Source of the DNA: Halorussus rarus
Lineage (GTDB): Archaea > Halobacteriota > Halobacteria > Halobacteriales > Haladaptataceae
Direction of reading: 5' to 3'
Assembly (NCBI RefSeq): GCF_003369835.1
Contig: NZ_QPMJ01000002.1
Coordinates: 1,426,001 to 1,490,000 of the forward strand
Length of the DNA stretch: 64,000 bases
A model generated the notes under the pieces. The model was given only the letters and a program-made list of their open reading frames with translations. It did no database searches and was not told where the DNA came from. The stretch's first letter is position 1. Each line of letters starts with the position of its first letter. Shown here one piece after another: positions 1-64,000 of the stretch. The position numbers and the translations under genes were made by a program.

Positions 1-52
1 GTTCGTGCATTGCGATGCTGCGACCACAGTCGGGACACGATACCTTCGTCAC
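1..52 (-). CDS. Partial small zinc-ribbon protein (N-terminus only)
   Basis: Reading leftward from a GTG at 52, the frame begins V-T-K-V-S-C-P-D-C-G-R-S-I and runs off the window edge. A CPDCG knuckle within the first ten residues is typical of small haloarchaeal zinc-ribbon proteins. A TATA-like box about 30 bases upstream fits a leaderless transcript starting at this GTG. Only 17 codons are visible, so the function and length are unknown. Confidence 0.5.
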   Translation of the reverse strand, partial: MTKVSCPDCGRSIAMHE

Positions 53-78
53 GGAAGTTGACTCTATAGCCCGAACAC

Positions 79-85
79 TTAAATT
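79..85 (-). promoter_or_regulatory. TATA-like box for the leftward zinc-ribbon gene
   Basis: On the minus strand this reads AATTTAA in locally AT-rich DNA, centred about 30 bases before the GTG at 52. That spacing is usual for haloarchaeal leaderless transcription. Confidence 0.4.
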
Positions 86-251
86 GCATTGTAAGATAGA
101 TAGAGAAATCTTACGGCCAGCCCCGACGAGCGCGGTTTCCGTCGGCCGCCCGCGCAGAGCACGTTGGAGAGCGACCCCGCTTCTTCGCCGGGCGTCGCTC
201 CGACTTTTTCCGTAGATGCCTTCGCTCGAAGTCGAGCGAAAGAGCTACCCT

Positions 252-297
252 TCGAAGCCGTCCTCGAACCGGAACGTCCCGTCGCGCTGGACGACCT
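252..297 (-). pseudogene. Fossil duplicate of the aminopeptidase 3' end
   Basis: These 46 bases are identical to 420-465, which encode the last residues of the M29 aminopeptidase. On the minus strand the copy reads VVQRDGTFRFEDGFEG and is followed by a stop (TAG, where the intact gene has TGA), so the duplicated segment included the true gene end. Nothing upstream of the copy resembles the rest of the gene. It looks like the remnant of a tandem duplication that was later deleted. Confidence 0.75.
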
Positions 298-302
298 GCG
301 CG

Positions 303-407
303 CACCTTTTCTCTCGCTCGCATCGGAAGACGCGTTGCGTCTTCCGAGCCTTGCCTCGCTCCGCTCGGCAAGACTGCGCTCGCTCGGAAAAGCTGCACCA
401 AAAGGTG
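303..407. repeat. Palindromic element with short terminal inverted repeats
   Basis: The element is bounded by CACCTTTT (303-310) and AAAAGGTG (400-407). Inside are a perfect 10-bp inverted repeat (324-333 with 337-346, 3-base loop) and a second palindromic stretch (351-355 with 367-371) in a region of GAGCG-like words. It lies between the two copies of the 46-bp repeat, just past the aminopeptidase stop codon. It could be a MITE/REP-like element or a strong terminator. No coding potential is seen from 53 to 412 apart from the fossil gene end. Confidence 0.45.
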
Positions 408-412
408 GACGG

Positions 413-1507
413 TCAGCCCTCGAAGCCGTCCTCGAACCGGAACGTCCCGTCGCGCTGGACGACCTCGCCGTCGACCTCGATGTACGACTCGTCGCTCATG
501 TCGACGATCATGTCGACGTGGACCGCGCTCTGGTTGCCCTCCTCGCCCTCCGGCAGGCACTCGTCGTAGGCCCGGCCGACCGCGAGGTGGACGGTGTCGC
601 CCATCTTCTCGTCGAACAGCATGTTGTAGGTGAACCGGTCGATGTCGCGGTTCATCCCGATGCCGAGCTCGCCGAGCCGGCGCGCGCCCTCGTCGGTGTT
701 CAGCACCTCGGTCAGCACCGCCTCGTTCTTGCTGGCGGCGTGGTCGACGACCTCGCCGTCCTCGAACGTCAGGGCGGCGTCCTCGACCTCGCGGCCCTGG
801 TGGATGAGCGGCTTGTCGAACAGGACTTCGCCCTCCACGGAGTCGGCGACCGGCGCGGTGAACACCTCGCCGCCGGGGAGGTTGTTCTTGGCGTGGTCGT
901 TGACCGTCGACATCCCCTCGACGCTCATCCGGAGGTCGGTCGTGTCGCCCGAGACGATGCGGACCTCCTCGCCCGCGTCGAGGATGTCGACCATCGCCTG
1001 CTGGTGGTCCTTCTGTGCGGCCCAGTCCTTGGTGACGGCGCCGTAGACGAACTCCTCGTACTCGACCGTGCTCATCTCGGCGTTCTGGGCGTTCGCGGGC
1101 GCGGGGAACTGGGTCAGCACCCACGTCGTGTCGAGGATCTCCTCCTGGATGGGCATGTAGGCCGTCTGGAACGCCGCCAGGGTCTCGCTCGCGACCGCGC
1201 TCATGTCGGCGACGTTGTCGTGGGCCCGGACGTGGATCCAGACGTCGGCGGCCTCGGCCAGCGCGAGTTCGTGGTCGGCCACGTCGAGGTCGTCGGCGTC
1301 GACCGCCCGCAGGAACGTCGCGCGGGTCTCGTCGCGCCGGCCGGAGACGTGGAACGGGAACGCGCCGCGCTCGCCGACGACCTCGCAGAGCGCGAGCGTC
1401 AGCTCCTCGGCGGTGGGCGGCGCGCTGACCACGACGTTGTCGCCGGCCTCGACTTCGGTGGAGTGGTCGACGACGATCTCGGCGTGCTCTCTGACTCGGG
1501 GGTCCAT
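413..1507 (-). CDS. M29 family aminopeptidase (AmpS/PepS-like)
   Basis: The 364-residue product has the length and layout of the M29 (thermophilic) metalloaminopeptidases, which remove N-terminal residues from peptides using a two-metal centre in the cytoplasm. The C-terminal half carries the expected ligand segments: Glu in GREVED, Glu in RLGELGIG, His in DTVHLAVG and His/Asp in SAVHVDMIVDM. The start ATG is at 1507, with the threonine aldolase gene diverging 155 bases away. The last 15-16 codons are duplicated at 252-297. Substrate preference cannot be read from sequence. Confidence 0.9.
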   Translation of the reverse strand: MDPRVREHAEIVVDHSTEVEAGDNVVVSAPPTAEELTLALCEVVGERGAFPFHVSGRRDETRATFLRAVDADDLDVADHELALAEAADVWIHVRAHDNVADMSAVASETLAAFQTAYMPIQEEILDTTWVLTQFPAPANAQNAEMSTVEYEEFVYGAVTKDWAAQKDHQQAMVDILDAGEEVRIVSGDTTDLRMSVEGMSTVNDHAKNNLPGGEVFTAPVADSVEGEVLFDKPLIHQGREVEDAALTFEDGEVVDHAASKNEAVLTEVLNTDEGARRLGELGIGMNRDIDRFTYNMLFDEKMGDTVHLAVGRAYDECLPEGEEGNQSAVHVDMIVDMSDESYIEVDGEVVQRDGTFRFEDGFEG

Positions 1508-1662
1508 GCCCGCAAATGTTGCCGAGGCGGGGAAACCGCTTTCGGTCCGCCACCGGCGGCGCCCCGCGCCGTCGGGCGTCGGGGCGAATCCGCGCGACGC
1601 CGGGGAGCGGGTCTCCGGCCGGCACCGCGGGGTATTTGACCCGCCGCGGGCAAGTGAGGGCC

Positions 1663-2685
1663 ATGATAGACCTGCGGAGCGACACGGTGACCCGACCCGA
1701 CGAGGCGATGCGCGAGGCGGCCCGCGACGCCGACGTGGGCGACGACGTCTACCGCGAGGACCCGACGGTCAACGAGCTGGAGGCCCGGGCGGCGGACCTC
1801 GTCGGGATGGAGGCGGCCCTCTACGTGCCGAGCGGCACGATGGGCAACCAGATCGCGGTCCGGACCCACACCGACCGCGGCCAGGAGGTGCTGACCGAGC
1901 GCGAGAGCCACGTCGTCAAGTGGGAGCTCGGCGGCATGGCCCAGCTCTCGACCCTCCAGGTGCGGCCGCTCGACGGCGGCGACCGCGGGGTGCCGACCCC
2001 CGAGCAGATCCGCGACGGCTACGTCGAGGAGGACCTCCACCGACCCGGCACCGGGCTGCTCACGCTGGAGAACAGCCACAACAGCAGGGGCGGCGTCGCC
2101 ATCGCCCCCGAGAAGATCGACGCCGCGGCCGAGGCCGCTCACGACCTCGGGGTGCCCGTCCACCTCGACGGCGCGCGCGTCTGCAACGCCGCAGTGGCCC
2201 ACGACGTCGCCCCCGATCGGATGACCGAGAACGTCGACTCGGTGATGTTCTGCCTCTCGAAGGGGCTGGGCGCGCCGGTCGGGTCGATGCTGGCCGGCGA
2301 CGAGGAGTTCGTCGAGCGCGCCCGGCGCACCCGGAAGCTGTTCGGCGGCGGGATGCGCCAGGCCGGCATCATCGCGGCGCCCGGCCTGGAGGCGCTGGAG
2401 AACGTCGACCGGCTGACCGAGGACCACGAGAACGCCCGCGTCCTCGCCGAGCGACTCGCCGACGTCGACGGGCTCGACGTCCAGAGCCCCGAGACCAACA
2501 TCGTCCTGGCCGACACCGAGGGCACGGGGCTGACCGCCGAGGAGTTCCTGGCGGCCTGCGAGGACGCCGGGGTCCAGGGCGTCCCGTTCGACACCCACGT
2601 CGCGCGCTTCTGCACGCACTGGGACGCCGACCGGGAGGACGTGGAGACGGCCGCCGAGCGCATCGCCGACGCGCTCGACGCGTAG
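1663..2685 (+). CDS. ltaE: Low-specificity L-threonine aldolase
   Basis: The 340-residue PLP enzyme is of the beta-eliminating lyase/threonine aldolase family, which cleaves threonine or allo-threonine to glycine and acetaldehyde. It begins MIDLRSDTVTRPDEAM, the classic N-terminus. Other family marks are YVPSGTMGNQ near 54-63, HLDGAR near 167-172 and the PLP lysine in CLSKGLGAPVGS (about K200). I chose the ATG at 1663 because the family motif begins there and the upstream in-frame residues are arginine/proline-rich and non-family. The gene appears monocistronic. Confidence 0.92.
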   Translation: MIDLRSDTVTRPDEAMREAARDADVGDDVYREDPTVNELEARAADLVGMEAALYVPSGTMGNQIAVRTHTDRGQEVLTERESHVVKWELGGMAQLSTLQVRPLDGGDRGVPTPEQIRDGYVEEDLHRPGTGLLTLENSHNSRGGVAIAPEKIDAAAEAAHDLGVPVHLDGARVCNAAVAHDVAPDRMTENVDSVMFCLSKGLGAPVGSMLAGDEEFVERARRTRKLFGGGMRQAGIIAAPGLEALENVDRLTEDHENARVLAERLADVDGLDVQSPETNIVLADTEGTGLTAEEFLAACEDAGVQGVPFDTHVARFCTHWDADREDVETAAERIADALDA

Positions 2686-2720
2686 GGTGCGAATCTCCGG
2701 CTATCGGGTCCCCGACCGGC

Positions 2721-2855
2721 CTACCGCTGGCCGTTCTCGATGCCCTCGCGGAACCCCGTGACGGTCCGGCGGATGAACAGGTACATGAACAGCACGAAGC
2801 CGAGCAGAAGGACGACGAAGCCGACCACGAGGGGGTTGTTGGTGAGGAACTCCAT
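2721..2855 (-). CDS. Small single-pass membrane protein (44 aa)
   Basis: The ATG at 2855 opens a 44-residue protein: a short polar start (MEFLTNNP), one hydrophobic helix at about 9-27, then a basic stretch RRTVTGFREG. The arrangement suggests an outside-in anchor with a positive cytoplasmic tail. It is convergent with the aldolase gene and divergent from the winged-helix gene. No family was recognised. The longer reading from 2918 adds residues over the likely promoter of the neighbour and is not preferred. Confidence 0.6.
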   Translation of the reverse strand: MEFLTNNPLVVGFVVLLLGFVLFMYLFIRRTVTGFREGIENGQR

Positions 2856-2950
2856 GTAGGGTCCATTCGGTCGCCCGACCAAATTCGTTTCGACGCCCGC
2901 GCGAGCGACCAGTGACAAAATTCATGACAGCCGGGCGGGTAGGAGCGCGT

Positions 2951-3601
2951 ATGGCCGACCTGCTGCCCTCCACCTCCGACGCGACCGCCTCGCAGTCCGC
3001 CGAGCCGCGGGTCATCGGCGTCGACTCCGACGACGCCGACGACCTGCTCGGGGCGCTCTCCTCGGAGACGGCCCGCGAGCTGCTGGCCGCCCTCCACGAC
3101 GAGCCCGCGACCCCCTCGGCGCTCGCCGACGCCGTCGACACCTCGCTCCAGAACGCCCAGTACCACCTCGGCAAGCTCGCGGACGCCGACGTCATCGAGG
3201 TCGTCGACACCGTCTACTCCGAGAAGGGCCGCGAGATGAAGGTGTACGCGCCCGCCGACCAGCCGCTGGTCGTGTTCGCCGGCAACGAGGAGAAAACGAC
3301 CGGGTTGAAGTCCGCCCTCTCGCGGCTGATCGGCGCGTTCGGCGCGCTCGGGCTGCTGAGCCTCGCGGTCCAGCAGGCGTTCGGCGACGGGCTGGGCGCG
3401 CTGTTCGGCGCCGGCGGGGGCTCGGGCTCCGAGACGGGCGGCGGCGGTGGCGGGATGTCGATACAGTCGACCGACGCCGCCCGGGAGACCGCCGGCGCCG
3501 CGGCCCGGTCGCTCCCTCCGGGACTGGTGTTCTTCGCCGGCGGCGCGCTCGTCCTGGCGCTGGGGTTCGCTTGGTGGTACTACGCGAACCGCGGCGAGTA
3601 G
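2951..3601 (+). CDS. Membrane-tethered winged-helix (ArsR-like) regulator
   Basis: The 216-residue protein has a winged-helix DNA-binding domain at about 30-105. It includes LSSETARELLAALHDEP, then the recognition region PSALADAVDTSLQNAQYHLGKL and a wing containing EKGREMKVY. Two hydrophobic helices follow (about 122-142 and 188-210), separated by a Gly/Ser-rich loop. Haloarchaea have many HTH proteins with C-terminal membrane helices, and a sensory or anchoring role is inferred. The ATG at 2951 is preferred over 2912 because the HTH family begins close to it. Targets are unknown. Confidence 0.8.
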   Translation: MADLLPSTSDATASQSAEPRVIGVDSDDADDLLGALSSETARELLAALHDEPATPSALADAVDTSLQNAQYHLGKLADADVIEVVDTVYSEKGREMKVYAPADQPLVVFAGNEEKTTGLKSALSRLIGAFGALGLLSLAVQQAFGDGLGALFGAGGGSGSETGGGGGGMSIQSTDAARETAGAAARSLPPGLVFFAGGALVLALGFAWWYYANRGE

Positions 3602-3922
3602 GCCACTGTGCGGGCGGTACGGTCGAATCGGCCCGGTAACTAAAACGAGTTTTTGAGCTTACGGGAGGTATTTGATGTGGCCGACCGTAGGTAGAAGTGT
3701 CCCGCCCCGCTTCGGCCCTCCCCCGAACCCGGCGCCCCGCGTCCCCGGTTCCACGACGTCCCAGTTCCCCCGTTTCGCCGGGTCCCCGCGCCCTCCACCA
3801 CCCACCCACTGCCCTCCCGCCGTGCCATCCTCCCGCGTCCTCCCGAGGCGGGGCGGACACTCCGATTCCGAACGTATCTGCACTCGGTAGCACCCGCGCC
3901 GTCGCCCCGAGAGCGGGACGAT
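3602..3922. other. Intergenic region, pyrimidine-rich, no gene seen
   Basis: This stretch lies between two convergent genes. From about 3715 to 3850 the plus strand is strongly C/T-rich with runs of CCCC and almost no purine runs, unlike the surrounding coding DNA. No plausible start, ribosome-binding site or protein-like reading was found on either strand. A small AT-rich patch at 3640-3675 could be a terminator for either neighbour. Confidence 0.4.
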
Positions 3923-4468
3923 TCACCTGATTTCGAACGTCTCGACGACCGACCCGTCGCGGTGGCGTATCTCGCCGTCGAGGCTCGCTTCCGCGTCCGC
4001 GTCGTCGCCGGTCGCTCCGTCTTCCCCGTTCGCGGGCCGGAGCTCCGCGTGGGTCGGCATCCCGCCGCGCGGCCGGGCGTGGCTCCCCGGGTTGAGCAGG
4101 AGCACGTCCTCGCCCCGACTGACCGCGTGGCGGTGGGAGTGGCCGAACACCACGACGTCGGCGGCCCGCTGGCGGCCCAGGAGCGAGAGGCCGGTCGCGC
4201 CGCGGTCGTCGCCGTGAGTCAGGACGAACCGGACGCCGGCGACCTCGAAGGTCCGCTCCGGCGGGAGGCGGTCGCGCACGTCCGGCGTCGCGTTGTTGCC
4301 GCGGACCGCGTAGAGCGTGTCGCTGACGGCGTGGAACGCGTCGAGCGCGCCGGCGGTGACGAAGTCGCCGGCGTGGACGACGGCGTCCGCCTCTTCGACC
4401 GCCCGCTTCGCGCGGCCCTCGAGTTCGTGGCCGGACTGGCTGTGCGTGTCCGAGAGGACGGTTATCAT
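3923..4468 (-). CDS. YfcE/MJ0936-type metallophosphoesterase
   Basis: The 181-residue protein belongs to the calcineurin-like phosphoesterase superfamily (YfcE/MJ0936 type), which hydrolyses phosphodiesters at a dinuclear metal site. Motifs appear in order: ITVLSDTHS at residues 2-10, HAGDFV near 32-37, VRGNN near 55-59, LTHGDD near 83-88 and VVFGHSHRH near 104-112. Length matches the family. The start ATG at 4468 sits directly before the first motif; longer readings are unrelated. The acidic stretch DGATGDDADAEASLDGE is an insertion near the C-terminus. The physiological substrate is unknown. Confidence 0.88.
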   Translation of the reverse strand: MITVLSDTHSQSGHELEGRAKRAVEEADAVVHAGDFVTAGALDAFHAVSDTLYAVRGNNATPDVRDRLPPERTFEVAGVRFVLTHGDDRGATGLSLLGRQRAADVVVFGHSHRHAVSRGEDVLLLNPGSHARPRGGMPTHAELRPANGEDGATGDDADAEASLDGEIRHRDGSVVETFEIR

Positions 4469-4583
4469 CGGCCGACCGTAGGCGCGGCAGGTCCCTGAGC
4501 GTTTCCGTCTCGCGCGCGACAGTCGCCGTGGATCCGTCCAGCGTGCAATCACTTTCTTGTTCGGCGGCCGAGAAGGTACCCCA

Positions 4584-5555
4584 ATGGCCGAAAGCAAGTC
4601 CGTCGTCATCGCCGCGCTCATCGCGAACGGCGCGATAGCGGTGCTGAAGTTCGCCGGCTTCCTGCTGACCGGGAGCGCCGCGATGCTCTCGGAGACGTAC
4701 CACTCGGTGTCCGACACCGGCAACCAGGTATTCCTGCTCATCGGCATCCGGTACAGCCAGAAGGAGACGAGCCGCGGCCACCCCTTCGGCTACGGGAAGG
4801 CCCAGTTCTTCTACAGCTTCCTGGTGAGCGTGCTGCTGTTCGGCATCGCCGGCTGGGAGTCAGCCAAGCACGGTTACAACGCCATCATGCACCCCCATCC
4901 GGTCGACCCGGGGTCGGCCACCCTGCTCGGGTTCACGTTCCCGGGCGTCTGGGTCAACTACACCGTGCTCCTCGGCGCCATCGCCTTCGAGAGCTGGGCC
5001 CTGAAGAAGGCGTACGCCGGGATGAAGAAGGACATCGAGCAACACGACTGGAGCGGACTCGCCGAGGCGTTCCGGAAGACCACGAACGTGACGACGCTGA
5101 CCGCGTTCACCGAGGACACCATCGCGATGGCCGGAGCGGGTATCGCGCTGTTCGGCATCTTCCTCTCGCGGTTCACCGGCAACCCTCTCTACGACGCGGT
5201 GGCCGCGTTCCTCATCGGCCTGATGCTGATGGGGTTCGCGATCGCGCTGGCCTGGGAGAACAAGCGCCTGCTGCTGGGCGAGAGCTTCCCGGAGTCCGAG
5301 GAGCAGGAACTGCGCGACGTCGTCGCGAACTGGGACGGCGTCGAGCAAGTGGTCGACTTCCGGACCGTGTTCTTCGGACCGACCGACGCCCTCGTCACCG
5401 CCGACGTCGCCTTCGAGTCGGGTATCGAGACGGCCGAGATGGAGGCGAAGATTTCGGACTTGAAGGACGCACTGAAGGAGGCGAACAGCGACGTGTCGAA
5501 GGTGTACATCGAACCGGAGGCCCGGGAGCGGGGCCGGCAGGAGCCCGCGGAGTAG
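4584..5555 (+). CDS. Cation diffusion facilitator, ZnT9-like
   Basis: The 323-residue protein has about six membrane helices followed by a cytoplasmic dimerisation domain, as in CDF metal exporters. The TM2 motif SETYHSVSDTGNQ keeps the His and Asp of the HxxxD site. The matching helix later in the protein reads FTEDTIAM rather than the usual HxxxD, which resembles the SLC30A9 (ZnT9) branch. The GHPFGYGK loop is another family mark. The ATG at 4584 follows AGAAGGTACCCC and starts right before helix 1. Transport of a divalent cation is inferred from the family; the ion is uncertain. Confidence 0.85.
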   Translation: MAESKSVVIAALIANGAIAVLKFAGFLLTGSAAMLSETYHSVSDTGNQVFLLIGIRYSQKETSRGHPFGYGKAQFFYSFLVSVLLFGIAGWESAKHGYNAIMHPHPVDPGSATLLGFTFPGVWVNYTVLLGAIAFESWALKKAYAGMKKDIEQHDWSGLAEAFRKTTNVTTLTAFTEDTIAMAGAGIALFGIFLSRFTGNPLYDAVAAFLIGLMLMGFAIALAWENKRLLLGESFPESEEQELRDVVANWDGVEQVVDFRTVFFGPTDALVTADVAFESGIETAEMEAKISDLKDALKEANSDVSKVYIEPEARERGRQEPAE

Positions 5556-5642
5556 CCCCGGGTCGCCCGACCGCGCCGGGAGGGGACTCACACTTCCGCC
5601 CGAGAGCGAGCCTTTAAACCCCACGCCGAGCAAACCCCCCGC

Positions 5643-7838
5643 GTGGCAGAGACCAACGGGTACATGCGCTTCTTCCCCTACGAGGAGCCGTACGAGAACC
5701 AGCGGGAGGCGATGGATCGCATCTACAACTCCTTCTCCCGCGGGCAGGACGTGCTCTTCGAGGGGGCCTGCGGGACGGGCAAGACGCTGTCGTCGCTCGT
5801 GCCCGCGCTGGAGTACGCCCGCGAGGAGGACAAGACGGTCGTCATCACGACCAACGTCCACCAGCAGATGCGCCAGTTCGTGGCCGACGCGCGGGCCATC
5901 ACGGCCGAGGAGTCGATTCGCGCGGTCGTGTTCCGGGGGAAGGGGTCGATGTGCCACATCGACGTGGGGTTCGAGGAGTGCCAGGTGCTCCGGGACAACA
6001 CCTACGAGGTGGTCGACGCCGAGAGCGACCTGGCGGAGTTAGAGGACCGCCAGGAGGAGCTACTGGAGCAGAGCCAGGAGGGCGACGAACGGGCGGCCGA
6101 GGCCCGGAACGCGGTCATGGACGAGCTCGAGCAGGTCCAGGAGCGCGTCGAGAGCCTCGAGGAGCAGAACACCTGCGAGTACTACTACAACAACCTCGTC
6201 GGCGACAACGAGGAGTTCTACTCGTGGCTCTACGACGACGTGCGCACGCCCGACGACATCTACGACTACGCCGAGGAGCGGACCCTCTGCGGCTACGAGC
6301 TGCTGAAGGACGGGATGGAGGGGGTCGACCTGGTGGTCTGCAACTACCACCACCTGCTCGACCCGATGATCCGCGAGCAGTTCTTCCGGTGGCTCGACCG
6401 CGACCCCGAGGACGTCATCACCATCTTCGACGAGGCCCACAACGTCGAGGACACCGCCCGCGAGCACGCGACCCGGACGCTGACCGAGAACACCCTCGAC
6501 TCGGCGCTCGACGAGCTCCAGGACTCGGACGACGCCCGGAGCGAGCCCGCCTACAACGTCATCTCGGCGTTCCGGCGCGCCCTCGAAGAGACCTACGAGG
6601 AGAACTTCGGATTTGGCGACCGCGAGCAGGTCGGCGACGACTGGGAGGACGTCTCCATCGCCAACGACGACAGGCGCGACGACCTCACGCTCAACTTCCT
6701 CCAGCAGTACACCGGCAAGGGCATCGACACCGAGCTCGACCTCGCGGTCCACCTCGGCCGGGACCTCGACGAGGAGTACGAGGAGGCCTACAAGAACGGC
6801 GAGTCGACCACCCGCGAGGAGTGCCAGACCCTCCAGGCGGCGACGTTCATCCAGTCGTTCATGGACGAGAGCGCCGAGCTCGGCCAGTACCCCGTGGTGT
6901 CGGTCCGGCGCGACGAGGGGACCGACGAGGTGTACGGCCGGGCCGAGCTCTACACCTGCATCCCCCGGGAGGTCACCGAGGACCTGTTCGGCGAGGTGTA
7001 CGCCACGGTGCTGATGAGCGCGACCCTCCGGCCGTTCGACGTGATCGGCGACGTGCTGGGGCTCGACGACCCGGTCGAGATCGCCTACGGCCTCCAGTTC
7101 CCCGAGGAGAACCGCCGGACGTTCGCGGTCGAGACCCCCGCGCTGTTCTCCAGCGAGCGCGACGACCCCGACACCCAGGCCGCCATCGCGGGCGTGCTGC
7201 GCGACGCCGTGAAGTTCACCGCGGGCAACACTCTGCTCTTCTTCCCGAGCTACGCCGAGGCCGAGCGCTACTACGAACGCCTCGGCCGGGAGCTCGGCGA
7301 GGACGGCGCGGGGACGACCCTGCTGATGGACGAGCCCGGCACGTCGGTCGAGGAGTTGCGCCAGCGGTTCGTCGCCGCCGACGACGCCGCGCTGTTCACC
7401 TCGCTGTGGGGTACCCTCGCGGAGGGCGTCAGCTTCGACGGCGACGAGGCCCGGACCGCGGTCGTGGTCGGGGTGCCGTACCCCCACCTCAACGACCGGA
7501 TGGAGGCGGTCCAGGAGGCGTACGACCGGACGTTCGCCGACCGGTCGGGCCGCGACTCGGGGTGGGAGTACGCGGTCGAGATTCCGACCATCCGGAAGAC
7601 CCGCCAGGCGCTGGGCCGGGTCATCCGGTCGCCCGACGACTTCGGCGTCCGGTTGCTGGTCGACAAACGCTACACCGAGGCCGGGACGCGCGAGATGGGC
7701 AAGTACAGCGTCCGCGAGACGTTCCCGCCCGAGGAGCGCGCCGAGATGCTCGACGTCGAGGCCGAGAAGCTGAAGTTCGCGATGCTCAACTTCTACTCCG
7801 ACCGGGACGCGTGGCCCGGCGAGCCGCCGACGCCGTGA
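5643..7838 (+). CDS. XPD/Rad3-like iron-sulfur DNA helicase
   Basis: The 731-residue protein starts at a GTG and is a superfamily 2 DEAD_2 helicase. The Walker A box GACGTGKT is at residues 41-48 and DEAH at 263-266. Between them are four cysteines (104, 113, 178 and 216) placed as in the 4Fe-4S domain of XPD/DinG, with an acidic coiled-coil insertion at about 125-175. The C-terminal half has LLFFPSYAEAERYYERL, the SLWGTLAEGVSF motif and QALGRVIRSPDD (motif VI). It should unwind DNA 5' to 3' in repair or transcription. The haloarchaeal XPD/DinG families are hard to separate without a tree. Confidence 0.9.
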   Translation: MAETNGYMRFFPYEEPYENQREAMDRIYNSFSRGQDVLFEGACGTGKTLSSLVPALEYAREEDKTVVITTNVHQQMRQFVADARAITAEESIRAVVFRGKGSMCHIDVGFEECQVLRDNTYEVVDAESDLAELEDRQEELLEQSQEGDERAAEARNAVMDELEQVQERVESLEEQNTCEYYYNNLVGDNEEFYSWLYDDVRTPDDIYDYAEERTLCGYELLKDGMEGVDLVVCNYHHLLDPMIREQFFRWLDRDPEDVITIFDEAHNVEDTAREHATRTLTENTLDSALDELQDSDDARSEPAYNVISAFRRALEETYEENFGFGDREQVGDDWEDVSIANDDRRDDLTLNFLQQYTGKGIDTELDLAVHLGRDLDEEYEEAYKNGESTTREECQTLQAATFIQSFMDESAELGQYPVVSVRRDEGTDEVYGRAELYTCIPREVTEDLFGEVYATVLMSATLRPFDVIGDVLGLDDPVEIAYGLQFPEENRRTFAVETPALFSSERDDPDTQAAIAGVLRDAVKFTAGNTLLFFPSYAEAERYYERLGRELGEDGAGTTLLMDEPGTSVEELRQRFVAADDAALFTSLWGTLAEGVSFDGDEARTAVVVGVPYPHLNDRMEAVQEAYDRTFADRSGRDSGWEYAVEIPTIRKTRQALGRVIRSPDDFGVRLLVDKRYTEAGTREMGKYSVRETFPPEERAEMLDVEAEKLKFAMLNFYSDRDAWPGEPPTP

Positions 7839-7879
7839 CGGCGCGGTGATGACCACGGAAAGCCGTCACTGCGCGCGAC

Positions 7880-8386
7880 CTACGCCGGCAGCGGGAACTC
7901 GGCGACTTCCTCCCCGTACTCGGCGTCCCAGAGCACCAGCCGGTTCGCGGTCCAGGACACCGGCTCCACCTCGCGGTCGGCGACACGGCGGGCGGTTTCC
8001 ACGTCGCCCCCGCGGGCCAGCGTGACGTGGGGAACGTAGTCGTCGCCCTCGAACGCCTCGACGACCGAGAACTCCTCGACCAGTCCATCGTGGACCCGCC
8101 GGAGGCCGGGACTCTCCACCGCGAGGTAGACCACCGGCCCCTCGCCGAGCGGCGGGTCGGCGAAGTAGTCGATGCCCGAGATCCGGAGCTCGAACGCCGG
8201 CGCGCCGGCCAGCGCGGTCCGGACCTGTTCGCGCAGGCGCGCGGGCCCGCCCGGCGGTTCGTCGCCGAGGCGCTTGCAGACCAGGCCCCGGCGCTCGCGG
8301 ACGGCGTCGAAGCCGAGCAGCGCGGGCCGGAGCTCCTCGGCCAGGCGCTCGACCGCGCCGGGAACCGGGACGTTGAGGCTGTACAC
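7880..8386 (-). CDS. thpR: 2'-5' RNA ligase/LigT-like protein with degenerate first motif
   Basis: The 168-residue protein has the two-lobed 2H phosphoesterase architecture of LigT/ThpR. The second HxTx motif is intact (PHVTLARG, H120). At the place of the first motif the sequence reads GLVCKRLGDE (about 34-43), with no histidine, so only one of the two catalytic histidines is present. The ATG at 8386 is preceded by the HK promoter region on the other strand. The gene is convergent with the helicase. Cyclic phosphodiesterase or ligase activity is doubtful with one His; an RNA-binding or altered-activity role is possible. Confidence 0.75.
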   Translation of the reverse strand: MYSLNVPVPGAVERLAEELRPALLGFDAVRERRGLVCKRLGDEPPGGPARLREQVRTALAGAPAFELRISGIDYFADPPLGEGPVVYLAVESPGLRRVHDGLVEEFSVVEAFEGDDYVPHVTLARGGDVETARRVADREVEPVSWTANRLVLWDAEYGEEVAEFPLPA

Positions 8387-8520
8387 TGCCGGAGGGTCGG
8401 TCGGCGCGGGCCAAGAGGGTGACGGTCGGTCGCGGTCGACCGGCGCGACGTCCTCGCGGCGTGCCTCGACCTCGCCGCCGGCGGGCGATCTGTTCCGCGT
8501 CCAACCACTCGGCCAATCAC

Positions 8521-8527
8521 ACTTATC
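8521..8527 (+). promoter_or_regulatory. TATA-like box for the GAF histidine kinase
   Basis: ACTTATC is centred about 30 bases before the ATG at 8554. This is the leaderless spacing seen repeatedly in this window. Confidence 0.35.
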
Positions 8528-8553
8528 CGGTTCCGGGTCTTCGAACAGGTGAG

Positions 8554-10107
8554 ATGGAAGGGGCTGGGAACGCGGCCCGGGTGCTGTACGTCGGCGACGA
8601 GCCGGGCGCCGTCGACTTCGCCGGGGCGGTCGACGACGGGGCGGACCTCGCGGTGACGCGGGCGGACGACGCGGCGGGCGCGCTCGACCGGCTGGACGCC
8701 GAGCCGTTCGACTGCGTCGTCGGCGACGTGGCCGACGGTCTCGCCCTGCTCGACGCCGTGCGGGACCGCCGGCCGAACCTCCCCTACGTGTTCGTCGCCG
8801 GCGAGGGCGACGACGACGCCGACGCGGCGCTGGTGCGGGGCGCGACCGACTACCTCGAGCGCCGGGGCGACCGCGACCAGCGGGACCTGCTCGTCGCCCG
8901 CGTCGCGAACGCGGCGTCGGGGACCCCGAGGGACGACGGGAGCGAGTCGTCGCTCCGGGAGCTCTACCGGACCGCCTCGAACGCCGACCTCACCGCCGAG
9001 CAGAAGCGCCGCCGGATGCTCGAACTCGGCCGGGAGCGGCTGGGCGTCGACGTGGGGTTCGTCTCGCACATCGCGGACGGCACCATGGAGATCGTCGACG
9101 CGGTGGGGTCCCACGAGCTACTCCAGGCCGGACGGACCGCGCCGCTGGCCGACACCTACTGCCGGAAGACCGTCGAGGCCGACGAACTGCTGAGCGTCGC
9201 GGACGCCGAGTCCGAGGGGTGGCGCGACGACCCGGCCTACGAGACGTACGGCCTGGGCTGCTACGTCGGCGCGAAGCTGTTCGTGGACGGCGAGCTGTAC
9301 GGCACCGTCTGCTTCGCCGACCGCGCGGCGAGACCCCGGTCGTTCTCGGAGAACGAGCGGCTCTACGTCGAACTCGTCTCCCAGTGGCTCGGCTACGAGC
9401 AGGAACGGCTGGTCGACGAGCGGGCGCTCCGCGAGCAGAACCGCCGGCTCGAGGAGTTCGCCAGCGTGGTGAGTCACGACCTGCGCAACCCCCTGAACGT
9501 CGCCAGGATCTACCTCAGCATGGCCGAGGAGACCGGCGAGGAGGCGGACTTCGAGCAGGTCCGGCGCGCCCACGACCGGATGGAACAGCGCATCCGGAAT
9601 CTGCTCGCGCTGGCCCGGCAGGACGACGGAGTCGGCGACGTGGGCGAGCGCGACCTCTCGGCGGTCGCGGCCGCGGCGTGGAAGAACGTCGAGGCCGAGG
9701 GCGCCAGCTACGACGCCGAGGGCGACGTGACGGTCGCGGCCGACCGCGAGCGCCTCCAGCAACTGCTCGAGAACCTCTTCCGGAACGCAGTCGAACACGG
9801 TTCGACCAGCAGTCGGCCAGGCGCCGACGACGCCGTGGAACGCGGCGGGGCGGTGACCATCCGGGTCGGTCCGCTCGACGGTGGCGCGGGGTTCTACGTC
9901 GCCGACGACGGGCCGGGTATCCCCGAGGACCGGCGCGGCTCGGTGTTCGAACACGGCTACTCGACGGTCGACGGCGGCACCGGGCTGGGGCTGGCCATCG
10001 TCCGGCGGGTCGCCGACGCCCACGACTGGAGCGTCTCGGTCGGCGAGAGCGAGGCGGGCGGCGCGCGGTTCGAGATCAGGTGGTCGACTGGCGAGTCAGA
10101 CGAGTGA
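8554..10107 (+). CDS. Histidine kinase with receiver-like and GAF domains
   Basis: The 517-residue soluble kinase has three parts. A receiver-like domain (about 9-120) keeps the likely phospho-Asp (D58) but lacks the usual MPxMDG loop. A GAF domain covers about 135-285 and contains a conserved cysteine-bearing segment (TYCRKTV, GLGCYVGAKL). The kinase core has the H-box VVSHDLRNPLN (His about 308), the N-box LFRNAVEHG, and DDGPGIPE and GTGLGLAI. No membrane segments are seen, so it probably senses a cytoplasmic signal. A short in-frame insert after the N-box duplicates VE(H/R)G. No response regulator is adjacent. The ATG at 8554 matches its promoter. Confidence 0.9.
   Translation: MEGAGNAARVLYVGDEPGAVDFAGAVDDGADLAVTRADDAAGALDRLDAEPFDCVVGDVADGLALLDAVRDRRPNLPYVFVAGEGDDDADAALVRGATDYLERRGDRDQRDLLVARVANAASGTPRDDGSESSLRELYRTASNADLTAEQKRRRMLELGRERLGVDVGFVSHIADGTMEIVDAVGSHELLQAGRTAPLADTYCRKTVEADELLSVADAESEGWRDDPAYETYGLGCYVGAKLFVDGELYGTVCFADRAARPRSFSENERLYVELVSQWLGYEQERLVDERALREQNRRLEEFASVVSHDLRNPLNVARIYLSMAEETGEEADFEQVRRAHDRMEQRIRNLLALARQDDGVGDVGERDLSAVAAAAWKNVEAEGASYDAEGDVTVAADRERLQQLLENLFRNAVEHGSTSSRPGADDAVERGGAVTIRVGPLDGGAGFYVADDGPGIPEDRRGSVFEHGYSTVDGGTGLGLAIVRRVADAHDWSVSVGESEAGGARFEIRWSTGESDE
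9790..9845 (+). repeat. Palindrome and in-frame duplication in the N-box of the GAF kinase gene
   Basis: GTCGAAC (9790-9796) and GTTCGAC (9800-9806) form a perfect 7-bp hairpin with an ACG loop and encode VEHGST. A diverged second copy of the VEHG codons (VERG) follows 45 bases later at 9835-9845. The second kinase gene, at 27619-27678, has the same structure with different bases. Confidence 0.65.
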
Positions 10108-10210
10108 CCGGAGAAGGACAAATACCTGACAGCATTTGGCGGCGGCCAGTGCGAGAGAGACACTCGCACCTGTGCGCCGGTTGACTGCAATGCTTGCCGA
10201 CCCGATAGAG

Positions 10211-10217
10211 TTTAAAC
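10211..10217 (+). promoter_or_regulatory. TATA-like box upstream of argG leader
   Basis: TTTAAAC lies in AT-richer DNA, centred 28 bases before the ATG at 10242. It is the best TATA-like box between the kinase and argG. It implies either a leaderless transcript starting with the small reading frame at 10242, or a 5' leader of about 210 bases for argG. Confidence 0.5.
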
Positions 10218-10241
10218 CCCTCGGGACGCAAGAAGTACTCG

Positions 10242-10340
10242 ATGACACGGACTCGCGGTTCCGGAGCGCCCACGCGCGCCACCGAGAGCCCCGAGTCCGC
10301 CTCCGTTCTCCCGCCGCGACGACGACCGGGGTCCCTTTAG
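10242..10340 (+). CDS. Possible arginine-rich leader peptide (32 aa) before argG
   Basis: The ATG is positioned for leaderless translation from the TATA-like box at 10211. The 32 codons include six arginines: MTRTRG, then TRAT, then three consecutive CGA Arg codons shortly before the TAG. The stop lies in a perfect 6-bp hairpin (10328-10333 with 10340-10345). The next gene makes arginine. This layout resembles amino-acid attenuation leaders, but GC-rich DNA often gives Arg-rich frames by chance and no homology is known to me. The rest of 10108-10451 shows no gene. Confidence 0.3.
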   Translation: MTRTRGSGAPTRATESPESASVLPPRRRPGSL

Positions 10341-10345
10341 ACCCC
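10328..10345 (+). promoter_or_regulatory. Hairpin at the stop codon of the possible argG leader
   Basis: GGGGTC (10328-10333) pairs perfectly with GACCCC (10340-10345) around a 6-base loop. The TAG stop of the small reading frame is at 10338-10340. It could be an attenuation or pausing structure; a role is inferred from position only. Confidence 0.35.
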
Positions 10346-10451
10346 ACCCTATCCTCACCCCCGACTACACCGAGTTTGCCGCTGACGACGTCACGCGTAT
10401 CGTCCGCGAACTAGATTCCGAACACGACACACGACACCAACCCACACCATC

Positions 10452-11711
10452 ATGACAGACAACTCGACCGTCGCGCTCGCCTTCTCGGGCGGACTCGACA
10501 CCACGGTATGCGTCCCGCTGCTCGAAGAGGAGTACGACTACGACGAGGTCATCGGCGTCACCGTCGACGTCGGCCAGCCCGCCGAGGAGTTCGACGAGGC
10601 CGAGGAGACCGGCGAGGCGCTCGACCTCGACCACTACGTCGTCGACGCCAAGGACGCGTTCGCCCAGCAGTGCCTCGACGCCGTGACCGCCAACGCGACC
10701 TACCAGGGCTACCCGCTCGGCACCGCGCTCGCGCGCCCCGTCATCGCCGAGGCCATCCTCGAGGTCGCCGAGGAGAACGACTGTGCCGCCATCGCCCACG
10801 GCTGCACCGGCAAGGGCAACGACCAGCTCCGGTTCGAGGCGGTCTGGCGCGAGTCGGACCTCGAGGTCATCGCGCCGGTGCGCGAACTCGGCCTGACCCG
10901 CGAATGGGAGATGGAGTACGCCGCCGAGAAGGACCTGCCCGTCGAGGGCGGCAACGAGGGCGACTGGAGCATCGACACCAACCTCTGGAGCCGGTCGGTC
11001 GAGGGCGCGGACCTCGAGGACCCCGGCTACGTCCCGCCGGAGGACATCTACGAGTGGACCGAGACGCCCGGCGGGAAGGACGTCGAGACCATCGAGATCA
11101 CCTTCGAGGAGGGCTATCCGGTCGCCATCGACGGCGAGGAACTGCCCGCCGTCCAGCTCATCGAGCACCTCAACGAGCTCGCCGGGAGCCACGGGGTCGG
11201 GCGCACCGACATGATGGAGGACCGCATGCTCGGGCTGAAGGTCCGCGAGAACTACGAGCACCCCGCCGCGACCACCCTCCTCAACGCCCACGAGGCGCTG
11301 GAGGGGCTCGTGCTCACCGAGGAGGAGCGCGCGTTCAAGCAGCAGGTCGACCAGCAGTGGGCCGAGAAGGCCTACGAGGGCCTGCTGTCGGCGCCGCTCG
11401 TGGGCGCGCTCGACGGCTTCGTCGACGCGACCCAGCAGAAGGTCACCGGGACGGTCACCATCAAGTTCGAGGGCGGACAGGCACGCCCGGTCGGCCGCGA
11501 GAGCGAGTACGCGGTGTACTCCGAGTCGGCCGCCTCGTTCAACACCGAGTCGGTCGACGGCATCGCCCAGAGCGACGCGACCGGCGTGGCGAAGTACCAC
11601 GGCTTCCAGTCGCGGTTGGCCAACGAGGTCGCGGCGAACGCCGAGGCCAAGAAGGCCGAACTGCTGACCGACGGCAGCGGCGACGGCGAGACCGACGAGA
11701 CGGAGGAGTAG
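10452..11711 (+). CDS. argG: Argininosuccinate synthase
   Basis: The 419-residue ATP-pyrophosphatase-family enzyme condenses citrulline and aspartate in the penultimate step of arginine synthesis. The P-loop ALAFSGGLDTT is at about 8-18. Other family segments are HGCTGKGNDQLRFE near 116-129, EGGNEGDWSIDTNLWSRS near 160-177 and YGxESAAS-like YSESAASFNTESVDGIAQSDA near the end. Length is normal. It is followed after three bases by argH, so the two are surely cotranscribed. Its upstream region has an unusually long leader with a possible Arg-rich peptide. Confidence 0.97.
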   Translation: MTDNSTVALAFSGGLDTTVCVPLLEEEYDYDEVIGVTVDVGQPAEEFDEAEETGEALDLDHYVVDAKDAFAQQCLDAVTANATYQGYPLGTALARPVIAEAILEVAEENDCAAIAHGCTGKGNDQLRFEAVWRESDLEVIAPVRELGLTREWEMEYAAEKDLPVEGGNEGDWSIDTNLWSRSVEGADLEDPGYVPPEDIYEWTETPGGKDVETIEITFEEGYPVAIDGEELPAVQLIEHLNELAGSHGVGRTDMMEDRMLGLKVRENYEHPAATTLLNAHEALEGLVLTEEERAFKQQVDQQWAEKAYEGLLSAPLVGALDGFVDATQQKVTGTVTIKFEGGQARPVGRESEYAVYSESAASFNTESVDGIAQSDATGVAKYHGFQSRLANEVAANAEAKKAELLTDGSGDGETDETEE

Positions 11712-11714
11712 AGA

Positions 11715-13175
11715 ATGGCGAACGAGGAACCTGCGACCGGTTCGGACGTGGTCCGCCGCGACCGCTTCAGCGGCGGCCCCGCCCGCGGGTTCCTCTCCTC
11801 GATGGAGGCCGACGAGCGCATCTTCGCCGCGGACCTCGCGGTCGACCGCGCCCACGTCGTGATGCTGGCCGAGCAGGGCATCGTCGGCGGCGACGAGGCC
11901 GCCACGATTTTTTCGGCGCTCGACGACGTGGAGGCCGCGGGCTTCGACGCGCTCCCCGACGGCGAGGACGTCCACGCCGCCATCGAGACCGCGGTCATCG
12001 ACCGCGTCGGCGACGTCGGCGGGAAGATGCACACCGCCCGGTCGCGCAACGACGAGGTGGCGACCTGCATCCGGTACCGGCTGCGCGGGGACGTGCTCGA
12101 CGCCGTCGAGTCCACGCTCGGCCTCCGCAAGTCGCTGGTCGAGGTCGCCGACGCGCACGCCGAGACCGTGATGCCCGGCTACACCCACCTCCAGCCCGCC
12201 CAGCCCGCGACCGTCGGCCACTACCTGCTGTCCTACGAGCAGGCGGTGGCCCGCGACACCGAGCGGCTGTTCGACGCCTACGACCGGGTGAACCGGTCGC
12301 CGCTGGGCGCGGCCGCGTTCGGCGGGACGCCCTTCGACGTGGACCGCGAGCGCACCGCCGAACTGCTCGGGTTCGACGGCCTCGTGGCGAACTCGATGGA
12401 CGCGGTGTCGACCCGCGACTTCCTCGTGGAAGTCGTCGCCGCGCTCGCGAACCTCGCCACGACTGTCTCGGGGCTGGCCGAGGACCTCGTGGTGTTCTCG
12501 AACAAGGGGCTGGTCGAGCTCTCGGACGACTACTCGTCGACCTCCTCGATCATGCCCCAGAAGAAGAACCCCGACACGCTCGAACTCGTGCGGGCGACCG
12601 CCGGCGACGCCGCCGCCGGGCTCAACGGCCTGCTGACGACGCTGAAGGGCCTGCCCCGGGCGTACAACCGCGACCTCCAGAGCGCCACGCCCCACGCGTG
12701 GTCGACCGTCGACGCGGTCGACGAGGCGGTCGCGGTCGCGGCGGGCGCGGTCTCGACCGCGACGTGGGACGAGAGCGCGCTGGCCGAGGCGGCCGGCGAG
12801 GGGTTCTCGACCGCGACCGGCGTGGCCGACCTGCTCGCGATGGCCGGGGTTCCCTTCCGGAACGCGCACGAGATGGTCGCGAAGGCTGCCGAGGAGGGCG
12901 CCGACTACGCCGCGCTCGACGCGGCGGCCGAGGAAGTGCTCGGCGACTCGCTCGACGCCTACGTCGACCGCGAGGCCGTCGAGACCGCGCTCGACCCCGC
13001 GGCCAGCGCGGCGGCCCGCGACTCGGCCGGCGGGCCCGCGCCCGAGGCGGTCGTCGCGGGCCTGTCGACCGCCGAGGACGGGGTCGCCGACGACGAGGCG
13101 ACGCTGGCCGGCGAGCGCGACGCGCTGGCGGAGGCCGCAGACCTGCGCCGACGGGAGGTGAGTCAGCTTGTCTGA
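11715..13175 (+). CDS. argH: Argininosuccinate lyase
   Basis: The 486-residue member of the fumarase/aspartase superfamily splits argininosuccinate to arginine and fumarate. The signature SSIMPQKKNPD is at about 277-287, with HTARSRNDE near 102-110 and TVMPGYTHLQPAQP near 152-165. It starts with ATG three bases after argG. The C-terminal domain is rich in Ala, Glu and Asp, as usual in haloarchaea. A hairpin and two TATA-like boxes lie between it and lysW, so the lysW operon probably has its own promoter. Confidence 0.97.
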   Translation: MANEEPATGSDVVRRDRFSGGPARGFLSSMEADERIFAADLAVDRAHVVMLAEQGIVGGDEAATIFSALDDVEAAGFDALPDGEDVHAAIETAVIDRVGDVGGKMHTARSRNDEVATCIRYRLRGDVLDAVESTLGLRKSLVEVADAHAETVMPGYTHLQPAQPATVGHYLLSYEQAVARDTERLFDAYDRVNRSPLGAAAFGGTPFDVDRERTAELLGFDGLVANSMDAVSTRDFLVEVVAALANLATTVSGLAEDLVVFSNKGLVELSDDYSSTSSIMPQKKNPDTLELVRATAGDAAAGLNGLLTTLKGLPRAYNRDLQSATPHAWSTVDAVDEAVAVAAGAVSTATWDESALAEAAGEGFSTATGVADLLAMAGVPFRNAHEMVAKAAEEGADYAALDAAAEEVLGDSLDAYVDREAVETALDPAASAAARDSAGGPAPEAVVAGLSTAEDGVADDEATLAGERDALAEAADLRRREVSQLV

Positions 13176-13184
13176 CGGTCCACC

Positions 13185-13200
13185 GGTCCCTCGCGGGACC
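13185..13200 (+). terminator. Hairpin after argH
   Basis: GGTCCC (13185-13190) and GGGACC (13195-13200) form a 6-bp stem with a TCGC loop, ten bases after the argH stop. There is no T-run immediately after it, so it is only a candidate 3' end structure. Confidence 0.3.
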
Positions 13201-13203
13201 ACA

Positions 13204-13212
13204 CTTATATAC
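13204..13212 (+). promoter_or_regulatory. Upstream TATA-like box of the lysW region
   Basis: CTTATATAC is the strongest TATA-like word in the argH-lysW gap. A start about 26 bases downstream would give a leader of roughly 110 bases. A small hairpin, CCGAAG with CTTCGG at 13215-13237, follows the box. Confidence 0.4.
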
Positions 13213-13313
13213 CTCCGAAGTCCGACACTGGCTTCGGCCTGACGCGACATTTGCCCGTTTCACGCCTTTAGACTCGTCTTCGTGTAATGTAACTATTTTA
13301 ACAATTTCGATGC

Positions 13314-13320
13314 CTTTAAG
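13314..13320 (+). promoter_or_regulatory. Proximal TATA-like box for lysW
   Basis: CTTTAAG is centred about 31 bases before the lysW ATG, which would give a transcript with almost no leader. Together with the box at 13204, two promoters may serve the operon. Confidence 0.45.
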
Positions 13321-13347
13321 TGGTAATACGAGATACTACAGATTGCT

Positions 13348-13512
13348 ATGACCGAATGCGTCGAATGCGGGGCGGACGTGACCCTGCACGACAACGCGGA
13401 AGTAGGAGAGATAGTCGACTGCACGACCTGCGGCGCCGAGCTCGAAGTCGTCGAGCAGAACCCGCCAGTCCTCGAGCGAGCCCCGGAGCTCGAAGAGGAC
13501 TGGGGGGAGTAA
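13348..13512 (+). CDS. lysW: LysW/ArgW amino-group carrier protein
   Basis: The 54-residue protein has two zinc knuckles, CVEC at residues 4-7 and CTTC at 25-28, and ends in EEDWGE. In LysW the gamma-carboxyl of the C-terminal Glu is joined to the amino group of the substrate (glutamate or aminoadipate). The substrate then stays attached through the next steps, which replaces acetyl protection. The ending and its position directly before lysX make the identification secure. Given the argG, argH and argF neighbours, the main product is probably ornithine/arginine, so ArgW is an equally good name. Confidence 0.95.
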   Translation: MTECVECGADVTLHDNAEVGEIVDCTTCGAELEVVEQNPPVLERAPELEEDWGE

Positions 13513-13569
13513 ATTGCACGCCGAAATCGCAAGCGATTTCGAGCTCACGCTCACCGCGGAGGGGTTCGC

Positions 13570-14451
13570 GTGAAGGTCGGAATACTCTACTCCCGGATCC
13601 GCAAGGACGAGAAGCTCCTCCTCTCGGAGCTGCGCGAGCGCGGCCACGACGTGGTCAAGATCGACGTCCGCGACCTCCAGTTCGGGCTGACCGAGGCCCC
13701 CGAAGTGTTCGCGGACCTCGACATCGTCGTGGACCGTTGTCTCGCGACCAGCCGGAGCCTCTACGCCACCAAGTTCTGCGAGGCCTACGGCGTGCCCGTG
13801 GTCAACTCCGCGGCGACCGCACAGACCTGCGCCGACAAGGTCCAGAACAGCCTCGCGCTCGCGGGCGCGGGCGTTCCCACGCCCGCGACCGACGTGGCGT
13901 TCACCAAGGAGTCGGCGATGGAGAGCATCGAGAAGTTCGGCTACCCCTGCGTCATCAAGCCCGTCGTCGGGTCGTGGGGACGCCTGATGGCGAAGATCGA
14001 CTCCCGGAGCGCCGCCGAGGCCATCCTGGAGCACAAGGCCACCCTGGGCCACTACGAGCACAAGGTGTTCTACGTCCAGGAGTTCGTCGACAAGCCCGGC
14101 CGCGACGTCCGGGTGCTCGCGACCGACGGCGAGCCCGTCGCCGCGATGGTCCGGTCGTCGGACCACTGGCTCACCAACGCCGCGAAGGGCGCCGAGACCG
14201 AGGCCTTCGAGCTCGACGAGGAGGCGAAGGCGCTCGTGAAGGCCGCCAGCGACGCGGTCGGCGGCGGCCTGCTCGGCGTCGATTTGATGGAGACCGGCGG
14301 AGATGGCGCCAACTACACCGTCCACGAGGTCAACCACACCGTCGAGTTCAAGTCGCTGAACGGGGCGACCGACGTCGACGTGCCCGCGAAGGTGGTCGAC
14401 TGGCTCGAAGCCAAGGCCGCGCAGGGGACGAAGCAGGAGGTGATGGCCTGA
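13570..14451 (+). CDS. lysX: LysW-glutamate/aminoadipate ligase (LysX/ArgX)
   Basis: The 293-residue ATP-grasp enzyme (RimK-like) forms the isopeptide bond between glutamate or alpha-aminoadipate and the LysW C-terminus. It starts at a GTG, 57 bases after lysW. Family segments are VGILYSRIRKDEK at the start, NSAATAQTCADK near 79-90, IKPVVGSWGR near 130-139, VQEFVDKPGRDVRV near 162-175 and the metal-binding HEVNHTVEFK near 256-265. It ends by sharing one base with the argC start (TGATG). Substrate choice is inferred from the cluster as glutamate. Confidence 0.94.
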   Translation: MKVGILYSRIRKDEKLLLSELRERGHDVVKIDVRDLQFGLTEAPEVFADLDIVVDRCLATSRSLYATKFCEAYGVPVVNSAATAQTCADKVQNSLALAGAGVPTPATDVAFTKESAMESIEKFGYPCVIKPVVGSWGRLMAKIDSRSAAEAILEHKATLGHYEHKVFYVQEFVDKPGRDVRVLATDGEPVAAMVRSSDHWLTNAAKGAETEAFELDEEAKALVKAASDAVGGGLLGVDLMETGGDGANYTVHEVNHTVEFKSLNGATDVDVPAKVVDWLEAKAAQGTKQEVMA

Positions 14452-15533
14452 TGCCCATCACCGACTCGGCGGCCGACGCCGACGGCAGTGCCGACGAGAC
14501 GGTCACCGCGACCGTCGTCGGCGGGAGCGGCTTCGCGGGCGGCGAACTCCTGCGCATCCTAGCCGGCCACCCGAACGTCGACCTCGCGGGCGCGACCAGC
14601 CGGGAGTACGCCGGCAAGTCGGTGGGGTCGGTCCACCCGAACCTCCGGGGAACCGACCTCCGGTTCTCGGACCCGGCCGACCTCGACTCGGTGGACGTCC
14701 TGTTCGCGGCGACGCCCCACGGCGTCTCGATGGAACAGATAGACGACTTCTACGAGGTCGCCGACACCGTGGTCGACCTCAGTGCGGACTTCCGGCTGAA
14801 CACCGCCGAGCAGTACGAGGAGTGGTACGACGGCCACGACGCGCCCCAACTCCTCGACGAGGCGGTGTACGCCCTGCCGGAGCTCCACCGCGAGGACCTG
14901 CCGGGCGCCGACCTCGTCGCGGCCGGCGGCTGCAACGCCACCGCGACGATTCTCGGCCTCTACCCTCTGTTCGACGGCGGGATTCTATCCGGCGACGAGC
15001 AGGTCGTCGCCGACGTGAAGGTCGGCTCCTCGGAGGGCGGCGCCGGCGCGAGCAAGGCCGGCAGCCACCCCGAACGCTCGGGCGTGGTCCGGCCCTACGC
15101 GCCGACCGGCCACCGCCACGAGGCCGAGATCGAGCAGGAACTGGGCGCCTCGGTCTCGTTCACGGCCCACGCGGTCGACATGGTCCGGGGCGCGGCCGCG
15201 ACCTGCCACGTGTTTCCGGACGGGCCGGTCTCGAAGGGCGACCTCTGGTCGGCCTTCCGCGGCGCCTACGAGGACGAGCCGTTCGTCCGGCTCCAGTCGG
15301 GCGGCGGCGGGGTGTACCGCTACCCCGAGCCCAAGGCGGTCGCGGGGACCAACATGGCGGAAGTGGGATTCGAACTCGACCCCGGTAACAAGCGCATCGT
15401 CGTGTTCAGCGCCATCGACAACCTCGTGAAGGGGACGGCCGGCCAGGCGGTCCACGCCGCCAACGTCGCGCTCGGCTTCGAGGAGACCGCCGGCCTCGAC
15501 TTCCAGGGACTCCATCCGGTGGGAAGCCCATGA
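14451..15533 (+). CDS. argC: [LysW]-glutamyl/aminoadipyl-phosphate reductase (ArgC/LysY)
   Basis: The 360-residue NADP enzyme reduces the carrier-bound acyl phosphate to the semialdehyde. It has the Rossmann start VVGGSGFAGGELLRIL near 23-38, the catalytic cysteine in AAGGCNATATILGLYP, VGSSEGGAGASK and HRHEAEIEQEL. Length is slightly over the family because of a short acidic N-terminal extension before the nucleotide-binding fold. Start and stop overlap the neighbouring genes by one and four bases, so translation is coupled. Confidence 0.93.
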   Translation: MPITDSAADADGSADETVTATVVGGSGFAGGELLRILAGHPNVDLAGATSREYAGKSVGSVHPNLRGTDLRFSDPADLDSVDVLFAATPHGVSMEQIDDFYEVADTVVDLSADFRLNTAEQYEEWYDGHDAPQLLDEAVYALPELHREDLPGADLVAAGGCNATATILGLYPLFDGGILSGDEQVVADVKVGSSEGGAGASKAGSHPERSGVVRPYAPTGHRHEAEIEQELGASVSFTAHAVDMVRGAAATCHVFPDGPVSKGDLWSAFRGAYEDEPFVRLQSGGGGVYRYPEPKAVAGTNMAEVGFELDPGNKRIVVFSAIDNLVKGTAGQAVHAANVALGFEETAGLDFQGLHPVGSP

Positions 15534-16543
15534 CCGAAGACAGCTACACGAAGGCGGAACTCGAAGCGGCCCACGAGCAACTGATCGACAACGACCTCGG
15601 CGACGACGGCCTCCGGACCGACGGAGGTGAGCGCGAGCAGGGCGAGCGCGAGCCTCGTCAGACTGCGTCTGACGGTGGGTTCGCAAGCGAGGAGGACGAG
15701 GACCACAGTCCCCCCATCGTCGTCAAGGTCGGCGGGGCGCGCGCGGTTGACCCCGCGGGCGCGCTCGCGGACGTGGCCCATCTCGTCGCGAACGGCGAGG
15801 ACGTGGTGGTCGTCCACGGCGGCTCGACTGCCGTGGACGACACCCTCGAACGGCTGGGCGAGGAGCCCGAGTACGTCGAGACCCCCGGCGGCGTCGTCGG
15901 GCGGTTCACCGACGAGACCACGATGGAGGTGTTCGAGATGGTGCTGCCCGGCAAGCTCAACACCGACCTCGTCGCCGGCCTCCAGAACGAGGGCGTCGAC
16001 GCGGTCGGCCTGTCGGGCGTCGACGGGAAGCTGCTGACCGGCCCGCGCAAGTCGGCGGTCAAGGTGCTCGAGGACGGCCGCAAGAAGATAAAGCGGGGCG
16101 ACCACTCCGGCAAGATCGAGGCGGTCGACGCCGACCTGCTGGAGACGCTGTTCGCGGGCAACTACGTCCCGGTCGTGACGGTGCCGATGCTGGCCGAGGA
16201 GAGCGACGGCGACCTGACGCCGGTCAACGCCGACGCCGACCGCGCGGCCGCCGCCATCGCGGGCGCACTGGGCGGCGAACTCGTCGTGCTGACCGACGTG
16301 GCGGGCGTCTACGAGGACCCCGACGACCCCGACTCGCTCATCGAGTCGGTCGGGACGCCGGCGGAACTGGAGGCGGCCGAGGACGCCGCCGAGGGGTTCA
16401 TGACGAAGAAGGTCATGGCCGCCGTCGAGGCGCTGGAGGGCGGCGCGGCGTCGGTGACGGTCGCCGACGCGAACAACCGCGACCCCATCACGGCCGCCAG
16501 GACCGGCCACGGGACCGAGTTCGAACCGGGGGCCGTGAGATAA
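15530..16543 (+). CDS. argB: [LysW]-glutamate/aminoadipate kinase (ArgB/LysZ) with N-terminal extension
   Basis: The 337-residue amino-acid kinase phosphorylates the carrier-bound glutamate (or aminoadipate). The core begins at about residue 62 with VVKVGGARAVDPAG. It continues through VVHGGSTAVDDTL, the substrate region with KLNTDLVAGLQ, and the nucleotide region TPVNADADRAAAAIA and VLTDVAGVYEDP. The first 60 residues are not part of the fold and contain a low-complexity tract encoded by repeated GAGCGCGAG words and a hairpin. The ATG at 15530 overlaps the argC stop (ATGA), and no later start is available, so the extension is probably real. Confidence 0.93.
   Translation: MTEDSYTKAELEAAHEQLIDNDLGDDGLRTDGGEREQGEREPRQTASDGGFASEEDEDHSPPIVVKVGGARAVDPAGALADVAHLVANGEDVVVVHGGSTAVDDTLERLGEEPEYVETPGGVVGRFTDETTMEVFEMVLPGKLNTDLVAGLQNEGVDAVGLSGVDGKLLTGPRKSAVKVLEDGRKKIKRGDHSGKIEAVDADLLETLFAGNYVPVVTVPMLAEESDGDLTPVNADADRAAAAIAGALGGELVVLTDVAGVYEDPDDPDSLIESVGTPAELEAAEDAAEGFMTKKVMAAVEALEGGAASVTVADANNRDPITAARTGHGTEFEPGAVR
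15626..15674 (+). repeat. REP-like palindromic insertion inside argB
   Basis: Two GAGCGCGAG words (about 15630-15654) are followed by a perfect 8-bp hairpin with a 3-base loop (15656-15663 with 15667-15674). The segment falls in the extra N-terminal tract of argB and keeps the frame. Its composition resembles the palindromic element at 303-407. Confidence 0.5.
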
Positions 16544-17679
16544 TGTCCGGGTTCGTCTACTCCGAGAAACCGATCCGGATCGAGCGCGGCGAGGACGTCT
16601 ACCTCTACGACGACGCCGACGACGAGTACCTCGACTTCGGCGCGAGCTACGGCGTCGCCGCGGTCGGCCACTGCCACCCGAAGGTGGTCTCGGCGGTCCA
16701 GGAGCAGGTCGAGAAGCTGACGTTCGTGCAGGCCAGCTACCCCAACTCGGCCCGCGACGCGCTCTACGAGAAGCTGGCGGCGGTCGCGCCCGGCGACCTC
16801 GAGAACGTCTGGCTCTGCAACTCCGGCACCGAGGCCAACGAGGCGGCCCTGAAATTCGCCCGGAGCGCCACCGGCAACTCCAAGATCGTGGCGGCCCAGC
16901 GGGGGTTCCACGGCCGGACGATGGGGTCGCTGGCCGCGACGTGGAAGCCCAAGTACAAGAAGCCGTTCGAGCCGCTGGCCGGCGATTTCGAGTTCGTCCC
17001 CTACGGCGACGAGGAGGCGCTGGCCGAGGCCGTCGACGACGAGACGGCCGCGGTCCTGCTCGAACCGGTCCAGGGCGAGGGCGGCGTCAACCCCGCGCCC
17101 GAGGGTTACCTGGAGGCGGCCCGCGAGGTGACCGACGAGACCGGCGCGGCGCTGGTCTTCGACGAGATCCAGACCGGCCTCGGCCGGACCGGGGCGCTGT
17201 GGGCCTGCGAGAAGCGCGGCGTCGTACCCGACGTGCTCACCTCGGCGAAGGGGCTGGGCGGCGGGCTCCCCGTCGGCGCGACGCTCTGCGCCGACTGGGT
17301 CGCCGAGGAGTCGGGTCCCCACGGCTCGACGTTCTCGGGCGGGCCGGTCGTGAGCGCGGCCGCCGAGGCCACGCTGGAGGTCGTCGCCGACGAGAACCTC
17401 CCGGAGAACGCCGCCGACGTGGGGCGTCACCTCCAGTCGAAACTGAGGGGTTCCGAGTTACCGATTCGCACGGTCCGGGGCGAGGGACTGCTCCTCGGCG
17501 CGGAGGTCGGCCGGGGCGCCAACAGCGTGCTGAAGCGGCTGGCGATGAACCACGGGGTGCTGGCGCTGCCCGCCGGCCGGACCGTGGTGCGACTGCTCCC
17601 GCCGCTGACCGTCACGGAGGCCCACGCCGACGAGGTCGTCGAGGCGCTGGAGAGCGCGCTCGCGGAGGTGTCGACGTGA
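16543..17679 (+). CDS. argD: [LysW]-ornithine/lysine aminotransferase (ArgD/LysJ)
   Basis: The 378-residue class III PLP aminotransferase converts the carrier-bound semialdehyde to the terminal amine with glutamate as donor. Family marks are the glycine-rich start GEDVYLYDDADDEYLDFG, LCNSGTEANEAALKFAR near 88-104, GFHGRTMGSLAAT near 121-133, VFDEIQTGLGRTG near 205-217 and the PLP lysine in TSAKGLGGGLPVGA. The start overlaps the argB stop by one base and the end overlaps lysK by four (GTGA). A copy of a recurring 21-bp motif lies inside it at 17431. Confidence 0.94.
   Translation: MSGFVYSEKPIRIERGEDVYLYDDADDEYLDFGASYGVAAVGHCHPKVVSAVQEQVEKLTFVQASYPNSARDALYEKLAAVAPGDLENVWLCNSGTEANEAALKFARSATGNSKIVAAQRGFHGRTMGSLAATWKPKYKKPFEPLAGDFEFVPYGDEEALAEAVDDETAAVLLEPVQGEGGVNPAPEGYLEAAREVTDETGAALVFDEIQTGLGRTGALWACEKRGVVPDVLTSAKGLGGGLPVGATLCADWVAEESGPHGSTFSGGPVVSAAAEATLEVVADENLPENAADVGRHLQSKLRGSELPIRTVRGEGLLLGAEVGRGANSVLKRLAMNHGVLALPAGRTVVRLLPPLTVTEAHADEVVEALESALAEVST
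17431..17451 (+). repeat. Recurring 21-bp motif, copy 1 (inside argD)
   Basis: CTCCAGTCGAAACTGAGGGG followed by T matches the consensus CTCCARTCGARACKGAGGGG also found at 22267 and 51891. Here it is read as codons for LQSKLRG. Confidence 0.55.
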
Positions 17680-18752
17680 GCGCGAGCGCCGACGCCGCCG
17701 TGAGCGACGAGGCGGCCCGTGAACTGCTCGTCGACCTCGTGGACGTCCCGTCGCCCACCGGCGAGGAACGCGAGTGCGCCGAGCGCCTCGCGGCCTTCTT
17801 CGAGGCGCACGGGCGCGAGGCGTGGCTCGACGAGGTCGGCAACGTCCGGGCGCCCGCCGACGACTCGGTGCTGCTGACCTCCCACGTCGACACCGTGCCG
17901 GGCGACATCCCGGTGCGCGTCGAGGAGACCGAGGACGCCGAGGGGAACGCGACCGAGGAGCTGTGGGGCCGCGGCAGCGTCGACGCCAAGGGACCCCTCG
18001 CGGCGATGGCGGCGGCGGCGGTCGAGACCGGCGTCAGCTTCGTCGGCGTGGTCGGCGAGGAGACCGACTCGCGGGGCGCGCGCTTCCTCGTCGAGGACCG
18101 TGACGAGCCCGACGCCGTGGTCAACGGCGAGCCCTCGGGCTGGGACGGCGTGACCCTCGGATACCGGGGGTTCCTCGCGGGCGAGTACGCCGTGAGTACC
18201 GACTCGGTCCACACCTCGCGGCCCGACCCCAACGCCGTCCAGAAGGCGATGCGGTGGTGGCGGGCGGTCGAGTCCGGGTTCGAGAGTGACGACGAGACGC
18301 CCGTCTTCGAGCGGGTGACCGCCAAGCCCGTGGAGTTCGCGGGCGGGACCGCGGCCGACGGGCTCTCGGTGGAGGCGAGCGTCGAGGCGCAGTTCCGGAT
18401 TCCGCCGGGCGAGACCGCGGCGGGCGTCCGCGAGGCCGTCGAGGCCGAGCTGGCGGCGGGCGAGGTCGACTGGGCGGAGCCGATTCCGCCCGTGATGGAG
18501 ACGCCCCGCAGCGAGGTGGCGCGAGCGTTCCGGGCCGCGATCCGACGAGTCGGGGGCGACCCCCGACTCCTCCGCAAGACCGGAACCAGCGACATGAACC
18601 TCTACGCCGGGGCGTGGGACTGCCCCATGGCGACCTACGGCCCCGGCGACTCCGACCTGGACCACGCGCCGAACGAACGCCTCGACCTCGGAGGGTTCGA
18701 CCGGGCCGTCGACGTGCTGACGGCCGTCTCCGAGGACCTCGCCGACGCATGA
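17676..18752 (+). CDS. lysK: [LysW]-ornithine/lysine hydrolase (LysK, M20 family)
   Basis: The 358-residue M20 metallopeptidase releases ornithine (or lysine) from the carrier. It starts at a GTG that overlaps the argD stop. Metal-site segments are TSHVDTVPG (His), GRGSVDAKGPLAAM (Asp) and VVGEETDSRG (catalytic Glu pair), followed by the dimerisation insert and a final KTGTSDMN and DLDHAPNERLD. The gene overlaps argF by four bases. With ArgF next in line, the released product is most likely ornithine. No separate argE or argJ is visible. Confidence 0.92.
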   Translation: MSASADAAVSDEAARELLVDLVDVPSPTGEERECAERLAAFFEAHGREAWLDEVGNVRAPADDSVLLTSHVDTVPGDIPVRVEETEDAEGNATEELWGRGSVDAKGPLAAMAAAAVETGVSFVGVVGEETDSRGARFLVEDRDEPDAVVNGEPSGWDGVTLGYRGFLAGEYAVSTDSVHTSRPDPNAVQKAMRWWRAVESGFESDDETPVFERVTAKPVEFAGGTAADGLSVEASVEAQFRIPPGETAAGVREAVEAELAAGEVDWAEPIPPVMETPRSEVARAFRAAIRRVGGDPRLLRKTGTSDMNLYAGAWDCPMATYGPGDSDLDHAPNERLDLGGFDRAVDVLTAVSEDLADA

Positions 18753-19717
18753 GCAACGACACGACCCAGCCCGCGGCCGACGCCGCGGCCCCGACCGCCG
18801 AATCGCCAGCCAGCCAGTTCCTGACCGTCGACGACGTCTCGGCCGACGAGCTCGCCGAGATACTGTCGACCGCGGGCGAGCTGAAGGTGGCCCACCACAC
18901 GGGCACGGCACACGCCGTCCTGCCGAACCGCACGCTCGCCATGCTGTTCGAGAAGCCCAGCACCCGGACCCGTGTCTCGTTCGAGACCGGGATGACCCAG
19001 CTGGGCGGCCACGCCGTCTACCTCGGGCCCGACACCACCCACCTCGACCACGGCGAGCCGGTCGCCGACACCGCCAGGGCGCTCTCGCGGTACGTCGACG
19101 CCGTGATGGCCCGGGTGTTCGACCACGACGCGCTCGAAGGGATGGCGGCCCACGCCACCGTCCCGGTGATCAATGGGCTCTCGGACGACGCCCACCCGTG
19201 CCAGACGCTGGCGGACCTGTTCACCATCTACGAGCGCTTCGACGGCTTCGAGGACGTGTCGGTCGCCTGGGTCGGCGACGGCAACAACGTCGCGCGGTCG
19301 TTCGCGGTCGGCGCCGCGATGGTCGGCCTCGACCTGACGATGGCGACGCCCGAGGGGTACGGCCCCGGCGAGGAGGTCCTCGCGCGGGCCGACGAGCAGG
19401 GCGAAGCGCCCGAGGTCGTCCGCGACCCCGAGGCGGCCGTCGAGGGCGCCGACGTCGTCTACACAGACGTCTGGGTCAGCATGGGTCAGGAGGACGAGCG
19501 CGAGGCCAAGCTCGGCGACTTCGACGGGTTCCAGGTGAACGACGACCTGCTCGCGGCCGCGCCCGAGGCCGACGTGATGCACTGCCTGCCGGCCCACCGC
19601 GGCGAGGAGATAACGGACGAGGTGCTCGAGAGCGACCGGGCGGTCGTCTGGGACCAGGCCGAGAACCGGATGCACACCCAGAAGGCGCTGCTGACCCGCC
19701 TGCTCGACGCGGAGTGA
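18749..19717 (+). CDS. argF: Ornithine carbamoyltransferase
   Basis: The 322-residue enzyme makes citrulline from ornithine and carbamoyl phosphate. Signature segments are EKPSTRTRVSFE near 70-81 (carbamoyl-phosphate site), SDDAHPCQTLADL near 144-156, VAWVGDGNNVARS near 172-184 and the ornithine-site MHCLPAHRGEEI near 282-293. The first 25 residues are an acidic, low-complexity lead before FLTVDDVSADEL. It is the last gene of the lysW-argF operon; its product feeds ArgG and ArgH encoded upstream. Confidence 0.96.
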   Translation: MSNDTTQPAADAAAPTAESPASQFLTVDDVSADELAEILSTAGELKVAHHTGTAHAVLPNRTLAMLFEKPSTRTRVSFETGMTQLGGHAVYLGPDTTHLDHGEPVADTARALSRYVDAVMARVFDHDALEGMAAHATVPVINGLSDDAHPCQTLADLFTIYERFDGFEDVSVAWVGDGNNVARSFAVGAAMVGLDLTMATPEGYGPGEEVLARADEQGEAPEVVRDPEAAVEGADVVYTDVWVSMGQEDEREAKLGDFDGFQVNDDLLAAAPEADVMHCLPAHRGEEITDEVLESDRAVVWDQAENRMHTQKALLTRLLDAE

Positions 19718-19917
19718 GCGGGACGGACCTCGCGGACGACTCGTCGCAGACGGTGTGGTCCGGCGCTGTTTCCCCGGGTTTCGAATCCAAGTGCGGAGAC
19801 GTGCGACTGTCGCCGCGTTCGCCGCGCCAACGGAATCTCGTAAAGAGGAAAAAGAAATTAACGAGAGCGTCCTAGAATATCCCAATCCCGTAATCTGTTT
19901 TGTATGCTGCGATATAA

Positions 19918-20826
19918 ATGTCATCAGCCAAAACTCACTATGACCTCCCCGCCGTTGGTCTCCCCGGGGGAGAACCAGTGTTCTACCACGACAACGAACT
20001 CCAGTACGAAGTTGAGGTCGAGGATCCGGACCCGTACTTCGCGAAGATGCTGCAGCAAGCCATCGGCGGCGTCGAGGGCGAGATGCGGGTCGCGCTCCAG
20101 TACATGTTCCAGGCGTTCGGGCAACCGAAGGAGAAGCAGGAGTACCGCAACCTGCTGATGGAGACAGCGGCCGAGGAGCTGGGCCACATCGAGATGCTGG
20201 CCACGGCCGTCACGAAGAACCTCCAGGGGGCGCCCGACGAGGTCCGCCGGGAGGCCCGCGAGAACGACGCCGTCATCGACGCGATGATGCAGGGCGGCCA
20301 GCCCCGGCAGGCGCTGTCGGCCGGGCTCCACGCGATGCCGGTCGACGCGAACGGCAACGCCTTCAGCGGGAACTTCATCGTCGCCAGCGGGAACCTCGCG
20401 GCCGACATGTACGCCAACATCATGGCCGAGTCGACCGGCCGGCTGCTGGCGACCCGGTTGTACGAGATGACTGACGACGAGGGGATGAAGGACATGCTGT
20501 CGTACCTCATCGCCCGCGACACGATGCACCAGAACCAGTGGCACGCCGCCCTCGAGGAGATGGGCGAGACCGTGCCCGTGCCCGCGAGTTTCGACCAGGA
20601 GAAGGAGAACCAGGAGTACAACTACGAGTTCATGTCCACGTTCCGGGAGGACCGCGAGGACCCCCACGAGCGCTGGACTGAGGGAGTCTCCATCGACGGC
20701 AAGGGCGAGTTCTCGTTCGGCACCCAGCCCGGCGGCGGCAACCCGCAGCTCGAGAAGACCATCGCGCAGATGTACAACGAGGCCACCGGCGGGGACACGG
20801 ACCGGACCATCCAGGACGAAGAGTAG
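19918..20826 (+). CDS. Manganese (non-haem) catalase
   Basis: The 302-residue protein is a dimanganese catalase that disproportionates hydrogen peroxide in the cytoplasm. The ferritin-like bundle has ligand segments near GGVEGEMRVALQYMFQ (about 46-61), ETAAEELGHIEML (81-93), ESTGRLLATRLYEM (about 171-184) and RDTMHQNQWHAALEEM. The long C-terminal lasso, from about 235, contains SFGTQPGGG and an acidic end. The ATG at 19918 follows an AT-rich promoter with GAATATC about 40 bases upstream. The gene stands alone after the arginine operon. Confidence 0.93.
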   Translation: MSSAKTHYDLPAVGLPGGEPVFYHDNELQYEVEVEDPDPYFAKMLQQAIGGVEGEMRVALQYMFQAFGQPKEKQEYRNLLMETAAEELGHIEMLATAVTKNLQGAPDEVRREARENDAVIDAMMQGGQPRQALSAGLHAMPVDANGNAFSGNFIVASGNLAADMYANIMAESTGRLLATRLYEMTDDEGMKDMLSYLIARDTMHQNQWHAALEEMGETVPVPASFDQEKENQEYNYEFMSTFREDREDPHERWTEGVSIDGKGEFSFGTQPGGGNPQLEKTIAQMYNEATGGDTDRTIQDEE

Positions 20827-20904
20827 CGCGACGGTCCGGCGTCGCGGCGGAGCGAGCGATGCGCGCGGAACCAGCAACGACACTTTTCGCGTCGTGCGCC
20901 CGGG

Positions 20905-21369
20905 TCACGCCCGCCGGACGACCGCGAAGGCCGCGCCGAGGACCACGCCGTAGAGGACGTGACCGGCGAGGCTGGCGAGGCTGGGGGTCGGAATCGGCAG
21001 GACCCAGACAGCGTTCGCGGCGGTCCAGAACGCGAGCGCGACGCCGACCGCGACCAGCCAGACCGCCGCCCCGTAGCCCGCGCCGAGCACCGCGCCCGTG
21101 GCGGGTCGGTCGGCGTATCCGGCCGCGGGCGGCCAGCTGGCGACGCCGGCGTAGACCAGCGCGAACACGACGCTGTGGAACAGGTGGACCGCCCAGTCGG
21201 TCGCCAGTCGCTCGACGCCGCCGGGACCGTCGACCGGCGGGAAGAGGCCGATCGCGAACTGGAGGTAGAGCCCGAAGGCGATTCCCGCTGCGAGGCCGGC
21301 GAGTGCGCCGCCGACCCACCGGTGGACGCCGCGTCGGTCGCGCCGAACCGCGGTCTCCGTTCCGGCCAT
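20905..21369 (-). CDS. Haloarchaeal four-helix membrane protein (paralog A)
   Basis: The 154-residue protein has about four hydrophobic helices (roughly 20-42, 61-82, 91-116 and 132-152). It ends LAGHVLYGVVLGAAFAVVRRA. The segment AVHLFHSVVFALVYAG is nearly identical in the neighbour at 21580-22059, and the C-terminus is also matched by the remnant at 23326. No biochemical function is known to me. Conserved histidines in HLFHS and GHVLYG lie within helices and could bind a metal or haem; that is inference. It is convergent with the catalase gene. Confidence 0.7.
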   Translation of the reverse strand: MAGTETAVRRDRRGVHRWVGGALAGLAAGIAFGLYLQFAIGLFPPVDGPGGVERLATDWAVHLFHSVVFALVYAGVASWPPAAGYADRPATGAVLGAGYGAAVWLVAVGVALAFWTAANAVWVLPIPTPSLASLAGHVLYGVVLGAAFAVVRRA

Positions 21370-21579
21370 AGGTCGTGATGTGGTACCGCGACCCAAAAAT
21401 CGGCGCGTTCGTTCGGACGGTTCACGGCGCTGACGGGAAGTCACGACCGATTGCGGCCCGAAAGTTGTGATTTATCGACACCTCCGCGGCGGGACGCCGA
21501 GCGATTCCCGCGGCGGTCACGTGGGCGGGCCTCGGGGCGGTCGGCCGCCGGAAATCCGGATTACCGCCGGCCCCGCGGC

Positions 21580-22059
21580 TCAGCCCCGCCGGGCCAGGGC
21601 GAACACCGCGCCGAGCACGGCGCCGTAGAGGACGTGACCGACGAGCATGAGCGCGTCGAGGTTCGGCACCGCCGGCGCGTCGAGGCCGAGCGCCCCCAGC
21701 CACAGGGGCATCGCGACCGCCGCGGCGACGGTCCAGAGGACGACGCCGTAGCCGACGCCCAGCGCCGTGATCGGGACGAGTCCGGCGTCGCGGTAGTCCG
21801 TGCGACCCAGGGCGGCCGCGAAGACGAGCGCGAACACGACGCTGTGGAACAGGTGGGCGACCCAGCCGGCGGTCGCGCCCTCCGGCCCGTACAGCGACGC
21901 GATTGTCGGCATCGTCCCCATCGCCTGGAGCAGGACGCCGCAGACGAGACCGCCTGCGACCCCGCCGAGGACCGCGTTCGACCACGTCCGTTCGACGGTC
22001 ACGCCACGTTCGATGGTCTCCTCGCCGGCGAGGGGTTCGGTGGGATTTCTCGAAGCCAT
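21580..22059 (-). CDS. Haloarchaeal four-helix membrane protein (paralog B)
   Basis: The 159-residue protein has an acidic N-terminus (to about 25) and four hydrophobic helices. It shares VAHLFHSVVFALVFA and LVGHVLYGAVLGAVFALARRG with paralog A, in the same order and spacing, so the two are tandem duplicates on the same strand. The ATG at 22059 is preferred; the longer frame upstream is Arg/Pro-rich and overlaps the region before the CapA-like gene. Function is unknown. Confidence 0.7.
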   Translation of the reverse strand: MASRNPTEPLAGEETIERGVTVERTWSNAVLGGVAGGLVCGVLLQAMGTMPTIASLYGPEGATAGWVAHLFHSVVFALVFAAALGRTDYRDAGLVPITALGVGYGVVLWTVAAAVAMPLWLGALGLDAPAVPNLDALMLVGHVLYGAVLGAVFALARRG

Positions 22060-22266
22060 GCGGCCCTGGAGGTCCGGAGAGGAGATACACGTATCCGATG
22101 GAAACGGACAGGACAGACCCCGAAAGCCGCGTTCGCCTCCCCGAACCGAGCGACCGGGGTGACGCGTCGGGACGGGACGCCGGAAGCTGCCGGGGGACGG
22201 ACACAACAAGTCGGACAGATTTCGGCCGACTCGGCCGCGCCGAACCGGACGTTTTTGCCGGTGAGC

Positions 22267-22287
22267 CTCCAATCGAAACGGAGGGGT
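22267..22287 (+). repeat. Recurring 21-bp motif, copy 2 (upstream of CapA-like gene)
   Basis: CTCCAATCGAAACGGAGGGG followed by T lies 9 bases before the proposed GTG start at 22296. CCTCC and GGAGG can pair around it, so it could mask or supply a ribosome-binding site. Confidence 0.55.
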
Positions 22288-22295
22288 GGAAACGA

Positions 22296-23324
22296 GTGCC
22301 ACGGCTCGGCTTCGCGGGCGACGTGATGCTCGGCCGGAAGGTCGACGAGCGCCAGCGCCGCGAGCGCCGGGCGCCGGCCGCGGTCTGGGGCGACCTGCTC
22401 GACCGTCTGCGGGCGCTCGACGGCCTGTTCGTCAACCTGGAGTGCTGCCTGTCGACCCGCGGCGAGCAGTGGACCCGGACCCGCCGACCGTTCCACTTCC
22501 GGGCCGATCCCGACTGGGCCGTGCCCGCGCTCGACGCGGCCGGCGTCGACTGGGCGAACCTCGCGAACAACCACCTGCTGGACTACGGCGAGACCGCATT
22601 GCTCGACACGCTCGACCACCTCGACGCGGCGGGCGTCGCCCGGTCGGGCGCCGGGCCGGACCGCGAGGCGGCCCGCGCCCCGGCGACGGTCGAGATAGAC
22701 ACGGCGCACGGCGATGGCGACATCGACAGCCTCCGCGTCGCGTTCGTCTCGGCGACCGACAACACGCCGGAGTTCGCCGCGGGACCGGAGACCGCGGGCG
22801 AGGACGGCCCCGGCACCGCCTACCTCGACCTCTCGAAGGAGGTCGAGGCCCGCGAAACGATGGCGGAGATGCTGGCCCGCGCCCGGGAGACCGACCCCGA
22901 CCTGCTGGTGGCCTCGCTCCACTGGGGTCCGAACATGGTCGAGGAGCCGCCCGACCACTTCCGGGCGTTCGGCCGGTGGTTGGCCGAGCGCGGCGTCGAC
23001 CTCGTCCACGGCCACAGCGCCCACGTCTTCCAGGGCATCGAGGTCCGCAACGGAACGCCGATCCTGTACGACTGCGGCGACTTCGTGGACGACTACGCCG
23101 TTGACGACGAGTTGCGGAACGACCGGAGCTTCCTGTTCGAGGTAGTCGTGGAAGACGCCGGAGTGACCGAACTGCGACTCCTGCCGACGGAAATCCGCGA
23201 TTTCGCGGTCCACGAGGCGGGGGCGGCGGCCGCGGCCTGGAGCCGGTCGCGGATGCGAGAACTGTCGGCCGAGTTCGGGACCGCGTTCGAGGAGGACGAC
23301 GGAGAACTGCTGCTCGAACTTTGA
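22296..23324 (+). CDS. CapA-family putative metallophosphatase
   Basis: The product resembles CapA/PgsA proteins, a calcineurin-like fold used in poly-gamma-glutamate synthesis in bacteria and widespread in archaea. Motifs in order are LGFAGDVMLGRKVD, FVNLECCLS, ANLANNHLLDYGE, the SLHWGPNM region and DLVHGHSAHVFQGIE. No signal peptide or membrane anchor is seen, unlike bacterial CapA. I chose the GTG at 22296 (342 residues), a few residues before the first motif. An ATG at 22098 would add 66 residues of low-complexity sequence across the recurrent 21-bp motif and seems less likely. The substrate is unknown. Confidence 0.8.
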   Translation: MPRLGFAGDVMLGRKVDERQRRERRAPAAVWGDLLDRLRALDGLFVNLECCLSTRGEQWTRTRRPFHFRADPDWAVPALDAAGVDWANLANNHLLDYGETALLDTLDHLDAAGVARSGAGPDREAARAPATVEIDTAHGDGDIDSLRVAFVSATDNTPEFAAGPETAGEDGPGTAYLDLSKEVEARETMAEMLARARETDPDLLVASLHWGPNMVEEPPDHFRAFGRWLAERGVDLVHGHSAHVFQGIEVRNGTPILYDCGDFVDDYAVDDELRNDRSFLFEVVVEDAGVTELRLLPTEIRDFAVHEAGAAAAAWSRSRMRELSAEFGTAFEEDDGELLLEL

Positions 23325-23325
23325 C

Positions 23326-23475
23326 CTACAGCCTCCGGACGTACGGGAACGCGGCGCCGACCACGAGGCCGTAGACGAGGTGACCGACGAGGCCCTGGAC
23401 GTTCACGTTCGGGAACGGCGGGCTGGCGGGCGAGCCGACCGCACCGAGCCAGAGGGGCATGACGAGCGCCGCCCC
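23326..23475 (-). pseudogene. Truncated third copy of the membrane-protein family
   Basis: On the minus strand the end of this segment reads VMPLWLGAVG, then LVGHLVYGLVVGAAF and YVRRL with a stop. It matches the last third of paralog B (VAMPLWLGALG, then LVGHVLYGAVLGAVF). Upstream of MPLW the similarity stops abruptly, and the N-terminal helices are missing. It is best read as a 3' remnant of a third tandem copy left after a deletion or replacement next to the regulator gene. Confidence 0.7.
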
Positions 23476-23632
23476 GCCACGCGAGGTGTTCGTCAGGCGT
23501 TTCGACCGCGGTGGTGGTTTCCGACGCCACGTGCCGCTGTACACCCACTCACGGCATATCGGCAGGGCGAACGTGCAGGTCGAGCGCACACCCGGGAATG
23601 GTTCTAAGTGCTGGCCAGTGGAATGGGACACC

Positions 23633-24007
23633 ATGTCACACCCCGAGTCGTTCCGCGAGTTGATGCTCGTCGAGGATCCGGGGTTCGCCGACGTGATGCG
23701 GTGCGTCTTCGGCATCCAGGAGCACGAGACCGAGACGTACCTGACGCTGCTCGACGCCCCGGACAGCACCGTCGAGGAGCTGGCCGACGAACTCGACCGC
23801 GACCGGAGCAACGTCAGCCGCTCGCTGTCGACCCTGCGGGAGAAGGAACTGGTCGAGCGCCGCCGGACGCTGCTGGACGGCGGCGGCCACGTCTACTGCC
23901 ACGTCGCCGAGCCGCTGCCCGCGGTCCGCGAGCGCCTCCACGAGGAACTCGACGCCTGGACCGAGTTCGTCCACGGCCGCATCGACGACTTCGGCGGCCC
24001 CGAGTGA
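23633..24007 (+). CDS. TrmB/MarR-like winged-helix regulator
   Basis: The 124-residue protein is essentially one winged helix. It begins with a helical lead containing CVFGIQEHETETYLTLL, then TVEELADELDRDRSNVSRSLSTLREK (HTH, about 47-72), and a wing around LVERRRTLLDGGGHVYCHV. A final amphipathic helix probably dimerises. The ATG at 23633 is preferred because the upstream frame reads through the truncated gene remnant. Its target may be itself or the neighbouring membrane-protein genes; the sequence does not settle this. Confidence 0.82.
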   Translation: MSHPESFRELMLVEDPGFADVMRCVFGIQEHETETYLTLLDAPDSTVEELADELDRDRSNVSRSLSTLREKELVERRRTLLDGGGHVYCHVAEPLPAVRERLHEELDAWTEFVHGRIDDFGGPE

Positions 24008-24156
24008 ACGCCGTGCGGTGGGCCGGCGGAGAGAATCGGCGGCGGCCCGCGACGGTATCGGTCCGGACCCGGCAGAGAGACCGCTCGCCGGGCGGCTCGA
24101 GACAAATCTGCCACCGACCAACCCCTTTTTCCCCCTCCATCGCCTTCCCCCACCAG

Positions 24157-25431
24157 ATGACCGAACTGACGCTCTCCGCCGCCGCGACCGAGGCGGCGCC
24201 GGACGCGGCCGACGACGGCGTCTGGCTGGCCTGCATCGACTGCGACTGGACCGGCGCGCCCTTCGAGGAGGTCCGGTACCGGTGTCCCGACTGCGAGAGC
24301 CTGCTGGAGGTCCGGTACGCCGACCTCCCGACCCTCGAGGACTTCGCAGAGTCCGACGAGCGGGGCGTCTGGCGGTACGCCGACGCGCTCCCGTTCGACG
24401 CGGGCGTGAGCATCGAGGAGGGCGACACGCCCCTCTACGAGGTGCCGACCATCGAGGACGAGGTCGGGGTCGCGGACCTCCGGGTCAAGCACGAGGGGAT
24501 GAACCCGACCGGGAGCTTCAAGGACCGCGGGATGACCGTGGGCGTCCGGGTCGCCGAGGAGCTGGGCGTCGGCCGGCTCGCCTGCGCGTCGACGGGCAAC
24601 ACGAGCGCGGCGCTGGCGTGCTACGGCGCCCGGGCCGGCACGCAGGTGCTCGTCCTCCTGCCCGCGGGCAAGGTCGCCGCCGGCAAGGTCGCGCAGGCCA
24701 GCCTCCACGGCGCGCGCATCCTGGAGGTCGACGGCAACTTCGACGCCTGCCTCGACGTCGTCTCGGACCTGGCCGACCGCGGAGAGGCGTACCTGCTGAA
24801 CTCGCTCAATCCCTTCCGGCTCGAGGGCCAGAAGACCATCGGCCTCGAGATACTCGAACAGTTCCGCGACCAGACGGGCGACCTGCCCGACCGCATCGTC
24901 CTCCCCGTCGGCAACGCCGGCAACACCGCCGCGCTCTACAAGGCGTTCCGCGAACTGGTCGCGGCCGGGTCGCTCGCCCCCGAGGAGGTGCCGACCCTGA
25001 CCGGCGTCCAGGCCGAGGGCGCGGCCCCGATGGTCGAGGCGATCGAGGAGGGCAGCGACGAGATCCGGCGCTGGGAGGACGTCGAGACCCGCGCGACCGC
25101 CATCCGCATCGGCAACCCGGTCAACGCGCCGAAGGCGCTGCCGGGCATCCGGGAGACCGGCGGCACCGCGGTCGCCGTCTCGGACGAGGAGATCACCGAC
25201 GCCCAGTGCGCGCTCGCACGGGACGGCGTCGGCGTCGAGCCCGCCAGCGCGGCCTCGGTGGCGGGCCTCCGAAAGCTCCGCGAGTCGGGCGAGATCGGGA
25301 GCGACGAGCGGGTCGTCTGTCTGACGACCGGCCACCTGCTGAAGGACCCCGACGCCGCCGCGGCCGCGGGCGCCGACCCCGAGCCCGTGCCGGCCGACAC
25401 CGACGGCGTGCTCGACCACCTCGCGAAGTGA
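24157..25431 (+). CDS. thrC: Threonine synthase
   Basis: The 424-residue fold-type II PLP enzyme converts O-phosphohomoserine to threonine. It has the N-terminal zinc-ribbon-like CIDCDW with CPDCES (about 27-46) common in archaeal ThrC. The PLP lysine is in NPTGSFKDRGM near 121, followed by ASTGNTSAALACYG and the phosphate-binding glycine loop PVGNAGNTAALYK near 249-261. The ATG at 24157 follows a pyrimidine-rich leader. It is transcribed alone. Some archaeal homologues are cysteate synthases, but the overall pattern favours ThrC. Confidence 0.92.
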   Translation: MTELTLSAAATEAAPDAADDGVWLACIDCDWTGAPFEEVRYRCPDCESLLEVRYADLPTLEDFAESDERGVWRYADALPFDAGVSIEEGDTPLYEVPTIEDEVGVADLRVKHEGMNPTGSFKDRGMTVGVRVAEELGVGRLACASTGNTSAALACYGARAGTQVLVLLPAGKVAAGKVAQASLHGARILEVDGNFDACLDVVSDLADRGEAYLLNSLNPFRLEGQKTIGLEILEQFRDQTGDLPDRIVLPVGNAGNTAALYKAFRELVAAGSLAPEEVPTLTGVQAEGAAPMVEAIEEGSDEIRRWEDVETRATAIRIGNPVNAPKALPGIRETGGTAVAVSDEEITDAQCALARDGVGVEPASAASVAGLRKLRESGEIGSDERVVCLTTGHLLKDPDAAAAAGADPEPVPADTDGVLDHLAK

Positions 25432-25559
25432 CGACGACCTAGACGACCCTCGGCGCGTCCCGGCAGCCATCTGCAGTCGAAACGGCGTCGTTCGCCCGTC
25501 TGACGCGTCATCTACTCGTCTGACGCGACTTTTTTGCCCTTGCCACCGTGTAACAATGC

Positions 25560-26036
25560 GTGAGTACCGAGACTCCCGAGCGCGCTCACGACGCCGAACC
25601 GACCCCAGACCGACAGTCGCTCGACAGCGAGGACAATTACCGGACTTCCGATGGCGAGGACGGCGCCGACCCCGACGACGAACTCGTGGTCGCGGTCTAC
25701 CCCCGACGAGTCCACGAACAGGTACGGTCCGACCTCGACGACCGGCGCGAGCGCCCCTGCCGGGAGTACGAGGCCGAGTACGCCGACCTGCTGGCCGAGC
25801 GCGCCCGCCTGATCGACGAGGTGGCCGCGCTCGAACGGCAACTGGAGCGGGCGGAGTCCAGGCTGGACGCGGTGGTCGAGCGCTACGAGCGGATTCTGGC
25901 GGCCCGAGACGGGTCCGACCGCGACCGACCCGGCGGGGCGTGGCGGACCGGGCGAGCGGGCCGCGACGGCGGGGAGGACCCGGACGACCGCGAGCCGACC
26001 GGACTGCTCGCGCGTTTCGGGCGCAGTCTCCGATAG
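25560..26036 (+). CDS. Acidic coiled-coil protein of unknown function
   Basis: The 158-residue frame opens at a GTG. It has an acidic disordered start (to about 40), a short ordered part ELVVAVYPRRVHEQVRS, then a clear heptad region, roughly 75-120 (LLAERARLIDEVAALERQLERAESRL). A basic/acidic tail ends in GLLARFGRSLR. No family was recognised. A 12-base direct repeat (TCGTCTGACGCG-like at 25497-25507 and 25518-25528) and a T-run lie just upstream and may be regulatory. The opposite strand is also open, so the assignment is moderate. Confidence 0.6.
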   Translation: MSTETPERAHDAEPTPDRQSLDSEDNYRTSDGEDGADPDDELVVAVYPRRVHEQVRSDLDDRRERPCREYEAEYADLLAERARLIDEVAALERQLERAESRLDAVVERYERILAARDGSDRDRPGGAWRTGRAGRDGGEDPDDREPTGLLARFGRSLR

Positions 26037-26177
26037 CGTCCGCCGGGACGACCGCGGCCCGCCGCACGGGCCCGACGCAGCTTTTCTAGGGGCAGGCAAT
26101 TTTTGCTAAGAACCCGGTCCGACCGAGAACGGGACGCAGCGACACGGAATTCAGCCAGTGATAATTCCGTCCGGACG

Positions 26178-26187
26178 TTTATATATT
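26178..26187 (+). promoter_or_regulatory. TATA box for the 7TM/PAS histidine kinase
   Basis: TTTATATATT is the best TATA-like sequence in the 26037-26220 gap. Its spacing supports the ATG at 26221, with a leader of about 10 bases, rather than an ATG at 26158, which lies before the box. Confidence 0.55.
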
Positions 26188-26220
26188 TGGCTCGGAATAA
26201 TCGGTTCAACTCGGAGAAAG

Positions 26221-27948
26221 ATGCAGATCACGAACGACGTCGTCCTGTCGATGCTCGCCGCGCTCGTCACCGGCGGGGTCGCCGCGTTCGCCTGGCGGCG
26301 CCGCGGGCGGCCGGGCGGCCTCCCGGTCGCGGCGTTCAACGGGGCGGCGTGCGTCTGGACCGCCGGAAACGCGCTCCAGGCCGCGAGTACGACGCTGGCG
26401 GGGAAACTGCTGTGGGTCGACGTCCAGTATCTGGGTATCATCGTCGTCCCGATCGCGTGGTTCGCGCTCGCCTGCGAGTACACGGGCCGCGAGGAATGGG
26501 CGAACCCGCGGACGCTCGCGGCGCTGGCGGTTCCGCTCGTCGCGGCGGCGGTCCTCGCGTGGACGAACCCGTACCACCACCTGGTCCACGCGTCGAGCGA
26601 GGTCGTCACCGTCGGCGGGAACGCCTCGCTCCGCCGGACGTTCGGCCCGGCGTTCTGGGCGTCCTGGATCTACTCGAACCTGGTGTCGGGACTCGGGACG
26701 GTCGTGTTCTTCCACGGATTGGTCCGGTCGCGCCGGCTCTACCGCCGGCAGACGCTCGCCGTGGTCGCGGGGACCACCGTCCCGTGGACCGCCACATGGC
26801 TGTTCTTCACCGGTCGACTGACCGTCGAACCGGAGGCGTTCTTCGCGGTGTCCGGGGTGGCGTTCGCCTACGCCATCGCGGAGTACGACTTCCTCGGCGC
26901 GGCGCCTGTCGGTCGGACGACGGTGTTCGAGAAGATGGACGACCCCGTCGTCGTCCTCGACGACGAGGAGCGCATCGCCGACGCCAACCCCGCGGCCGGC
27001 GCCCTGTTCGGGTGGGAGCGCACCGACGCGATGGTCGGTCGACCCGTGGCCGAGGTCTGCGAGGAGTGCGCCGCTCTCGTCGACTGCCACGACGAGGACT
27101 CCGACGCGACGGTCGTCGTCGAGAATCCCGACGGCGAGCGCCGGCACTTCGACGTGCAGTCCTCGTCGCTGTCGAACGACTCGACCGCGGGGACCGCGCT
27201 ACTGCTCCGGGACGTGACCCGGCGCAGACGCAACGAACGGCGGCTCGAACGCCAGAACGAGCAGCTCGAGGAGGTCGGCCACACCATCGCCCACGACCTC
27301 CGGAACCCGCTCAACGTCGCGCAGGGCAACGCCGAGCTCGCGCGCGAGGCCGACGACCCCGACGCGGTCGCCGAGCGCCTCGCCGCGGTCGAGTCGGCCC
27401 ACGACCGCATGGAAGCGATCATCGACGAGGTCCTCGCGGTGGCGACGGGCGACGAGCCGGCGTCCCGGGACCGGCTCGACCTCCGGGCGGTCGCCGAGGG
27501 CGCCTGGCGGAACGTCGACACCGGCGGCGCCGAGCTGGCGTTCGACGGGGCCGACGTCGCGGTGGTGGCCGACGAGGGACGGCTCACCAGCGCCTTCGAG
27601 AACCTGTTCCGGAACGCCGTGGAGCACGGCTCCACGAGCCCTCGTTCGCAGGCTCACGAGAATCCGGTGGAGCACGGCGAATCCGGCGTGACCGTCACGG
27701 TCGGGTCGCTCGACGACGGCGCAGGGTTCTACGTGGCCGACGACGGGCCGGGCATCCCCGAGGACGACCGCGAGCGAGTGTTCGAGCGGGGGTTCACCAC
27801 GTCGGCGGGCGGGACCGGCGTGGGGCTCGCGGTGGTCAGTGACGTCGCCGACCGCCACGGCTGGACGGTCAGCGCGACCGAGAACGAGGCCGGCGGAGCG
27901 CGGTTCGAGGTCCGGGGCGTCGAGACGCCGGCCGCGCCGCGGTCGTAG
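26221..27948 (+). CDS. Histidine kinase with 7TM sensor and PAS domain
   Basis: The 575-residue protein has an N-terminal seven-helix membrane domain (about 5-225) of the type common in haloarchaeal kinases. A PAS domain (about 232-335) contains DDPVVVLDDEERIADANPAA and three cysteines (EVCEEC, DC). The kinase core has the H-box IAHDLRNPLN (His about 358), N-box LFRNAVEHG, DDGPGIPE and GTGVGLAV. After the N-box there is a 16-codon insertion between two perfect 12-base copies of the VEHG codons. It is an orphan kinase with no adjacent regulator. The ligand is unknown. Confidence 0.9.
   Translation: MQITNDVVLSMLAALVTGGVAAFAWRRRGRPGGLPVAAFNGAACVWTAGNALQAASTTLAGKLLWVDVQYLGIIVVPIAWFALACEYTGREEWANPRTLAALAVPLVAAAVLAWTNPYHHLVHASSEVVTVGGNASLRRTFGPAFWASWIYSNLVSGLGTVVFFHGLVRSRRLYRRQTLAVVAGTTVPWTATWLFFTGRLTVEPEAFFAVSGVAFAYAIAEYDFLGAAPVGRTTVFEKMDDPVVVLDDEERIADANPAAGALFGWERTDAMVGRPVAEVCEECAALVDCHDEDSDATVVVENPDGERRHFDVQSSSLSNDSTAGTALLLRDVTRRRRNERRLERQNEQLEEVGHTIAHDLRNPLNVAQGNAELAREADDPDAVAERLAAVESAHDRMEAIIDEVLAVATGDEPASRDRLDLRAVAEGAWRNVDTGGAELAFDGADVAVVADEGRLTSAFENLFRNAVEHGSTSPRSQAHENPVEHGESGVTVTVGSLDDGAGFYVADDGPGIPEDDRERVFERGFTTSAGGTGVGLAVVSDVADRHGWTVSATENEAGGARFEVRGVETPAAPRS
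27619..27678 (+). repeat. Palindrome and 12-base direct repeat inside the 7TM kinase gene
   Basis: GTGGAGC (27619-27625) pairs perfectly with GCTCCAC (27629-27635) around ACG, encoding VEHGST. The 12 bases GTGGAGCACGGC occur at 27619-27630 and again at 27667-27678, exactly 48 bases apart, so the insert is in frame. Confidence 0.75.
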
Positions 27949-28009
27949 CGAGCCGACACCGGTCGGCGACGATTCGCGGCTCGCCGGCACCGGATCCGAG
28001 GGCCGTCAG

Positions 28010-29239
28010 CTATCTGCTCCGGGCGAGTCCCACGACGACCACGGCGCTCACCAGCAGACAGCCCAGCAGGCCGGCGAACGCCGCCTCGTAGGACAGCCGG
28101 CCCGCGACGAAGCCGACGTAGCTCGGCCCGAGGCTCCCGAGCCCGATGTAGACGCTCCGGGTCGCGCCGAGGTCCCCGCCCATGCTGCCGTCCGGGAACG
28201 TGTCCATCAGCAGCGCCTGCATCACCGGCGGGTACGCCATCAGGCCGGCCGCGAAGGCGATCACGGCGAGGCCGACCGCGAGGGTTCCCGAGGCCGACAG
28301 CAGCCCCGCGAGCGCGGCTGCCGCGACCGTCAGCGCGCCCGCGGCGACGCCCGCCCGGGGGAACCGGTCGCCCAGCGACCCCGCGAGGGGCTTGACGACC
28401 GCCCCGACCACGAACAGCGCCGCGAACCCGCCGCTGGCCAGGTCGGCCGGGAACCCCTTGGCCACCCGGAGGAACGTCGGCAGGAAGCCGGCGGCGCTCT
28501 GCCAGGTGAACGCGTACAGCGCGTAGGCCAGCAGGTACCACCGCAGCCGCCGGTTGCGCCAGAGCCGGGCCGCGGTCGTCCGGGCGTCGTCGACGCCGGC
28601 GGCGACCGCTTCCCGGTCGGTCCGGGGCCGGTCGTACGCCTCGCGGGCCCAGACGTGCAGCGCCAGCGCGGTGCCGGCGAGCACAGCGACGACCGGGACG
28701 TAGGCGGTGCGCCAAGTCCCGACCGCGAGCACCGCGACTGCGAGGCCGGCCGCGGCCGCGCCGCCGACGTCTCCCGAGGCGGTGTGGAGCCCGAACGCCT
28801 CCCCGCGGCGGTCGACGAACAGGTCCGACACCAGCGCCCGCGCCGGGGTCGGGTAGAGTCCCGCGCCGACCCCGATGACGGCCGCGCCGAGCAGGTAGAA
28901 CGGGTAGGTGGGGGCGCTCGCGAGGGCGGCGAAGCCGACGACGACCAGCGAGAGGCCGGCGACCAGCAGGCTCTTGCGGGTCAGCCGGTCGGAGAGCCGG
29001 CCGCTGGGGTACTGGCCCATCGCGTACAGCCCCCAGAGCAGCGTGAACGCCAGCCCCGCCTGGAACTCGGTGATGCGGAGGTCGGTCATCACGTTCCCCA
29101 GCAGCGGCGAGAGCACGAGCCGGCCGGTCTGGATGGCGGTCCAGCCGAGCGAGACGGTGAGCAGGAGCCGGCCGGTGTAGCCGGTCAGCAGCCGCTCGCC
29201 GGCCTCCTCGTCCGTCTCGTCGGCGCGACCGTGTGACAC
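28010..29239 (-). CDS. Major facilitator superfamily transporter
   Basis: The 409-residue protein has 12 predicted membrane helices and starts at a GTG. MFS loop A appears as GRLSDRLTRKSLLV between helices 2 and 3, and its counterpart in the second half as LAGSLGDRFPRAGV. The first 20 residues are acidic and cytoplasmic. A general drug/sugar-type carrier is inferred; the substrate cannot be deduced. It is convergent with the kinase gene and separated from the next leftward genes by 60 bases, so it may form a loose cluster with them. Confidence 0.85.
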   Translation of the reverse strand: MSHGRADETDEEAGERLLTGYTGRLLLTVSLGWTAIQTGRLVLSPLLGNVMTDLRITEFQAGLAFTLLWGLYAMGQYPSGRLSDRLTRKSLLVAGLSLVVVGFAALASAPTYPFYLLGAAVIGVGAGLYPTPARALVSDLFVDRRGEAFGLHTASGDVGGAAAAGLAVAVLAVGTWRTAYVPVVAVLAGTALALHVWAREAYDRPRTDREAVAAGVDDARTTAARLWRNRRLRWYLLAYALYAFTWQSAAGFLPTFLRVAKGFPADLASGGFAALFVVGAVVKPLAGSLGDRFPRAGVAAGALTVAAAALAGLLSASGTLAVGLAVIAFAAGLMAYPPVMQALLMDTFPDGSMGGDLGATRSVYIGLGSLGPSYVGFVAGRLSYEAAFAGLLGCLLVSAVVVVGLARSR

Positions 29240-29299
29240 TGTCGGAGCAAGGACGAGGGGCTATTTCAGTGCGGCTTTTCCGGCAGGGCAGACGGGGTG

Positions 29300-29530
29300 T
29301 CAGAGCGCCGTCGCCCCGAAGTAGAGCCCCGCCGCGACGAGCGCGACGCCGACGACCCGGACCACCAGCCGCCAGCGGTCGGTCGCGGGCGAGTCCTCGC
29401 CGTACTCGCCGCCGCGGCCGGTCGGTCGCCGTCCCGCGGCGTGCATCCGGACGACCGCCTCCGGATACGCGAGGACGAACAGGCCGAGGCCGACGCCGAG
29501 AACGGCGGCCAGCGCGGTGCGGAGGTCCAT
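29300..29530 (-). CDS. Small two-helix membrane protein (76 aa)
   Basis: The protein has a hydrophobic helix at about 5-22, a polar loop with HAAGRRPTGRGGEYGEDS, then a second helix at 57-75 (VVRVVGVALVAAGLYFG). It lies 16 bases downstream of htpX on the same strand, so it is probably in the same transcript. A role in membrane protein quality control alongside HtpX is possible but only suggested by position. Confidence 0.65.
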   Translation of the reverse strand: MDLRTALAAVLGVGLGLFVLAYPEAVVRMHAAGRRPTGRGGEYGEDSPATDRWRLVVRVVGVALVAAGLYFGATAL

Positions 29531-29546
29531 CGTTGGGGCGGTTCGG

Positions 29547-30371
29547 TCAGTTACGCAGTCGCTCGATGCGCTTCTCGACCGGCGGGTGGCTGGCGAACAG
29601 GCGGGCGAGGCCGGACTCCTCGCCGAAGATGCACAGGGCGTTGACCTCGGAGTCGATCTCCGACTCGCGGGCGCGCTCGCTCCCCCGACTGATCTTCTCG
29701 AGGGCGCTGGCCAGCGGTTCGCCGCCGCCGATCTCGTCGGCGGCGTCGCGGTCGGCGACGTACTCCCGGTACCGCGAGATGGCGAACACGAACACCATCA
29801 CGAGCATCTGGGTTATCTGGCCCACGACCATGGCGAGGAAGAAGTCCGCGAGGTCGTTGTCGCCGGTGAGCAGGACCGCCCACTGGGCGACGATGGCGAC
29901 GATGGAGGCGACGCCCTGCCCGAGCACCATCATCACCACGTCCCGGTTCCGGATGTGGGCGAGCTCGTGCGCGAGGACGCCCTCGACCTCGTCGGGGTCG
30001 AGCAACTGGAGGAGTTCCTCCGACACGACCACGGTGCCCGCGCCCTTCCGCCCGACCGCGAAGGCGTTGGGGACGCCCATCCGGGCGACCATCAGCCGCG
30101 GCTTGTCGATGCCCATGTCGTCGCTGAGTCGTTCGACGCGCCGGTGCACGTCGGGGAAGCGCTCCTCGGGCATCTCCTCCGCGCCGACGCTCCGGAGCGC
30201 GGCCCACTTGCCGATCTTGTACTGGACGCCGACGAAGGCGAGGCTCCCGAGCGCGACGAGCCACAGCGGGAAGCCGAACGCGCCCATCGCGACGACCGCC
30301 GCGACGGCGTAAAGCGCGAACAGCATCGACCCGACGACCGCCATTCGTGCCTTCAGGCCGAGGTGTCTCAT
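29547..30371 (-). CDS. htpX: HtpX-like M48 membrane metalloprotease
   Basis: The 274-residue protein has two N-terminal membrane helices (about 10-50). The zinc motif HELAH is near 134-138, with a third-ligand glutamate in SRYREYVADRDAA near 200-212, and two further hydrophobic helices lie in between. This is the standard HtpX/Ste24-like layout for degrading misfolded membrane proteins, with the active site on the cytoplasmic side. The start ATG at 30371 gives the expected MRHLGLKARM lead. Confidence 0.93.
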   Translation of the reverse strand: MRHLGLKARMAVVGSMLFALYAVAAVVAMGAFGFPLWLVALGSLAFVGVQYKIGKWAALRSVGAEEMPEERFPDVHRRVERLSDDMGIDKPRLMVARMGVPNAFAVGRKGAGTVVVSEELLQLLDPDEVEGVLAHELAHIRNRDVVMMVLGQGVASIVAIVAQWAVLLTGDNDLADFFLAMVVGQITQMLVMVFVFAISRYREYVADRDAADEIGGGEPLASALEKISRGSERARESEIDSEVNALCIFGEESGLARLFASHPPVEKRIERLRN

Positions 30372-30430
30372 GTACGAGCGGTATCAACGACGACAGTAAA
30401 AAGCGGCGGTCGCGCCGGACCGGCGCGGCG

Positions 30431-31294
30431 TCAGTCGCTCGTCGGCGTCCCGGACTGCTCGTCGCCCTTCGCGGTCGGTCCGTCGGCGTCACCGCTCGCG
30501 ACGTCGCCGATCTCGCCGGCGTAGTCGGCCTCGTACCCCAGCAGCGACGAGTGGCCGGTGGCCGACATGAGCACCGGCCAGAACTCCCGGTCGGCCGCGA
30601 GTTCGCGGTCGCCGTCGGTCGTCGCGGCGTACGCCTCGCCCGGGGCGACCCGCTCGAAGTTCTCGGCGTACACCTCGTAGTCGGCGCCGGGGTCCTTCCG
30701 GACGACCTCCCGGACCCGGTAGCAGTCGGTCGGCGTCGGGTCGGGCGCGCCGGGCAGGACGTCCGTCAGTCGGAGGTAGGCCACCAGGCAGTCGTAGGCG
30801 TTCGCGGCCGCCTGCGCCGAGCCCTGGTAGCCCGCCTCGACGTTCACGAACTCGGGGAGGTTGACGCTCCGCCCCTCGACGACGCCGGTGAAGTCGGCGG
30901 CGTGGGCCACCGGCAGCGCCCGCATTATCTCGGCCTTCCGGGGCGTGAGGTCGGCGAGCGTCCCGAACGCCTCGTCGGTCGAGACCGTCGAGTGGAAGCC
31001 CAGCGTCGCGCAGCCGTCGATCTCGGCCAGGAGGTCGTGGGCCAGCCGCTCCTCGTGGACCTCGCTGTCGGGGTCGCCCGGGAACACCCGATTCACGTCG
31101 GCCTCGACGTAGCGCTCGCCCGCGTCCAGCGCCCGCTCGTTGGCGACGATCAGCTTCACCGGTCGCTCGACCGCGTCGGCGAGATCCGATTCGAGGAACC
31201 GCTCGATGGCGCGGACGCCGCACGGTTCGTCGCCGTGGATGGCGCCCGCGACCGCTACCTCCGGCGTGCCGTCGCCCAGCGTTTCGACCCGCAT
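30431..31294 (-). CDS. Succinylglutamate desuccinylase/aspartoacylase family protein
   Basis: The 287-residue zinc hydrolase has the AspA/AstE signature HGDE (residues 20-23), EADVNRVFPGD near 64-74 and FHSTVS with the second zinc His near 99. The family deacylates N-acyl amino acids. The exact substrate is unknown; the arginine cluster of this window uses a LysW carrier, so an acetylornithine role is not needed. The last 25 residues are an acidic tail. It is upstream of htpX on the same strand with a 59-base gap. Confidence 0.82.
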   Translation of the reverse strand: MRVETLGDGTPEVAVAGAIHGDEPCGVRAIERFLESDLADAVERPVKLIVANERALDAGERYVEADVNRVFPGDPDSEVHEERLAHDLLAEIDGCATLGFHSTVSTDEAFGTLADLTPRKAEIMRALPVAHAADFTGVVEGRSVNLPEFVNVEAGYQGSAQAAANAYDCLVAYLRLTDVLPGAPDPTPTDCYRVREVVRKDPGADYEVYAENFERVAPGEAYAATTDGDRELAADREFWPVLMSATGHSSLLGYEADYAGEIGDVASGDADGPTAKGDEQSGTPTSD

Positions 31295-31449
31295 TGTCGG
31301 TCGGTATCGGTTCGACCGGAAAAATCGTTCCGGCCCCGGTGACCCTTGCGGTCGCGTGCCGGCGCGTGCGACCGCGGAGTGACCCTCGCGACGACGAGCG
31401 ACGGTGGCGACGCCGGAGGTTTATCCGTCCGCGCCTCCCACGGCGAGCC

Positions 31450-32202
31450 ATGACACCCACCGTGACCCCGCTGTGCTGCGGCTCGCTGACGATGGACAAG
31501 AGCGTCCTCGTCGCCGGGGAGACCGGCGTCGAGATCGTCGCGCCCTCGCTCTCGTTCCTCGTCGAGGCCGAGCGGACGGTGCTGGTCGACACCAGCTTCG
31601 GCGACGTCGACCGGATGAACGACCTGCATCCGGGGTTCGACTGCCGGCGCGACGACGGCCAGACCGTCGAGGCGGCGCTCGCCGGCGAGGGGTACGAGCC
31701 GGGCGACGTGGACGCGGTCGTGCTCACGCACCTCGACTGGGACCACTGCTACAACCTCGACACCTTCGTCGATGGGGGCGCGACCGTCTACGTCCAGCGC
31801 CGGGAGTTGGCGTACGCCATCGCGCCCTACCCGATGCACGCGACCCGGTACGAGGCCAAGTCGCTCGGCCGCGAACCCCCGTGGCTCTCTGTCGACCTGA
31901 CGCCCGTGGAGGGCGAGACCGAAATCTGCTCGGGCGTCACGGTGTTCCCGACGCCGGGCCACACGGTCGGCCACCAGTCGGTCGCGGTCGACACGGACGA
32001 GGGGACGACCGTGATCGCGATGGACGCGATCCCGACGTTCGAGAACCTCGACGGCGGGGACGACGCTCCCTTCCGCCGCGGGGGCGCCGTGAACGACTTC
32101 GACTGGTGGGCCAGCGCGAAGGAGGTCGCCGAGCGCGCCGACGAGATTCTGCCCGGCCACGAGTGGGCGCTGGTCGACGCGGGCCCCGAGGCGACCGGGT
32201 GA
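31450..32202 (+). CDS. MBL-fold hydrolase (AHL-lactonase-like)
   Basis: The 250-residue metallo-beta-lactamase-fold protein has the metal motif THLDWDHCYN (HxxxDH form) near 97-106, PGHTVGHQS near 165-173, the bridging Asp in AMDAIP and a late HEW. The arrangement is that of N-acyl-homoserine-lactonase-like hydrolases such as AiiA/AttM, but many members act on other esters or lactones. The ATG at 31450 is the first start that gives the family N-terminus. It diverges from the aspartoacylase-like gene. Confidence 0.85.
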   Translation: MTPTVTPLCCGSLTMDKSVLVAGETGVEIVAPSLSFLVEAERTVLVDTSFGDVDRMNDLHPGFDCRRDDGQTVEAALAGEGYEPGDVDAVVLTHLDWDHCYNLDTFVDGGATVYVQRRELAYAIAPYPMHATRYEAKSLGREPPWLSVDLTPVEGETEICSGVTVFPTPGHTVGHQSVAVDTDEGTTVIAMDAIPTFENLDGGDDAPFRRGGAVNDFDWWASAKEVAERADEILPGHEWALVDAGPEATG

Positions 32203-32281
32203 CCGTCTGAACCGACCGGACCGCCGACGCGACCCGGCGGGCGGACAGGCTTTTGGTCGTCTCCTCGCAACTATCGCCCCG

Positions 32282-33499
32282 ATGGAGACGCCGGAGTACG
32301 GCACGCGCCGCGCGTACGGCCTCGTGATCGTCGCGGCGCTCGGGTACGGGTGCCTGATGTTCGTCTGGTTCTCGCTGCCGGCCTACCTCTCGACCGTTAT
32401 CGCGGACATCGGACTGACCGGCACGCAGGCCGGGGTGCTGGTCGGCGCGGTCCCGCTGACGTACGTCCCGCTCGCGCTGGTCTCGGGAGTCGTCGTCGAC
32501 CGCGTGGGGCCCGGCCGGAGCCTCGCGGCCGGCGTCCTGGTGTTCGGCGTCGCCCAAGTCGGCCGGAGCGCAGCACCGGGGTTCCCGTCGCTGCTCGCGG
32601 CCACGCTCCTGGTCGGGGTCGGCGCGACCGCCGTCACGTTCGGGCTCCCGAAGCTCGTCTCGGTGCTGTTCCCGCCCGAGCGCACGGGAACGCCCTCGTC
32701 GATCTACCTCATCGGCTCGTCGGCGGGGTCGGCCGCCGTGTTCGGCGTGGGTCGGCCGGTGCTCGGGCCGCTGCTGGGCGGGTGGCGCCCGCTGTTCTTC
32801 TGGAGCGGCGTCGTCGCGGTCGGCTACGCCGCCGTCTGGTACGCCGTCGCGCGGCGGGCCGGCATCGACGATAGCACCGCCGAGGGCGACGCGTCGTTCT
32901 CGATCGACTCGATCCGCCGCGACCTCCGGCTGGTTCTGGCCCACCGGGAGCTCCAGCTCGTCGTGGTCGTCGGGACGATGTACCTGCTCGTCAACCACGG
33001 CGTCCAGGGCTGGCTCCCGACCGTGCTGGAGGCCCGCGGGCTCCCGGCCGACCTCGCCGGCCGGACCGCGAGCGGCTTCGTCGCGTCGTTCGCGCTCGGC
33101 GTCGCGACCGTCCCCGCGGTCGCGGACCGGTACGCCGTCCGGCGGGCCGCCCTGGTCGCGTGCGGGCTCGTCGTGTTCGCCGGCGGCCTCGGGCTGACGG
33201 TCGGCGGCGTCGGTCCCCTCGCCTTCGTGGGCGTCGTCGCCACCGGGGTCGGCGTCGGCGGGCTCTCGCCGCTGGTTCGGGCGATTCCCCCGGAGCTCGA
33301 CGGGGTCGGCTCGGAGCTCACGGGGACCGCGATGGGGTTCGTCTTCGCGGTCGGCGAGATCGGCGGCTTCCTGGGCCCCGTAATCGTCGGGACGTCCCGC
33401 GGGACCACTGGCTCGTTCGCCCCCGGACTGGGGTTGCTCGCCGCCGCCGGACTGGTCGTCGTCCTCGCAGGGGGCGCCCTGCGGCGGCTGCGTCGGTGA
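32282..33499 (+). CDS. MFS transporter (CynX/NimT-like)
   Basis: The 405-residue carrier has 12 membrane helices with the loop motif VDRVGPGRSLAAG between helices 2 and 3 and a short charged central loop (IDDSTAEGDASFSIDSIRRDLR). The pattern is close to the cyanate/nitroimidazole (CynX/NimT) branch, but substrate calls are unreliable in MFS. It follows the MBL hydrolase by 79 bases on the same strand, so the pair may be co-expressed. Confidence 0.83.
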   Translation: METPEYGTRRAYGLVIVAALGYGCLMFVWFSLPAYLSTVIADIGLTGTQAGVLVGAVPLTYVPLALVSGVVVDRVGPGRSLAAGVLVFGVAQVGRSAAPGFPSLLAATLLVGVGATAVTFGLPKLVSVLFPPERTGTPSSIYLIGSSAGSAAVFGVGRPVLGPLLGGWRPLFFWSGVVAVGYAAVWYAVARRAGIDDSTAEGDASFSIDSIRRDLRLVLAHRELQLVVVVGTMYLLVNHGVQGWLPTVLEARGLPADLAGRTASGFVASFALGVATVPAVADRYAVRRAALVACGLVVFAGGLGLTVGGVGPLAFVGVVATGVGVGGLSPLVRAIPPELDGVGSELTGTAMGFVFAVGEIGGFLGPVIVGTSRGTTGSFAPGLGLLAAAGLVVVLAGGALRRLRR

Positions 33500-33619
33500 C
33501 CGCGATGCGGAACGGAGACCGCGTCAATCGGCGGTGACCCACTACGAGGTCACAGGTATCGGACGATGTTGCCACCATGACGTGTCGATAAGGGCGTTCT
33601 GTTCGTTTGGCCAGACGAC

Positions 33620-34975
33620 ATGACGACGACTGACGAGGTGCTCCGAGCGGCAGACGCCGAGGACGTGGAGCTCGTCCGCATCGCGTTCGTCAACAACAGC
33701 GGGGTGCCCCGCGGCCGGGTCGTCGACCGGGACGGCCTCGACGGCGCCTTCGAGAGCGGCGTGAACGTCACCCGGGCGATGCAGTCGTTCAACGCGCTCG
33801 ACCGGCTGGCGGCCGACGGTTCGTACGGGCCGGTCGGCGAGGTGCGGGTGGTGCCCGACCCCGAGACGTTCACCCCGCTGCCGTACGACGAGGGCGCGGC
33901 GTTCGCGCTGGCGGACCTCCGGACCCTCGACGGCGAGCCGTGGGCGGCCGGGCCGCGCGCGCAGTTGAAGCGGTACCTCGACGAGGTGGCCGACCGGGGG
34001 TTCTCGCCCGCGGCGGCGTTCGAGAGCGAGTTCTACTACCTCCGGGAGACCGAGGACGGCGACCTCGAACCGTTCGACGAGACGACCTGCTTCTCGACCG
34101 CCGGAATGCGCAGCGCCCACGACGTGATCTCGGACACGGTGGACGCGCTCAAGGCCCAGGGGATGGGCCTGGCGGCGTACTACCCCGAGTACGGCCCCGG
34201 CCAGCAGGAGCTCGTGGTCGACCACGACACCGGCGTCGCGGCCGCGGACAACTACGTCCTGTTCAAGGAGACGGTCGACGCGGTGGCCGACGACCACGGG
34301 CTGGCGACCAGCTTCCGCCCGAAGCCCTTCCCGCAGCTGCCCGGGTCGGGCTGTCACGTCCACCTCTCGCTGTGGCGCGACGGCGAGAACGCGTTCCACG
34401 ACCCGGACGCCGACGGCCACTACCCGCTGAGCGAGACCGGCCGCCACTTCGTCGGCGGCGTGCTCGACCACGCCCCGGCGCTGGTGGCGCTGACCGCGCC
34501 CACGGTCGAGTCCTACGACCGGCTCGCGCCCGGCATGTGGTCGTCGGCGTTCGCCTGCTGGGGCCGCGACAACCGCGAGGCCGCGGTCCGGGTCCCCTCG
34601 GTCGACTCGCGGAAGCCGGCCGCGACAACCCGCATCGAGTTCAAGCCCGCCGACAACACCGTGAATCCCTACCTGGTCCAGCTCGGCCTGCTCGCTGCCG
34701 GGCTCGACGGTGTGGACCGCGAGCTCGACCCCGGCGAGCCGCTCGACCGCGACCCCTCGGACCTCAGTGACGAGGAGCGCGAGTCGCAGGGAATCGAGCG
34801 ACTCCCCGCCACCCTGAAGGAGGCGGTCGAGGCGCTCGCCGACGACGACGTGCTCCGCGAGGCGATGGGCGACCCCCTGTTCGAGTCGTACGTCGAGGTC
34901 AAGCGCAGCGAGTGGGAGCAGTCGACGGACGACGAGGGCGAGTGGGAGTCGGAGTACCTCGCGAGAGGGTTCTGA
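33620..34975 (+). CDS. Glutamine synthetase-like gamma-glutamyl ligase
   Basis: The 451-residue enzyme has the GS fold: an N-terminal beta-grasp (to about 100), then the catalytic domain. It has FESEFYYL (Glu metal ligands), GPGQQELVV, GSGCHVHLSLW, the ATP/phosphate-site DNREAAVRVPS and RIEFKPADNTVNPYL. All core ligands are present, so it should make a gamma-glutamyl bond. It lacks close similarity to the main nitrogen-assimilating GlnA in the N-terminal half and resembles the PuuA/GlnA3-type branch that may act on amines. It is monocistronic and convergent with serA. Confidence 0.85.
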   Translation: MTTTDEVLRAADAEDVELVRIAFVNNSGVPRGRVVDRDGLDGAFESGVNVTRAMQSFNALDRLAADGSYGPVGEVRVVPDPETFTPLPYDEGAAFALADLRTLDGEPWAAGPRAQLKRYLDEVADRGFSPAAAFESEFYYLRETEDGDLEPFDETTCFSTAGMRSAHDVISDTVDALKAQGMGLAAYYPEYGPGQQELVVDHDTGVAAADNYVLFKETVDAVADDHGLATSFRPKPFPQLPGSGCHVHLSLWRDGENAFHDPDADGHYPLSETGRHFVGGVLDHAPALVALTAPTVESYDRLAPGMWSSAFACWGRDNREAAVRVPSVDSRKPAATTRIEFKPADNTVNPYLVQLGLLAAGLDGVDRELDPGEPLDRDPSDLSDEERESQGIERLPATLKEAVEALADDDVLREAMGDPLFESYVEVKRSEWEQSTDDEGEWESEYLARGF

Positions 34976-35023
34976 GAAAAGAGAGCGACTGCGAAAATCA
35001 GTCTTCGGAACCGTTCTACCGCC

Positions 35024-36610
35024 TCACTCCGCACCGTTGAGCTCGATGTACTGCGCGCCGATGATGCGGTCGTCGGCCTCCAGCGCCTCCTTGGCCTCGT
35101 CCGGGGGCGACTCGTCGAGCGTGTAGACGGTCAGCGCCTCGCCGCCGATGGCCTCGCGGGCGTTGAACATCCCCGCGATGTTGACCTCGTGCTCGCCCAG
35201 CACGGTGCCGATGAACCCGATGACGCCCGGTTCGTCCTTGTTGCGGGCCACCAGCATGTGGCCGTGTGGGATGGCGTCGACCCGGTAGTCGTCGACGCGG
35301 ACGATGCGGGGGTCGTCGCCCGCGAACAGGGTGCCCTCGACGCTGACCGACTCGTCGCCGCCCGAGACGGTCACCCGGACGAGGCTCTGGAAGTCCTCGG
35401 TCTGGCGGGTCTTGGACTCGGTGACCTCGACGCCGCGGTCCTCGGCGATCTGCGGGGCGTTGACCGCGTTGACCTGCCACTCCAGGGGCTGGAACACGCC
35501 CTTCTGGGCGCTGGCGGTCACGAGCTCGACGTCCTCCTCGGCGATGTCGCCCTCGTAGTGGACCTCGATGGAGTCGATGCGCTGGTCGAGCAGCTGGGTC
35601 GCGATCTTGCCCGCGGTCTCCGCGAGGCCGATGTACGGTTCGACCCGGGGGAACGCGCTCTCGTCGATGGACGGGGCGTTCAGCGCGTTGACGACCGGCT
35701 CCTCGTTGAACGCCGCCACGACCTGGTCGGCGGTACTGGTCGCGACGTTCTCCTGGGCGGCCTCGGTGCTGGCACCGAGGTGGGGCGTGACCACCACGTC
35801 CTCGACGTCGAGCAGCGGGTTGTCGGGCGAGACGGGCTCGTCGGCGAACACGTCGACCGCCGCGCCGGCGAGCACGCCGTCGGCGACCGCCTCGGCGAGC
35901 GCGGGCTCGTCGACGACGCCGCCCCGGGCGCAGTTGACGAGGTAGCCGCCCTCCATCTGGGCCAGCTCCTCCTCGGAGATGAGCCCCTCGGTCTCGGGGG
36001 TCAGCGGCGTGTGGACCGTCAGGAAGTTCGCGCGGTCGAGACACTCGTCGAGGTCGACGAGCTCGGCGCCGAGCTGGGCGGCGCGGTCCTCGCTGATGTA
36101 GGGGTCGTACGCGACCAGGTCCATCCCCAGCGAGTCGAGCTTCTTGGCGACCTCCTGGCCGACCCGGCCGAGGCCGACCACGCCGAGGGTCTTGCCGTTG
36201 ACCTCGGTGCCGAGGTAGTCGCCCTTCGCCCACTCGCCGTCCTTGAGCCGGATGTGGGCCTGTGGAATCGAGCGCGCCGCGGCGAACGCCATCGCGACGG
36301 TGTGCTCGGCGGCGGCCCGGACGTTGCCCTCCGGGGCGTTGGCGACGATGACGCCGTGCTCGGTCGCGGCGTCGATGTCGATGTTGTCGACGCCGATGCC
36401 GGCCCGCCCGACGATGACCAGGTCCGGGGCGGCCTCGAACACCGCCTCGTTCACGTCGGTTCCGGAGCGAACGACGAGCGCGTTGGCGTCCGAGACCGCA
36501 GACAGCAGCGCGTCCCCCTCCACGTCGTAGGCAGTTTCGACTTCGTGACCCGCCTCACGGAGTCGGGCTAAACCTGCGTCGGCGATGGGGTCCGTTACGA
36601 GGACCTTCAT
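35024..36610 (-). CDS. serA: D-3-phosphoglycerate dehydrogenase
   Basis: The 528-residue long-form enzyme catalyses the first step of serine synthesis. The substrate domain includes VVRSGTDVNEAVFEAA and GRAGIGVDNID. The NAD-binding Rossmann motif is GVVGLGRVGQEVAKK near 145-159, with the catalytic ARGGVVDE and the His in TPHLGAST. After it come the intervening domain (about 315-450) and a C-terminal ACT domain (about 455-525, MLVARNKDEPGVIGFIG). The ATG at 36610 starts MKVLVTDPIAD; a TATA-like box on the minus strand near 36637 supports it. Confidence 0.96.
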   Translation of the reverse strand: MKVLVTDPIADAGLARLREAGHEVETAYDVEGDALLSAVSDANALVVRSGTDVNEAVFEAAPDLVIVGRAGIGVDNIDIDAATEHGVIVANAPEGNVRAAAEHTVAMAFAAARSIPQAHIRLKDGEWAKGDYLGTEVNGKTLGVVGLGRVGQEVAKKLDSLGMDLVAYDPYISEDRAAQLGAELVDLDECLDRANFLTVHTPLTPETEGLISEEELAQMEGGYLVNCARGGVVDEPALAEAVADGVLAGAAVDVFADEPVSPDNPLLDVEDVVVTPHLGASTEAAQENVATSTADQVVAAFNEEPVVNALNAPSIDESAFPRVEPYIGLAETAGKIATQLLDQRIDSIEVHYEGDIAEEDVELVTASAQKGVFQPLEWQVNAVNAPQIAEDRGVEVTESKTRQTEDFQSLVRVTVSGGDESVSVEGTLFAGDDPRIVRVDDYRVDAIPHGHMLVARNKDEPGVIGFIGTVLGEHEVNIAGMFNAREAIGGEALTVYTLDESPPDEAKEALEADDRIIGAQYIELNGAE

Positions 36611-36633
36611 AGGTACGGGAACTCGTGCCGCCG

Positions 36634-36641
36634 GGATAACC
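36634..36641 (-). promoter_or_regulatory. TATA-like box for serA
   Basis: The minus strand reads GGTTATCC here, about 26 bases upstream of the serA ATG at 36610, in line with a leaderless transcript. Confidence 0.4.
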
Positions 36642-36822
36642 CTTTCTTCGTCTGTGTCTTTTGCCAGCACTCGCAATCGCTGTTGGAGCGGCGAGCGCGG
36701 GTACTGTTCCACGGTCAACGACGACGAGGGCCAACGACACTGCGGCGGAAAATGACGGCGGACATCGACCCGAGTCGTGCCGTCTTTGCCAAAGTACTTC
36801 AGCGGTGGGTCGTTCTAGAAAG

Positions 36823-36834
36823 ATACACGTGTAT
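36823..36834. promoter_or_regulatory. Perfect 12-bp palindrome before the repeat-protein/PiT operon
   Basis: ATACACGTGTAT is a perfect palindrome in the AT-rich patch about 57-68 bases before the ATG at 36891, followed by TTTTTTA. It overlaps the likely promoter and is a good candidate for an operator bound by a dimeric regulator. No regulator gene is adjacent. Confidence 0.45.
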
Positions 36835-36890
36835 TTTTTAGCACCGGATGGACAGCGGAGCGACCTCGTCCCCGAACGGTCTGGAGTGCG

Positions 36891-37586
36891 ATGAATCCGA
36901 ACCGCGTTGACTCGGTAGTCGACCTCGCGTACGGTCTGTTGATCGCGATCTCGGTCGGCCTGATCGTCGTTACCGACTACGCCATCGGGTTGGCGTTCGG
37001 TTTCGGCATCCTGCTCTCGTATCTCATCCACGTCGTCTGGAAGATGGCCCGGTTCGACCCGGACTGGATGACCTCGGTGGTCAAGGAGACGGTCGAGGAG
37101 ACAGTCAACGAGACGGTCGAGGAGACAGTCAACGAGACCGTCGGTGACACCGTCGAAGAGACGGTCGGCGAAACCGTCGAGGAGACGGTGACCGACACCG
37201 TCGAGAAAACGGTGGGCGAGACGGTCGAGGAGACCGTCGGTGACACCGTCGAGGAGAAGGTCAGCGATAGCGTCGAGAAAACCGTCGGCGAAACTGTCGA
37301 GGAGAAAGTCGGCGAAACCGTCGAGAAAACGGTGGGTGAGACGGTCGAAGAGAACGTCAGCGAAGCGGTCGAGGAGAAGGTCGGCGAAACCGTCGAAGAG
37401 ACCGTCGGTGACACCGTCGAGGAGACGGTCGGCGAAGTGGTCGAGGAGAAGGTCGGTGAGACCGTCGAGGAGACAGTCAACGAGACCGTCGAGGAGACGC
37501 TGGAGGAGCAGTTGGAGTCGGTAGACGAAGAGGACAGTGAAGACGAGGAGGACCGGAAAGACGCCACGGCGGGCGGGAACGACTGA
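36891..37586 (+). CDS. Membrane-anchored tetrapeptide-repeat protein coupled to PiT transporter
   Basis: The 231-residue protein has two hydrophobic helices (about 12-28 and 30-50). Residues 65-208 then consist of 36 consecutive tetrapeptides, mostly in octads of the GETVEETV type, with Val (Leu in the last two) at every fourth position. A 23-residue highly acidic tail ends it. The repeat is longer and more regular than a heptad coiled coil and should form a long acidic helix or stack on one membrane face. Its TGA overlaps the ATG of the first PiT transporter (TGATG), so the two are translated together. No known family was recognised. By position it may replace the PhoU-like (DUF47) partners of other PiT transporters; this is inference. 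Confidence 0.8.
   Translation: MNPNRVDSVVDLAYGLLIAISVGLIVVTDYAIGLAFGFGILLSYLIHVVWKMARFDPDWMTSVVKETVEETVNETVEETVNETVGDTVEETVGETVEETVTDTVEKTVGETVEETVGDTVEEKVSDSVEKTVGETVEEKVGETVEKTVGETVEENVSEAVEEKVGETVEETVGDTVEETVGEVVEEKVGETVEETVNETVEETLEEQLESVDEEDSEDEEDRKDATAGGND
37083..37514 (+). repeat. 24-base coding repeat array (36 tetrapeptides)
   Basis: The DNA is an imperfect tandem array with 12- and 24-base periods built from words such as GAGACGGTCGAGGAGACC. Differences between units are mostly synonymous or swap D/E, T/K and G/N/S, while the GTN valine codon is kept almost without exception. This suggests expansion by recombination followed by protein-level selection. Confidence 0.85.
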
Positions 37587-38764
37587 TGGTCGGCGTCTTG
37601 CTCGTCGTCGGCGTCCTCGTGGCGATGTTCGTCGCGTACAACATCGGCGGTTCGACGACGGGGCCGGCGTTCGGCCCAGCCGTGGGCGCCGACGCGATCT
37701 CGAAAACGGTCGCGGCGGCGCTGATGGGTCTGTTCTTCTTCGTCGGTGCCTGGACCATCGGTCGGAACGTCGTGACGAAGCTCGGCACGGAACTGGTCGT
37801 CGACACCGACGTGTTCACGCTCGAATCGTCCATCGTGGTGCTCTTCTTCATCGGGGTCGCGCTTTTCGTGGGCAACGTCTTCGGCGTGCCCGCCTCCACC
37901 TCGATGACGGCCGTCGGCGCCATCGCGGGGCTGGGACTCGCCGGTGACGCTCTCGATCTCGCCGTCATGGGCGAGATAGTCACCTGGTGGGTCGTCTCGC
38001 CGATCATCGGTTTCTGGGTGTCGTTGATCGTCGGTCGGTACTTCTACGCGCGACTCAACCGCATAGTCAAGATAGAGCGCAGCGAGGGCCCGCTGTTCGA
38101 CGTCGACCGCTCGGGCGCGGTACCGATACCCCGCCTCCACCGGACGACCAACCGCCGGGAGCTGGCCGGAACGGTCACCGTCGTCTCCATAGGGTGTCTG
38201 ATGGCGTTCAGCTCCGGGACCTCGAACATCGCCAACGCGGTGGCGCCGCTGGTCGGGAGCGGCGAGTTGGCGATGAACCCGGCGATACTCGTCGGATGCG
38301 TCGCCGTCGCGGTCGGCGCGTTCACGATCGCCCGCCGGACGCTGGAGACGATGGGCAGCGACATCACGGAGCTCCCGCTGACCGCGGCTATCGTCGTCGC
38401 TACCGTCAGTTCCACGCTCGTCATCTTCCTCTCGGTACTCGGCATCCCCGCGAGTTTCGTCATCATCGCAACGACGTCGATCATCGGACTGGGGTGGGGC
38501 CGGGCGACCCGGCCGATGACCATCCCCGAAACCGTCTCCCCCGAGGAGACGCCGCCGGTGTCGGTCGACGCGCTCGCCTCCGACGAGGAGGGCGAGGAGT
38601 TGCCGCCCATCGGCGAGGAGAGCTCCGAGGACGTCCCCAGTGCGGGGGCGCTGTTCGACCCCGCGACGACCGCCCGAGTCGTCCTGATGCAGAACGTCGT
38701 GCCCGCGATAGCGACGCTCGGGGCGTATCTCACCTTCCGGTTCGTCCCGATATTCGGATTCTGA
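37586..38764 (+). CDS. PiT-family inorganic phosphate transporter, copy 1
   Basis: The 392-residue protein has about ten membrane helices with the inverted repeat of the PiT family. The N-terminal signature reads YNIGGSTTGPAFGPAVG and the C-terminal one SSGTSNIANAVAPLVG, where most PiT proteins have GANDVANA. The Asp of that motif is replaced in both halves. A soluble acidic loop (about 310-362) precedes the last helix. The ATG overlaps the stop of the repeat-protein gene. Phosphate symport is inferred from the family; altered ion coupling or substrate is possible. Confidence 0.85.
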   Translation: MVGVLLVVGVLVAMFVAYNIGGSTTGPAFGPAVGADAISKTVAAALMGLFFFVGAWTIGRNVVTKLGTELVVDTDVFTLESSIVVLFFIGVALFVGNVFGVPASTSMTAVGAIAGLGLAGDALDLAVMGEIVTWWVVSPIIGFWVSLIVGRYFYARLNRIVKIERSEGPLFDVDRSGAVPIPRLHRTTNRRELAGTVTVVSIGCLMAFSSGTSNIANAVAPLVGSGELAMNPAILVGCVAVAVGAFTIARRTLETMGSDITELPLTAAIVVATVSSTLVIFLSVLGIPASFVIIATTSIIGLGWGRATRPMTIPETVSPEETPPVSVDALASDEEGEELPPIGEESSEDVPSAGALFDPATTARVVLMQNVVPAIATLGAYLTFRFVPIFGF

Positions 38765-38833
38765 ATCGCGTTCGTTTCCGGGCGTCCCCGACGTCGGTCG
38801 GGAACCCGTCGGGTCGTGCCACCGACCACCACG

Positions 38834-38840
38834 ATTTAAG
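38834..38840 (+). promoter_or_regulatory. TATA-like box for PiT copy 2
   Basis: ATTTAAG is centred 28 bases before the GTG at 38865, consistent with a leaderless transcript and separate control of this copy. Confidence 0.5.
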
Positions 38841-38864
38841 CGGTTCTCCGCCGTCGTATCGACC

Positions 38865-40004
38865 GTGAGCAGTGTCCTCCTCCTCGTCGGCGTCGGCGTC
38901 GCCATCTTCGTCGGCTTCAATATCGGCGGCTCGAACACGGGGGTCGCGTTCGGGCCGGCGGTCGGGAGCGGAGCGGTCTCGAAGGCGGGCGCGGCCGGCC
39001 TGATGAGCGTCTCGTTCCTGGTCGGCGGCTGGACGCTGGGCCGCCGGGTCGTGGACACGCTCGGGAAGGACCTCGTCGCGGGCGACCCCTTCACGATGGA
39101 GGTGAGCATCGCCGTCCTGCTGTTCATCGGCCTGGCGCTGTTCGCCGGCAACGTCTTCGGCGTCCCGGCCTCGACCTCGATGACCGCGGTCGGCGCCATC
39201 GTGGGGCTGGGGCTGGCCACCGGTCGCCTCAGGGTCGATACGGTCCTCGAGATCGTCGGTTGGTGGCTGCTCGCGCCGGTTATCGGCTTCTGGGTCAGCG
39301 CCGTGGTCGGCCGGTACCGGTACGACCGGCTCGCCGAGGCCATCGCCATCGACCGGACCGAGGGCCCCCTCGTGACGCTCGGCGGAGACGGCGCCGTGCC
39401 GCGCCCGGAACTGGGTCCGAACACGACGCGCCGGGAGTTCATCGGCACGATTCTCGTCGTGGTCATCGGCTGTTACATGGCGTTCTCGGCGGGGACGAGC
39501 AACGTGGCGAACGCGGTCGCGCCGCTGGTCGGCAACGGCGCCGTCTCGATGACGGAGGGCGTGCTGCTGGCGTCCGGGGCCACCGCGCTGGGCGCGTTCA
39601 CCATCGCCCGGCGGACCCTCGACACCGTCGGCAACGACCTCACGGAGCTCCCGCTGGTCGCGGCCATCGTGGTCGCGGTCGTGAGCTCGTCCATCGTGAC
39701 GGTGCTGTCCGCGCTGAGCGTTCCCGCGAGCTTCGTCGTCATCGCCACCATGAGCGTGGTCGGCCTCGGCTGGGGTCGCGCCACGGTGGCCGACGCGGTC
39801 CCCGAAACGCCGGCGGGGCCGGCGTCGGGCGGCGGTCCGTTCGAGGACGGCGACCGCCCGACCGCCGCCGCGGACGGGGCGCCCCCGTCGGCGGCCGAAC
39901 TCTACCAGCCGGCGACCACCGCGCGGGTCGTCCTGCTCCAGAATCTCGTGCCCGCGGTGGCGACGGTCGCGGCGTACCTGGTGTTCCGATACGCGCCGCT
40001 GTGA
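38865..40004 (+). CDS. PiT-family inorganic phosphate transporter, copy 2
   Basis: The 379-residue paralog starts at a GTG 28 bases from its own TATA-like box. Signatures read FNIGGSNTGVAFGPAVG and SAGTSNVANAVAPLVG, again without the usual motif Asp. The helices FGVPASTSMTAVGAI and GAFTIARRTLDTVGNDL are almost identical to copies 1 and 3. The acidic cytoplasmic loop (about 305-350) is the least conserved part. Independent promoters for the three copies suggest different expression conditions. Confidence 0.85.
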   Translation: MSSVLLLVGVGVAIFVGFNIGGSNTGVAFGPAVGSGAVSKAGAAGLMSVSFLVGGWTLGRRVVDTLGKDLVAGDPFTMEVSIAVLLFIGLALFAGNVFGVPASTSMTAVGAIVGLGLATGRLRVDTVLEIVGWWLLAPVIGFWVSAVVGRYRYDRLAEAIAIDRTEGPLVTLGGDGAVPRPELGPNTTRREFIGTILVVVIGCYMAFSAGTSNVANAVAPLVGNGAVSMTEGVLLASGATALGAFTIARRTLDTVGNDLTELPLVAAIVVAVVSSSIVTVLSALSVPASFVVIATMSVVGLGWGRATVADAVPETPAGPASGGGPFEDGDRPTAAADGAPPSAAELYQPATTARVVLLQNLVPAVATVAAYLVFRYAPL

Positions 40005-40110
40005 CGCCGCCGAAATCGGGGCGGCCGACTGCCGTCTCGGAGTCTCGTTGACCGACTGCGACCCCGGCTCGACCCCGAGAGCGGCCACAGCCGGGTCGCT
40101 GAACCGTTAT

Positions 40111-40118
40111 GATTTAAC
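40111..40118 (+). promoter_or_regulatory. TATA-like box for PiT copy 3
   Basis: GATTTAAC is centred about 28 bases before the GTG at 40142, the same arrangement as for copy 2. Confidence 0.5.
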
Positions 40119-40141
40119 GGCCGTCGTGCGTTCGTACGGGT

Positions 40142-41347
40142 GTGATCAGCGTACTCCTCCTCGTCGGTCTCGCCGTCGCCGTCTTCGTCGGCTTCAACAT
40201 CGGTGGTTCCTCGACAGGGGTCGCGTTCGGTCCCGCGGTCGGCAGCGGCGTGATCTCGAAGCTGGGTGCGGCGGCGCTGATGGCGAGCTTCGCGCTGCTG
40301 GGCGGCTGGACGGTCGGCCGGAACGTCGTCGAGACGATGGGCGGCGAGATCGTCCCCTCGGCGCTGTTCACCCTCCCCGCGAGCGTCGGGGTGCTGTTCT
40401 TCGTCGGACTGGCGCTGCTGGTCTCGAACCTGTTCGGGGTGCCGGCGTCGACTTCGATGACCGCCGTGGGCGCCATCGCGGGCCTCGGCGTCGCGGCCGG
40501 GAACATCGATTGGGGCGTGATGGGCCAGATCGTCTCGTGGTGGCTGGTCGCGCCCATCGTCGCGTTCTGGGTCTGCGCGGTCATCGGGCGGTACCTCTAC
40601 CCCTACCTCGACGTCTGGTTCCGCATCGACCAGTCGGAGGGGCCGCTGTTCGAGTACGGCCGCGTGGCGTCGGTCCCCGTCCCGGTCCCGGCGGCGAACA
40701 CGAACCGCCGCGAACTGATAAGCAGCGTCCTCGTCGTCGTCATCGGCTGTTACATGGCGTTCTCGGCGGGCGCGAGCAACGTCGCCAACGCGGTGGCGCC
40801 GCTGGTCGGCAGCGGGGCCATCGAGATCAATCAGGGCATCCTGCTCGCCGCGGGCGCCATCGCGGTCGGCGCGTTCACCATCGCCCGGCGGACCCTCGAC
40901 ACCGTCGGCAACGACCTCACCGACCTCCCGCTTCTGGCCGCGCTCATCGTGGAGGTGGTGTCGGCGTCGCTCATCACGTTCCTGTCGTACCTCGGCATCC
41001 CGGCCAGCCTCGCGGTCAGCGCGACGATGTGCATCATCGGGCTGGGGTGGGGCCGGGCGACCCGCGCGGTCAGGGTCCGCGACGCCGCGGCCGCCGCGGT
41101 CCGCGGCGAGGGCGAGGAGTCCGACCGGGCCGCCGAGGGCGAGTCGAAGATGTCGGTCGACGCGCTCACCGCCGAACCCGACGACGAGGTCCGGAAGATC
41201 GGCGAGGAGAACCCCGCCGAACTCCAGACCAAGGACCTGTTCGACCCGGCCTCGACCGGGCGGGTCATCATGCTCTGGATCCTGACCCCGAGCATCTCGG
41301 CGGTGGCGTCGTTCCTGCTGTTCGAGTTCTTCCCGCTGTACCGGTGA
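40142..41347 (+). CDS. PiT-family inorganic phosphate transporter, copy 3
   Basis: The 401-residue paralog also starts at GTG. Signatures read FNIGGSSTGVAFGPAVG and SAGASNVANAVAPLVG. Compared with copies 1 and 2 the loop near 160-190 and the long acidic loop (about 315-380, with MSVDALTAEPDDEV) differ. The shared phrase SVDALxxE in copies 1 and 3 suggests these two are closest, or that the loop has a common binding role. It is the last of three tandem copies that fill 37586-41347. Confidence 0.85.
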   Translation: MISVLLLVGLAVAVFVGFNIGGSSTGVAFGPAVGSGVISKLGAAALMASFALLGGWTVGRNVVETMGGEIVPSALFTLPASVGVLFFVGLALLVSNLFGVPASTSMTAVGAIAGLGVAAGNIDWGVMGQIVSWWLVAPIVAFWVCAVIGRYLYPYLDVWFRIDQSEGPLFEYGRVASVPVPVPAANTNRRELISSVLVVVIGCYMAFSAGASNVANAVAPLVGSGAIEINQGILLAAGAIAVGAFTIARRTLDTVGNDLTDLPLLAALIVEVVSASLITFLSYLGIPASLAVSATMCIIGLGWGRATRAVRVRDAAAAAVRGEGEESDRAAEGESKMSVDALTAEPDDEVRKIGEENPAELQTKDLFDPASTGRVIMLWILTPSISAVASFLLFEFFPLYR

Positions 41348-41443
41348 CCGGGCCGTCAGGTTCTTCCCGATTTATCAGTAGCGTCGGAGCGTCTCGGCGT
41401 GAAACAATAACTACTAACCATGTCGCGGTCGAATCCTCGGCTG

Positions 41444-41833
41444 ATGCCAACCGTAGAATACCTCAACTACGAAGTGCTGGACGACCAGGGCTGGGACATG
41501 GACGACGACGACCTCTTCGAGGAGGCGGCCGACGCCGACCTCGGTGACGAGGACTACGGCACGCTCGACGTCGCCGAGGGCGAGTACATCCTCGAGGCCG
41601 CCGAGGCCCAGGGGTACGACTGGCCGTTCTCGTGCCGCGCCGGCGCCTGCGCGAACTGCGCGGCCATCGTCAAGGAGGGCGAGATCGACATGGACATGCA
41701 GCAGATCCTCTCCGACGAGGAGGTCGAGGACAAGAACGTCCGCCTGACCTGCATCGGCAGCCCGGCCGCCGACGAGGTCAAGATCGTCTACAACGCCAAG
41801 CACCTCGACTACCTCCAGAACCGCGTCATCTGA
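41444..41833 (+). CDS. Haloarchaeal plant-type 2Fe-2S ferredoxin
   Basis: The 129-residue protein is the abundant haloarchaeal ferredoxin, the electron acceptor for 2-oxoacid oxidoreductases. It starts [10 protein letters not shown], carries the acidic N-terminal insertion (about 12-45) typical of halophilic forms, and has the cluster ligands in [15 protein letters not shown] and LTCIGSP. The ATG at 41444 is chosen because it matches the usual 129-residue length; the frame is open eight codons further upstream (ATG at 41420). Confidence 0.95.
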
Positions 41834-41970
41834 GCGCGGACGCGGCGCACTGTACGCGCGACCACCACGGCAACCCGTCGTCCGCCGCGCTCGCAGCGGC
41901 ACCACCCGCGACGGTCCATTTTTGACGACCGGTCCGACGTCTCCGAACCTGCTCGGCGGTCCCGAGTCGC

Positions 41971-42675
41971 CTAGTCGTCCCGGACGACGATAATCGGGAG
42001 CTCCGTCCGCTCGGCGATCGACTCGTAGGTCTTGCCGAAGACGCGCTCGACGCCCGGTTCCCGCGTTTCTCCCACGACGATCAGGTCGCTGTCGCTCGCC
42101 GCCTGGCTGATCGCGAACGCGGGGTCGTCGTCGACGACGACCTCACTGTCGATGCCCGCCCGGGAGTAGCCCTCGTCGACGAGCCGGTTCTCGATGTCCG
42201 AGAGCAGCCGTTCGCCCGCCTCGACGTCGGCCTCGGAGTCGGCGACGTGGAGGAGGTCGGTGTGCAGCAGCGTCTCCTGGTTCAGCGCACAGACGAAGTC
42301 GGCGACGGGCTGGGCGAACGTCTCCTCGCGGACCGCGACCAGGACGTGGCCCAGGGTCGTGATGGGGTTCGGGACGAGCAGCGCGTCGACGTCGCGGTCC
42401 TCGGCGACGGTCGTCGGGGCGTCGGCCGCGTCCCGGCCCATGACGAGCTCCACCTCGGCGACCTCGCCCTCGCGGACGAAGTCGGCGGCGAGCGTGTACA
42501 GGGCCTGGTACGCCTCGATCTCGCGCCGCTGTCGCTCGTCGGGCGACGGGTCGGTCTCGAGGTCGTAGACGCCGAGCAGGATCACCTTGCAGCCGGTCAG
42601 TCCGTCGACGAACGTGGAAGGTAGCGGGTCCGGGTCGGGGAACCTCACCGGAATCAACACGGTCTGTGACGACAT
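41971..42675 (-). CDS. Universal stress protein family (two-domain)
   Basis: The 234-residue protein has two UspA-like alpha/beta halves. The second ends in SDLIVVGETREPGVERVFGKTYESIAERTELPIIVV, the region where ATP-binding members have G-2x-G-9x-G-S; only part of that motif is kept, so nucleotide binding is uncertain. It is separated by 203 bases from the divergent methyltransferase gene, with an AT-rich patch (42738-42760) that could hold promoters for both. Confidence 0.82.
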   Translation of the reverse strand: MSSQTVLIPVRFPDPDPLPSTFVDGLTGCKVILLGVYDLETDPSPDERQRREIEAYQALYTLAADFVREGEVAEVELVMGRDAADAPTTVAEDRDVDALLVPNPITTLGHVLVAVREETFAQPVADFVCALNQETLLHTDLLHVADSEADVEAGERLLSDIENRLVDEGYSRAGIDSEVVVDDDPAFAISQAASDSDLIVVGETREPGVERVFGKTYESIAERTELPIIVVRDD

Positions 42676-42850
42676 CGTTGTACGCCGCCGGATACGGTTC
42701 GGTCCGGGAAGATTTCTGCGGCCGCCGTTTCGCTTTCGTGAATATAATTTAAATATCTAGTTGCGTATCGGTGGAGAGGACGCCGGGCGCTCTACGCCGA
42801 TAGGGGCGCCGGCGAGCGACCGCCCGGAACTCGGCGCGACTCCGCGGCCT

Positions 42851-42857
42851 CTTTACG
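42851..42857 (+). promoter_or_regulatory. TATA-like box for the methyltransferase gene
   Basis: CTTTACG is centred about 25 bases before the ATG at 42879, favouring that start over the GTG at 42867. Confidence 0.35.
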
Positions 42858-42878
42858 CTCGGACCCGTGGCGTCGCGT

Positions 42879-43517
42879 ATGGACCCCGAGGACGCGCAGA
42901 CGGACCCCGAGGACAACCACCGGTACTGGGCGAACCGCTCGGAGGCGTTCTCGCCCGACTACTACGCCGACATCGGCCCCAACGAGGTCACCGAGACCCT
43001 CGCGGCCGTGTTCGACCACTACGTGGACCGCGACGCCGCCGTCCTCGAAGTCGGCTGCAGTTCGGGCCGGCACCTCGCGGCCCTGCTGGACGAGGGGTAC
43101 CGGAACCTCACCGGCATCGACATCAACGACGACTCGTTCGACGTGATGGCCGACCACTATCCCCGGCTCGCCGAGACCGGGACGTTCCACACCGGGGCCA
43201 TCGAGGACCTCGTCCCGGAGTTCGACGACGGCCAGTTCGACGTCGTCTACTCGGTCGAGACGCTCCAGCACGTCCACCCCGACAACGCCTGGGCGTTCGA
43301 GGAGCTGATCCGGGTCACTGACGACCTGCTCATCACCGCAGAGAACGAGGGCAACAGCCCCATGCGCGGTCGCGAGGGCGCCGAGGTGAGCTACGTCCAC
43401 GACGACTTCCCGCTCTACCACCGCAACTGGAAGGACGTGTTCTCGGAGCTGGGGCTCGCACAGCTCCTCAGCGAACCCGGCAAGCGCGACACGGTCCGGG
43501 TGTTCCGGGTGCTCTGA
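42879..43517 (+). CDS. Class I SAM-dependent methyltransferase
   Basis: The 212-residue protein has the Rossmann-like SAM domain: motif I VLEVGCSSGRHL near 55-66, the acidic end of beta-2 in GIDINDDSF, and VVYSVETLQHV as motif IV/V near 123-133. The N-terminal YWANRSEAFSPDYYADI segment is shared with small-molecule methyltransferases of the Methyltransf_11/25 type. The substrate is unknown. The next small gene starts one base after its stop, so they form an operon. Confidence 0.85.
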   Translation: MDPEDAQTDPEDNHRYWANRSEAFSPDYYADIGPNEVTETLAAVFDHYVDRDAAVLEVGCSSGRHLAALLDEGYRNLTGIDINDDSFDVMADHYPRLAETGTFHTGAIEDLVPEFDDGQFDVVYSVETLQHVHPDNAWAFEELIRVTDDLLITAENEGNSPMRGREGAEVSYVHDDFPLYHRNWKDVFSELGLAQLLSEPGKRDTVRVFRVL

Positions 43518-43524
43518 CGTGACG

Positions 43525-43752
43525 ATGCGCGACACCTTCCGCGTCTGGAACGTCGACGCGGTCGAGCGCGAGGTCGTCCTCCGGAGTTCCGACGACCAGT
43601 ACGTCGCCGTCCCGCTGCCCGAGGGCGAGGCCGACCTGTTCGAGCGGCTGGCCGACGACGGCGGGACCGTCGACGCGACGCTGGCCGCGACCGACGACGG
43701 GACCACGTCGTGGCGCGTCGAGGCGATCCACGCGGTCGACGAGGACGACTGA
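43525..43752 (+). CDS. Small acidic protein in the methyltransferase operon (75 aa)
   Basis: The protein is 75 residues from the ATG at 43525, or 77 from the GTG at 43519 that directly follows the methyltransferase stop. It seems to be a small beta-rich domain (FRVWNVDAVEREVVLRS, DQYVAVPLPEGE) with a short helix in EADLFERLADDG. No cysteine motifs or membrane segments are seen and no family is recognised. Tight linkage suggests it works with the methyltransferase. Confidence 0.65.
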   Translation: MRDTFRVWNVDAVEREVVLRSSDDQYVAVPLPEGEADLFERLADDGGTVDATLAATDDGTTSWRVEAIHAVDEDD

Positions 43753-43762
43753 GTCACCGATA

Positions 43763-43827
43763 GGAGCGCTGGCCGAGCGAGTGATGGGAGCGCTGGCCGA
43801 GCGAGTGATGGGAGCGCTGGCCGAGCG
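43763..43827. repeat. 24-bp tandem repeat, 2.7 copies
   Basis: The unit GGAGCGCTGGCCGAGCGAGTGATG occupies 43763-43786 and 43787-43810, followed by a 17-base partial copy at 43811-43827. It starts about ten bases after the preceding stop codon, between that gene and the prepilin peptidase promoter, and does not encode a protein with a start. Confidence 0.85.
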
Positions 43828-43906
43828 GACGACGAGAAGGACCGAGTCGCCGTCGAGGCGACCGGTCGGCCGCCGCGATTCGTTTCCCCGGAATCTTCCT
43901 CGTACA

Positions 43907-43914
43907 TTTATATA
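43907..43914 (+). promoter_or_regulatory. TATA box for prepilin peptidase
   Basis: TTTATATA is the clearest TATA sequence in this gap, 41-48 bases before the GTG at 43955, giving a leader of about 15-20 bases. Confidence 0.5.
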
Positions 43915-43954
43915 GGAAGCCGGAACAACCCTCGCTCACGGAGCACTACTCGCC

Positions 43955-44980
43955 GTGGCACCACTCGACGCCTCGATCCCCGACCTCCTGCGACTGCTCG
44001 TCGTCCCGGTCTTCGGCTGGGCCGCGTGGCGCGACGTCAAGACCCGCCGGGTCCCGAACCGGACCTGGTATCCGCTCGCCGCGCTCGCGGTGGTCCTGCT
44101 GGTCTGGGACGGCTGGCAGGCGTTGGCCGGCACGCCCTTCGAGACCCGAGCGTTCGCCGTGCGCGCCGCCGTCAGCCTCGGGTTCGTCGCGCCCCTCGTC
44201 GTCGCGTTCTGGTGGTTCCGGGCGTTCGGCGGCGCCGACGCGAAGGCGTTCCTGGTCGTCGCTGCGCTCTTTCCGACGTATCCGACCTACGAGGTGCTGG
44301 GCTGGGCGCTGCCCCACCAGCAGACGACGGTCGGCGTGTTCTCGCTGACCGTCCTGACGAACACGGTGCTGCTTGGCGCGCTCTACCCGCTGGCGGTGCT
44401 CGCGCGCAACGCGGCCGCCGGCCGGTTCTCGTCGGTGATGTTCGTCGGCAAGCCCGTGGCGTGGGACGCGGTTCCCGACGAACACGGCCGCCTGCTGGAG
44501 GCGCCCGAGGGCGTGACCCGGAACGGCGTGGACTTAGACGCGGTCCGGATGTATCTCCGGTGGCGGGGTCTGACGCTCGCGGAACTCCGGGAACGGCCCG
44601 ACCGCCTCCGGGACCCCGCGACGCTGCCCGACGACCCGAATCCGCCGGGCGACGGCGCGGTGGACGTCGCGGAGGTCCGCGCCGACGGTGGCGAACTCGA
44701 AGCGTCGGCGGACCAAGCTGCAGTCGATGAACAGCCGGACGCCGACGCGCCCGACGACGACCCCTGGGGCGCGGCGGCGTTCCTGGCGGACATCGACCAC
44801 GGCGCCTACGGCACGACGCCCGGAGGGCTCCGGGACGGCCTGGACGTGCTCGTCTCGGAGGACGAGGTCTGGGTCTCGCCCGGCATCCCGTTCGTGGTGC
44901 CGCTGTTCGTCGGCACCGTCGTCGCGCTGACCTACGGCGACCTGCTGTTCGGCGCGATGGCGCTGCTGGGCCTCTCGTGA
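43955..44980 (+). CDS. Archaeal prepilin peptidase (A24, PibD/FlaK-like)
   Basis: The 341-residue membrane aspartyl protease should process type IV pilin and archaellin precursors. The first catalytic Asp is in [11 protein letters not shown] near 25-35. The second is in FGGADAKAF near 91-99, the GxGD site in GGAD form. About six helices are present, with a long acidic loop (about 165-300) between the N-terminal core and the last helix. It starts at GTG. The long halophilic loop is usual for haloarchaeal PibD. Confidence 0.88.
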
Positions 44981-45009
44981 GCCGGAGGGAGAAGCGGGTT
45001 CCGCCCCGA

Positions 45010-45924
45010 CTACTCCTCGCCCTCGGTCCCCGCCACCATCCCGGTCACGTTGCCGACGTTCATCGCCACGGCGAGCACGACGGCGATGACGAGGACGATG
45101 AACGAGGAGATGGCGTTCATCTTCGGGGCGGTGCCGTACTTGATCATCGAGAACATCGAGGTCGTCAGCACGTCCATCGTCCCGCGGACGAAGAACGCCC
45201 GGATGAAGTCCTCGAACGAGCGGATCCAGGCGAACAGGAAGCCCGCACCGATGGCGGGCGCCACGATGGGTAGCGTAATATCTCGGAACACCGTCAGCGG
45301 GTCCGCGCCGAGATCCCTGGCGGCCTCCTCCAGCGACTCGTCGAACGTGTACAGCCGCGACGTGACCAACAGCAGCACGAACGGGAAGCCGTACACGCTG
45401 TGCGTGAGCACGACCGTCCAGAACCCCGGCACGATGACGATGCCGAACAGTTGGGGCAGCAGCGTGCGGAAGTAGATTAGCAGCGCGATGCCCAGCACCA
45501 CGCCCGGGATTACCATCGGCAGGATGCCGAACGTCCGGTAGGTCTCCTTGAGCGGGAACGCGTACCGGGCGAGCGCGAAGCTGGCGAGTACGCCCAGTAC
45601 GGTGGCGATGGACGCCGCGAGCGTCGCGATCTGGACGCTGTTCCAGAGCGACCCCATCAGCGCGGCGTCCGCGAACGTCGCGCCGTAGTGGGCCAGGGTG
45701 AACCCGCGGAACGGGAAGAACGTGCTGGCGTTGACCGCGAACGAGAGGATGATCATCACCGCGAGCGGAATCCACAGGAACACCAGCAGCGCGCCCGCGA
45801 CGACGTACAGCCCCCGGCCGAGCAGCCACTCCTTGCGCTCGTGGTCGAGGATGCGGGTCCCGGCCCCGGTGTCGGTTCCGGCGGGACGGTCGGTCTCGGT
45901 GCCGGCGTCGGTCTCGGTCGCCAT
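45010..45924 (-). CDS. ABC transporter permease (PotC-like)
   Basis: The 304-residue inner-membrane permease has about six helices after an acidic/threonine-rich N-terminal tail. The ABC-binding EAA loop is EEAARDLGADPLTVFRDITLP near 205-225. It resembles PotC/PotI permeases of spermidine/putrescine systems. It lies two bases past the PotB-like stop and is the last of three leftward genes. Substrate assignment rests on the family and the PotD-like binding protein. Confidence 0.88.
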   Translation of the reverse strand: MATETDAGTETDRPAGTDTGAGTRILDHERKEWLLGRGLYVVAGALLVFLWIPLAVMIILSFAVNASTFFPFRGFTLAHYGATFADAALMGSLWNSVQIATLAASIATVLGVLASFALARYAFPLKETYRTFGILPMVIPGVVLGIALLIYFRTLLPQLFGIVIVPGFWTVVLTHSVYGFPFVLLLVTSRLYTFDESLEEAARDLGADPLTVFRDITLPIVAPAIGAGFLFAWIRSFEDFIRAFFVRGTMDVLTTSMFSMIKYGTAPKMNAISSFIVLVIAVVLAVAMNVGNVTGMVAGTEGEE

Positions 45925-45925
45925 C

Positions 45926-46861
45926 TCAGACGCCCCCCAGGTCCTCGATGCTGACGTACCGGAACGCCAGCGCGAACGCGATGACGATGCTGAGGACGAT
46001 GAACATCGACGCGGCGCTGCCGTAGCCGATGGCGTACAGCGAGTTGATGCGCTCCTCGATGAGCTGGCCGATCATCAGCACCTTCCCCTGGCCGAGGAAC
46101 TGGGGCGTGATGAACGCGCCCAGCGCGGGCACGAACACGAACAGGCTCCCGCTGATGATGCCCGGCAGCACCAGCGGAAGGATGACGTCCTTCAGCGTCT
46201 CGATCCGGCTGGCGCCCAGGTCGCGCGCCGCCTCCGTGAGCGAGAAGTCGAGGCCGTCGAGGCTGGCGTACAGCGACAGCAGCATGTACGGGAAGTACGC
46301 GTGGGTCAGCCCCACGATGATCGCCGGCACCCCGTAGTTGAACAGCCCCAGCGGGCCGTCGATGATACCGATGCGGATCAGGGTGCTGTTGATGACGCCG
46401 CTCGGGCCGAACATGAGGTACCACGAGTAGGCCCGCACCAGGTACATGGTGAAGAACGGCAGCAGCACCAGGAAGATGACCACCTTGAACGTGGTCCCGC
46501 CCCGCCGGGCCAGCAGGTACGCCAGCGGGAACGCCAGCACCAGGCACAGCACCGTCGTCACCGCCGCGATGAAGTACGACAGCGTGAGCGACTGGAAGAA
46601 CGCCGTCTGCCAGAACGGCCCCTCGCCGGCGAACAGCTGCCCGTAGTTCTCCATCGTCGGCTCCCAGATGATCTCGTACGTGAGGGTGTTGACGTTCGTG
46701 AAGCTCACCGCCACCATGAACGTCAGGGGCGCGAGCAGCAGGAGGAACAGCCAGATCAGCGCCGGTCCGGCGGTTATCCCCAGCTTGCTCGCCCGCGAGG
46801 TGAACGCGCCGACCGCTCGCTCGCGCGCCGACCGGCCGCGCTCGGGGGTTTCGGTGGACAC
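45926..46861 (-). CDS. ABC transporter permease (PotB-like)
   Basis: The 311-residue permease starts at a GTG one base after the binding-protein stop. It has six helices, with a large extracellular segment between helices 1 and 2 (NTLTYEIIWEPTMENYGQLF) and the EAA loop TEAARDLGASRIETLKDVILP. This is the PotB/PotH partner of the next permease. Together they should form the membrane channel of a polyamine-type importer. Confidence 0.88.
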   Translation of the reverse strand: MSTETPERGRSARERAVGAFTSRASKLGITAGPALIWLFLLLLAPLTFMVAVSFTNVNTLTYEIIWEPTMENYGQLFAGEGPFWQTAFFQSLTLSYFIAAVTTVLCLVLAFPLAYLLARRGGTTFKVVIFLVLLPFFTMYLVRAYSWYLMFGPSGVINSTLIRIGIIDGPLGLFNYGVPAIIVGLTHAYFPYMLLSLYASLDGLDFSLTEAARDLGASRIETLKDVILPLVLPGIISGSLFVFVPALGAFITPQFLGQGKVLMIGQLIEERINSLYAIGYGSAASMFIVLSIVIAFALAFRYVSIEDLGGV

Positions 46862-46862
46862 G

Positions 46863-48017
46863 TTAGGCGACCTTGATCTCCTCCCACGCCTGTATCCACG
46901 CCTGCTCGTTCTCGACCGCCTTGAACGGGATGAAGTTCTGGATCTTGGCGGGGTCGATGGCGCCGTAGAGCTGGTTCTGCTCCTCGGTCAGGTACTCCTG
47001 GGTCGCCGGGTTGACGCTGGGCGAGTAGCCGACCTTCGCCAGCGTCGCCCCGAGCTTCGGCGAGATGTACTCGTTGACGACCTCCCACGCCTTCTGCTTG
47101 TTGTTCGAGGCCTTCGAGACGACGGCCGACTCGAACCACGCCAGCGCGCCCTCCTGCGGGACGGCCATCTCGGGCCAGTCGTCGCCGTTGGCCCACATCT
47201 CGACGATCTCGTTGCGGCCCGACTGGCCGACGAGGAAGTTGCCCTGCCGGAACGACTTGATGTAGGTCGGGTCGGCGGCGATGTACCCCTGGAGCAGGGG
47301 CTTCTGGTCGATCATCGTCTGCTTGACCTCGGCGATCTGATCCTCCGAGAGGGTCACGCGCTGGCCCTCGAACGCGTCGCGCATCCCCAGGTAGAGGGCG
47401 GTCCCGCTCATCGCCTTGAAGTGGTTGTCGTACATGACGATCTGCCCGCGGAGGTCCGTCCCCTGGAAGTTCTCGCTGAACAGGATCTCGCGGGTCGGCT
47501 CGTGGTCCGGAATCTTCCGGGAGTCGTAGGAGTAGCCGTACCAGCCGAACCGGACCGGCACGCCGTACCGCTGGCCGTTCGCCGTGAACTGGTTCTGGGC
47601 GAACCCTTGGAACGTGTCGTAGATGTTCTGCTGGTTCGTCACCACGCCCTCGGGCACCGGGGCCAGCAGGTCGGCGTTCATCATCTTCGGCACGTAGTTG
47701 TTGTTCGGGATGGCGATGTCGTACTGCCGGTACTGGCCCGCGTTCCAGCTGGAGAACATCTTGGCCGACGACGTCGACCGGGTGATCTGGATGTCGACGC
47801 CGACCTGCTCCTGAATCGGCTGGAGCAGCTTGGGGTCGCCGTACTCCTCCCAGGTCAGCACGTTGAGCGTCGGCGTCTGGCCCGACGCGGTACCGACGAC
47901 CGAGGCGCCGGCCAGCCCGGTCGCGCCGACCGCGCCGAGGAACCGGCGTCTCGACGGCGTCGGGTCGTTCGTAGCGTCCACTCCGTTCGCGTTACGTTGG
48001 CGTTTCTCGTGTGTCAT
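46863..48017 (-). CDS. Tat-exported ABC substrate-binding protein (PotD-like)
   Basis: The 384-residue protein begins with a Tat signal (SRRRFLGAVGATGLAGAS at about 22-39, cleavage after TASG). The mature part begins LNVLTWEEYGDP, as in PotD/PotF, and shows two lobes with SYDSRKIPDHEP and GQSGRNEIVEMW. Export through Tat is normal in haloarchaea. No lipobox cysteine follows the signal, so anchoring is unclear. The ATG at 48017 is supported by the signal peptide; a longer in-frame reading covers the promoter region. Confidence 0.9.
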   Translation of the reverse strand: MTHEKRQRNANGVDATNDPTPSRRRFLGAVGATGLAGASVVGTASGQTPTLNVLTWEEYGDPKLLQPIQEQVGVDIQITRSTSSAKMFSSWNAGQYRQYDIAIPNNNYVPKMMNADLLAPVPEGVVTNQQNIYDTFQGFAQNQFTANGQRYGVPVRFGWYGYSYDSRKIPDHEPTREILFSENFQGTDLRGQIVMYDNHFKAMSGTALYLGMRDAFEGQRVTLSEDQIAEVKQTMIDQKPLLQGYIAADPTYIKSFRQGNFLVGQSGRNEIVEMWANGDDWPEMAVPQEGALAWFESAVVSKASNNKQKAWEVVNEYISPKLGATLAKVGYSPSVNPATQEYLTEEQNQLYGAIDPAKIQNFIPFKAVENEQAWIQAWEEIKVA

Positions 48018-48234
48018 CTGCTTTCCCCACCCACGCAACAGTGGCTTCCGGCAGCGTAATAAAAATTGGTCGATATTACGGGCTGCTTCTCGACTAAATT
48101 CGACGGGTATCGCGAACTTTCTTCGATTTACAAACGGAATCGGCGTTCTACCCGACGGACGAGAAGTTAATCTTTTCCGTGAGGGATGCTCACAATCGAC
48201 CACTGTTTTGTGTCCGCGGGGGGTACCGGACCGT

Positions 48235-49377
48235 ATGGCGGTAGAGGGGGAGACAGGGACGACGACGCGGGGAGAGGCACTGATCGAACTCGACGACGTG
48301 CGCAAGGAGTTCGGCGACGTGACCGCGGTCGACGGCATCGACTTCCGCATCGAGCGCGGGGAGTTCTTCTCGCTGGTCGGGCCGTCGGGCTGTGGCAAGA
48401 CCACGACGCTCCGGATGATCAGCGGGTTCGAGACACCGACCGACGGCGACGTCGTCATCGACGGGCGGGACATGGCGGGCGTGCCGCCGGACGCCCGGGA
48501 CACCAACCTGGTGTTCCAGCACCTCTCGCTGTTCCCCCACATGACCGTGGGCGAGAACGTCGCCTACGGGCTGAAGAAGATGGGCCTCGGCGACGGGGAG
48601 GTGTCGGCGGGCGAGTCCGAGTCCGAGGTCCGCCGCCGGAAGGTCGAGACCTACCTCGACCTGGTCGACCTCGGCGGCTACGAGGACCGCAATCCGACCG
48701 AACTGTCGGGCGGTCAGCAGCAGCGGGTGGCGCTGGCGCGGGCGCTGGTGAACGAACCCAGCGTCCTGCTGCTGGACGAACCGCTGTCGAGCCTCGACCG
48801 GAAGCTGCGCAAGCAGATGCAGGTGGAGTTGCGCAAGATCCACGAGAAGACCCGGGGCGCGTTCTTCTACGTGACCCACGACCAGGAGGTCGCGATGACG
48901 CTCAGCGACCGGCTCGCGGTCATGAACGAGGGACAGCTCGAGCAGGTCGGCACGCCAGAGGAGATCTACCGCGACCCCGCGACCCCGTTCGTGGCGGACT
49001 TCATCGGCGACACCAACCTGCTCGACGGTCGCGCGGTCCGCGAGGACGGCCGAACCGTCGTGGAGGTCGGCGGCCGGGAGGGAATCCGGTTCGCGCCCGA
49101 CGAGCCGGTCACCGAGGGCGACGTGACCGTCTCGCTCAGGCCCGAGGACGTCTCGCTGGTCGAGGGCGGCGCGGCGTCGGGCCGCGGAACCGACGGCGGG
49201 GCCTTCGAGGGCGAGGTCGTCGAGCGGTACTTCCAGGGCGACCAGACCAACTACGTCGTCGACGTCGGCGACGGCCTGGAGCTGGCGGTCGTGATGCAGG
49301 GCCGGAGCGAGGGGGTCGAGCGGGGCGACCGGGCGGCGTTCCGGTTCGCCGACGGCGCGCCCGTGGTGTTCGACTGA
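48235..49377 (+). CDS. ABC transporter ATP-binding protein (PotA-like)
   Basis: The 380-residue ATPase has Walker A GPSGCGKTTT near 49-58, the Q-loop in NLVFQHLSLFPHM, signature LSGGQQQRVALARAL, Walker B LLLDEPLSSLD and switch H in VTHDQEVAM. It has a C-terminal TOBE domain (about 280-380) as in PotA/UgpC. An insertion DGEVSAGESESEV sits before the signature. It is divergent from the binding-protein gene; the 217-base gap holds AT-rich promoter DNA for both. It should energise the permeases encoded at 45010-46861. Confidence 0.92.
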   Translation: MAVEGETGTTTRGEALIELDDVRKEFGDVTAVDGIDFRIERGEFFSLVGPSGCGKTTTLRMISGFETPTDGDVVIDGRDMAGVPPDARDTNLVFQHLSLFPHMTVGENVAYGLKKMGLGDGEVSAGESESEVRRRKVETYLDLVDLGGYEDRNPTELSGGQQQRVALARALVNEPSVLLLDEPLSSLDRKLRKQMQVELRKIHEKTRGAFFYVTHDQEVAMTLSDRLAVMNEGQLEQVGTPEEIYRDPATPFVADFIGDTNLLDGRAVREDGRTVVEVGGREGIRFAPDEPVTEGDVTVSLRPEDVSLVEGGAASGRGTDGGAFEGEVVERYFQGDQTNYVVDVGDGLELAVVMQGRSEGVERGDRAAFRFADGAPVVFD

Positions 49378-49505
49378 GGCCCGTCCCGGGCGACCGGGCG
49401 GCCTTCGGCTCGGAGCCCGAATCGGTCGCGCCACGTCGGCCGGACCGGTCGGCCGGCGGGTTACGAATCGAAATGCTATTGCCGAGCGGTTCGTAGTCGG
49501 ACCGT

Positions 49506-51611
49506 ATGGAAACGGTTCGCGCGAGCGACTACCGCGACGTCGCGCAGGTCGAGGAGCCGCGAGTCTCGCCCGACGGCGAGCGGGTGGCGTTCGTCCGCAA
49601 GGTGCCCGAGAGCGACGAGGAGTACGAGGCGACGGTCTACGTCGTCCCGGTGGGCGGCGACGAGCCCCGACAGTTCACCGTGAGCGAGGGCGTCGACAGC
49701 CAGCCCCGGTGGAGTCCGAGCGGCGACCGCCTGGCGTTCGTCAGCACCCGCGGCGCCGACGACGACCGACCCCAGCTGTGGGTCATGCCGACCGACGGCG
49801 GGGAGGCCCGGCGGGTGACCGACGTGGTCGGCGGCGTCTCGACCATCTCGTGGTCGCCCGACGGGAGCCGGATCGCGTTCGTCCAGCAGGCCACCGAGGC
49901 GGACCGCGAGGAGGACCGGGACCTCGGCCTCGACGGCGAGGAGTACGAGCCCGAGGCGCCCGACCCCCGCGTCGTCGACCGGCTGGTCTACCGGGCGGGC
50001 GAGCGGTACTTCGACGGCCGACGTTCGCACGTCTACGTCGTCGACCTCGGGAGCGAGGAAGACGATATCTCGCGACTCACCGACGGCGACTACGACCACC
50101 TCGAACCCGAGTGGGCCGACGAGTCGACGCTGTACTACGGCGCGCGCCGGACCGGCGACCCCGACGACAACATCGTCATCGACGTGGTCGAGTACGACCT
50201 CGACGCCGACGAGGAGACCGGCACGGTCGTCCAGACCACCGGGTGGACGCCGATGCTCGCGGCCGCGGGCGACGGGCGACTCGCCTACGCCTACACGCCC
50301 GAGGAGAACGCGACGCTTCGCCAGACCGAGATCAAGGTGCTCGACCCCGAGACCGGCGACGTGACGACGCCGACTGAGCCGCTGAACCGGACCCTCTCGG
50401 TGGACATGTCGGTCCAGTGGGGACCGAACGAGGAGGACGTCTACTTCCTGACGCCCGACGAGGGCGAGGTCGCGGTCTGGCGGGCGCCGGGCGACGCGAG
50501 CGCCGACCCCGAGCGCGTGGTCGCGGACGGGACGGTCGAGGACGCCGGCGTCGGCCCCGACAAGCTGGCGTTCGTCCGGTCGGAGTGGGACCACCCCGGC
50601 GACGTGTTCGTCTCGACGCTCGGCGGCGCGGAGAGCCGGCGGCTCACCAGGGTCAACCGCGACTACCTCGACGACCGCGCGGTCGCCCAGCCCGAGGAGA
50701 TACGGTTCGAGAACGGAGCGGGCGACGAGATCCAGGGCTGGGTGCTGACGCCGCCCGATTTCGACCCCGACGAGACGTACCCGCTCGCGGTCGAGATCCA
50801 CGGCGGCCCCCACGCGATGTGGTCGACCAGCGGGACGATGTGGCACGAGTTCCAGTTGCTCGCCGCACGGGGCTACGTCGTCTTCTGGTCGAACCCGCGA
50901 GGGTCGACCGGCTACGGCGAGGAGTTCATGGCGGCGCTCGGCGGCGGACGGTGGGGCCCGGTCGCCTACGAGGACATCATGGCCGGCGTCGACGAGGTGG
51001 CGAGCCGCGAGTACGTCGACGAGGACGACCTGTTCGTCACGGGCGGGAGCTACGGCGGCTACATGACGACCTGGATCGTCGGCCACACCGACCGGTTCGC
51101 GGGCGCGGTCAGCCAGCGCGGCGTCTACGAACTCAACAGCTTCTACGGGTCGACCGACGCGTTCAAGCTCATCGAGTGGGACTTCGACACCACCCCGTCG
51201 GAGGACGCCGCGTTCCTCTGGGAGCAGTCGCCGGCGGCCTACGCCGACGCGGTCGACACCCCGACGCTGCTGCTGCACGCCGACGACGACTACCGCGTGC
51301 CGGTGAACAACGGCGAGATGCTCTACCTGCTGTACAAGAAGAACGGCGTCGAGACGCGGCTGGTGCGGTACCCCCGCGAGGGCCACGAGCTCTCGCGGAG
51401 CGGCGAGCCCGGCCACGTCGTCGACCGGCTCGAGCGCATCGTCCGGTGGTTCGACGGCTACTCGGACCACCACGACGCCCCGAAAGCGCTGGAGCGCGGC
51501 GACGAGGGGCTGTCGGCGAGCGAGGAAGACGAGGGGGCCGAGAGCGGAGACGAAAGCGAGGAGGACGAGAGCGAGGAAGAAAGCGGGGACGCTGCGGCGG
51601 ACGGCGAGTAG
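49506..51611 (+). CDS. S9 family acylaminoacyl/dipeptidyl peptidase
   Basis: The 701-residue protein has an N-terminal beta-propeller of WD40-like (PD40) blades (to about 400; SPDGERVAFVRKV, SPSGDRLAFVS, SPDGSRIAFVQ) and a C-terminal alpha/beta hydrolase. The nucleophile is the Ser in TGGSYGGYMT near 518, the Asp is in HADDDYRVP and the His in REGHELSRSG. The family removes acylated or dipeptide N-termini in the cytoplasm. A 35-residue acidic Glu/Ser/Asp tail follows the fold and is probably a halophilic extension. Confidence 0.93.
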   Translation: METVRASDYRDVAQVEEPRVSPDGERVAFVRKVPESDEEYEATVYVVPVGGDEPRQFTVSEGVDSQPRWSPSGDRLAFVSTRGADDDRPQLWVMPTDGGEARRVTDVVGGVSTISWSPDGSRIAFVQQATEADREEDRDLGLDGEEYEPEAPDPRVVDRLVYRAGERYFDGRRSHVYVVDLGSEEDDISRLTDGDYDHLEPEWADESTLYYGARRTGDPDDNIVIDVVEYDLDADEETGTVVQTTGWTPMLAAAGDGRLAYAYTPEENATLRQTEIKVLDPETGDVTTPTEPLNRTLSVDMSVQWGPNEEDVYFLTPDEGEVAVWRAPGDASADPERVVADGTVEDAGVGPDKLAFVRSEWDHPGDVFVSTLGGAESRRLTRVNRDYLDDRAVAQPEEIRFENGAGDEIQGWVLTPPDFDPDETYPLAVEIHGGPHAMWSTSGTMWHEFQLLAARGYVVFWSNPRGSTGYGEEFMAALGGGRWGPVAYEDIMAGVDEVASREYVDEDDLFVTGGSYGGYMTTWIVGHTDRFAGAVSQRGVYELNSFYGSTDAFKLIEWDFDTTPSEDAAFLWEQSPAAYADAVDTPTLLLHADDDYRVPVNNGEMLYLLYKKNGVETRLVRYPREGHELSRSGEPGHVVDRLERIVRWFDGYSDHHDAPKALERGDEGLSASEEDEGAESGDESEEDESEEESGDAAADGE

Positions 51612-51926
51612 AAGCCGGAACCTCGTCCGATCCGACCGAACCGGAGCCCGGGTAGTCCCTCTCGGTTCGGTAGTCCTCTTTAGGTCACTTTTCGCACACG
51701 GGGGTCTGCTTCGGGAGCCCGCCGAGAGCGATAAATCCCGCCGCAGTCGTGCGGTTCTTCACCCGAAACCAAGGGGTTCGACGACCGTCGATATCGAGCG
51801 GCGGGGACGACTCCGGAGCGGTACGTCCCCCCATTGGGGTGGTTTTCGTCAGGAACGATATGCCGGAGAACGTCCCGGAGTCCGGCGGTTCTCCAGTCGA
51901 GACGGAGGGGTCGGCGGGCGGACCGG
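51612..51926. other. Intergenic region between convergent genes
   Basis: No convincing gene is present. The stretch contains AT-rich DNA near 51675-51775, a CCCC-ATT-GGGG palindrome near 51830-51840 followed by TTTT, which could be a terminator, and the third copy of the recurrent 21-bp motif at 51891. Confidence 0.4.
51891..51911 (+). repeat. Recurring 21-bp motif, copy 3 (intergenic)
   Basis: CTCCAGTCGAGACGGAGGGG followed by T differs from copy 2 at two positions only. TCTCC can pair with GGAG(A-less) partners around the loop, as in copy 2. It lies 16 bases from the end of the minus-strand zinc protein gene. Confidence 0.55.
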
Positions 51927-52142
51927 TCAGTCCACGATGATGTCCGCGTCGGGGTCGCCCACGGCCGGGTGGTCGTCGGGCTGCATCTCGGACTCGTAGC
52001 GGTCGATCCAGTCGGCGAAGCACTCGGGGCAGAGCCGCTGGCTGTCGATCTGCGAGCGGTCGACGGTCAGCCGGACCGTGCGGGCCAGCGCGTCCGACAC
52101 GGGGTCGCCGCAGTCGTTGCAGGGGTCCTCGTCGTCGGTCAT
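51927..52142 (-). CDS. Small CxxC zinc-binding protein (71 aa)
   Basis: The protein has CNDC at about residues 8-11 and CPEC at 38-41, separated by a basic/hydrophobic stretch (LARTVRLTVDRSQI), and ends with an acidic tail. This spacing suggests one zinc ribbon. Such mini-proteins are very common in haloarchaea, and several affect biofilm or swarming when deleted, but no role can be given here. It is divergent from the stress-protein gene. Confidence 0.75.
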   Translation of the reverse strand: MTDDEDPCNDCGDPVSDALARTVRLTVDRSQIDSQRLCPECFADWIDRYESEMQPDDHPAVGDPDADIIVD

Positions 52143-52330
52143 GCGTTGGGGTGTGTCGGGCGGGCATATAGGTCTTGGCGATAGCCGACACGTCGAGACG
52201 GCGTCACGCGACCGACCTGTCGGCGATGCTCCGGAGGCGGTCGGTCGCGCTCCACCCGAAACGGACGGCGGGCGAACGGACCTTGCGAGCGACGCGAACG
52301 CTTTTGCCGGCGGGCGGCGTGCTACCGTCG

Positions 52331-53191
52331 ATGGGGACCCAGGAGAGCGACGAGTACCGGATAGCCGTCGCGGTCGGTAACCCCGACCACGCCGAGCAAC
52401 TGGTCCGGACCGCGGTCGACGTGGCCCGCGACCGGGGCGGCGAGGTGTTCGTGGTCGGCGTCGTCGTCACGCCCAGAGAGTCGCCGTTCGCGCTGTTCAC
52501 CGACGACGTCATCACGCGCGAGTTCGGCGGCGAGCGCCGGGCCCTGCTCGACCGGGCGGTGGAGGTCGCCTCCGGCACCGGCGTCCCGGTCGCCGGCAAG
52601 CTCTACGTCGCCTCGTCGGTGGCGAAGGGAGTCCTCGCGGCGGTCGACGAGCGGGGCTGCGACGCGCTGCTGGTCGGCTGGCAGGCCCAACGCCGGGAGG
52701 AGGCCGTCCTCGGGGCCAACGTCGACCGCGTGGTCCGCCGGGCGGACTGCGACGTGCTGGTCGAGAAGATCGGCGCGCTGGCAGGCACCGTCGAGGCGGT
52801 GCTGCTGCCGGTCGCCGAGAGCCCCCACGCCGACCTCGCGGCGTCGGTGGCGCGGGCCATCGCGGCCGCCAACGACGCCCGGGTCGACCTGCTGCGGGTC
52901 GTCGAGAGCGCGGGCGAGGAACCGGCGGCCCGCGACCTGCTCGCGGCGGCGGCCGACTCGTTCGCGGGCGTCGAGGTCGAGACGGAGATTCGCGAGGGCG
53001 ACGTCGCCGAGGAGATCGTCGCGGCCTCGCGGTCCCGCGACGTGACGGTCATCGGCGCGACCCGGACCGGCGCCCTCCGGCGGCGGGTCGTGGGGTCGAC
53101 GCCCCAGGCTGTCGGGCGGCGCGCCGAGGGGACCGTCATCATGGCGCGGAAGGGCGGCGGGTCGCTGGTGTCGCGGCTGTTGCGGTTGTAG
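52331..53191 (+). CDS. Universal stress protein, tandem UspA domains
   Basis: The 286-residue protein has two Usp domains (about 9-145 and 150-280). The first has CDALLVGWQAQRREEAVLG before a short loop. The second has VTVIGATRTGALRRRVVGSTPQAVGRRAEGTVIM, where G-x2-G-x9-G-like spacing is partly kept. The ATG at 52331 starts just before the first beta strand. A similar length and layout occurs in proteins fused or next to amino-acid transporters, but none is adjacent here. Confidence 0.83.
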   Translation: MGTQESDEYRIAVAVGNPDHAEQLVRTAVDVARDRGGEVFVVGVVVTPRESPFALFTDDVITREFGGERRALLDRAVEVASGTGVPVAGKLYVASSVAKGVLAAVDERGCDALLVGWQAQRREEAVLGANVDRVVRRADCDVLVEKIGALAGTVEAVLLPVAESPHADLAASVARAIAAANDARVDLLRVVESAGEEPAARDLLAAAADSFAGVEVETEIREGDVAEEIVAASRSRDVTVIGATRTGALRRRVVGSTPQAVGRRAEGTVIMARKGGGSLVSRLLRL

Positions 53192-53237
53192 TCCGGGGGG
53201 AACACTTTCGTGAATGGGGACAGAGGATTTCACACGG

Positions 53238-53384
53238 ATGGGCAGAATAGTCGAAAGTGACGACAACGGCGAAGCAGAGGACGAGAATCTGGCTACCTTC
53301 CTCGCCGAAATGAGACCGACAGACGGGGTGTCCGTCGACCCCGTGGAGGTCGTCCGCGAACTCCGAGAACCGGACCGACCGTAA
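53238..53384 (+). CDS. Possible small acidic protein (48 aa)
   Basis: The frame runs from an ATG at 53238 to a TAA that abuts the upp stop codon on the other strand. It reads as an acidic lead (IVESDDNGEAEDEN), then LATFLAEMRPTDGVSVDPVEVVRELREPDRP with a likely amphipathic helix. The C-terminal pattern recalls small antitoxin-like proteins, but no toxin gene is adjacent. Codon positions are less GC-biased than in neighbours. The call is tentative. Confidence 0.35.
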   Translation: MGRIVESDDNGEAEDENLATFLAEMRPTDGVSVDPVEVVRELREPDRP

Positions 53385-54062
53385 TTATTTCGTCCGGAAC
53401 GCCCGGTCGCCGGCGTCGCCGAGGCCGGGCACGATGAACCCCTCGTCGTTGAGGCGGTCGTCGATGGCGACCGTCAGCAGGTCGGCCGCCTCGAACTCCT
53501 CGCCGACCCGGAGCAGGCCCTCGGGCGCGCTGACCGCCGAGAGCACGAAGAGGTCCTCGGGGTTGGGCTGCTCGTCGAGCACCTCGTCGAGCACCGCGCA
53601 CATCGTCGACCCGGTGGCGAGCATCGGGTCCGCCACGATGACGGTGTCCTGCTCGCGGATCTCGGGCAGCTTCACGTAGTCGATGGTGATGGGGAAGGTG
53701 CCGTCGTCGTCGCGGCCGGCCGCCTCGTCGCGGCCCGCGCTGATGACGCCCTGCTTGGCCCGGGGGAACGCCTTCAGCAGCCCCTCGACGAAGGGGGTCG
53801 CGGCCCGGAGCACGTTGATGATTACCACGTCGTCGAGCCCCTTGACGCGCTCGCCGGTGGTCTCGGTCAGCGGCGTCTCTATCTGGACGTACTCGGTCTC
53901 CATCGCGCCGTCGATGATCTCGTAGCCGCAGATGCGGCCGAGCTTGACCAGCCCTTTCCGGAAGCCGACCTGTTCGGTCTCGACGTCACGGATCTTCGAG
54001 AGGGTGTCCTGCGCAAGCGCGTGGGTGAGGAGCTTGGCGTCCCCGCGGTCTTCGATGGTCAT
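53385..54062 (-). CDS. upp: Uracil phosphoribosyltransferase
   Basis: The 225-residue enzyme salvages uracil to UMP with PRPP. It has the PRPP loop [12 protein letters not shown] near 133-144, the uracil-binding C-terminal region [16 protein letters not shown] and the conserved [16 protein letters not shown] near 86-101. Length and motifs are those of archaeal Upp, which is often regulated by GTP. It is the last gene of a leftward set including a zinc-ribbon protein 25 bases upstream. Confidence 0.96.
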
Positions 54063-54087
54063 GTTCGAACGCGGGCGGCGCGGGGGC

Positions 54088-54636
54088 TTATCTCTTGATA
54101 TGCCCGGCGAGACCGCGAGTGAGTCCCACGGGCCAGCGCGCCAGCTTGACGCCGAGGAAGCCGCCGAACACCAGCCAGTGGGGCGCGTCGGCGACGACGT
54201 GGCCGAGGAAGTCGACGGTCGGGTCGACCTTGTCCCAGTGGACCTCGTACCGGTCGGCGAACTCCTTGACGTGGATGCCCTTGCCGTCGGGGAGCGGCCG
54301 GCGGTAGTCGGCGCGCTGGCCCCGGGGGTCGCCGGTGTGGCAGACGAACCCCGCGCCGGTCGGGTGGGGAACGGCGTCCTTGTCGATGCGGAGGTCCGCG
54401 TGGTGGCGCTCCCGGAGCACACGGGCGACGACGCCGTCCCAGACCGAGAGGTCGGCCCGGCACGCCGAACACCGGGCGGGCGCGGTCGCGTAATCGACGT
54501 CGGCCTCGCAGGTCGGGCACGGTTCGGTCCAGTCCCACGACACGCGGCGTTCGCAGGCGCCGCAGCCGCGCTGGAGGTGGTCGAGCGGGGCGTCGCAGTG
54601 GGGGCAGTTCGCGGTGCTGTCCGGCGATCTCGCCAT
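54088..54636 (-). CDS. Double zinc-ribbon protein of unknown function
   Basis: The 182-residue protein has four CxxC knuckles in the first 70 residues (CPHC, CGAC, CPTC, CSAC), forming two zinc ribbons. A short mixed domain with [18 protein letters not shown] follows, and a hydrophobic C-terminus ([24 protein letters not shown]) may contact the membrane. The ATG at 54636 is the only ATG near the start; a TTG further upstream is less likely. It probably shares a transcript with upp. Confidence 0.75.
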
Positions 54637-54697
54637 ACCCACCGCTTCCAAGCCGGCGTTATAAACTTTCGGCAGACGGGCGTCGGCCGCGGGGTCG

Positions 54698-54877
54698 CTA
54701 CTCCACGACGAAGTGGGTCAGGACCATCAGCGCGGCGGCGGTGAGCGCGACCGTCGTCCAGGCGAACGTCATGACGCCGACGAGCGACAGGGCCGACACG
54801 AGGACCCAGGAGAACGCCGCGGAGAGCGCGAGGTTCATCGCGAACAGCACCCGCGGGTCGCCCTTCGAGTTGGCCAT
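54698..54877 (-). CDS. Small two-helix membrane protein (59 aa)
   Basis: From the ATG at 54877 the protein has a polar start (MANSKGDPR), one hydrophobic helix (about 11-32) and a second (36-57), ending HFVVE. The 54-residue hydrophobic core leaves almost no soluble part. It lies 61 bases before the zinc-ribbon gene on the same strand. No function is known. Confidence 0.65.
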
Positions 54878-54977
54878 CGACCGACCGTCTCTCGCACACG
54901 GACTTATCACTTTCCCGGCACGGACGCCGGGCGACGGGCCAGTAGAGCGAAGGGCTGCGAGGACGTATCCGACCCGT

Positions 54978-55310
54978 ATGCGGCCCGAGAACAGGCGGGG
55001 AACCCCGGTCGACCCGGTCCCGTGCCTGGTCGTCGTGGGGCTCGGGTTCCTGGGGTGCTACAGCTTCGGCCCGGCCTACTTCCTCGCGTTCGGTGTCGAC
55101 CTGCCCGCGGCGCTCGGGCTCTCGACCGTCGCCTTCGTCGCCGCGACCGCCGTCGCCTACCACCGGTTCGTCTGGCTCGCCCGGCCCGACCTGCGGGGCG
55201 AAGTGCCGCCGGATCTCCGGCTCCGCCGCCTCCTGCTCGGCGGACTGGCCGTCTTCGGCGTGTGCACGCTCCTGACGCTTCCGCTGCTGGCGCCGCTGCT
55301 CCGACCGTAA
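54978..55310 (+). CDS. Membrane protein of unknown function (110 aa)
   Basis: The protein has three hydrophobic helices (about 15-38, 42-64 and 86-107) with a short charged loop between the second and third ([18 protein letters not shown]). The ATG at 54978 is the natural start, right after the likely promoter shared with the divergent small gene. No conserved catalytic or cysteine motif is visible. Confidence 0.65.
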
Positions 55311-55341
55311 CGCTTTCCTCCCGCCGTACGTAGGCCCGACG

Positions 55342-55749
55342 ATGCGCGAAGTGGAAGTGTCGGCGTTCGTGCCCGCCTCGCCCGCGGCGGTCGAGCGCGC
55401 GCTCACGCCGGAGACCGTGATCGAGTACGAGGGGAGCTTCGCCGTGAAGGACGTCGAGGAGACCGACGAGGGGACCACGGTGACCGCCGGCGCGACCGGG
55501 CTGACGATGCGGCTCGACTTCGAGGAGCGCGCCGACGGACTGTACTACAGCCAGCGCGGCGACGAGGGACCGTTCGACGCGATGGAGACGACTCTCTCGG
55601 TCGAGTCCGAGGACGAGGGGAGCCGCGTGACGGCGCGCTCGGCGGTGAGCCTCGGTCTCCCGGTGCCCGCGGTCTCCGACCGCGTCGCCGCGTGGAAGCG
55701 CCGGGGCGAGCTCCGGCGGGCGCTCGACGCGCTGGCCGAGGACGTCTGA
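55342..55749 (+). CDS. START/SRPBCC-like small protein (135 aa)
   Basis: The sequence has the beta-alpha-beta layout of small SRPBCC (polyketide cyclase/dehydrase-like) proteins. It has a first strand [21 protein letters not shown], then alternating strands ([23 protein letters not shown]) and a long C-terminal helix [25 protein letters not shown]. The family binds hydrophobic ligands in a cavity under that helix; the ligand here is unknown. It follows the membrane protein by 31 bases and may be cotranscribed. Confidence 0.75.
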
Positions 55750-55883
55750 GCGCCGATACCGAGCCCCGCCGACGGTTCCGAACGGGCGACCGAAGACCCG
55801 CATCCGGGCGTCCGCGCCGCCCATCGTCGGGGCCGCGCACACGTCGCCGAGGATTTATGTGTCGCCGTGCTGGAAGCAGTATC

Positions 55884-56108
55884 ATGGGTGTGATTGCCAC
55901 AGTCAAGGACCTGCTCGGGGCGTCGACCGGATCGTCGGGTTCGGAGACGAGGGCCGACGAGCGGTCGAAGGGCGCCTACTGGTGTCACGACTGCGGCGAG
56001 CGCGTCCGCGACGTCGCCGTCGAGGGCGACTCGGCCCCGGACTGTCCGGACTGCGGCGACGAGATGGCGTTCGAGCGCTTCCCCGACTCCGGAGGGTGCG
56101 CCTGCTGA
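55884..56108 (+). CDS. Small zinc-ribbon protein with CAC end (74 aa)
   Basis: The protein has an N-terminal hydrophobic helix (MGVIATVKDLLGAS), a short linker and one zinc ribbon with CHDC near 34-37 and CPDC near 54-57. It ends GGCAC, adding two cysteines at the extreme C-terminus. The final cysteines could complete a second metal site or be lipidated or redox-active; that is inference. The ATG at 55884 is preceded by AT-rich DNA with ATTTATG. Confidence 0.7.
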   Translation: MGVIATVKDLLGASTGSSGSETRADERSKGAYWCHDCGERVRDVAVEGDSAPDCPDCGDEMAFERFPDSGGCAC

Positions 56109-56177
56109 AGCGCCGCGGGACGGCCGGAATCCGGAGGGCGGCAGCCTTTTATCGACGGGACGACTGGTTGCCAAACG

Positions 56178-56477
56178 ATGACACTTGCCGACCGAATCGA
56201 GGCGTTCCGCGAGGTGGTCGAGGAGTGGTTCCACGGCTTCTACCACGGGATGATTGAGCACCCCGCCTTCGAGCTCATCGAGAAGGAGGCCGAGGACACC
56301 GACGACGCGTTCATGTTCGCGTGCTTCGCCGACGCGTTCGGCATCCCGAGCCCGGTGTCGTACTACACCGTCGAGCTGCTCCCGTACCTCGCCGACGACT
56401 TCGAGGGGTGGGAGCGCCGGATGTGGGACCGCGGATCGCTACTCGAACGCAAGGGCGAGCAGTACCACGTCCACTGA
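56178..56477 (+). CDS. Conserved 99-residue protein coupled to the ArsA-like ATPase
   Basis: The 99-residue acidic, aromatic-rich helical protein contains VVEEWFHGFYHGM, EDTDDAFMFACFADAFGI and ELLPYLADDFEGWERRMW. It has no membrane segment or metal motif. Its TGA overlaps the ATG of the ATPase (TGATG), so the two are translated together and probably interact. No known family was recognised. A role as adaptor or substrate-binding partner of the ATPase is a hypothesis. Confidence 0.75.
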   Translation: MTLADRIEAFREVVEEWFHGFYHGMIEHPAFELIEKEAEDTDDAFMFACFADAFGIPSPVSYYTVELLPYLADDFEGWERRMWDRGSLLERKGEQYHVH

Positions 56478-57448
56478 TGGAGAAGTTCGTCTTCTTCGGC
56501 GGCAAGGGCGGCGTCGGCAAGACGACCGTCTCGTCCGCCTACGCGCTGACGAGCGCGCGGGCGGGGCTCCGGACCCTCCTCGTCTCGACCGACCCGGCCC
56601 ACAGCACCTCCGACGTGTTCGACCAGTCGTTCGACGACGAGCCCCGGCAGGTGACCGACCGGGAGAACCTCCACGTGATGGAGATCGACCCCGAGGAGGA
56701 GGTCGACGACCACATGCACGAGATCCGGCGGCGGATGGGCGAGCAGGTGAGCGCCGGCATCGTGAACGAGATCGACCGCCAGCTGGAGCTCGCCCACCAG
56801 ACGCCCGGCGCGTACGAGGCCGCGCTGTTCGACCGGTTCATCGAGGTGATGCGCGACAGCGAGGAGTACGACCGCGTGGTCTTCGACACGTCGCCGACCG
56901 GCGGGACGCTCCGGCTGCTGTCGCTGCCCGAGTTCCTCGGCGACTGGATCGACCGCCTCGTCCAGAAGCGGACCAAGAGCATCGACCTGTTCGAGAAGGC
57001 CGCCATCGGCGAGCGGAAGGCCCGGCGGAAGCTGGAGAACGACCCCATCGTCGCGCACCTCCGCCAGCGCAAGGAGAAGTTCGAGTTCGCCCGGGAGACG
57101 CTCAGGAACGACGCCGCGTTCTTCCTCGTGATGAACCCCGACGAGCTCTCGATCCGGGAGACCGACCGCGCCGTCGAGAGCCTGCGGGAGTACGGGCTCG
57201 ACGTCGACGGCCTCGTCGTCAACAGGCTGACGCCGGAACCCGACGACGACGACCGGGGCCGGGGCGGCCGGTACCTCCGCGAGCGCGTCGCCACCGAGCG
57301 CGAGCGCGTCGACCAGATCCACGAGGCGTTCGACCGGCCGGTCGTCGCCGTCATCGAGAGCCGGGTCGAGGAGGTGAAGGGCGACCTGCTGGACGACGTG
57401 GCGTCCGAACTCGACGTGGAGGTCGAGCGCGAACCGCCGCGAGCGTGA
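56477..57448 (+). CDS. ArsA/Get3-family ATPase
   Basis: The 323-residue ATPase has the deviant Walker A GGKGGVGKTTVS at residues 8-19, STDPAHSTSDVF (switch I) near 42-53, and DTSPTGGTLRLL (A-loop/switch II) near 138-149. One ATPase unit is present, so it should act as a homodimer as in Get3. The CxxC zinc site of eukaryotic Get3 and the metal-binding cysteines of ArsA are absent. Archaeal members have been proposed to target tail-anchored proteins; the cargo here is unknown. It is coupled to the 99-residue gene. Confidence 0.88.
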   Translation: MEKFVFFGGKGGVGKTTVSSAYALTSARAGLRTLLVSTDPAHSTSDVFDQSFDDEPRQVTDRENLHVMEIDPEEEVDDHMHEIRRRMGEQVSAGIVNEIDRQLELAHQTPGAYEAALFDRFIEVMRDSEEYDRVVFDTSPTGGTLRLLSLPEFLGDWIDRLVQKRTKSIDLFEKAAIGERKARRKLENDPIVAHLRQRKEKFEFARETLRNDAAFFLVMNPDELSIRETDRAVESLREYGLDVDGLVVNRLTPEPDDDDRGRGGRYLRERVATERERVDQIHEAFDRPVVAVIESRVEEVKGDLLDDVASELDVEVEREPPRA

Positions 57449-57643
57449 CCGTCCAAACGCTTCTCGCCGTCCGCAGAACGGTCGTCGGGACGCTCGAAGG
57501 CGGAATCCCCTCGCATATCTGAAACGGCGCGCGCTCCGTCGGCGGTGTCCGGCTCCGTCGGATTCCTCCCGCAATCGGCGAACGGTAGGCTCAATCACAC
57601 GAACGTCATTTTTTAACCGTTTCCCATCAGAATATAAGCGAAT

Positions 57644-57650
57644 CTTTAAG
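57644..57650 (+). promoter_or_regulatory. TATA-like box for cstA
   Basis: CTTTAAG is centred 42 bases before the ATG at 57689. Two further TATA-like words (57610-57617 and 57631-57638) lie just upstream in an AT-rich 100-base stretch, so several starts are possible. No gene was seen in the rest of the 240-base gap. Confidence 0.4.
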
Positions 57651-57688
57651 ACATCCTTTTTCGTTACGTTGGCATGTGGTGACTCTCC

Positions 57689-59533
57689 ATGGTACAAGTA
57701 ATGTGGATGGCGGTCGCGGCATTGGTAACGTTCACGGCGGGGTATCTCGGCTACTCGAGGTATCTGGCTCGGTTCGTCGAGCTCGACGAGCAGAGTGAGA
57801 CCCCGGCGCACAAGTACAACGACGGGCAGGAGTACGTCCCGTCGAAGAAGCCGGTACTGCTGGGGCATCACTACTCCAGCATCGCGGGCGGGGCGCCCAT
57901 CGCGGGGCCGATCACGGCGGCCGCGGCGTTCGGCTGGCTGCCGGCGGTCATCTGGGTCGCCATCGGGAATCCCCTGTTCGGGGCGGTCCACGACTTCATG
58001 TCGCTGTCCTCGAGCGTCCGCCACGAGGGGCGGTCGATCGGGTACATCATCGGCGAGTACGTCGGCGAGAGCGGCAAGAACATGCTGCTGTGGTTCGCGT
58101 ACCTCACGATCATCCTCGTGATCGCGGCGTTCGCGTACCTCATCGGGCTGGTGTTCGACGCGTTCCCCTGGACGGCCACCGCGTCGATCGTCTACATCGC
58201 GCTGGCGGTCGTGTTCGGGGTGTACCTCTACCAGCTCGACCTGCCGTTCCTGCCCGGCGCGGTGGCGTTCGTCGCGATGGTGTTCGGCGGCGTGTGGGTC
58301 GGGCTCCAGTACCCCATGGCGCTGTTCGCGCGACCCGACCTCCCCGCCGACACCATCATCCTGTTCGGTGACGGCGGCGGCTGGCTCCCCCTGGCGAGCG
58401 CCGCGAATCCGAACATGGCCGGCTGGGTACTCGTGACGGTGCTGTACGCGTTCGCCGCGAGCGTCCTGCCGGTGTGGGTGCTGCTGCAGCCGCGCGACTT
58501 CCTGACGTCGAGCCTGCTGTACACCGGCGTCGGCGGCATGATCCTCGCGGCCATCGTCGGCACGCTCGCCGGCTTCACCGGCGTCACCGTCAGCGTGCCC
58601 TCCGCGGGCATCGACGGCGTCCAGGTGTCGTCGCTGACCACCCAGATTCCGGCGTTCACCGGGTTCGTCCACTCGGACCTCGGACCGCTGTTCCCGTTCC
58701 TGTTCGTGACCATCGCGTGCGGGACCATCAGCGGCTTCCACTCGCTGGTCTCCTCGGGGACCACGGCCAAGCAGCTGAACAAGGAGACCGACGCCCGGCT
58801 CATCGGGTACGGCGGGATGCTCGGCGAGGGGCTGCTCGCCATCACGGCCATCATCGCGGTCTCCATCATCGCGGGCGGTACCGACTCGCTGAGCTCCGCG
58901 CTGGTGACGTTCCCGGCGGGCGGGGGCGCGCTCCTGTCGGTGTTCGGCCTCGGCATCACCGCGGCCGCGACGTTCATCGGGCTGGTGTTCGTGAGCTTCC
59001 TGCTGACGAGCACCGACACCGCGATGCGGCTCGGTCGGTACATGATGGAGGAGATCGTCGGGACGCCCGAGAGCTCGACCCAGGAGACGATGACCAACCG
59101 GTACGTGAACGCCGGCGTGCTCTCGCTGGCCGGCTACCTGCTGGTCGCGAGCGGCACGTGGTCGAACATCTGGCCGCTGTTCGGCGGCGCGAACCAGTCG
59201 CTCGCCGCGCTCGCGCTGCTGGTGGCCACCATCTGGCTCGCCAACTGGGACGACAACAAGCAGCTCGTGAGCACCGGCGTCCCGCTGGTGTTCATGCTCG
59301 GCGTGACGGTGATCGCGCTGCTCTGGATCGGCATCCTGCGCAACCCCCAGGACCTGCTCGCGGGTAACTACGACGGCACCTTCGCGGCCGTGTCGCTCGT
59401 GCTCCAGAGCGTCATCGCGCTGGTGCTTGTCGGACTCATCGTCCAGCTCGTGCGGCTCGGCGTCGGGAACATCCGCGAGGCCAGACAGGGCCTCGACCGC
59501 GACGCCGTCACGGGAGGGCCGTCCGACGACTAG
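57689..59533 (+). CDS. cstA: Carbon starvation protein A (CstA)
   Basis: The 614-residue protein has about 16 membrane helices. It is a CstA-family transporter, linked to peptide or pyruvate uptake in bacteria. The family segments HHYSSIAGGAPIAGPI near 56-71, VAIGNPLFGAVHDFMSL near 88-104 and ISGFHSLVSSGTTAKQL near 346-362 are clear. The C-terminus has GGANQSLAALALL. Peptide or pyruvate import is known for bacterial members; the archaeal substrate is unproven. A long AT-rich promoter region suggests regulated expression. Confidence 0.93.
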   Translation: MVQVMWMAVAALVTFTAGYLGYSRYLARFVELDEQSETPAHKYNDGQEYVPSKKPVLLGHHYSSIAGGAPIAGPITAAAAFGWLPAVIWVAIGNPLFGAVHDFMSLSSSVRHEGRSIGYIIGEYVGESGKNMLLWFAYLTIILVIAAFAYLIGLVFDAFPWTATASIVYIALAVVFGVYLYQLDLPFLPGAVAFVAMVFGGVWVGLQYPMALFARPDLPADTIILFGDGGGWLPLASAANPNMAGWVLVTVLYAFAASVLPVWVLLQPRDFLTSSLLYTGVGGMILAAIVGTLAGFTGVTVSVPSAGIDGVQVSSLTTQIPAFTGFVHSDLGPLFPFLFVTIACGTISGFHSLVSSGTTAKQLNKETDARLIGYGGMLGEGLLAITAIIAVSIIAGGTDSLSSALVTFPAGGGALLSVFGLGITAAATFIGLVFVSFLLTSTDTAMRLGRYMMEEIVGTPESSTQETMTNRYVNAGVLSLAGYLLVASGTWSNIWPLFGGANQSLAALALLVATIWLANWDDNKQLVSTGVPLVFMLGVTVIALLWIGILRNPQDLLAGNYDGTFAAVSLVLQSVIALVLVGLIVQLVRLGVGNIREARQGLDRDAVTGGPSDD

Positions 59534-60207
59534 CCGAACAGCCGGCTCAGGAGTCCGCTCGACTCCCCGGTCTCGTCGAGCGACTCCCAGAGTCTGAACG
59601 CCGCCGCCACCTCCGCTTCCTCGCTTTCGACCGCTTGCTCCTCCTCGGGCGCGACCGCGACGAGATTCACCTCGTAGTCGCCGTAGTAGCCGAACTTCAA
59701 CAGCGTCCGGTCGCGGAACCCGGAGACGAACGCCCGGACGTCGTCCGGAATCTCGGGTGCGACCACGACGAAGGTGAAGTCGGTGCCGAAGTGCTCCTCG
59801 TCGGCGTCGATCCACTCGTCGGCGAGGGCGTGGCCGAGCTCGACCAGCGACTCGAGGTCGGCTCGCGAGACCGCGTCGGCCCGCCGGACGAACAGGTGCT
59901 CGCGCTTCTCGTGGTTGCCGTAGTTGAGCGCGGCGTGGAACAGCTGTTTCTGGGACTCGATGCGCATCTCGCCGTACATGGCGAACGCCCGGTTCCGGAC
60001 GCGGCGCTCCCTCTCGAGGTCGAAGCTGAACATCAGCCGGTCGCTCACCCGGTCGAGGTACTCGTCGTCCCAGTCGGGCACGTCGTCGGGAACGGCCTCC
60101 TCCGGGACCGGCTCGCCCGCGACGGTCACCTCCCGCGCCGGGTCGGCCTCCGCGTTCGGACCCTCAACGTTGTCGGAACCGTCGACCTCCGAGGCGTCGT
60201 CGCTCAT
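59530..60207 (-). CDS. Conserved hypothetical protein, operon partner of cupin
   Basis: The 225-residue acidic protein has a disordered start (about 1-42). An ordered part follows with WDDEYLDRVSDRLMFSFDLER, VRNRAFAMYGEMRIESQKQLF, and a beta-rich half containing FTFVVVAPEIPDDVRAF and YYGDYEVNLVAVAPEE. No metal or nucleotide motif is seen and no family is recognised. The ATG at 60207 overlaps the cupin stop by four bases, so the two are translated in tandem. It is convergent with cstA. Confidence 0.75.
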   Translation of the reverse strand: MSDDASEVDGSDNVEGPNAEADPAREVTVAGEPVPEEAVPDDVPDWDDEYLDRVSDRLMFSFDLERERRVRNRAFAMYGEMRIESQKQLFHAALNYGNHEKREHLFVRRADAVSRADLESLVELGHALADEWIDADEEHFGTDFTFVVVAPEIPDDVRAFVSGFRDRTLLKFGYYGDYEVNLVAVAPEEEQAVESEEAEVAAAFRLWESLDETGESSGLLSRLFG

Positions 60208-60578
60208 GCGTCGGGGTCGTAGGCGTGGACGTCGTCGACCGAGGGCGCGCCGACGACGAGCGTCCGGACCGGCTCGTCTGCGTCCTCGGGGACGAACGCG
60301 CGCTGGGGGCTGTCGGGCTCGACGACGAAGAGGTGTCCCGCGGGGACGACCTGCTCGCCCTCGGGGGTCTCGACGCGGAGTTCGCCCGACTCGACGTAGA
60401 AGACCTCCTCCTGGTCGTCGTGGTAGTGGTACGCCAGCGGGATCTGCTCGCCCGGCTCGACCTCGTAGAGGTTGACCGCGGCGTTCTCCAGGCCCGCCTC
60501 GTCGCCGACCGCCCGCTGGACGCAGGGCCGGTCGGGGGTCGGTTCGACCGCCTCCGGGTCGATGACGTGGTATCCCAT
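60204..60578 (-). CDS. Cupin-domain protein
   Basis: The 124-residue single-domain cupin has motif 1 as HYHDDQEEVFYVESGEL (metal-binding His, His, Glu) and motif 2 PAGHLFVVEPDSPQRAF. It is the length of small sugar- or hormone-binding cupins, and the metal ligands are kept, so an enzymatic role (dioxygenase or isomerase) or ligand-binding role is possible. The gene begins at ATG 60578 and is translated ahead of the hypothetical gene it overlaps. Confidence 0.85.
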   Translation of the reverse strand: MGYHVIDPEAVEPTPDRPCVQRAVGDEAGLENAAVNLYEVEPGEQIPLAYHYHDDQEEVFYVESGELRVETPEGEQVVPAGHLFVVEPDSPQRAFVPEDADEPVRTLVVGAPSVDDVHAYDPDA

Positions 60579-60678
60579 GTGTGACCACAGTTCGCAGGAG
60601 TTTAAATACTCTCGGACGCCGGGACCGTCGTCCGGCGGCGGGGCGCGGACCGGGACCGCGAACCGTTCGCCGCCGAAA

Positions 60679-60685
60679 CCTTAAG
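60679..60685 (+). promoter_or_regulatory. TATA-like box for the small CxxC gene
   Basis: CCTTAAG is centred 24 bases before the ATG at 60706, consistent with leaderless transcription. Confidence 0.4.
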
Positions 60686-60705
60686 AACTGAGACGCCCAA
60701 CGACC

Positions 60706-60948
60706 ATGCAAGACAGACCCATGGACGACCAGCGAACCGAGGCGTGCGGCCGGTGCTCGATGACCTCCGTCGTCTCGATGGCCACCGACGACGAGGACCG
60801 CGAGCCCGTCGGGCGCAACCCCTTCGACGGCGAGCGCATCGAGGTCGACGAGTCCGAACTGAGGGCCGTCAGCCGCCACGTCGTCTGGCTCGGCCGGCTC
60901 AAGCACCGGCTCGACGAGGCGGCGACCCGGCTGACGTACGGCCGCTGA
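60706..60948 (+). CDS. Small haloarchaeal protein with one CxxC (80 aa)
   Basis: The 80-residue protein has a single CGRC at about 14-17. An acidic segment (DDEDREPVGRNPFDGERIEVDE) and a basic C-terminal helix (VSRHVVWLGRLKHRLDEAATRL) follow. One CxxC per chain suggests a zinc- or iron-bridged dimer. The ATG at 60706 fits the upstream promoter; another ATG six codons later is possible. No function is known. Confidence 0.65.
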   Translation: MQDRPMDDQRTEACGRCSMTSVVSMATDDEDREPVGRNPFDGERIEVDESELRAVSRHVVWLGRLKHRLDEAATRLTYGR

Positions 60949-60967
60949 CCGGCGGTCCGAACCGGAC

Positions 60968-62455
60968 TCAGTTCTCGGCCACCGCGACCGACAGGTTCCC
61001 CTCCTCGACGGTCAGGTCCGTCCCGCGCACGAAGCCGTCGGACCCGGCGAGGACGACCGTCCACTCCTCGCCGGGCGACCGGACGTCCATCGTCGCGCCG
61101 TCGACCGTCCAGGTCCCGTTCGCGGCCGGCGCGCGGGCGTCGAGCGACGCCGCGAACGCCGCGGCGAACTCGCTGGCGTTCGCGGGGTCGTCCCACCGGA
61201 GCGCCCACGCGTAGCTGGCGTCGCCGGTCGCGCGCCGGAACGTGTACAGCGTGTCGTTACCCCAGCCGGCGGCGCCGCGCGCGGCGCGCGACTCGTTCAG
61301 CCCGTTCCGGAGCGCGACGCGGACGAACGGCTCGCCCAGCGTGTCGGTCCCGGCCCGCCGCCAGGCCGACCCGGCGGCGTTCACCGAGACGGGCAGCGGT
61401 CGCGCGGGCTCGACGCCCGGCGGGTAGCCGTGGAGCACCTGCTCGCCGGTCCGGGGCGGGCGCTCGTAGACCGCCGCCAGCCGGTCTGGCGAGTCGACCC
61501 GGCCCGCGACGTAGCGGTGGCCGGCGATGTACCGGAGGTTCGCGTACTGCTGGCGGCTCCCCGGCGCGAGCCGCCGGTCGTATTCGGTGTAGAACTCGGA
61601 GTTGAGCCGGTCGCCGGGGACGTACCGCCGGAGGTACGCGTCGGTCGCGACCACCGCCGCGCCCTCCAGCACGCTCCGGACCACGAACCGGTCGTCGGTG
61701 GTCGAGCCCGAGAGCGCCCGGCGGAGCTGCGCGCTCCGGCGGTTCTTGAACTGGACGTAGTGGACGTACTCGTGGGCCAGCACCCACTCCATCGACGAGG
61801 CGGTGTAGTTCGCCGGCGGATAGAGCCGGATTCCGCCGAACAGGGTGGTGGCGCCGTTGGGAATCCGGCGGCGCTCGGACCGGTTGAGCGTCGGCTCGGA
61901 CTCGACGCCCGCGAGCTGCCAGAACCGGTAGAGCTCGAGCGACCGGCCGCGGTCGGCGGTCGCGTCGTCCTCCGCGGTGGTGGTATCCTCGGCAGCGTCG
62001 TCGTCGGCCGGCGCGGCGGTCTCCGGCGCGGTCGTGTCGTCATCGGAAGTCGTGTCGTTCCCCGGGCCCGCGTCGCCGTCCGCGGTGTCGTTGCCGAACC
62101 GGTCGTCGACCACGTAGACGTACTCCGGCGGGGTGACGTTCGTGCCGAGGAGGCGCTGGACGCGGGCGAAGACTAGGGTCTGGTTCACCGGGAGCGGCGC
62201 GCCCCGGGCCTCGATGGTGCCGGTATCGGCGTCAGTCGCGCCCGACGCGGCGGTCGTCGCAGTCGCCGCGGTCGTCTCACCGGGTGGCTCCGACGCGGTC
62301 GGCGGCTCGCCGGTCGTGGCGGACGACGCCGTCGTCGAGGGCTGGTCGGCGACGGCGCGCTGTCCCTCGCGGACGCTCGTCGGGGCGGTGCAGCCGGCGA
62401 CGACGAGCAGCGCGGCGGCGAGCAGCGCCGCGCGGGTCGGGGACGACGCGGCCAT
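60968..62455 (-). CDS. Surface lipoprotein with HExxH (Hvo_1808-like)
   Basis: The 495-residue protein has a lipoprotein signal (VVAGCTAP; Cys at about 22) and a long Thr/Ser/Asp-rich linker (about 25-170) likely to be glycosylated. The globular domain contains HEYVHYVQFKNRRSAQLRRAL. HEYVH fits the zincin HExxH consensus, and it is followed by GAAVVATDAYLRRYV, so a membrane-anchored metallopeptidase is possible. The layout resembles the Hvo_1808 family of surface proteins. It is cotranscribed with the lipoprotein upstream (one-base gap). Confidence 0.82.
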   Translation of the reverse strand: MAASSPTRAALLAAALLVVAGCTAPTSVREGQRAVADQPSTTASSATTGEPPTASEPPGETTAATATTAASGATDADTGTIEARGAPLPVNQTLVFARVQRLLGTNVTPPEYVYVVDDRFGNDTADGDAGPGNDTTSDDDTTAPETAAPADDDAAEDTTTAEDDATADRGRSLELYRFWQLAGVESEPTLNRSERRRIPNGATTLFGGIRLYPPANYTASSMEWVLAHEYVHYVQFKNRRSAQLRRALSGSTTDDRFVVRSVLEGAAVVATDAYLRRYVPGDRLNSEFYTEYDRRLAPGSRQQYANLRYIAGHRYVAGRVDSPDRLAAVYERPPRTGEQVLHGYPPGVEPARPLPVSVNAAGSAWRRAGTDTLGEPFVRVALRNGLNESRAARGAAGWGNDTLYTFRRATGDASYAWALRWDDPANASEFAAAFAASLDARAPAANGTWTVDGATMDVRSPGEEWTVVLAGSDGFVRGTDLTVEEGNLSVAVAEN

Positions 62456-62456
62456 G

Positions 62457-63398
62457 TCAGGCGGTCGTGGTCGCGGGCTGGTCGTCCGAGGCGGACGAGG
62501 TCGTCTCCCCGCCCGTCGTGGTCGTCGCGTTCAGACGGTCCTCGAGCGAGACGGCCGTCTCGGCCGCCGGCGGGAGCCGGACCGACACGTCGTCGCCGTA
62601 GCCCGAGAACCGGAGCGTCAGCTCCTGGTGGAGGTCCATCTGCCGGCCGCGCACCGAGACGGTGGAGTTTATCGTGGTGTTCGATCTGACCGGGAGGTGG
62701 CTATCCTCGGCGATCCAGTAGGTGACCGAGACGTTCTCGACCGTGCCGACCGACCTGGTCGAGACGTTGGCCGAGAGGTTCGCGTACCGCTCGGCGTCGG
62801 GCGTGGCCTCCAGCACGTACGCCGCCGTGCCGTCGACCGTCTCCCGTCCGACCAGTTCGACGTCGGAGATGTTCAGGAGCTCGCGCTGGCGGGTCAGCGT
62901 GTCGAGCGACGACCACCGCTGCGAGAAGTTGCCCGAGAGGTTCCTTTGGACCCACTTCGAGGAGAACGCCCGCGTGAGCTGCGGGCTCCGCTGGTAGAGC
63001 GTCCGGTTCACCACGTAGGTCGAGACGCTGTTCGACCGGCCGGCCACCCGGGCGGTCCGGTTGATGCGGAGCTCGCGTTCGGTCCGGTCGACCGCGCCGG
63101 TCGAGTTGGTGACCGTCCGACGCTCGACGTTATTCGACGAGATGAGCGTGACGATGTTGGCGTCGATGCGGTACGTCTCCACGTCGGCCATCGCCGAGAC
63201 GGCCGCTCGCTTGACCGCCGCGGCGTCCGCGGACGTCGCGGTGGAGGGGCCGTCGGCTTCGGCGGAACCGGTCGTGGTCGGGTCGACCGTGGTCGCGTCG
63301 GTCGTCGTCGCGGGGTCGGTCCCGCTGCCCGAACAGCCCGCCAGGACGACGAGCGAGGCCAGGAGGAGGGCGACGAGCGTACGCCGTGCGTTCGACAT
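62457..63398 (-). CDS. Haloarchaeal lipoprotein (LolA/DUF7537-like)
   Basis: The 313-residue protein starts with a lipobox signal (SLVVLAGCSGS; Cys at about 22) and a Thr-rich linker. The main domain (about 55-290) alternates beta strands such as YRIDANIVTLIS, GTAAYVLEATPD and HQELTLRFSGYG. This pattern is common in secreted haloarchaeal proteins that resemble LolA-like lipid carriers. It ends in a Thr/Ser tail. The ATG at 63398 directly precedes the signal peptide; the frame is open 12 codons further upstream but that would break the signal. Confidence 0.8.
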   Translation of the reverse strand: MSNARRTLVALLLASLVVLAGCSGSGTDPATTTDATTVDPTTTGSAEADGPSTATSADAAAVKRAAVSAMADVETYRIDANIVTLISSNNVERRTVTNSTGAVDRTERELRINRTARVAGRSNSVSTYVVNRTLYQRSPQLTRAFSSKWVQRNLSGNFSQRWSSLDTLTRQRELLNISDVELVGRETVDGTAAYVLEATPDAERYANLSANVSTRSVGTVENVSVTYWIAEDSHLPVRSNTTINSTVSVRGRQMDLHQELTLRFSGYGDDVSVRLPPAAETAVSLEDRLNATTTTGGETTSSASDDQPATTTA

Positions 63399-63532
63399 CG
63401 GGGAAAGTACCGGTATCTGACAGCATAAAACCATCGATGACCCAACAGATCGGGGCTCTCCCGGACGGCCGAGGTCGGTGACACCCCCGTCGTCTCGACA
63501 TCGTCACCCGGTCGCGCGGGACGCCGACGCAG

Positions 63533-63546
63533 GGATAAAAGATAAA
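63533..63546 (+). promoter_or_regulatory. AT-rich promoter element of the terminal gene
   Basis: GGATAAAAGATAAA lies 31-44 bases before the ATG at 63577 and is the only TATA-like stretch in the gap between the divergent genes. Confidence 0.4.
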
Positions 63547-63576
63547 CCTACCCGCGCCTTACGGTCGCCGACCAGA

Positions 63577-64000
63577 ATGGAAGAGAGCGTTTCGGGCTTC
63601 AAGCTCCGCGGCACGTGGGGCGACATCGTCGAACACGGCGAGCGCATCACCGAGGCACTCCGCGAGGCCGACGCGTCCGGCGACGCCTACGAGGAGTGGG
63701 ACGAGTGGCGGCCCAAGCACCACGAGCGGCTCGGCGAGGACGTCTCGGAGAAGACCGCCGAGCAGGCCTCCGTCGGCGAGGGCGAGGGCGAGAAGAAGGG
63801 CAAGGCGCCCGACGACGACCTCAAGACCGCGGGCGAGAAGATAAGCGAGTCCTACGAGAAGCTCGAGGACGAGAAGACCGACGAGGCCGTCGACAAGTGG
63901 CAGGACTCGGTGAGCTACGTCGCCCGCGCGGCCGACTCCGCGAGCCGGAAGGCGCTCCGGAAGGTCGAGGACACCGTCTACCAGAAGGTGATGACCCGGC
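63577..64000 (+). CDS. Partial acidic helical protein (DUF5828-like), cut by window end
   Basis: The first 141 codons are present. The protein begins MEESVSGFKLRGTWGDIVEHG, followed by acidic helices (DAYEEWDEWRPKHHERLGEDV, GEKISESYEKLEDEK, DSVSYVARAADSASRKALRKVED). It resembles a conserved haloarchaeal family of unknown function (DUF5828, from memory) with a long charged helical region. No catalytic motif is visible in the part shown. Confidence 0.7.
   Translation, partial: MEESVSGFKLRGTWGDIVEHGERITEALREADASGDAYEEWDEWRPKHHERLGEDVSEKTAEQASVGEGEGEKKGKAPDDDLKTAGEKISESYEKLEDEKTDEAVDKWQDSVSYVARAADSASRKALRKVEDTVYQKVMTR

Follow-up and report, generated by a model that had tools for sequence, protein, structure and literature searches.

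A haloarchaeal membrane hairpin protein with a tetrapeptide-repeat tail is genetically linked to a CysP-like permease of the PiT family

Transporters of the PiT family can in bacteria be encoded next to a partner protein. In PitA-PitR pairs, a PiT-family gene lies adjacent to a gene for a PhoU-like protein (DUF47/PhoU_div), and in actinobacteria a small, uncharacterised membrane protein of the SCO1846 type is encoded beside pitA (PMC13170248). Within the family, phosphate transport was reported to require the aspartates of the GANDVANA signature, where CysP has G and N instead (PMC5840216). CysP, a sulfate permease, is known from Bacillus subtilis (TCDB 2.A.20.4.1; NF053884). Here, we analysed a locus within a high-GC, 64,000-nucleotide stretch of Halorussus rarus chromosomal DNA (the window), in which a PiT-family gene, PiT1, likewise has an adjacent partner gene. 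This partner, however, is not PhoU-like but a membrane hairpin protein with an acidic repeat tail. By description it resembles the SCO1846-type protein, which is singled out for its position alone; the accessible part of that source does not mention a tetrad tail. PiT1 itself aligns to both halves of the TmPiT structure 6L85 (E 3.7e-11), yet in neither inverted repeat are the signature residues the same. We find that the hairpin family is real, conserved and undescribed, and that in Halobacteria it is the partner of a CysP-like permease. This haloarchaeal membrane family is widespread but has no name, and its genetic link to one subtype of PiT-family permeases is strong.

The two-gene cassette and its linkage

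The repeat gene is the open reading frame at 36891-37586 on the forward strand, on which all features of the locus described here lie unless stated otherwise. Its translation of 231 residues comprises an N-terminal hairpin (residues 1-62, 36891..37076), which forms a conserved domain, followed by 36 tetrapeptides of the type V-x-E/D-T/K (37080..37511) and an acidic C-terminal end (LESVDEEDSEDEED..., 37512..37583). The stop codon overlaps the start of PiT1 (37586..38764) in the sequence TGATG (37584..37588), just as the earlier note had described. A stop/start overlap of 1 or 4 bases recurs in 24 of 28 distinct co-directional loci, and the TGATG may couple the translation of both genes.

PiT1 had been taken as the first of three PiT transporters. 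The three open reading frames after the repeat gene indeed encode PF01384 proteins, with PiT2 at 38865..40004 and PiT3 at 40142..41347, but their arrangement in one row was unseen in the congeners examined. There, the order serA, PiT2, (PiT3,) ferredoxin is found around an orthologous ferredoxin gene in six genomes (G002, G005, G006, G009, G010 and G011), and none of these six has a repeat gene or PiT1 between serA and PiT2. The repeat gene and PiT1 occur together at another place in the congeners G006, G009, G011 and G001. DNA homology to these distant pairs extends from window position 36779/36781 to 38764, the PiT1 stop codon, and homology to the serA locus of the congeners stops at about 36673 and resumes at 38814-38864. 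By these boundaries, a unit of about 2 kb with its own promoter, the repeat gene and PiT1 now sits inside an older serA-PiT2-PiT3-ferredoxin locus, to which the CysP-like paralogues PiT2 and PiT3 belong. The real module is thus the repeat gene plus PiT1, since the pair exists elsewhere in congeners and the surrounding locus exists without it. Most simply, the pair would have been gained at the window locus, because the empty arrangement is common to six congeners; this direction was judged from congener gene order. An extra PiT3-like gene in the corresponding locus of G010 (L092 7719-10246) indicates that this locus gains and loses PiT paralogues.

The cassette promoter region (36779..36890) is homologous to the region upstream of the repeat gene in those congeners that carry the pair elsewhere. 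It contains the TATA-like TTTGCCAAAGTACTT (36785-36799), which is conserved in an upstream alignment across families, and the palindrome ATACACGTGTAT (36823-36834), which is perfect in the window and the sole match there at two or fewer mismatches. In several families, TTTGCCAAAGTACTT upstream of overlapping pairs is followed about 30 bases on by a partly palindromic, TACRYGTGTA-like element. Based on this conservation, TTTGCCAAAGTACTT would serve as a TATA-like box and ATACACGTGTAT as a putative operator near the transcription start.

Is the hairpin protein a common element of haloarchaeal genomes? Searching with the 61-residue hairpin, we found the family in 117 of 194 genomes sampled from the order, and in a phylum-wide sample of 197 genomes all 25 positives came from the same order. 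As far as sampled, the unnamed family is confined to Halobacteria. We took these counts from the hairpin search because a class-wide profile search (209 of 292 genomes positive) mixes in weaker, tail-only matches. An alignment of 43 members shows 19 invariant columns in the hairpin, among them P3, D7, D11, Y14, G15, A35, F36, G37 and G39 as well as S43, H47, W50, K51, M52, R54, D56, W59 and M60. The hairpin alone has no match in Pfam, and no family in Pfam or NCBIfam matches the entire protein above its curated cut-off. The tail hits from Pfam, NCBIfam and PHROG (Bflower_2, EcsC, GvpQ, ser_rich and others), all below the curated cut-off where one exists, were rejected as low-complexity similarity in the repeat, and a PDB sequence search returned low-complexity hits only, e.g. 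L17 and LRRC8A. Foldseek searches with AlphaFold2 models of the window protein and of a short member gave nothing significant, and literature searches found no description of the hairpin or tetrad family. The other tail-like matches from the same genome, L003 (PAS/histidine-kinase-like) and L004 (aldehyde-dehydrogenase-like), lack a tetrad array and were set aside.

The PiT1-type gene is the only widely shared neighbour in the repeat-gene loci compared. At least 78 of 127 repeat-gene copies in the 194 genomes adjoin such a gene among the matches listed, with the repeat gene upstream and co-directional in 45 cases, divergent in 32 and in another order in one, whereas random placement would yield about 0.2 adjacent copies if relatedness is ignored. 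A close PiT1 homologue (E up to 4e-133) is present in 112 of 117 repeat-positive genomes versus 16 of 77 repeat-negative ones among the matches listed (compared by a Fisher test that treats genomes as independent of phylogeny). Within the genus of the window, the numbers are 6 of 6 versus 0 of 11, again among the matches listed. The association of the repeat gene with PiT1 is thus well supported. The earlier note had proposed a coupling of the two and had named a repeat protein found mostly away from PiT genes as the contrary outcome; the proposal holds, with at least 61% of copies adjacent, 39% standing alone among the matches listed, and the pair kept together at different loci.

These unlinked copies, 49 of 127, are the weakest point of a partnership with PiT1 and speak for an alternative in which the hairpin protein would be a general membrane organiser, engaged in membrane bending or in chromosome or envelope anchoring, and the adjacency to PiT1 would stem from horizontal transfer of a convenient pair instead of a physical partnership. 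They share no consistent other neighbour, and most repeat loci of Halorubrum, Natrinema and Halovenus are unlinked and have unrelated neighbours. Since they are not near a listed PiT1-type gene, some family members act apart from the permease, and a strict partnership with PiT does not extend to all copies of the protein. In addition, near-identical linked pairs in distant families suggest a transfer of the pair as a unit. Against this alternative stand the conserved stop/start overlap and the recurrence of the linked state in several separate branches and different gene orders. Indeed, linked pairs come in three arrangements, namely overlapping, co-directional with a gap, and divergent, and the labels co-directional, divergent and none require at least seven changes on a tree of the 62-residue hairpin, which is poorly resolved and was used only to count these changes. 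Each of the 32 divergent copies would have a promoter of its own. Taken together, we consider a general organiser without partnership unlikely and prefer the reading of the hairpin protein as a partner of PiT1.

The PiT proteins and their likely cargo

All three PiT proteins belong to the PiT family by their matches to PF01384 (PHO4), with 137.5, 127.7 and 160.3 bits for PiT1, PiT2 and PiT3 at a cut-off of 33.7 (E 1e-37 to 1e-47). Their best curated match is the CysP sulfate-permease model NF053884 (E 4e-48 to 1e-51; 7e-50 for PiT1), and the PitA model gives an E of 0.002 or no match. As the NF053884 scores of 169.9, 164.2 and 175.7 bits, i.e. 164-176, stay below the equivalog cut-off of 400, we call PiT1-3 CysP-like and not CysP. 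PiT1 and its orthologues carry GGSTTGPA and GTSNIANA where GANDVANA is expected. Both signature aspartates, which mark PiT phosphate transporters, are replaced in PiT1-3; CysP has lost the same aspartates, with the same change of D to N in the second motif, but the first motif of PiT1-3, GGSTTGPA, differs. The GANDVANA motif occurs in none of the six PiT proteins of the genome. Two further, divergent PF01384 proteins are encoded outside the window, L082 about 480 bases past its end (G000:C2:1490477) and L084 at G000:C4:33083; they show the motifs GAGSSGST... and GGSQVGLA and score weakly to both the CysP and the PitA model.

Given the replaced signature aspartates and the best match to the CysP model, sulfate or another oxyanion is the more likely cargo than phosphate. 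The genome encodes a PAPS_reduct homologue, and next to the cassette no sulfur-assimilation gene was recognised. PiT proteins that are easily read as phosphate transporters would thus probably carry another anion.

The earlier note had followed the phosphate reading and had placed the acidic repeat in the position usually held by a DUF47 regulator. In full, this alternative holds that the cassette is a phosphate transporter unit, in which the acidic repeat would sense or buffer phosphate in place of a DUF47/PhoU-like regulator (PitR). The PF01384 matches fit it, and so do the regulators known beside pitA in bacteria (PMC13170248). A search of the whole genome for DUF47/PhoU_div (PF01865) at E up to 0.001 gave no match, while control genomes were positive, and this result can be read in two ways: the regulatory role could have fallen to another protein, but in a genome without any DUF47 protein the repeat protein is not a demonstrated stand-in for one. 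The repeat protein has no PhoU-like match in Pfam or NCBIfam. The loss in PiT1-3 of both aspartates reported as essential for phosphate transport (PMC5840216) and the better match to a sulfate permease speak against phosphate, and neither part of the earlier proposal is supported. We regard a phosphate unit with a substitute regulator as quite unlikely and continue with a CysP-like permease and its hairpin partner.

The tetrad tail

The hydrophobic residues (V/L/I/M) of the tail lie at positions 64, 68, 72 and so on up to 208, with a spacing of 4 and no break. Residues 64-207 form 36 tetrads starting at V64 (35 with V, one with L), to which L208 is added, and the tetrads alternate as octads of the pattern V-E-E-T/K-V-G/N/S-E/D-T. 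When the tail was shuffled 5000 times, the longest spacing-4 run had a mean of 3.2 and a maximum of 8. AlphaFold2 predicts the hairpin helices at residues 3-27 and 30-54 (pLDDT about 80). The earlier description of a two-helix protein with 36 tetrapeptides and Val or Leu at every fourth position is thus confirmed by translation, spacing and shuffles, and agrees with the predicted hairpin.

Of about 2610 successive hydrophobic spacings in the whole family, 2395 have a value of exactly 4. V occupies position 1 in 92% of 1938 tetrads and the other positions differ by lineage, and the spacing remains strict even in lineages with different consensus units. Tail length ranges from about 4 to 58 tetrads, and PiT1-linked orthologues have 21-55, one of them only six. 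This wide variation even among linked orthologues counts against a role as a precise ruler. Short members carry a helix with hydrophobic spacings of 3-4 and a cap such as ERIDRRPREDEVEELI in place of the array; some long members retain the cap distally, behind the array, and in others the array begins after the cap. From these layouts, the tetrad array probably represents an insert of expandable length that separates the membrane hairpin from a short helical terminus.

Could the array simply be selectively neutral, created from a short helical tail by replication slippage and without a function of its own? The range in unit number would be expected in this case, and TRF detects 24-base units in the repeat gene. 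However, the octads of the window gene differ mostly at silent sites (pN/pS 0.35), so that the pattern is maintained in the protein and is more than recent slippage, and neither the prevalence of V at position 1 beside lineage-variable other positions nor the strict spacing despite differing consensus units fits neutrality. Neutral slippage is therefore very doubtful as an explanation. That the open reading frame is a false call from the high-GC codon pattern, for which an antisense frame of 829 residues over the same region (36977-39466, strand -, spanning the repeat gene and PiT1 into PiT2) could be cited, is refuted by conservation, namely the same start, hairpin and frame in homologues of 117 of 194 genomes and the invariant hairpin residues; we judge the antisense frame to be a by-product of the repeat and high-GC codon use.

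Which structure does such a tail adopt? AlphaFold2 models long helices at residues 57-127 and 136-212 with low confidence (pLDDT about 45-75), and a helix at 57-95 of a short member with better confidence. The beta-branched residues Val and Thr, together with the prevalence of G, N, S or T as second residue in every other window tetrad, make a plain helix not assured. On an alpha helix, the hydrophobic stripe would turn by about 40 degrees per tetrad. Right-handed coiled coils, i.e. hendecads, pentadecads and the YadA 19/5 stalk, are also long helices of repetitive sequence whose hydrophobic spacing exceeds 3.63 residues per turn, but they top out at 3.8, whereas the tail has exactly 4.0 over 36 units. 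Coiled-coil periodicity was reported to range from about 3.33 to 3.9 residues per turn, with 3.8 as the highest known and 4.0 outside the accessible range (PMC4786415), and repeated 4+4+4 contacts were not found in dimeric coiled coils (PMC9369452). The statement that a period of four does not match a heptad coiled coil agrees with this range. The tail might be one helix around which the stripe spirals, a bundle with a strong right-handed twist, or yet another fold, and it lends itself to testing how far helical periodicity can extend. We further speculate, while thinking it rather improbable, that the tail forms a new regular structure, e.g. a right-handed superhelix of 4.0 residues per turn found in molar KCl only, and that it gathers CysP-like permeases in ordered clusters. 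If true, this would be a salt-dependent transporter scaffold.

A possible accessory subunit

For the function of the cassette, we propose, at about even chances, that this two-gene unit of Halobacteria combines the CysP-like PiT1 with a dedicated membrane partner, whose hairpin is docked on the permease and whose acidic tail has a scaffolding or tuning role. Judging from R5 ahead of the first helix and K51 and R54 past the second, both termini of the partner would be cytosolic. The hairpin would dock on the permease within the membrane, with the invariant residues D7, D11, H47, K51, R54 and D56. More tentatively, the acidic and probably mostly helical tail might act as an expandable cytosolic scaffold, which would cluster permeases or tune their activity in molar KCl, and it might substitute for or prolong the short, RRPR-capped heptad-like helix of the short members.

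Two proteins, L028 and L032, represent a subfamily that is less closely related; its hairpin is similar (FYIDLIYG..., WEKM), and its tail is acidic, V-rich and probably helical. They share only the outline of the layout with the hairpin family, and neither was seen adjoining a PiT gene. Elsewhere in the window, two other tandem repeats were observed. A nearly perfect 24-base repeat (GATGGGAGCGCTGGCCGAGCGAGT; 2.9 copies, 97% identity) at 43759-43827 sits between a methyltransferase/small open reading frame and a gene for an A24 peptidase, and a 27-base repeat (CGAGGAGGACGAGAGCGAAGAAGAAAG) at 51530-51589 possibly encodes an acidic stretch.
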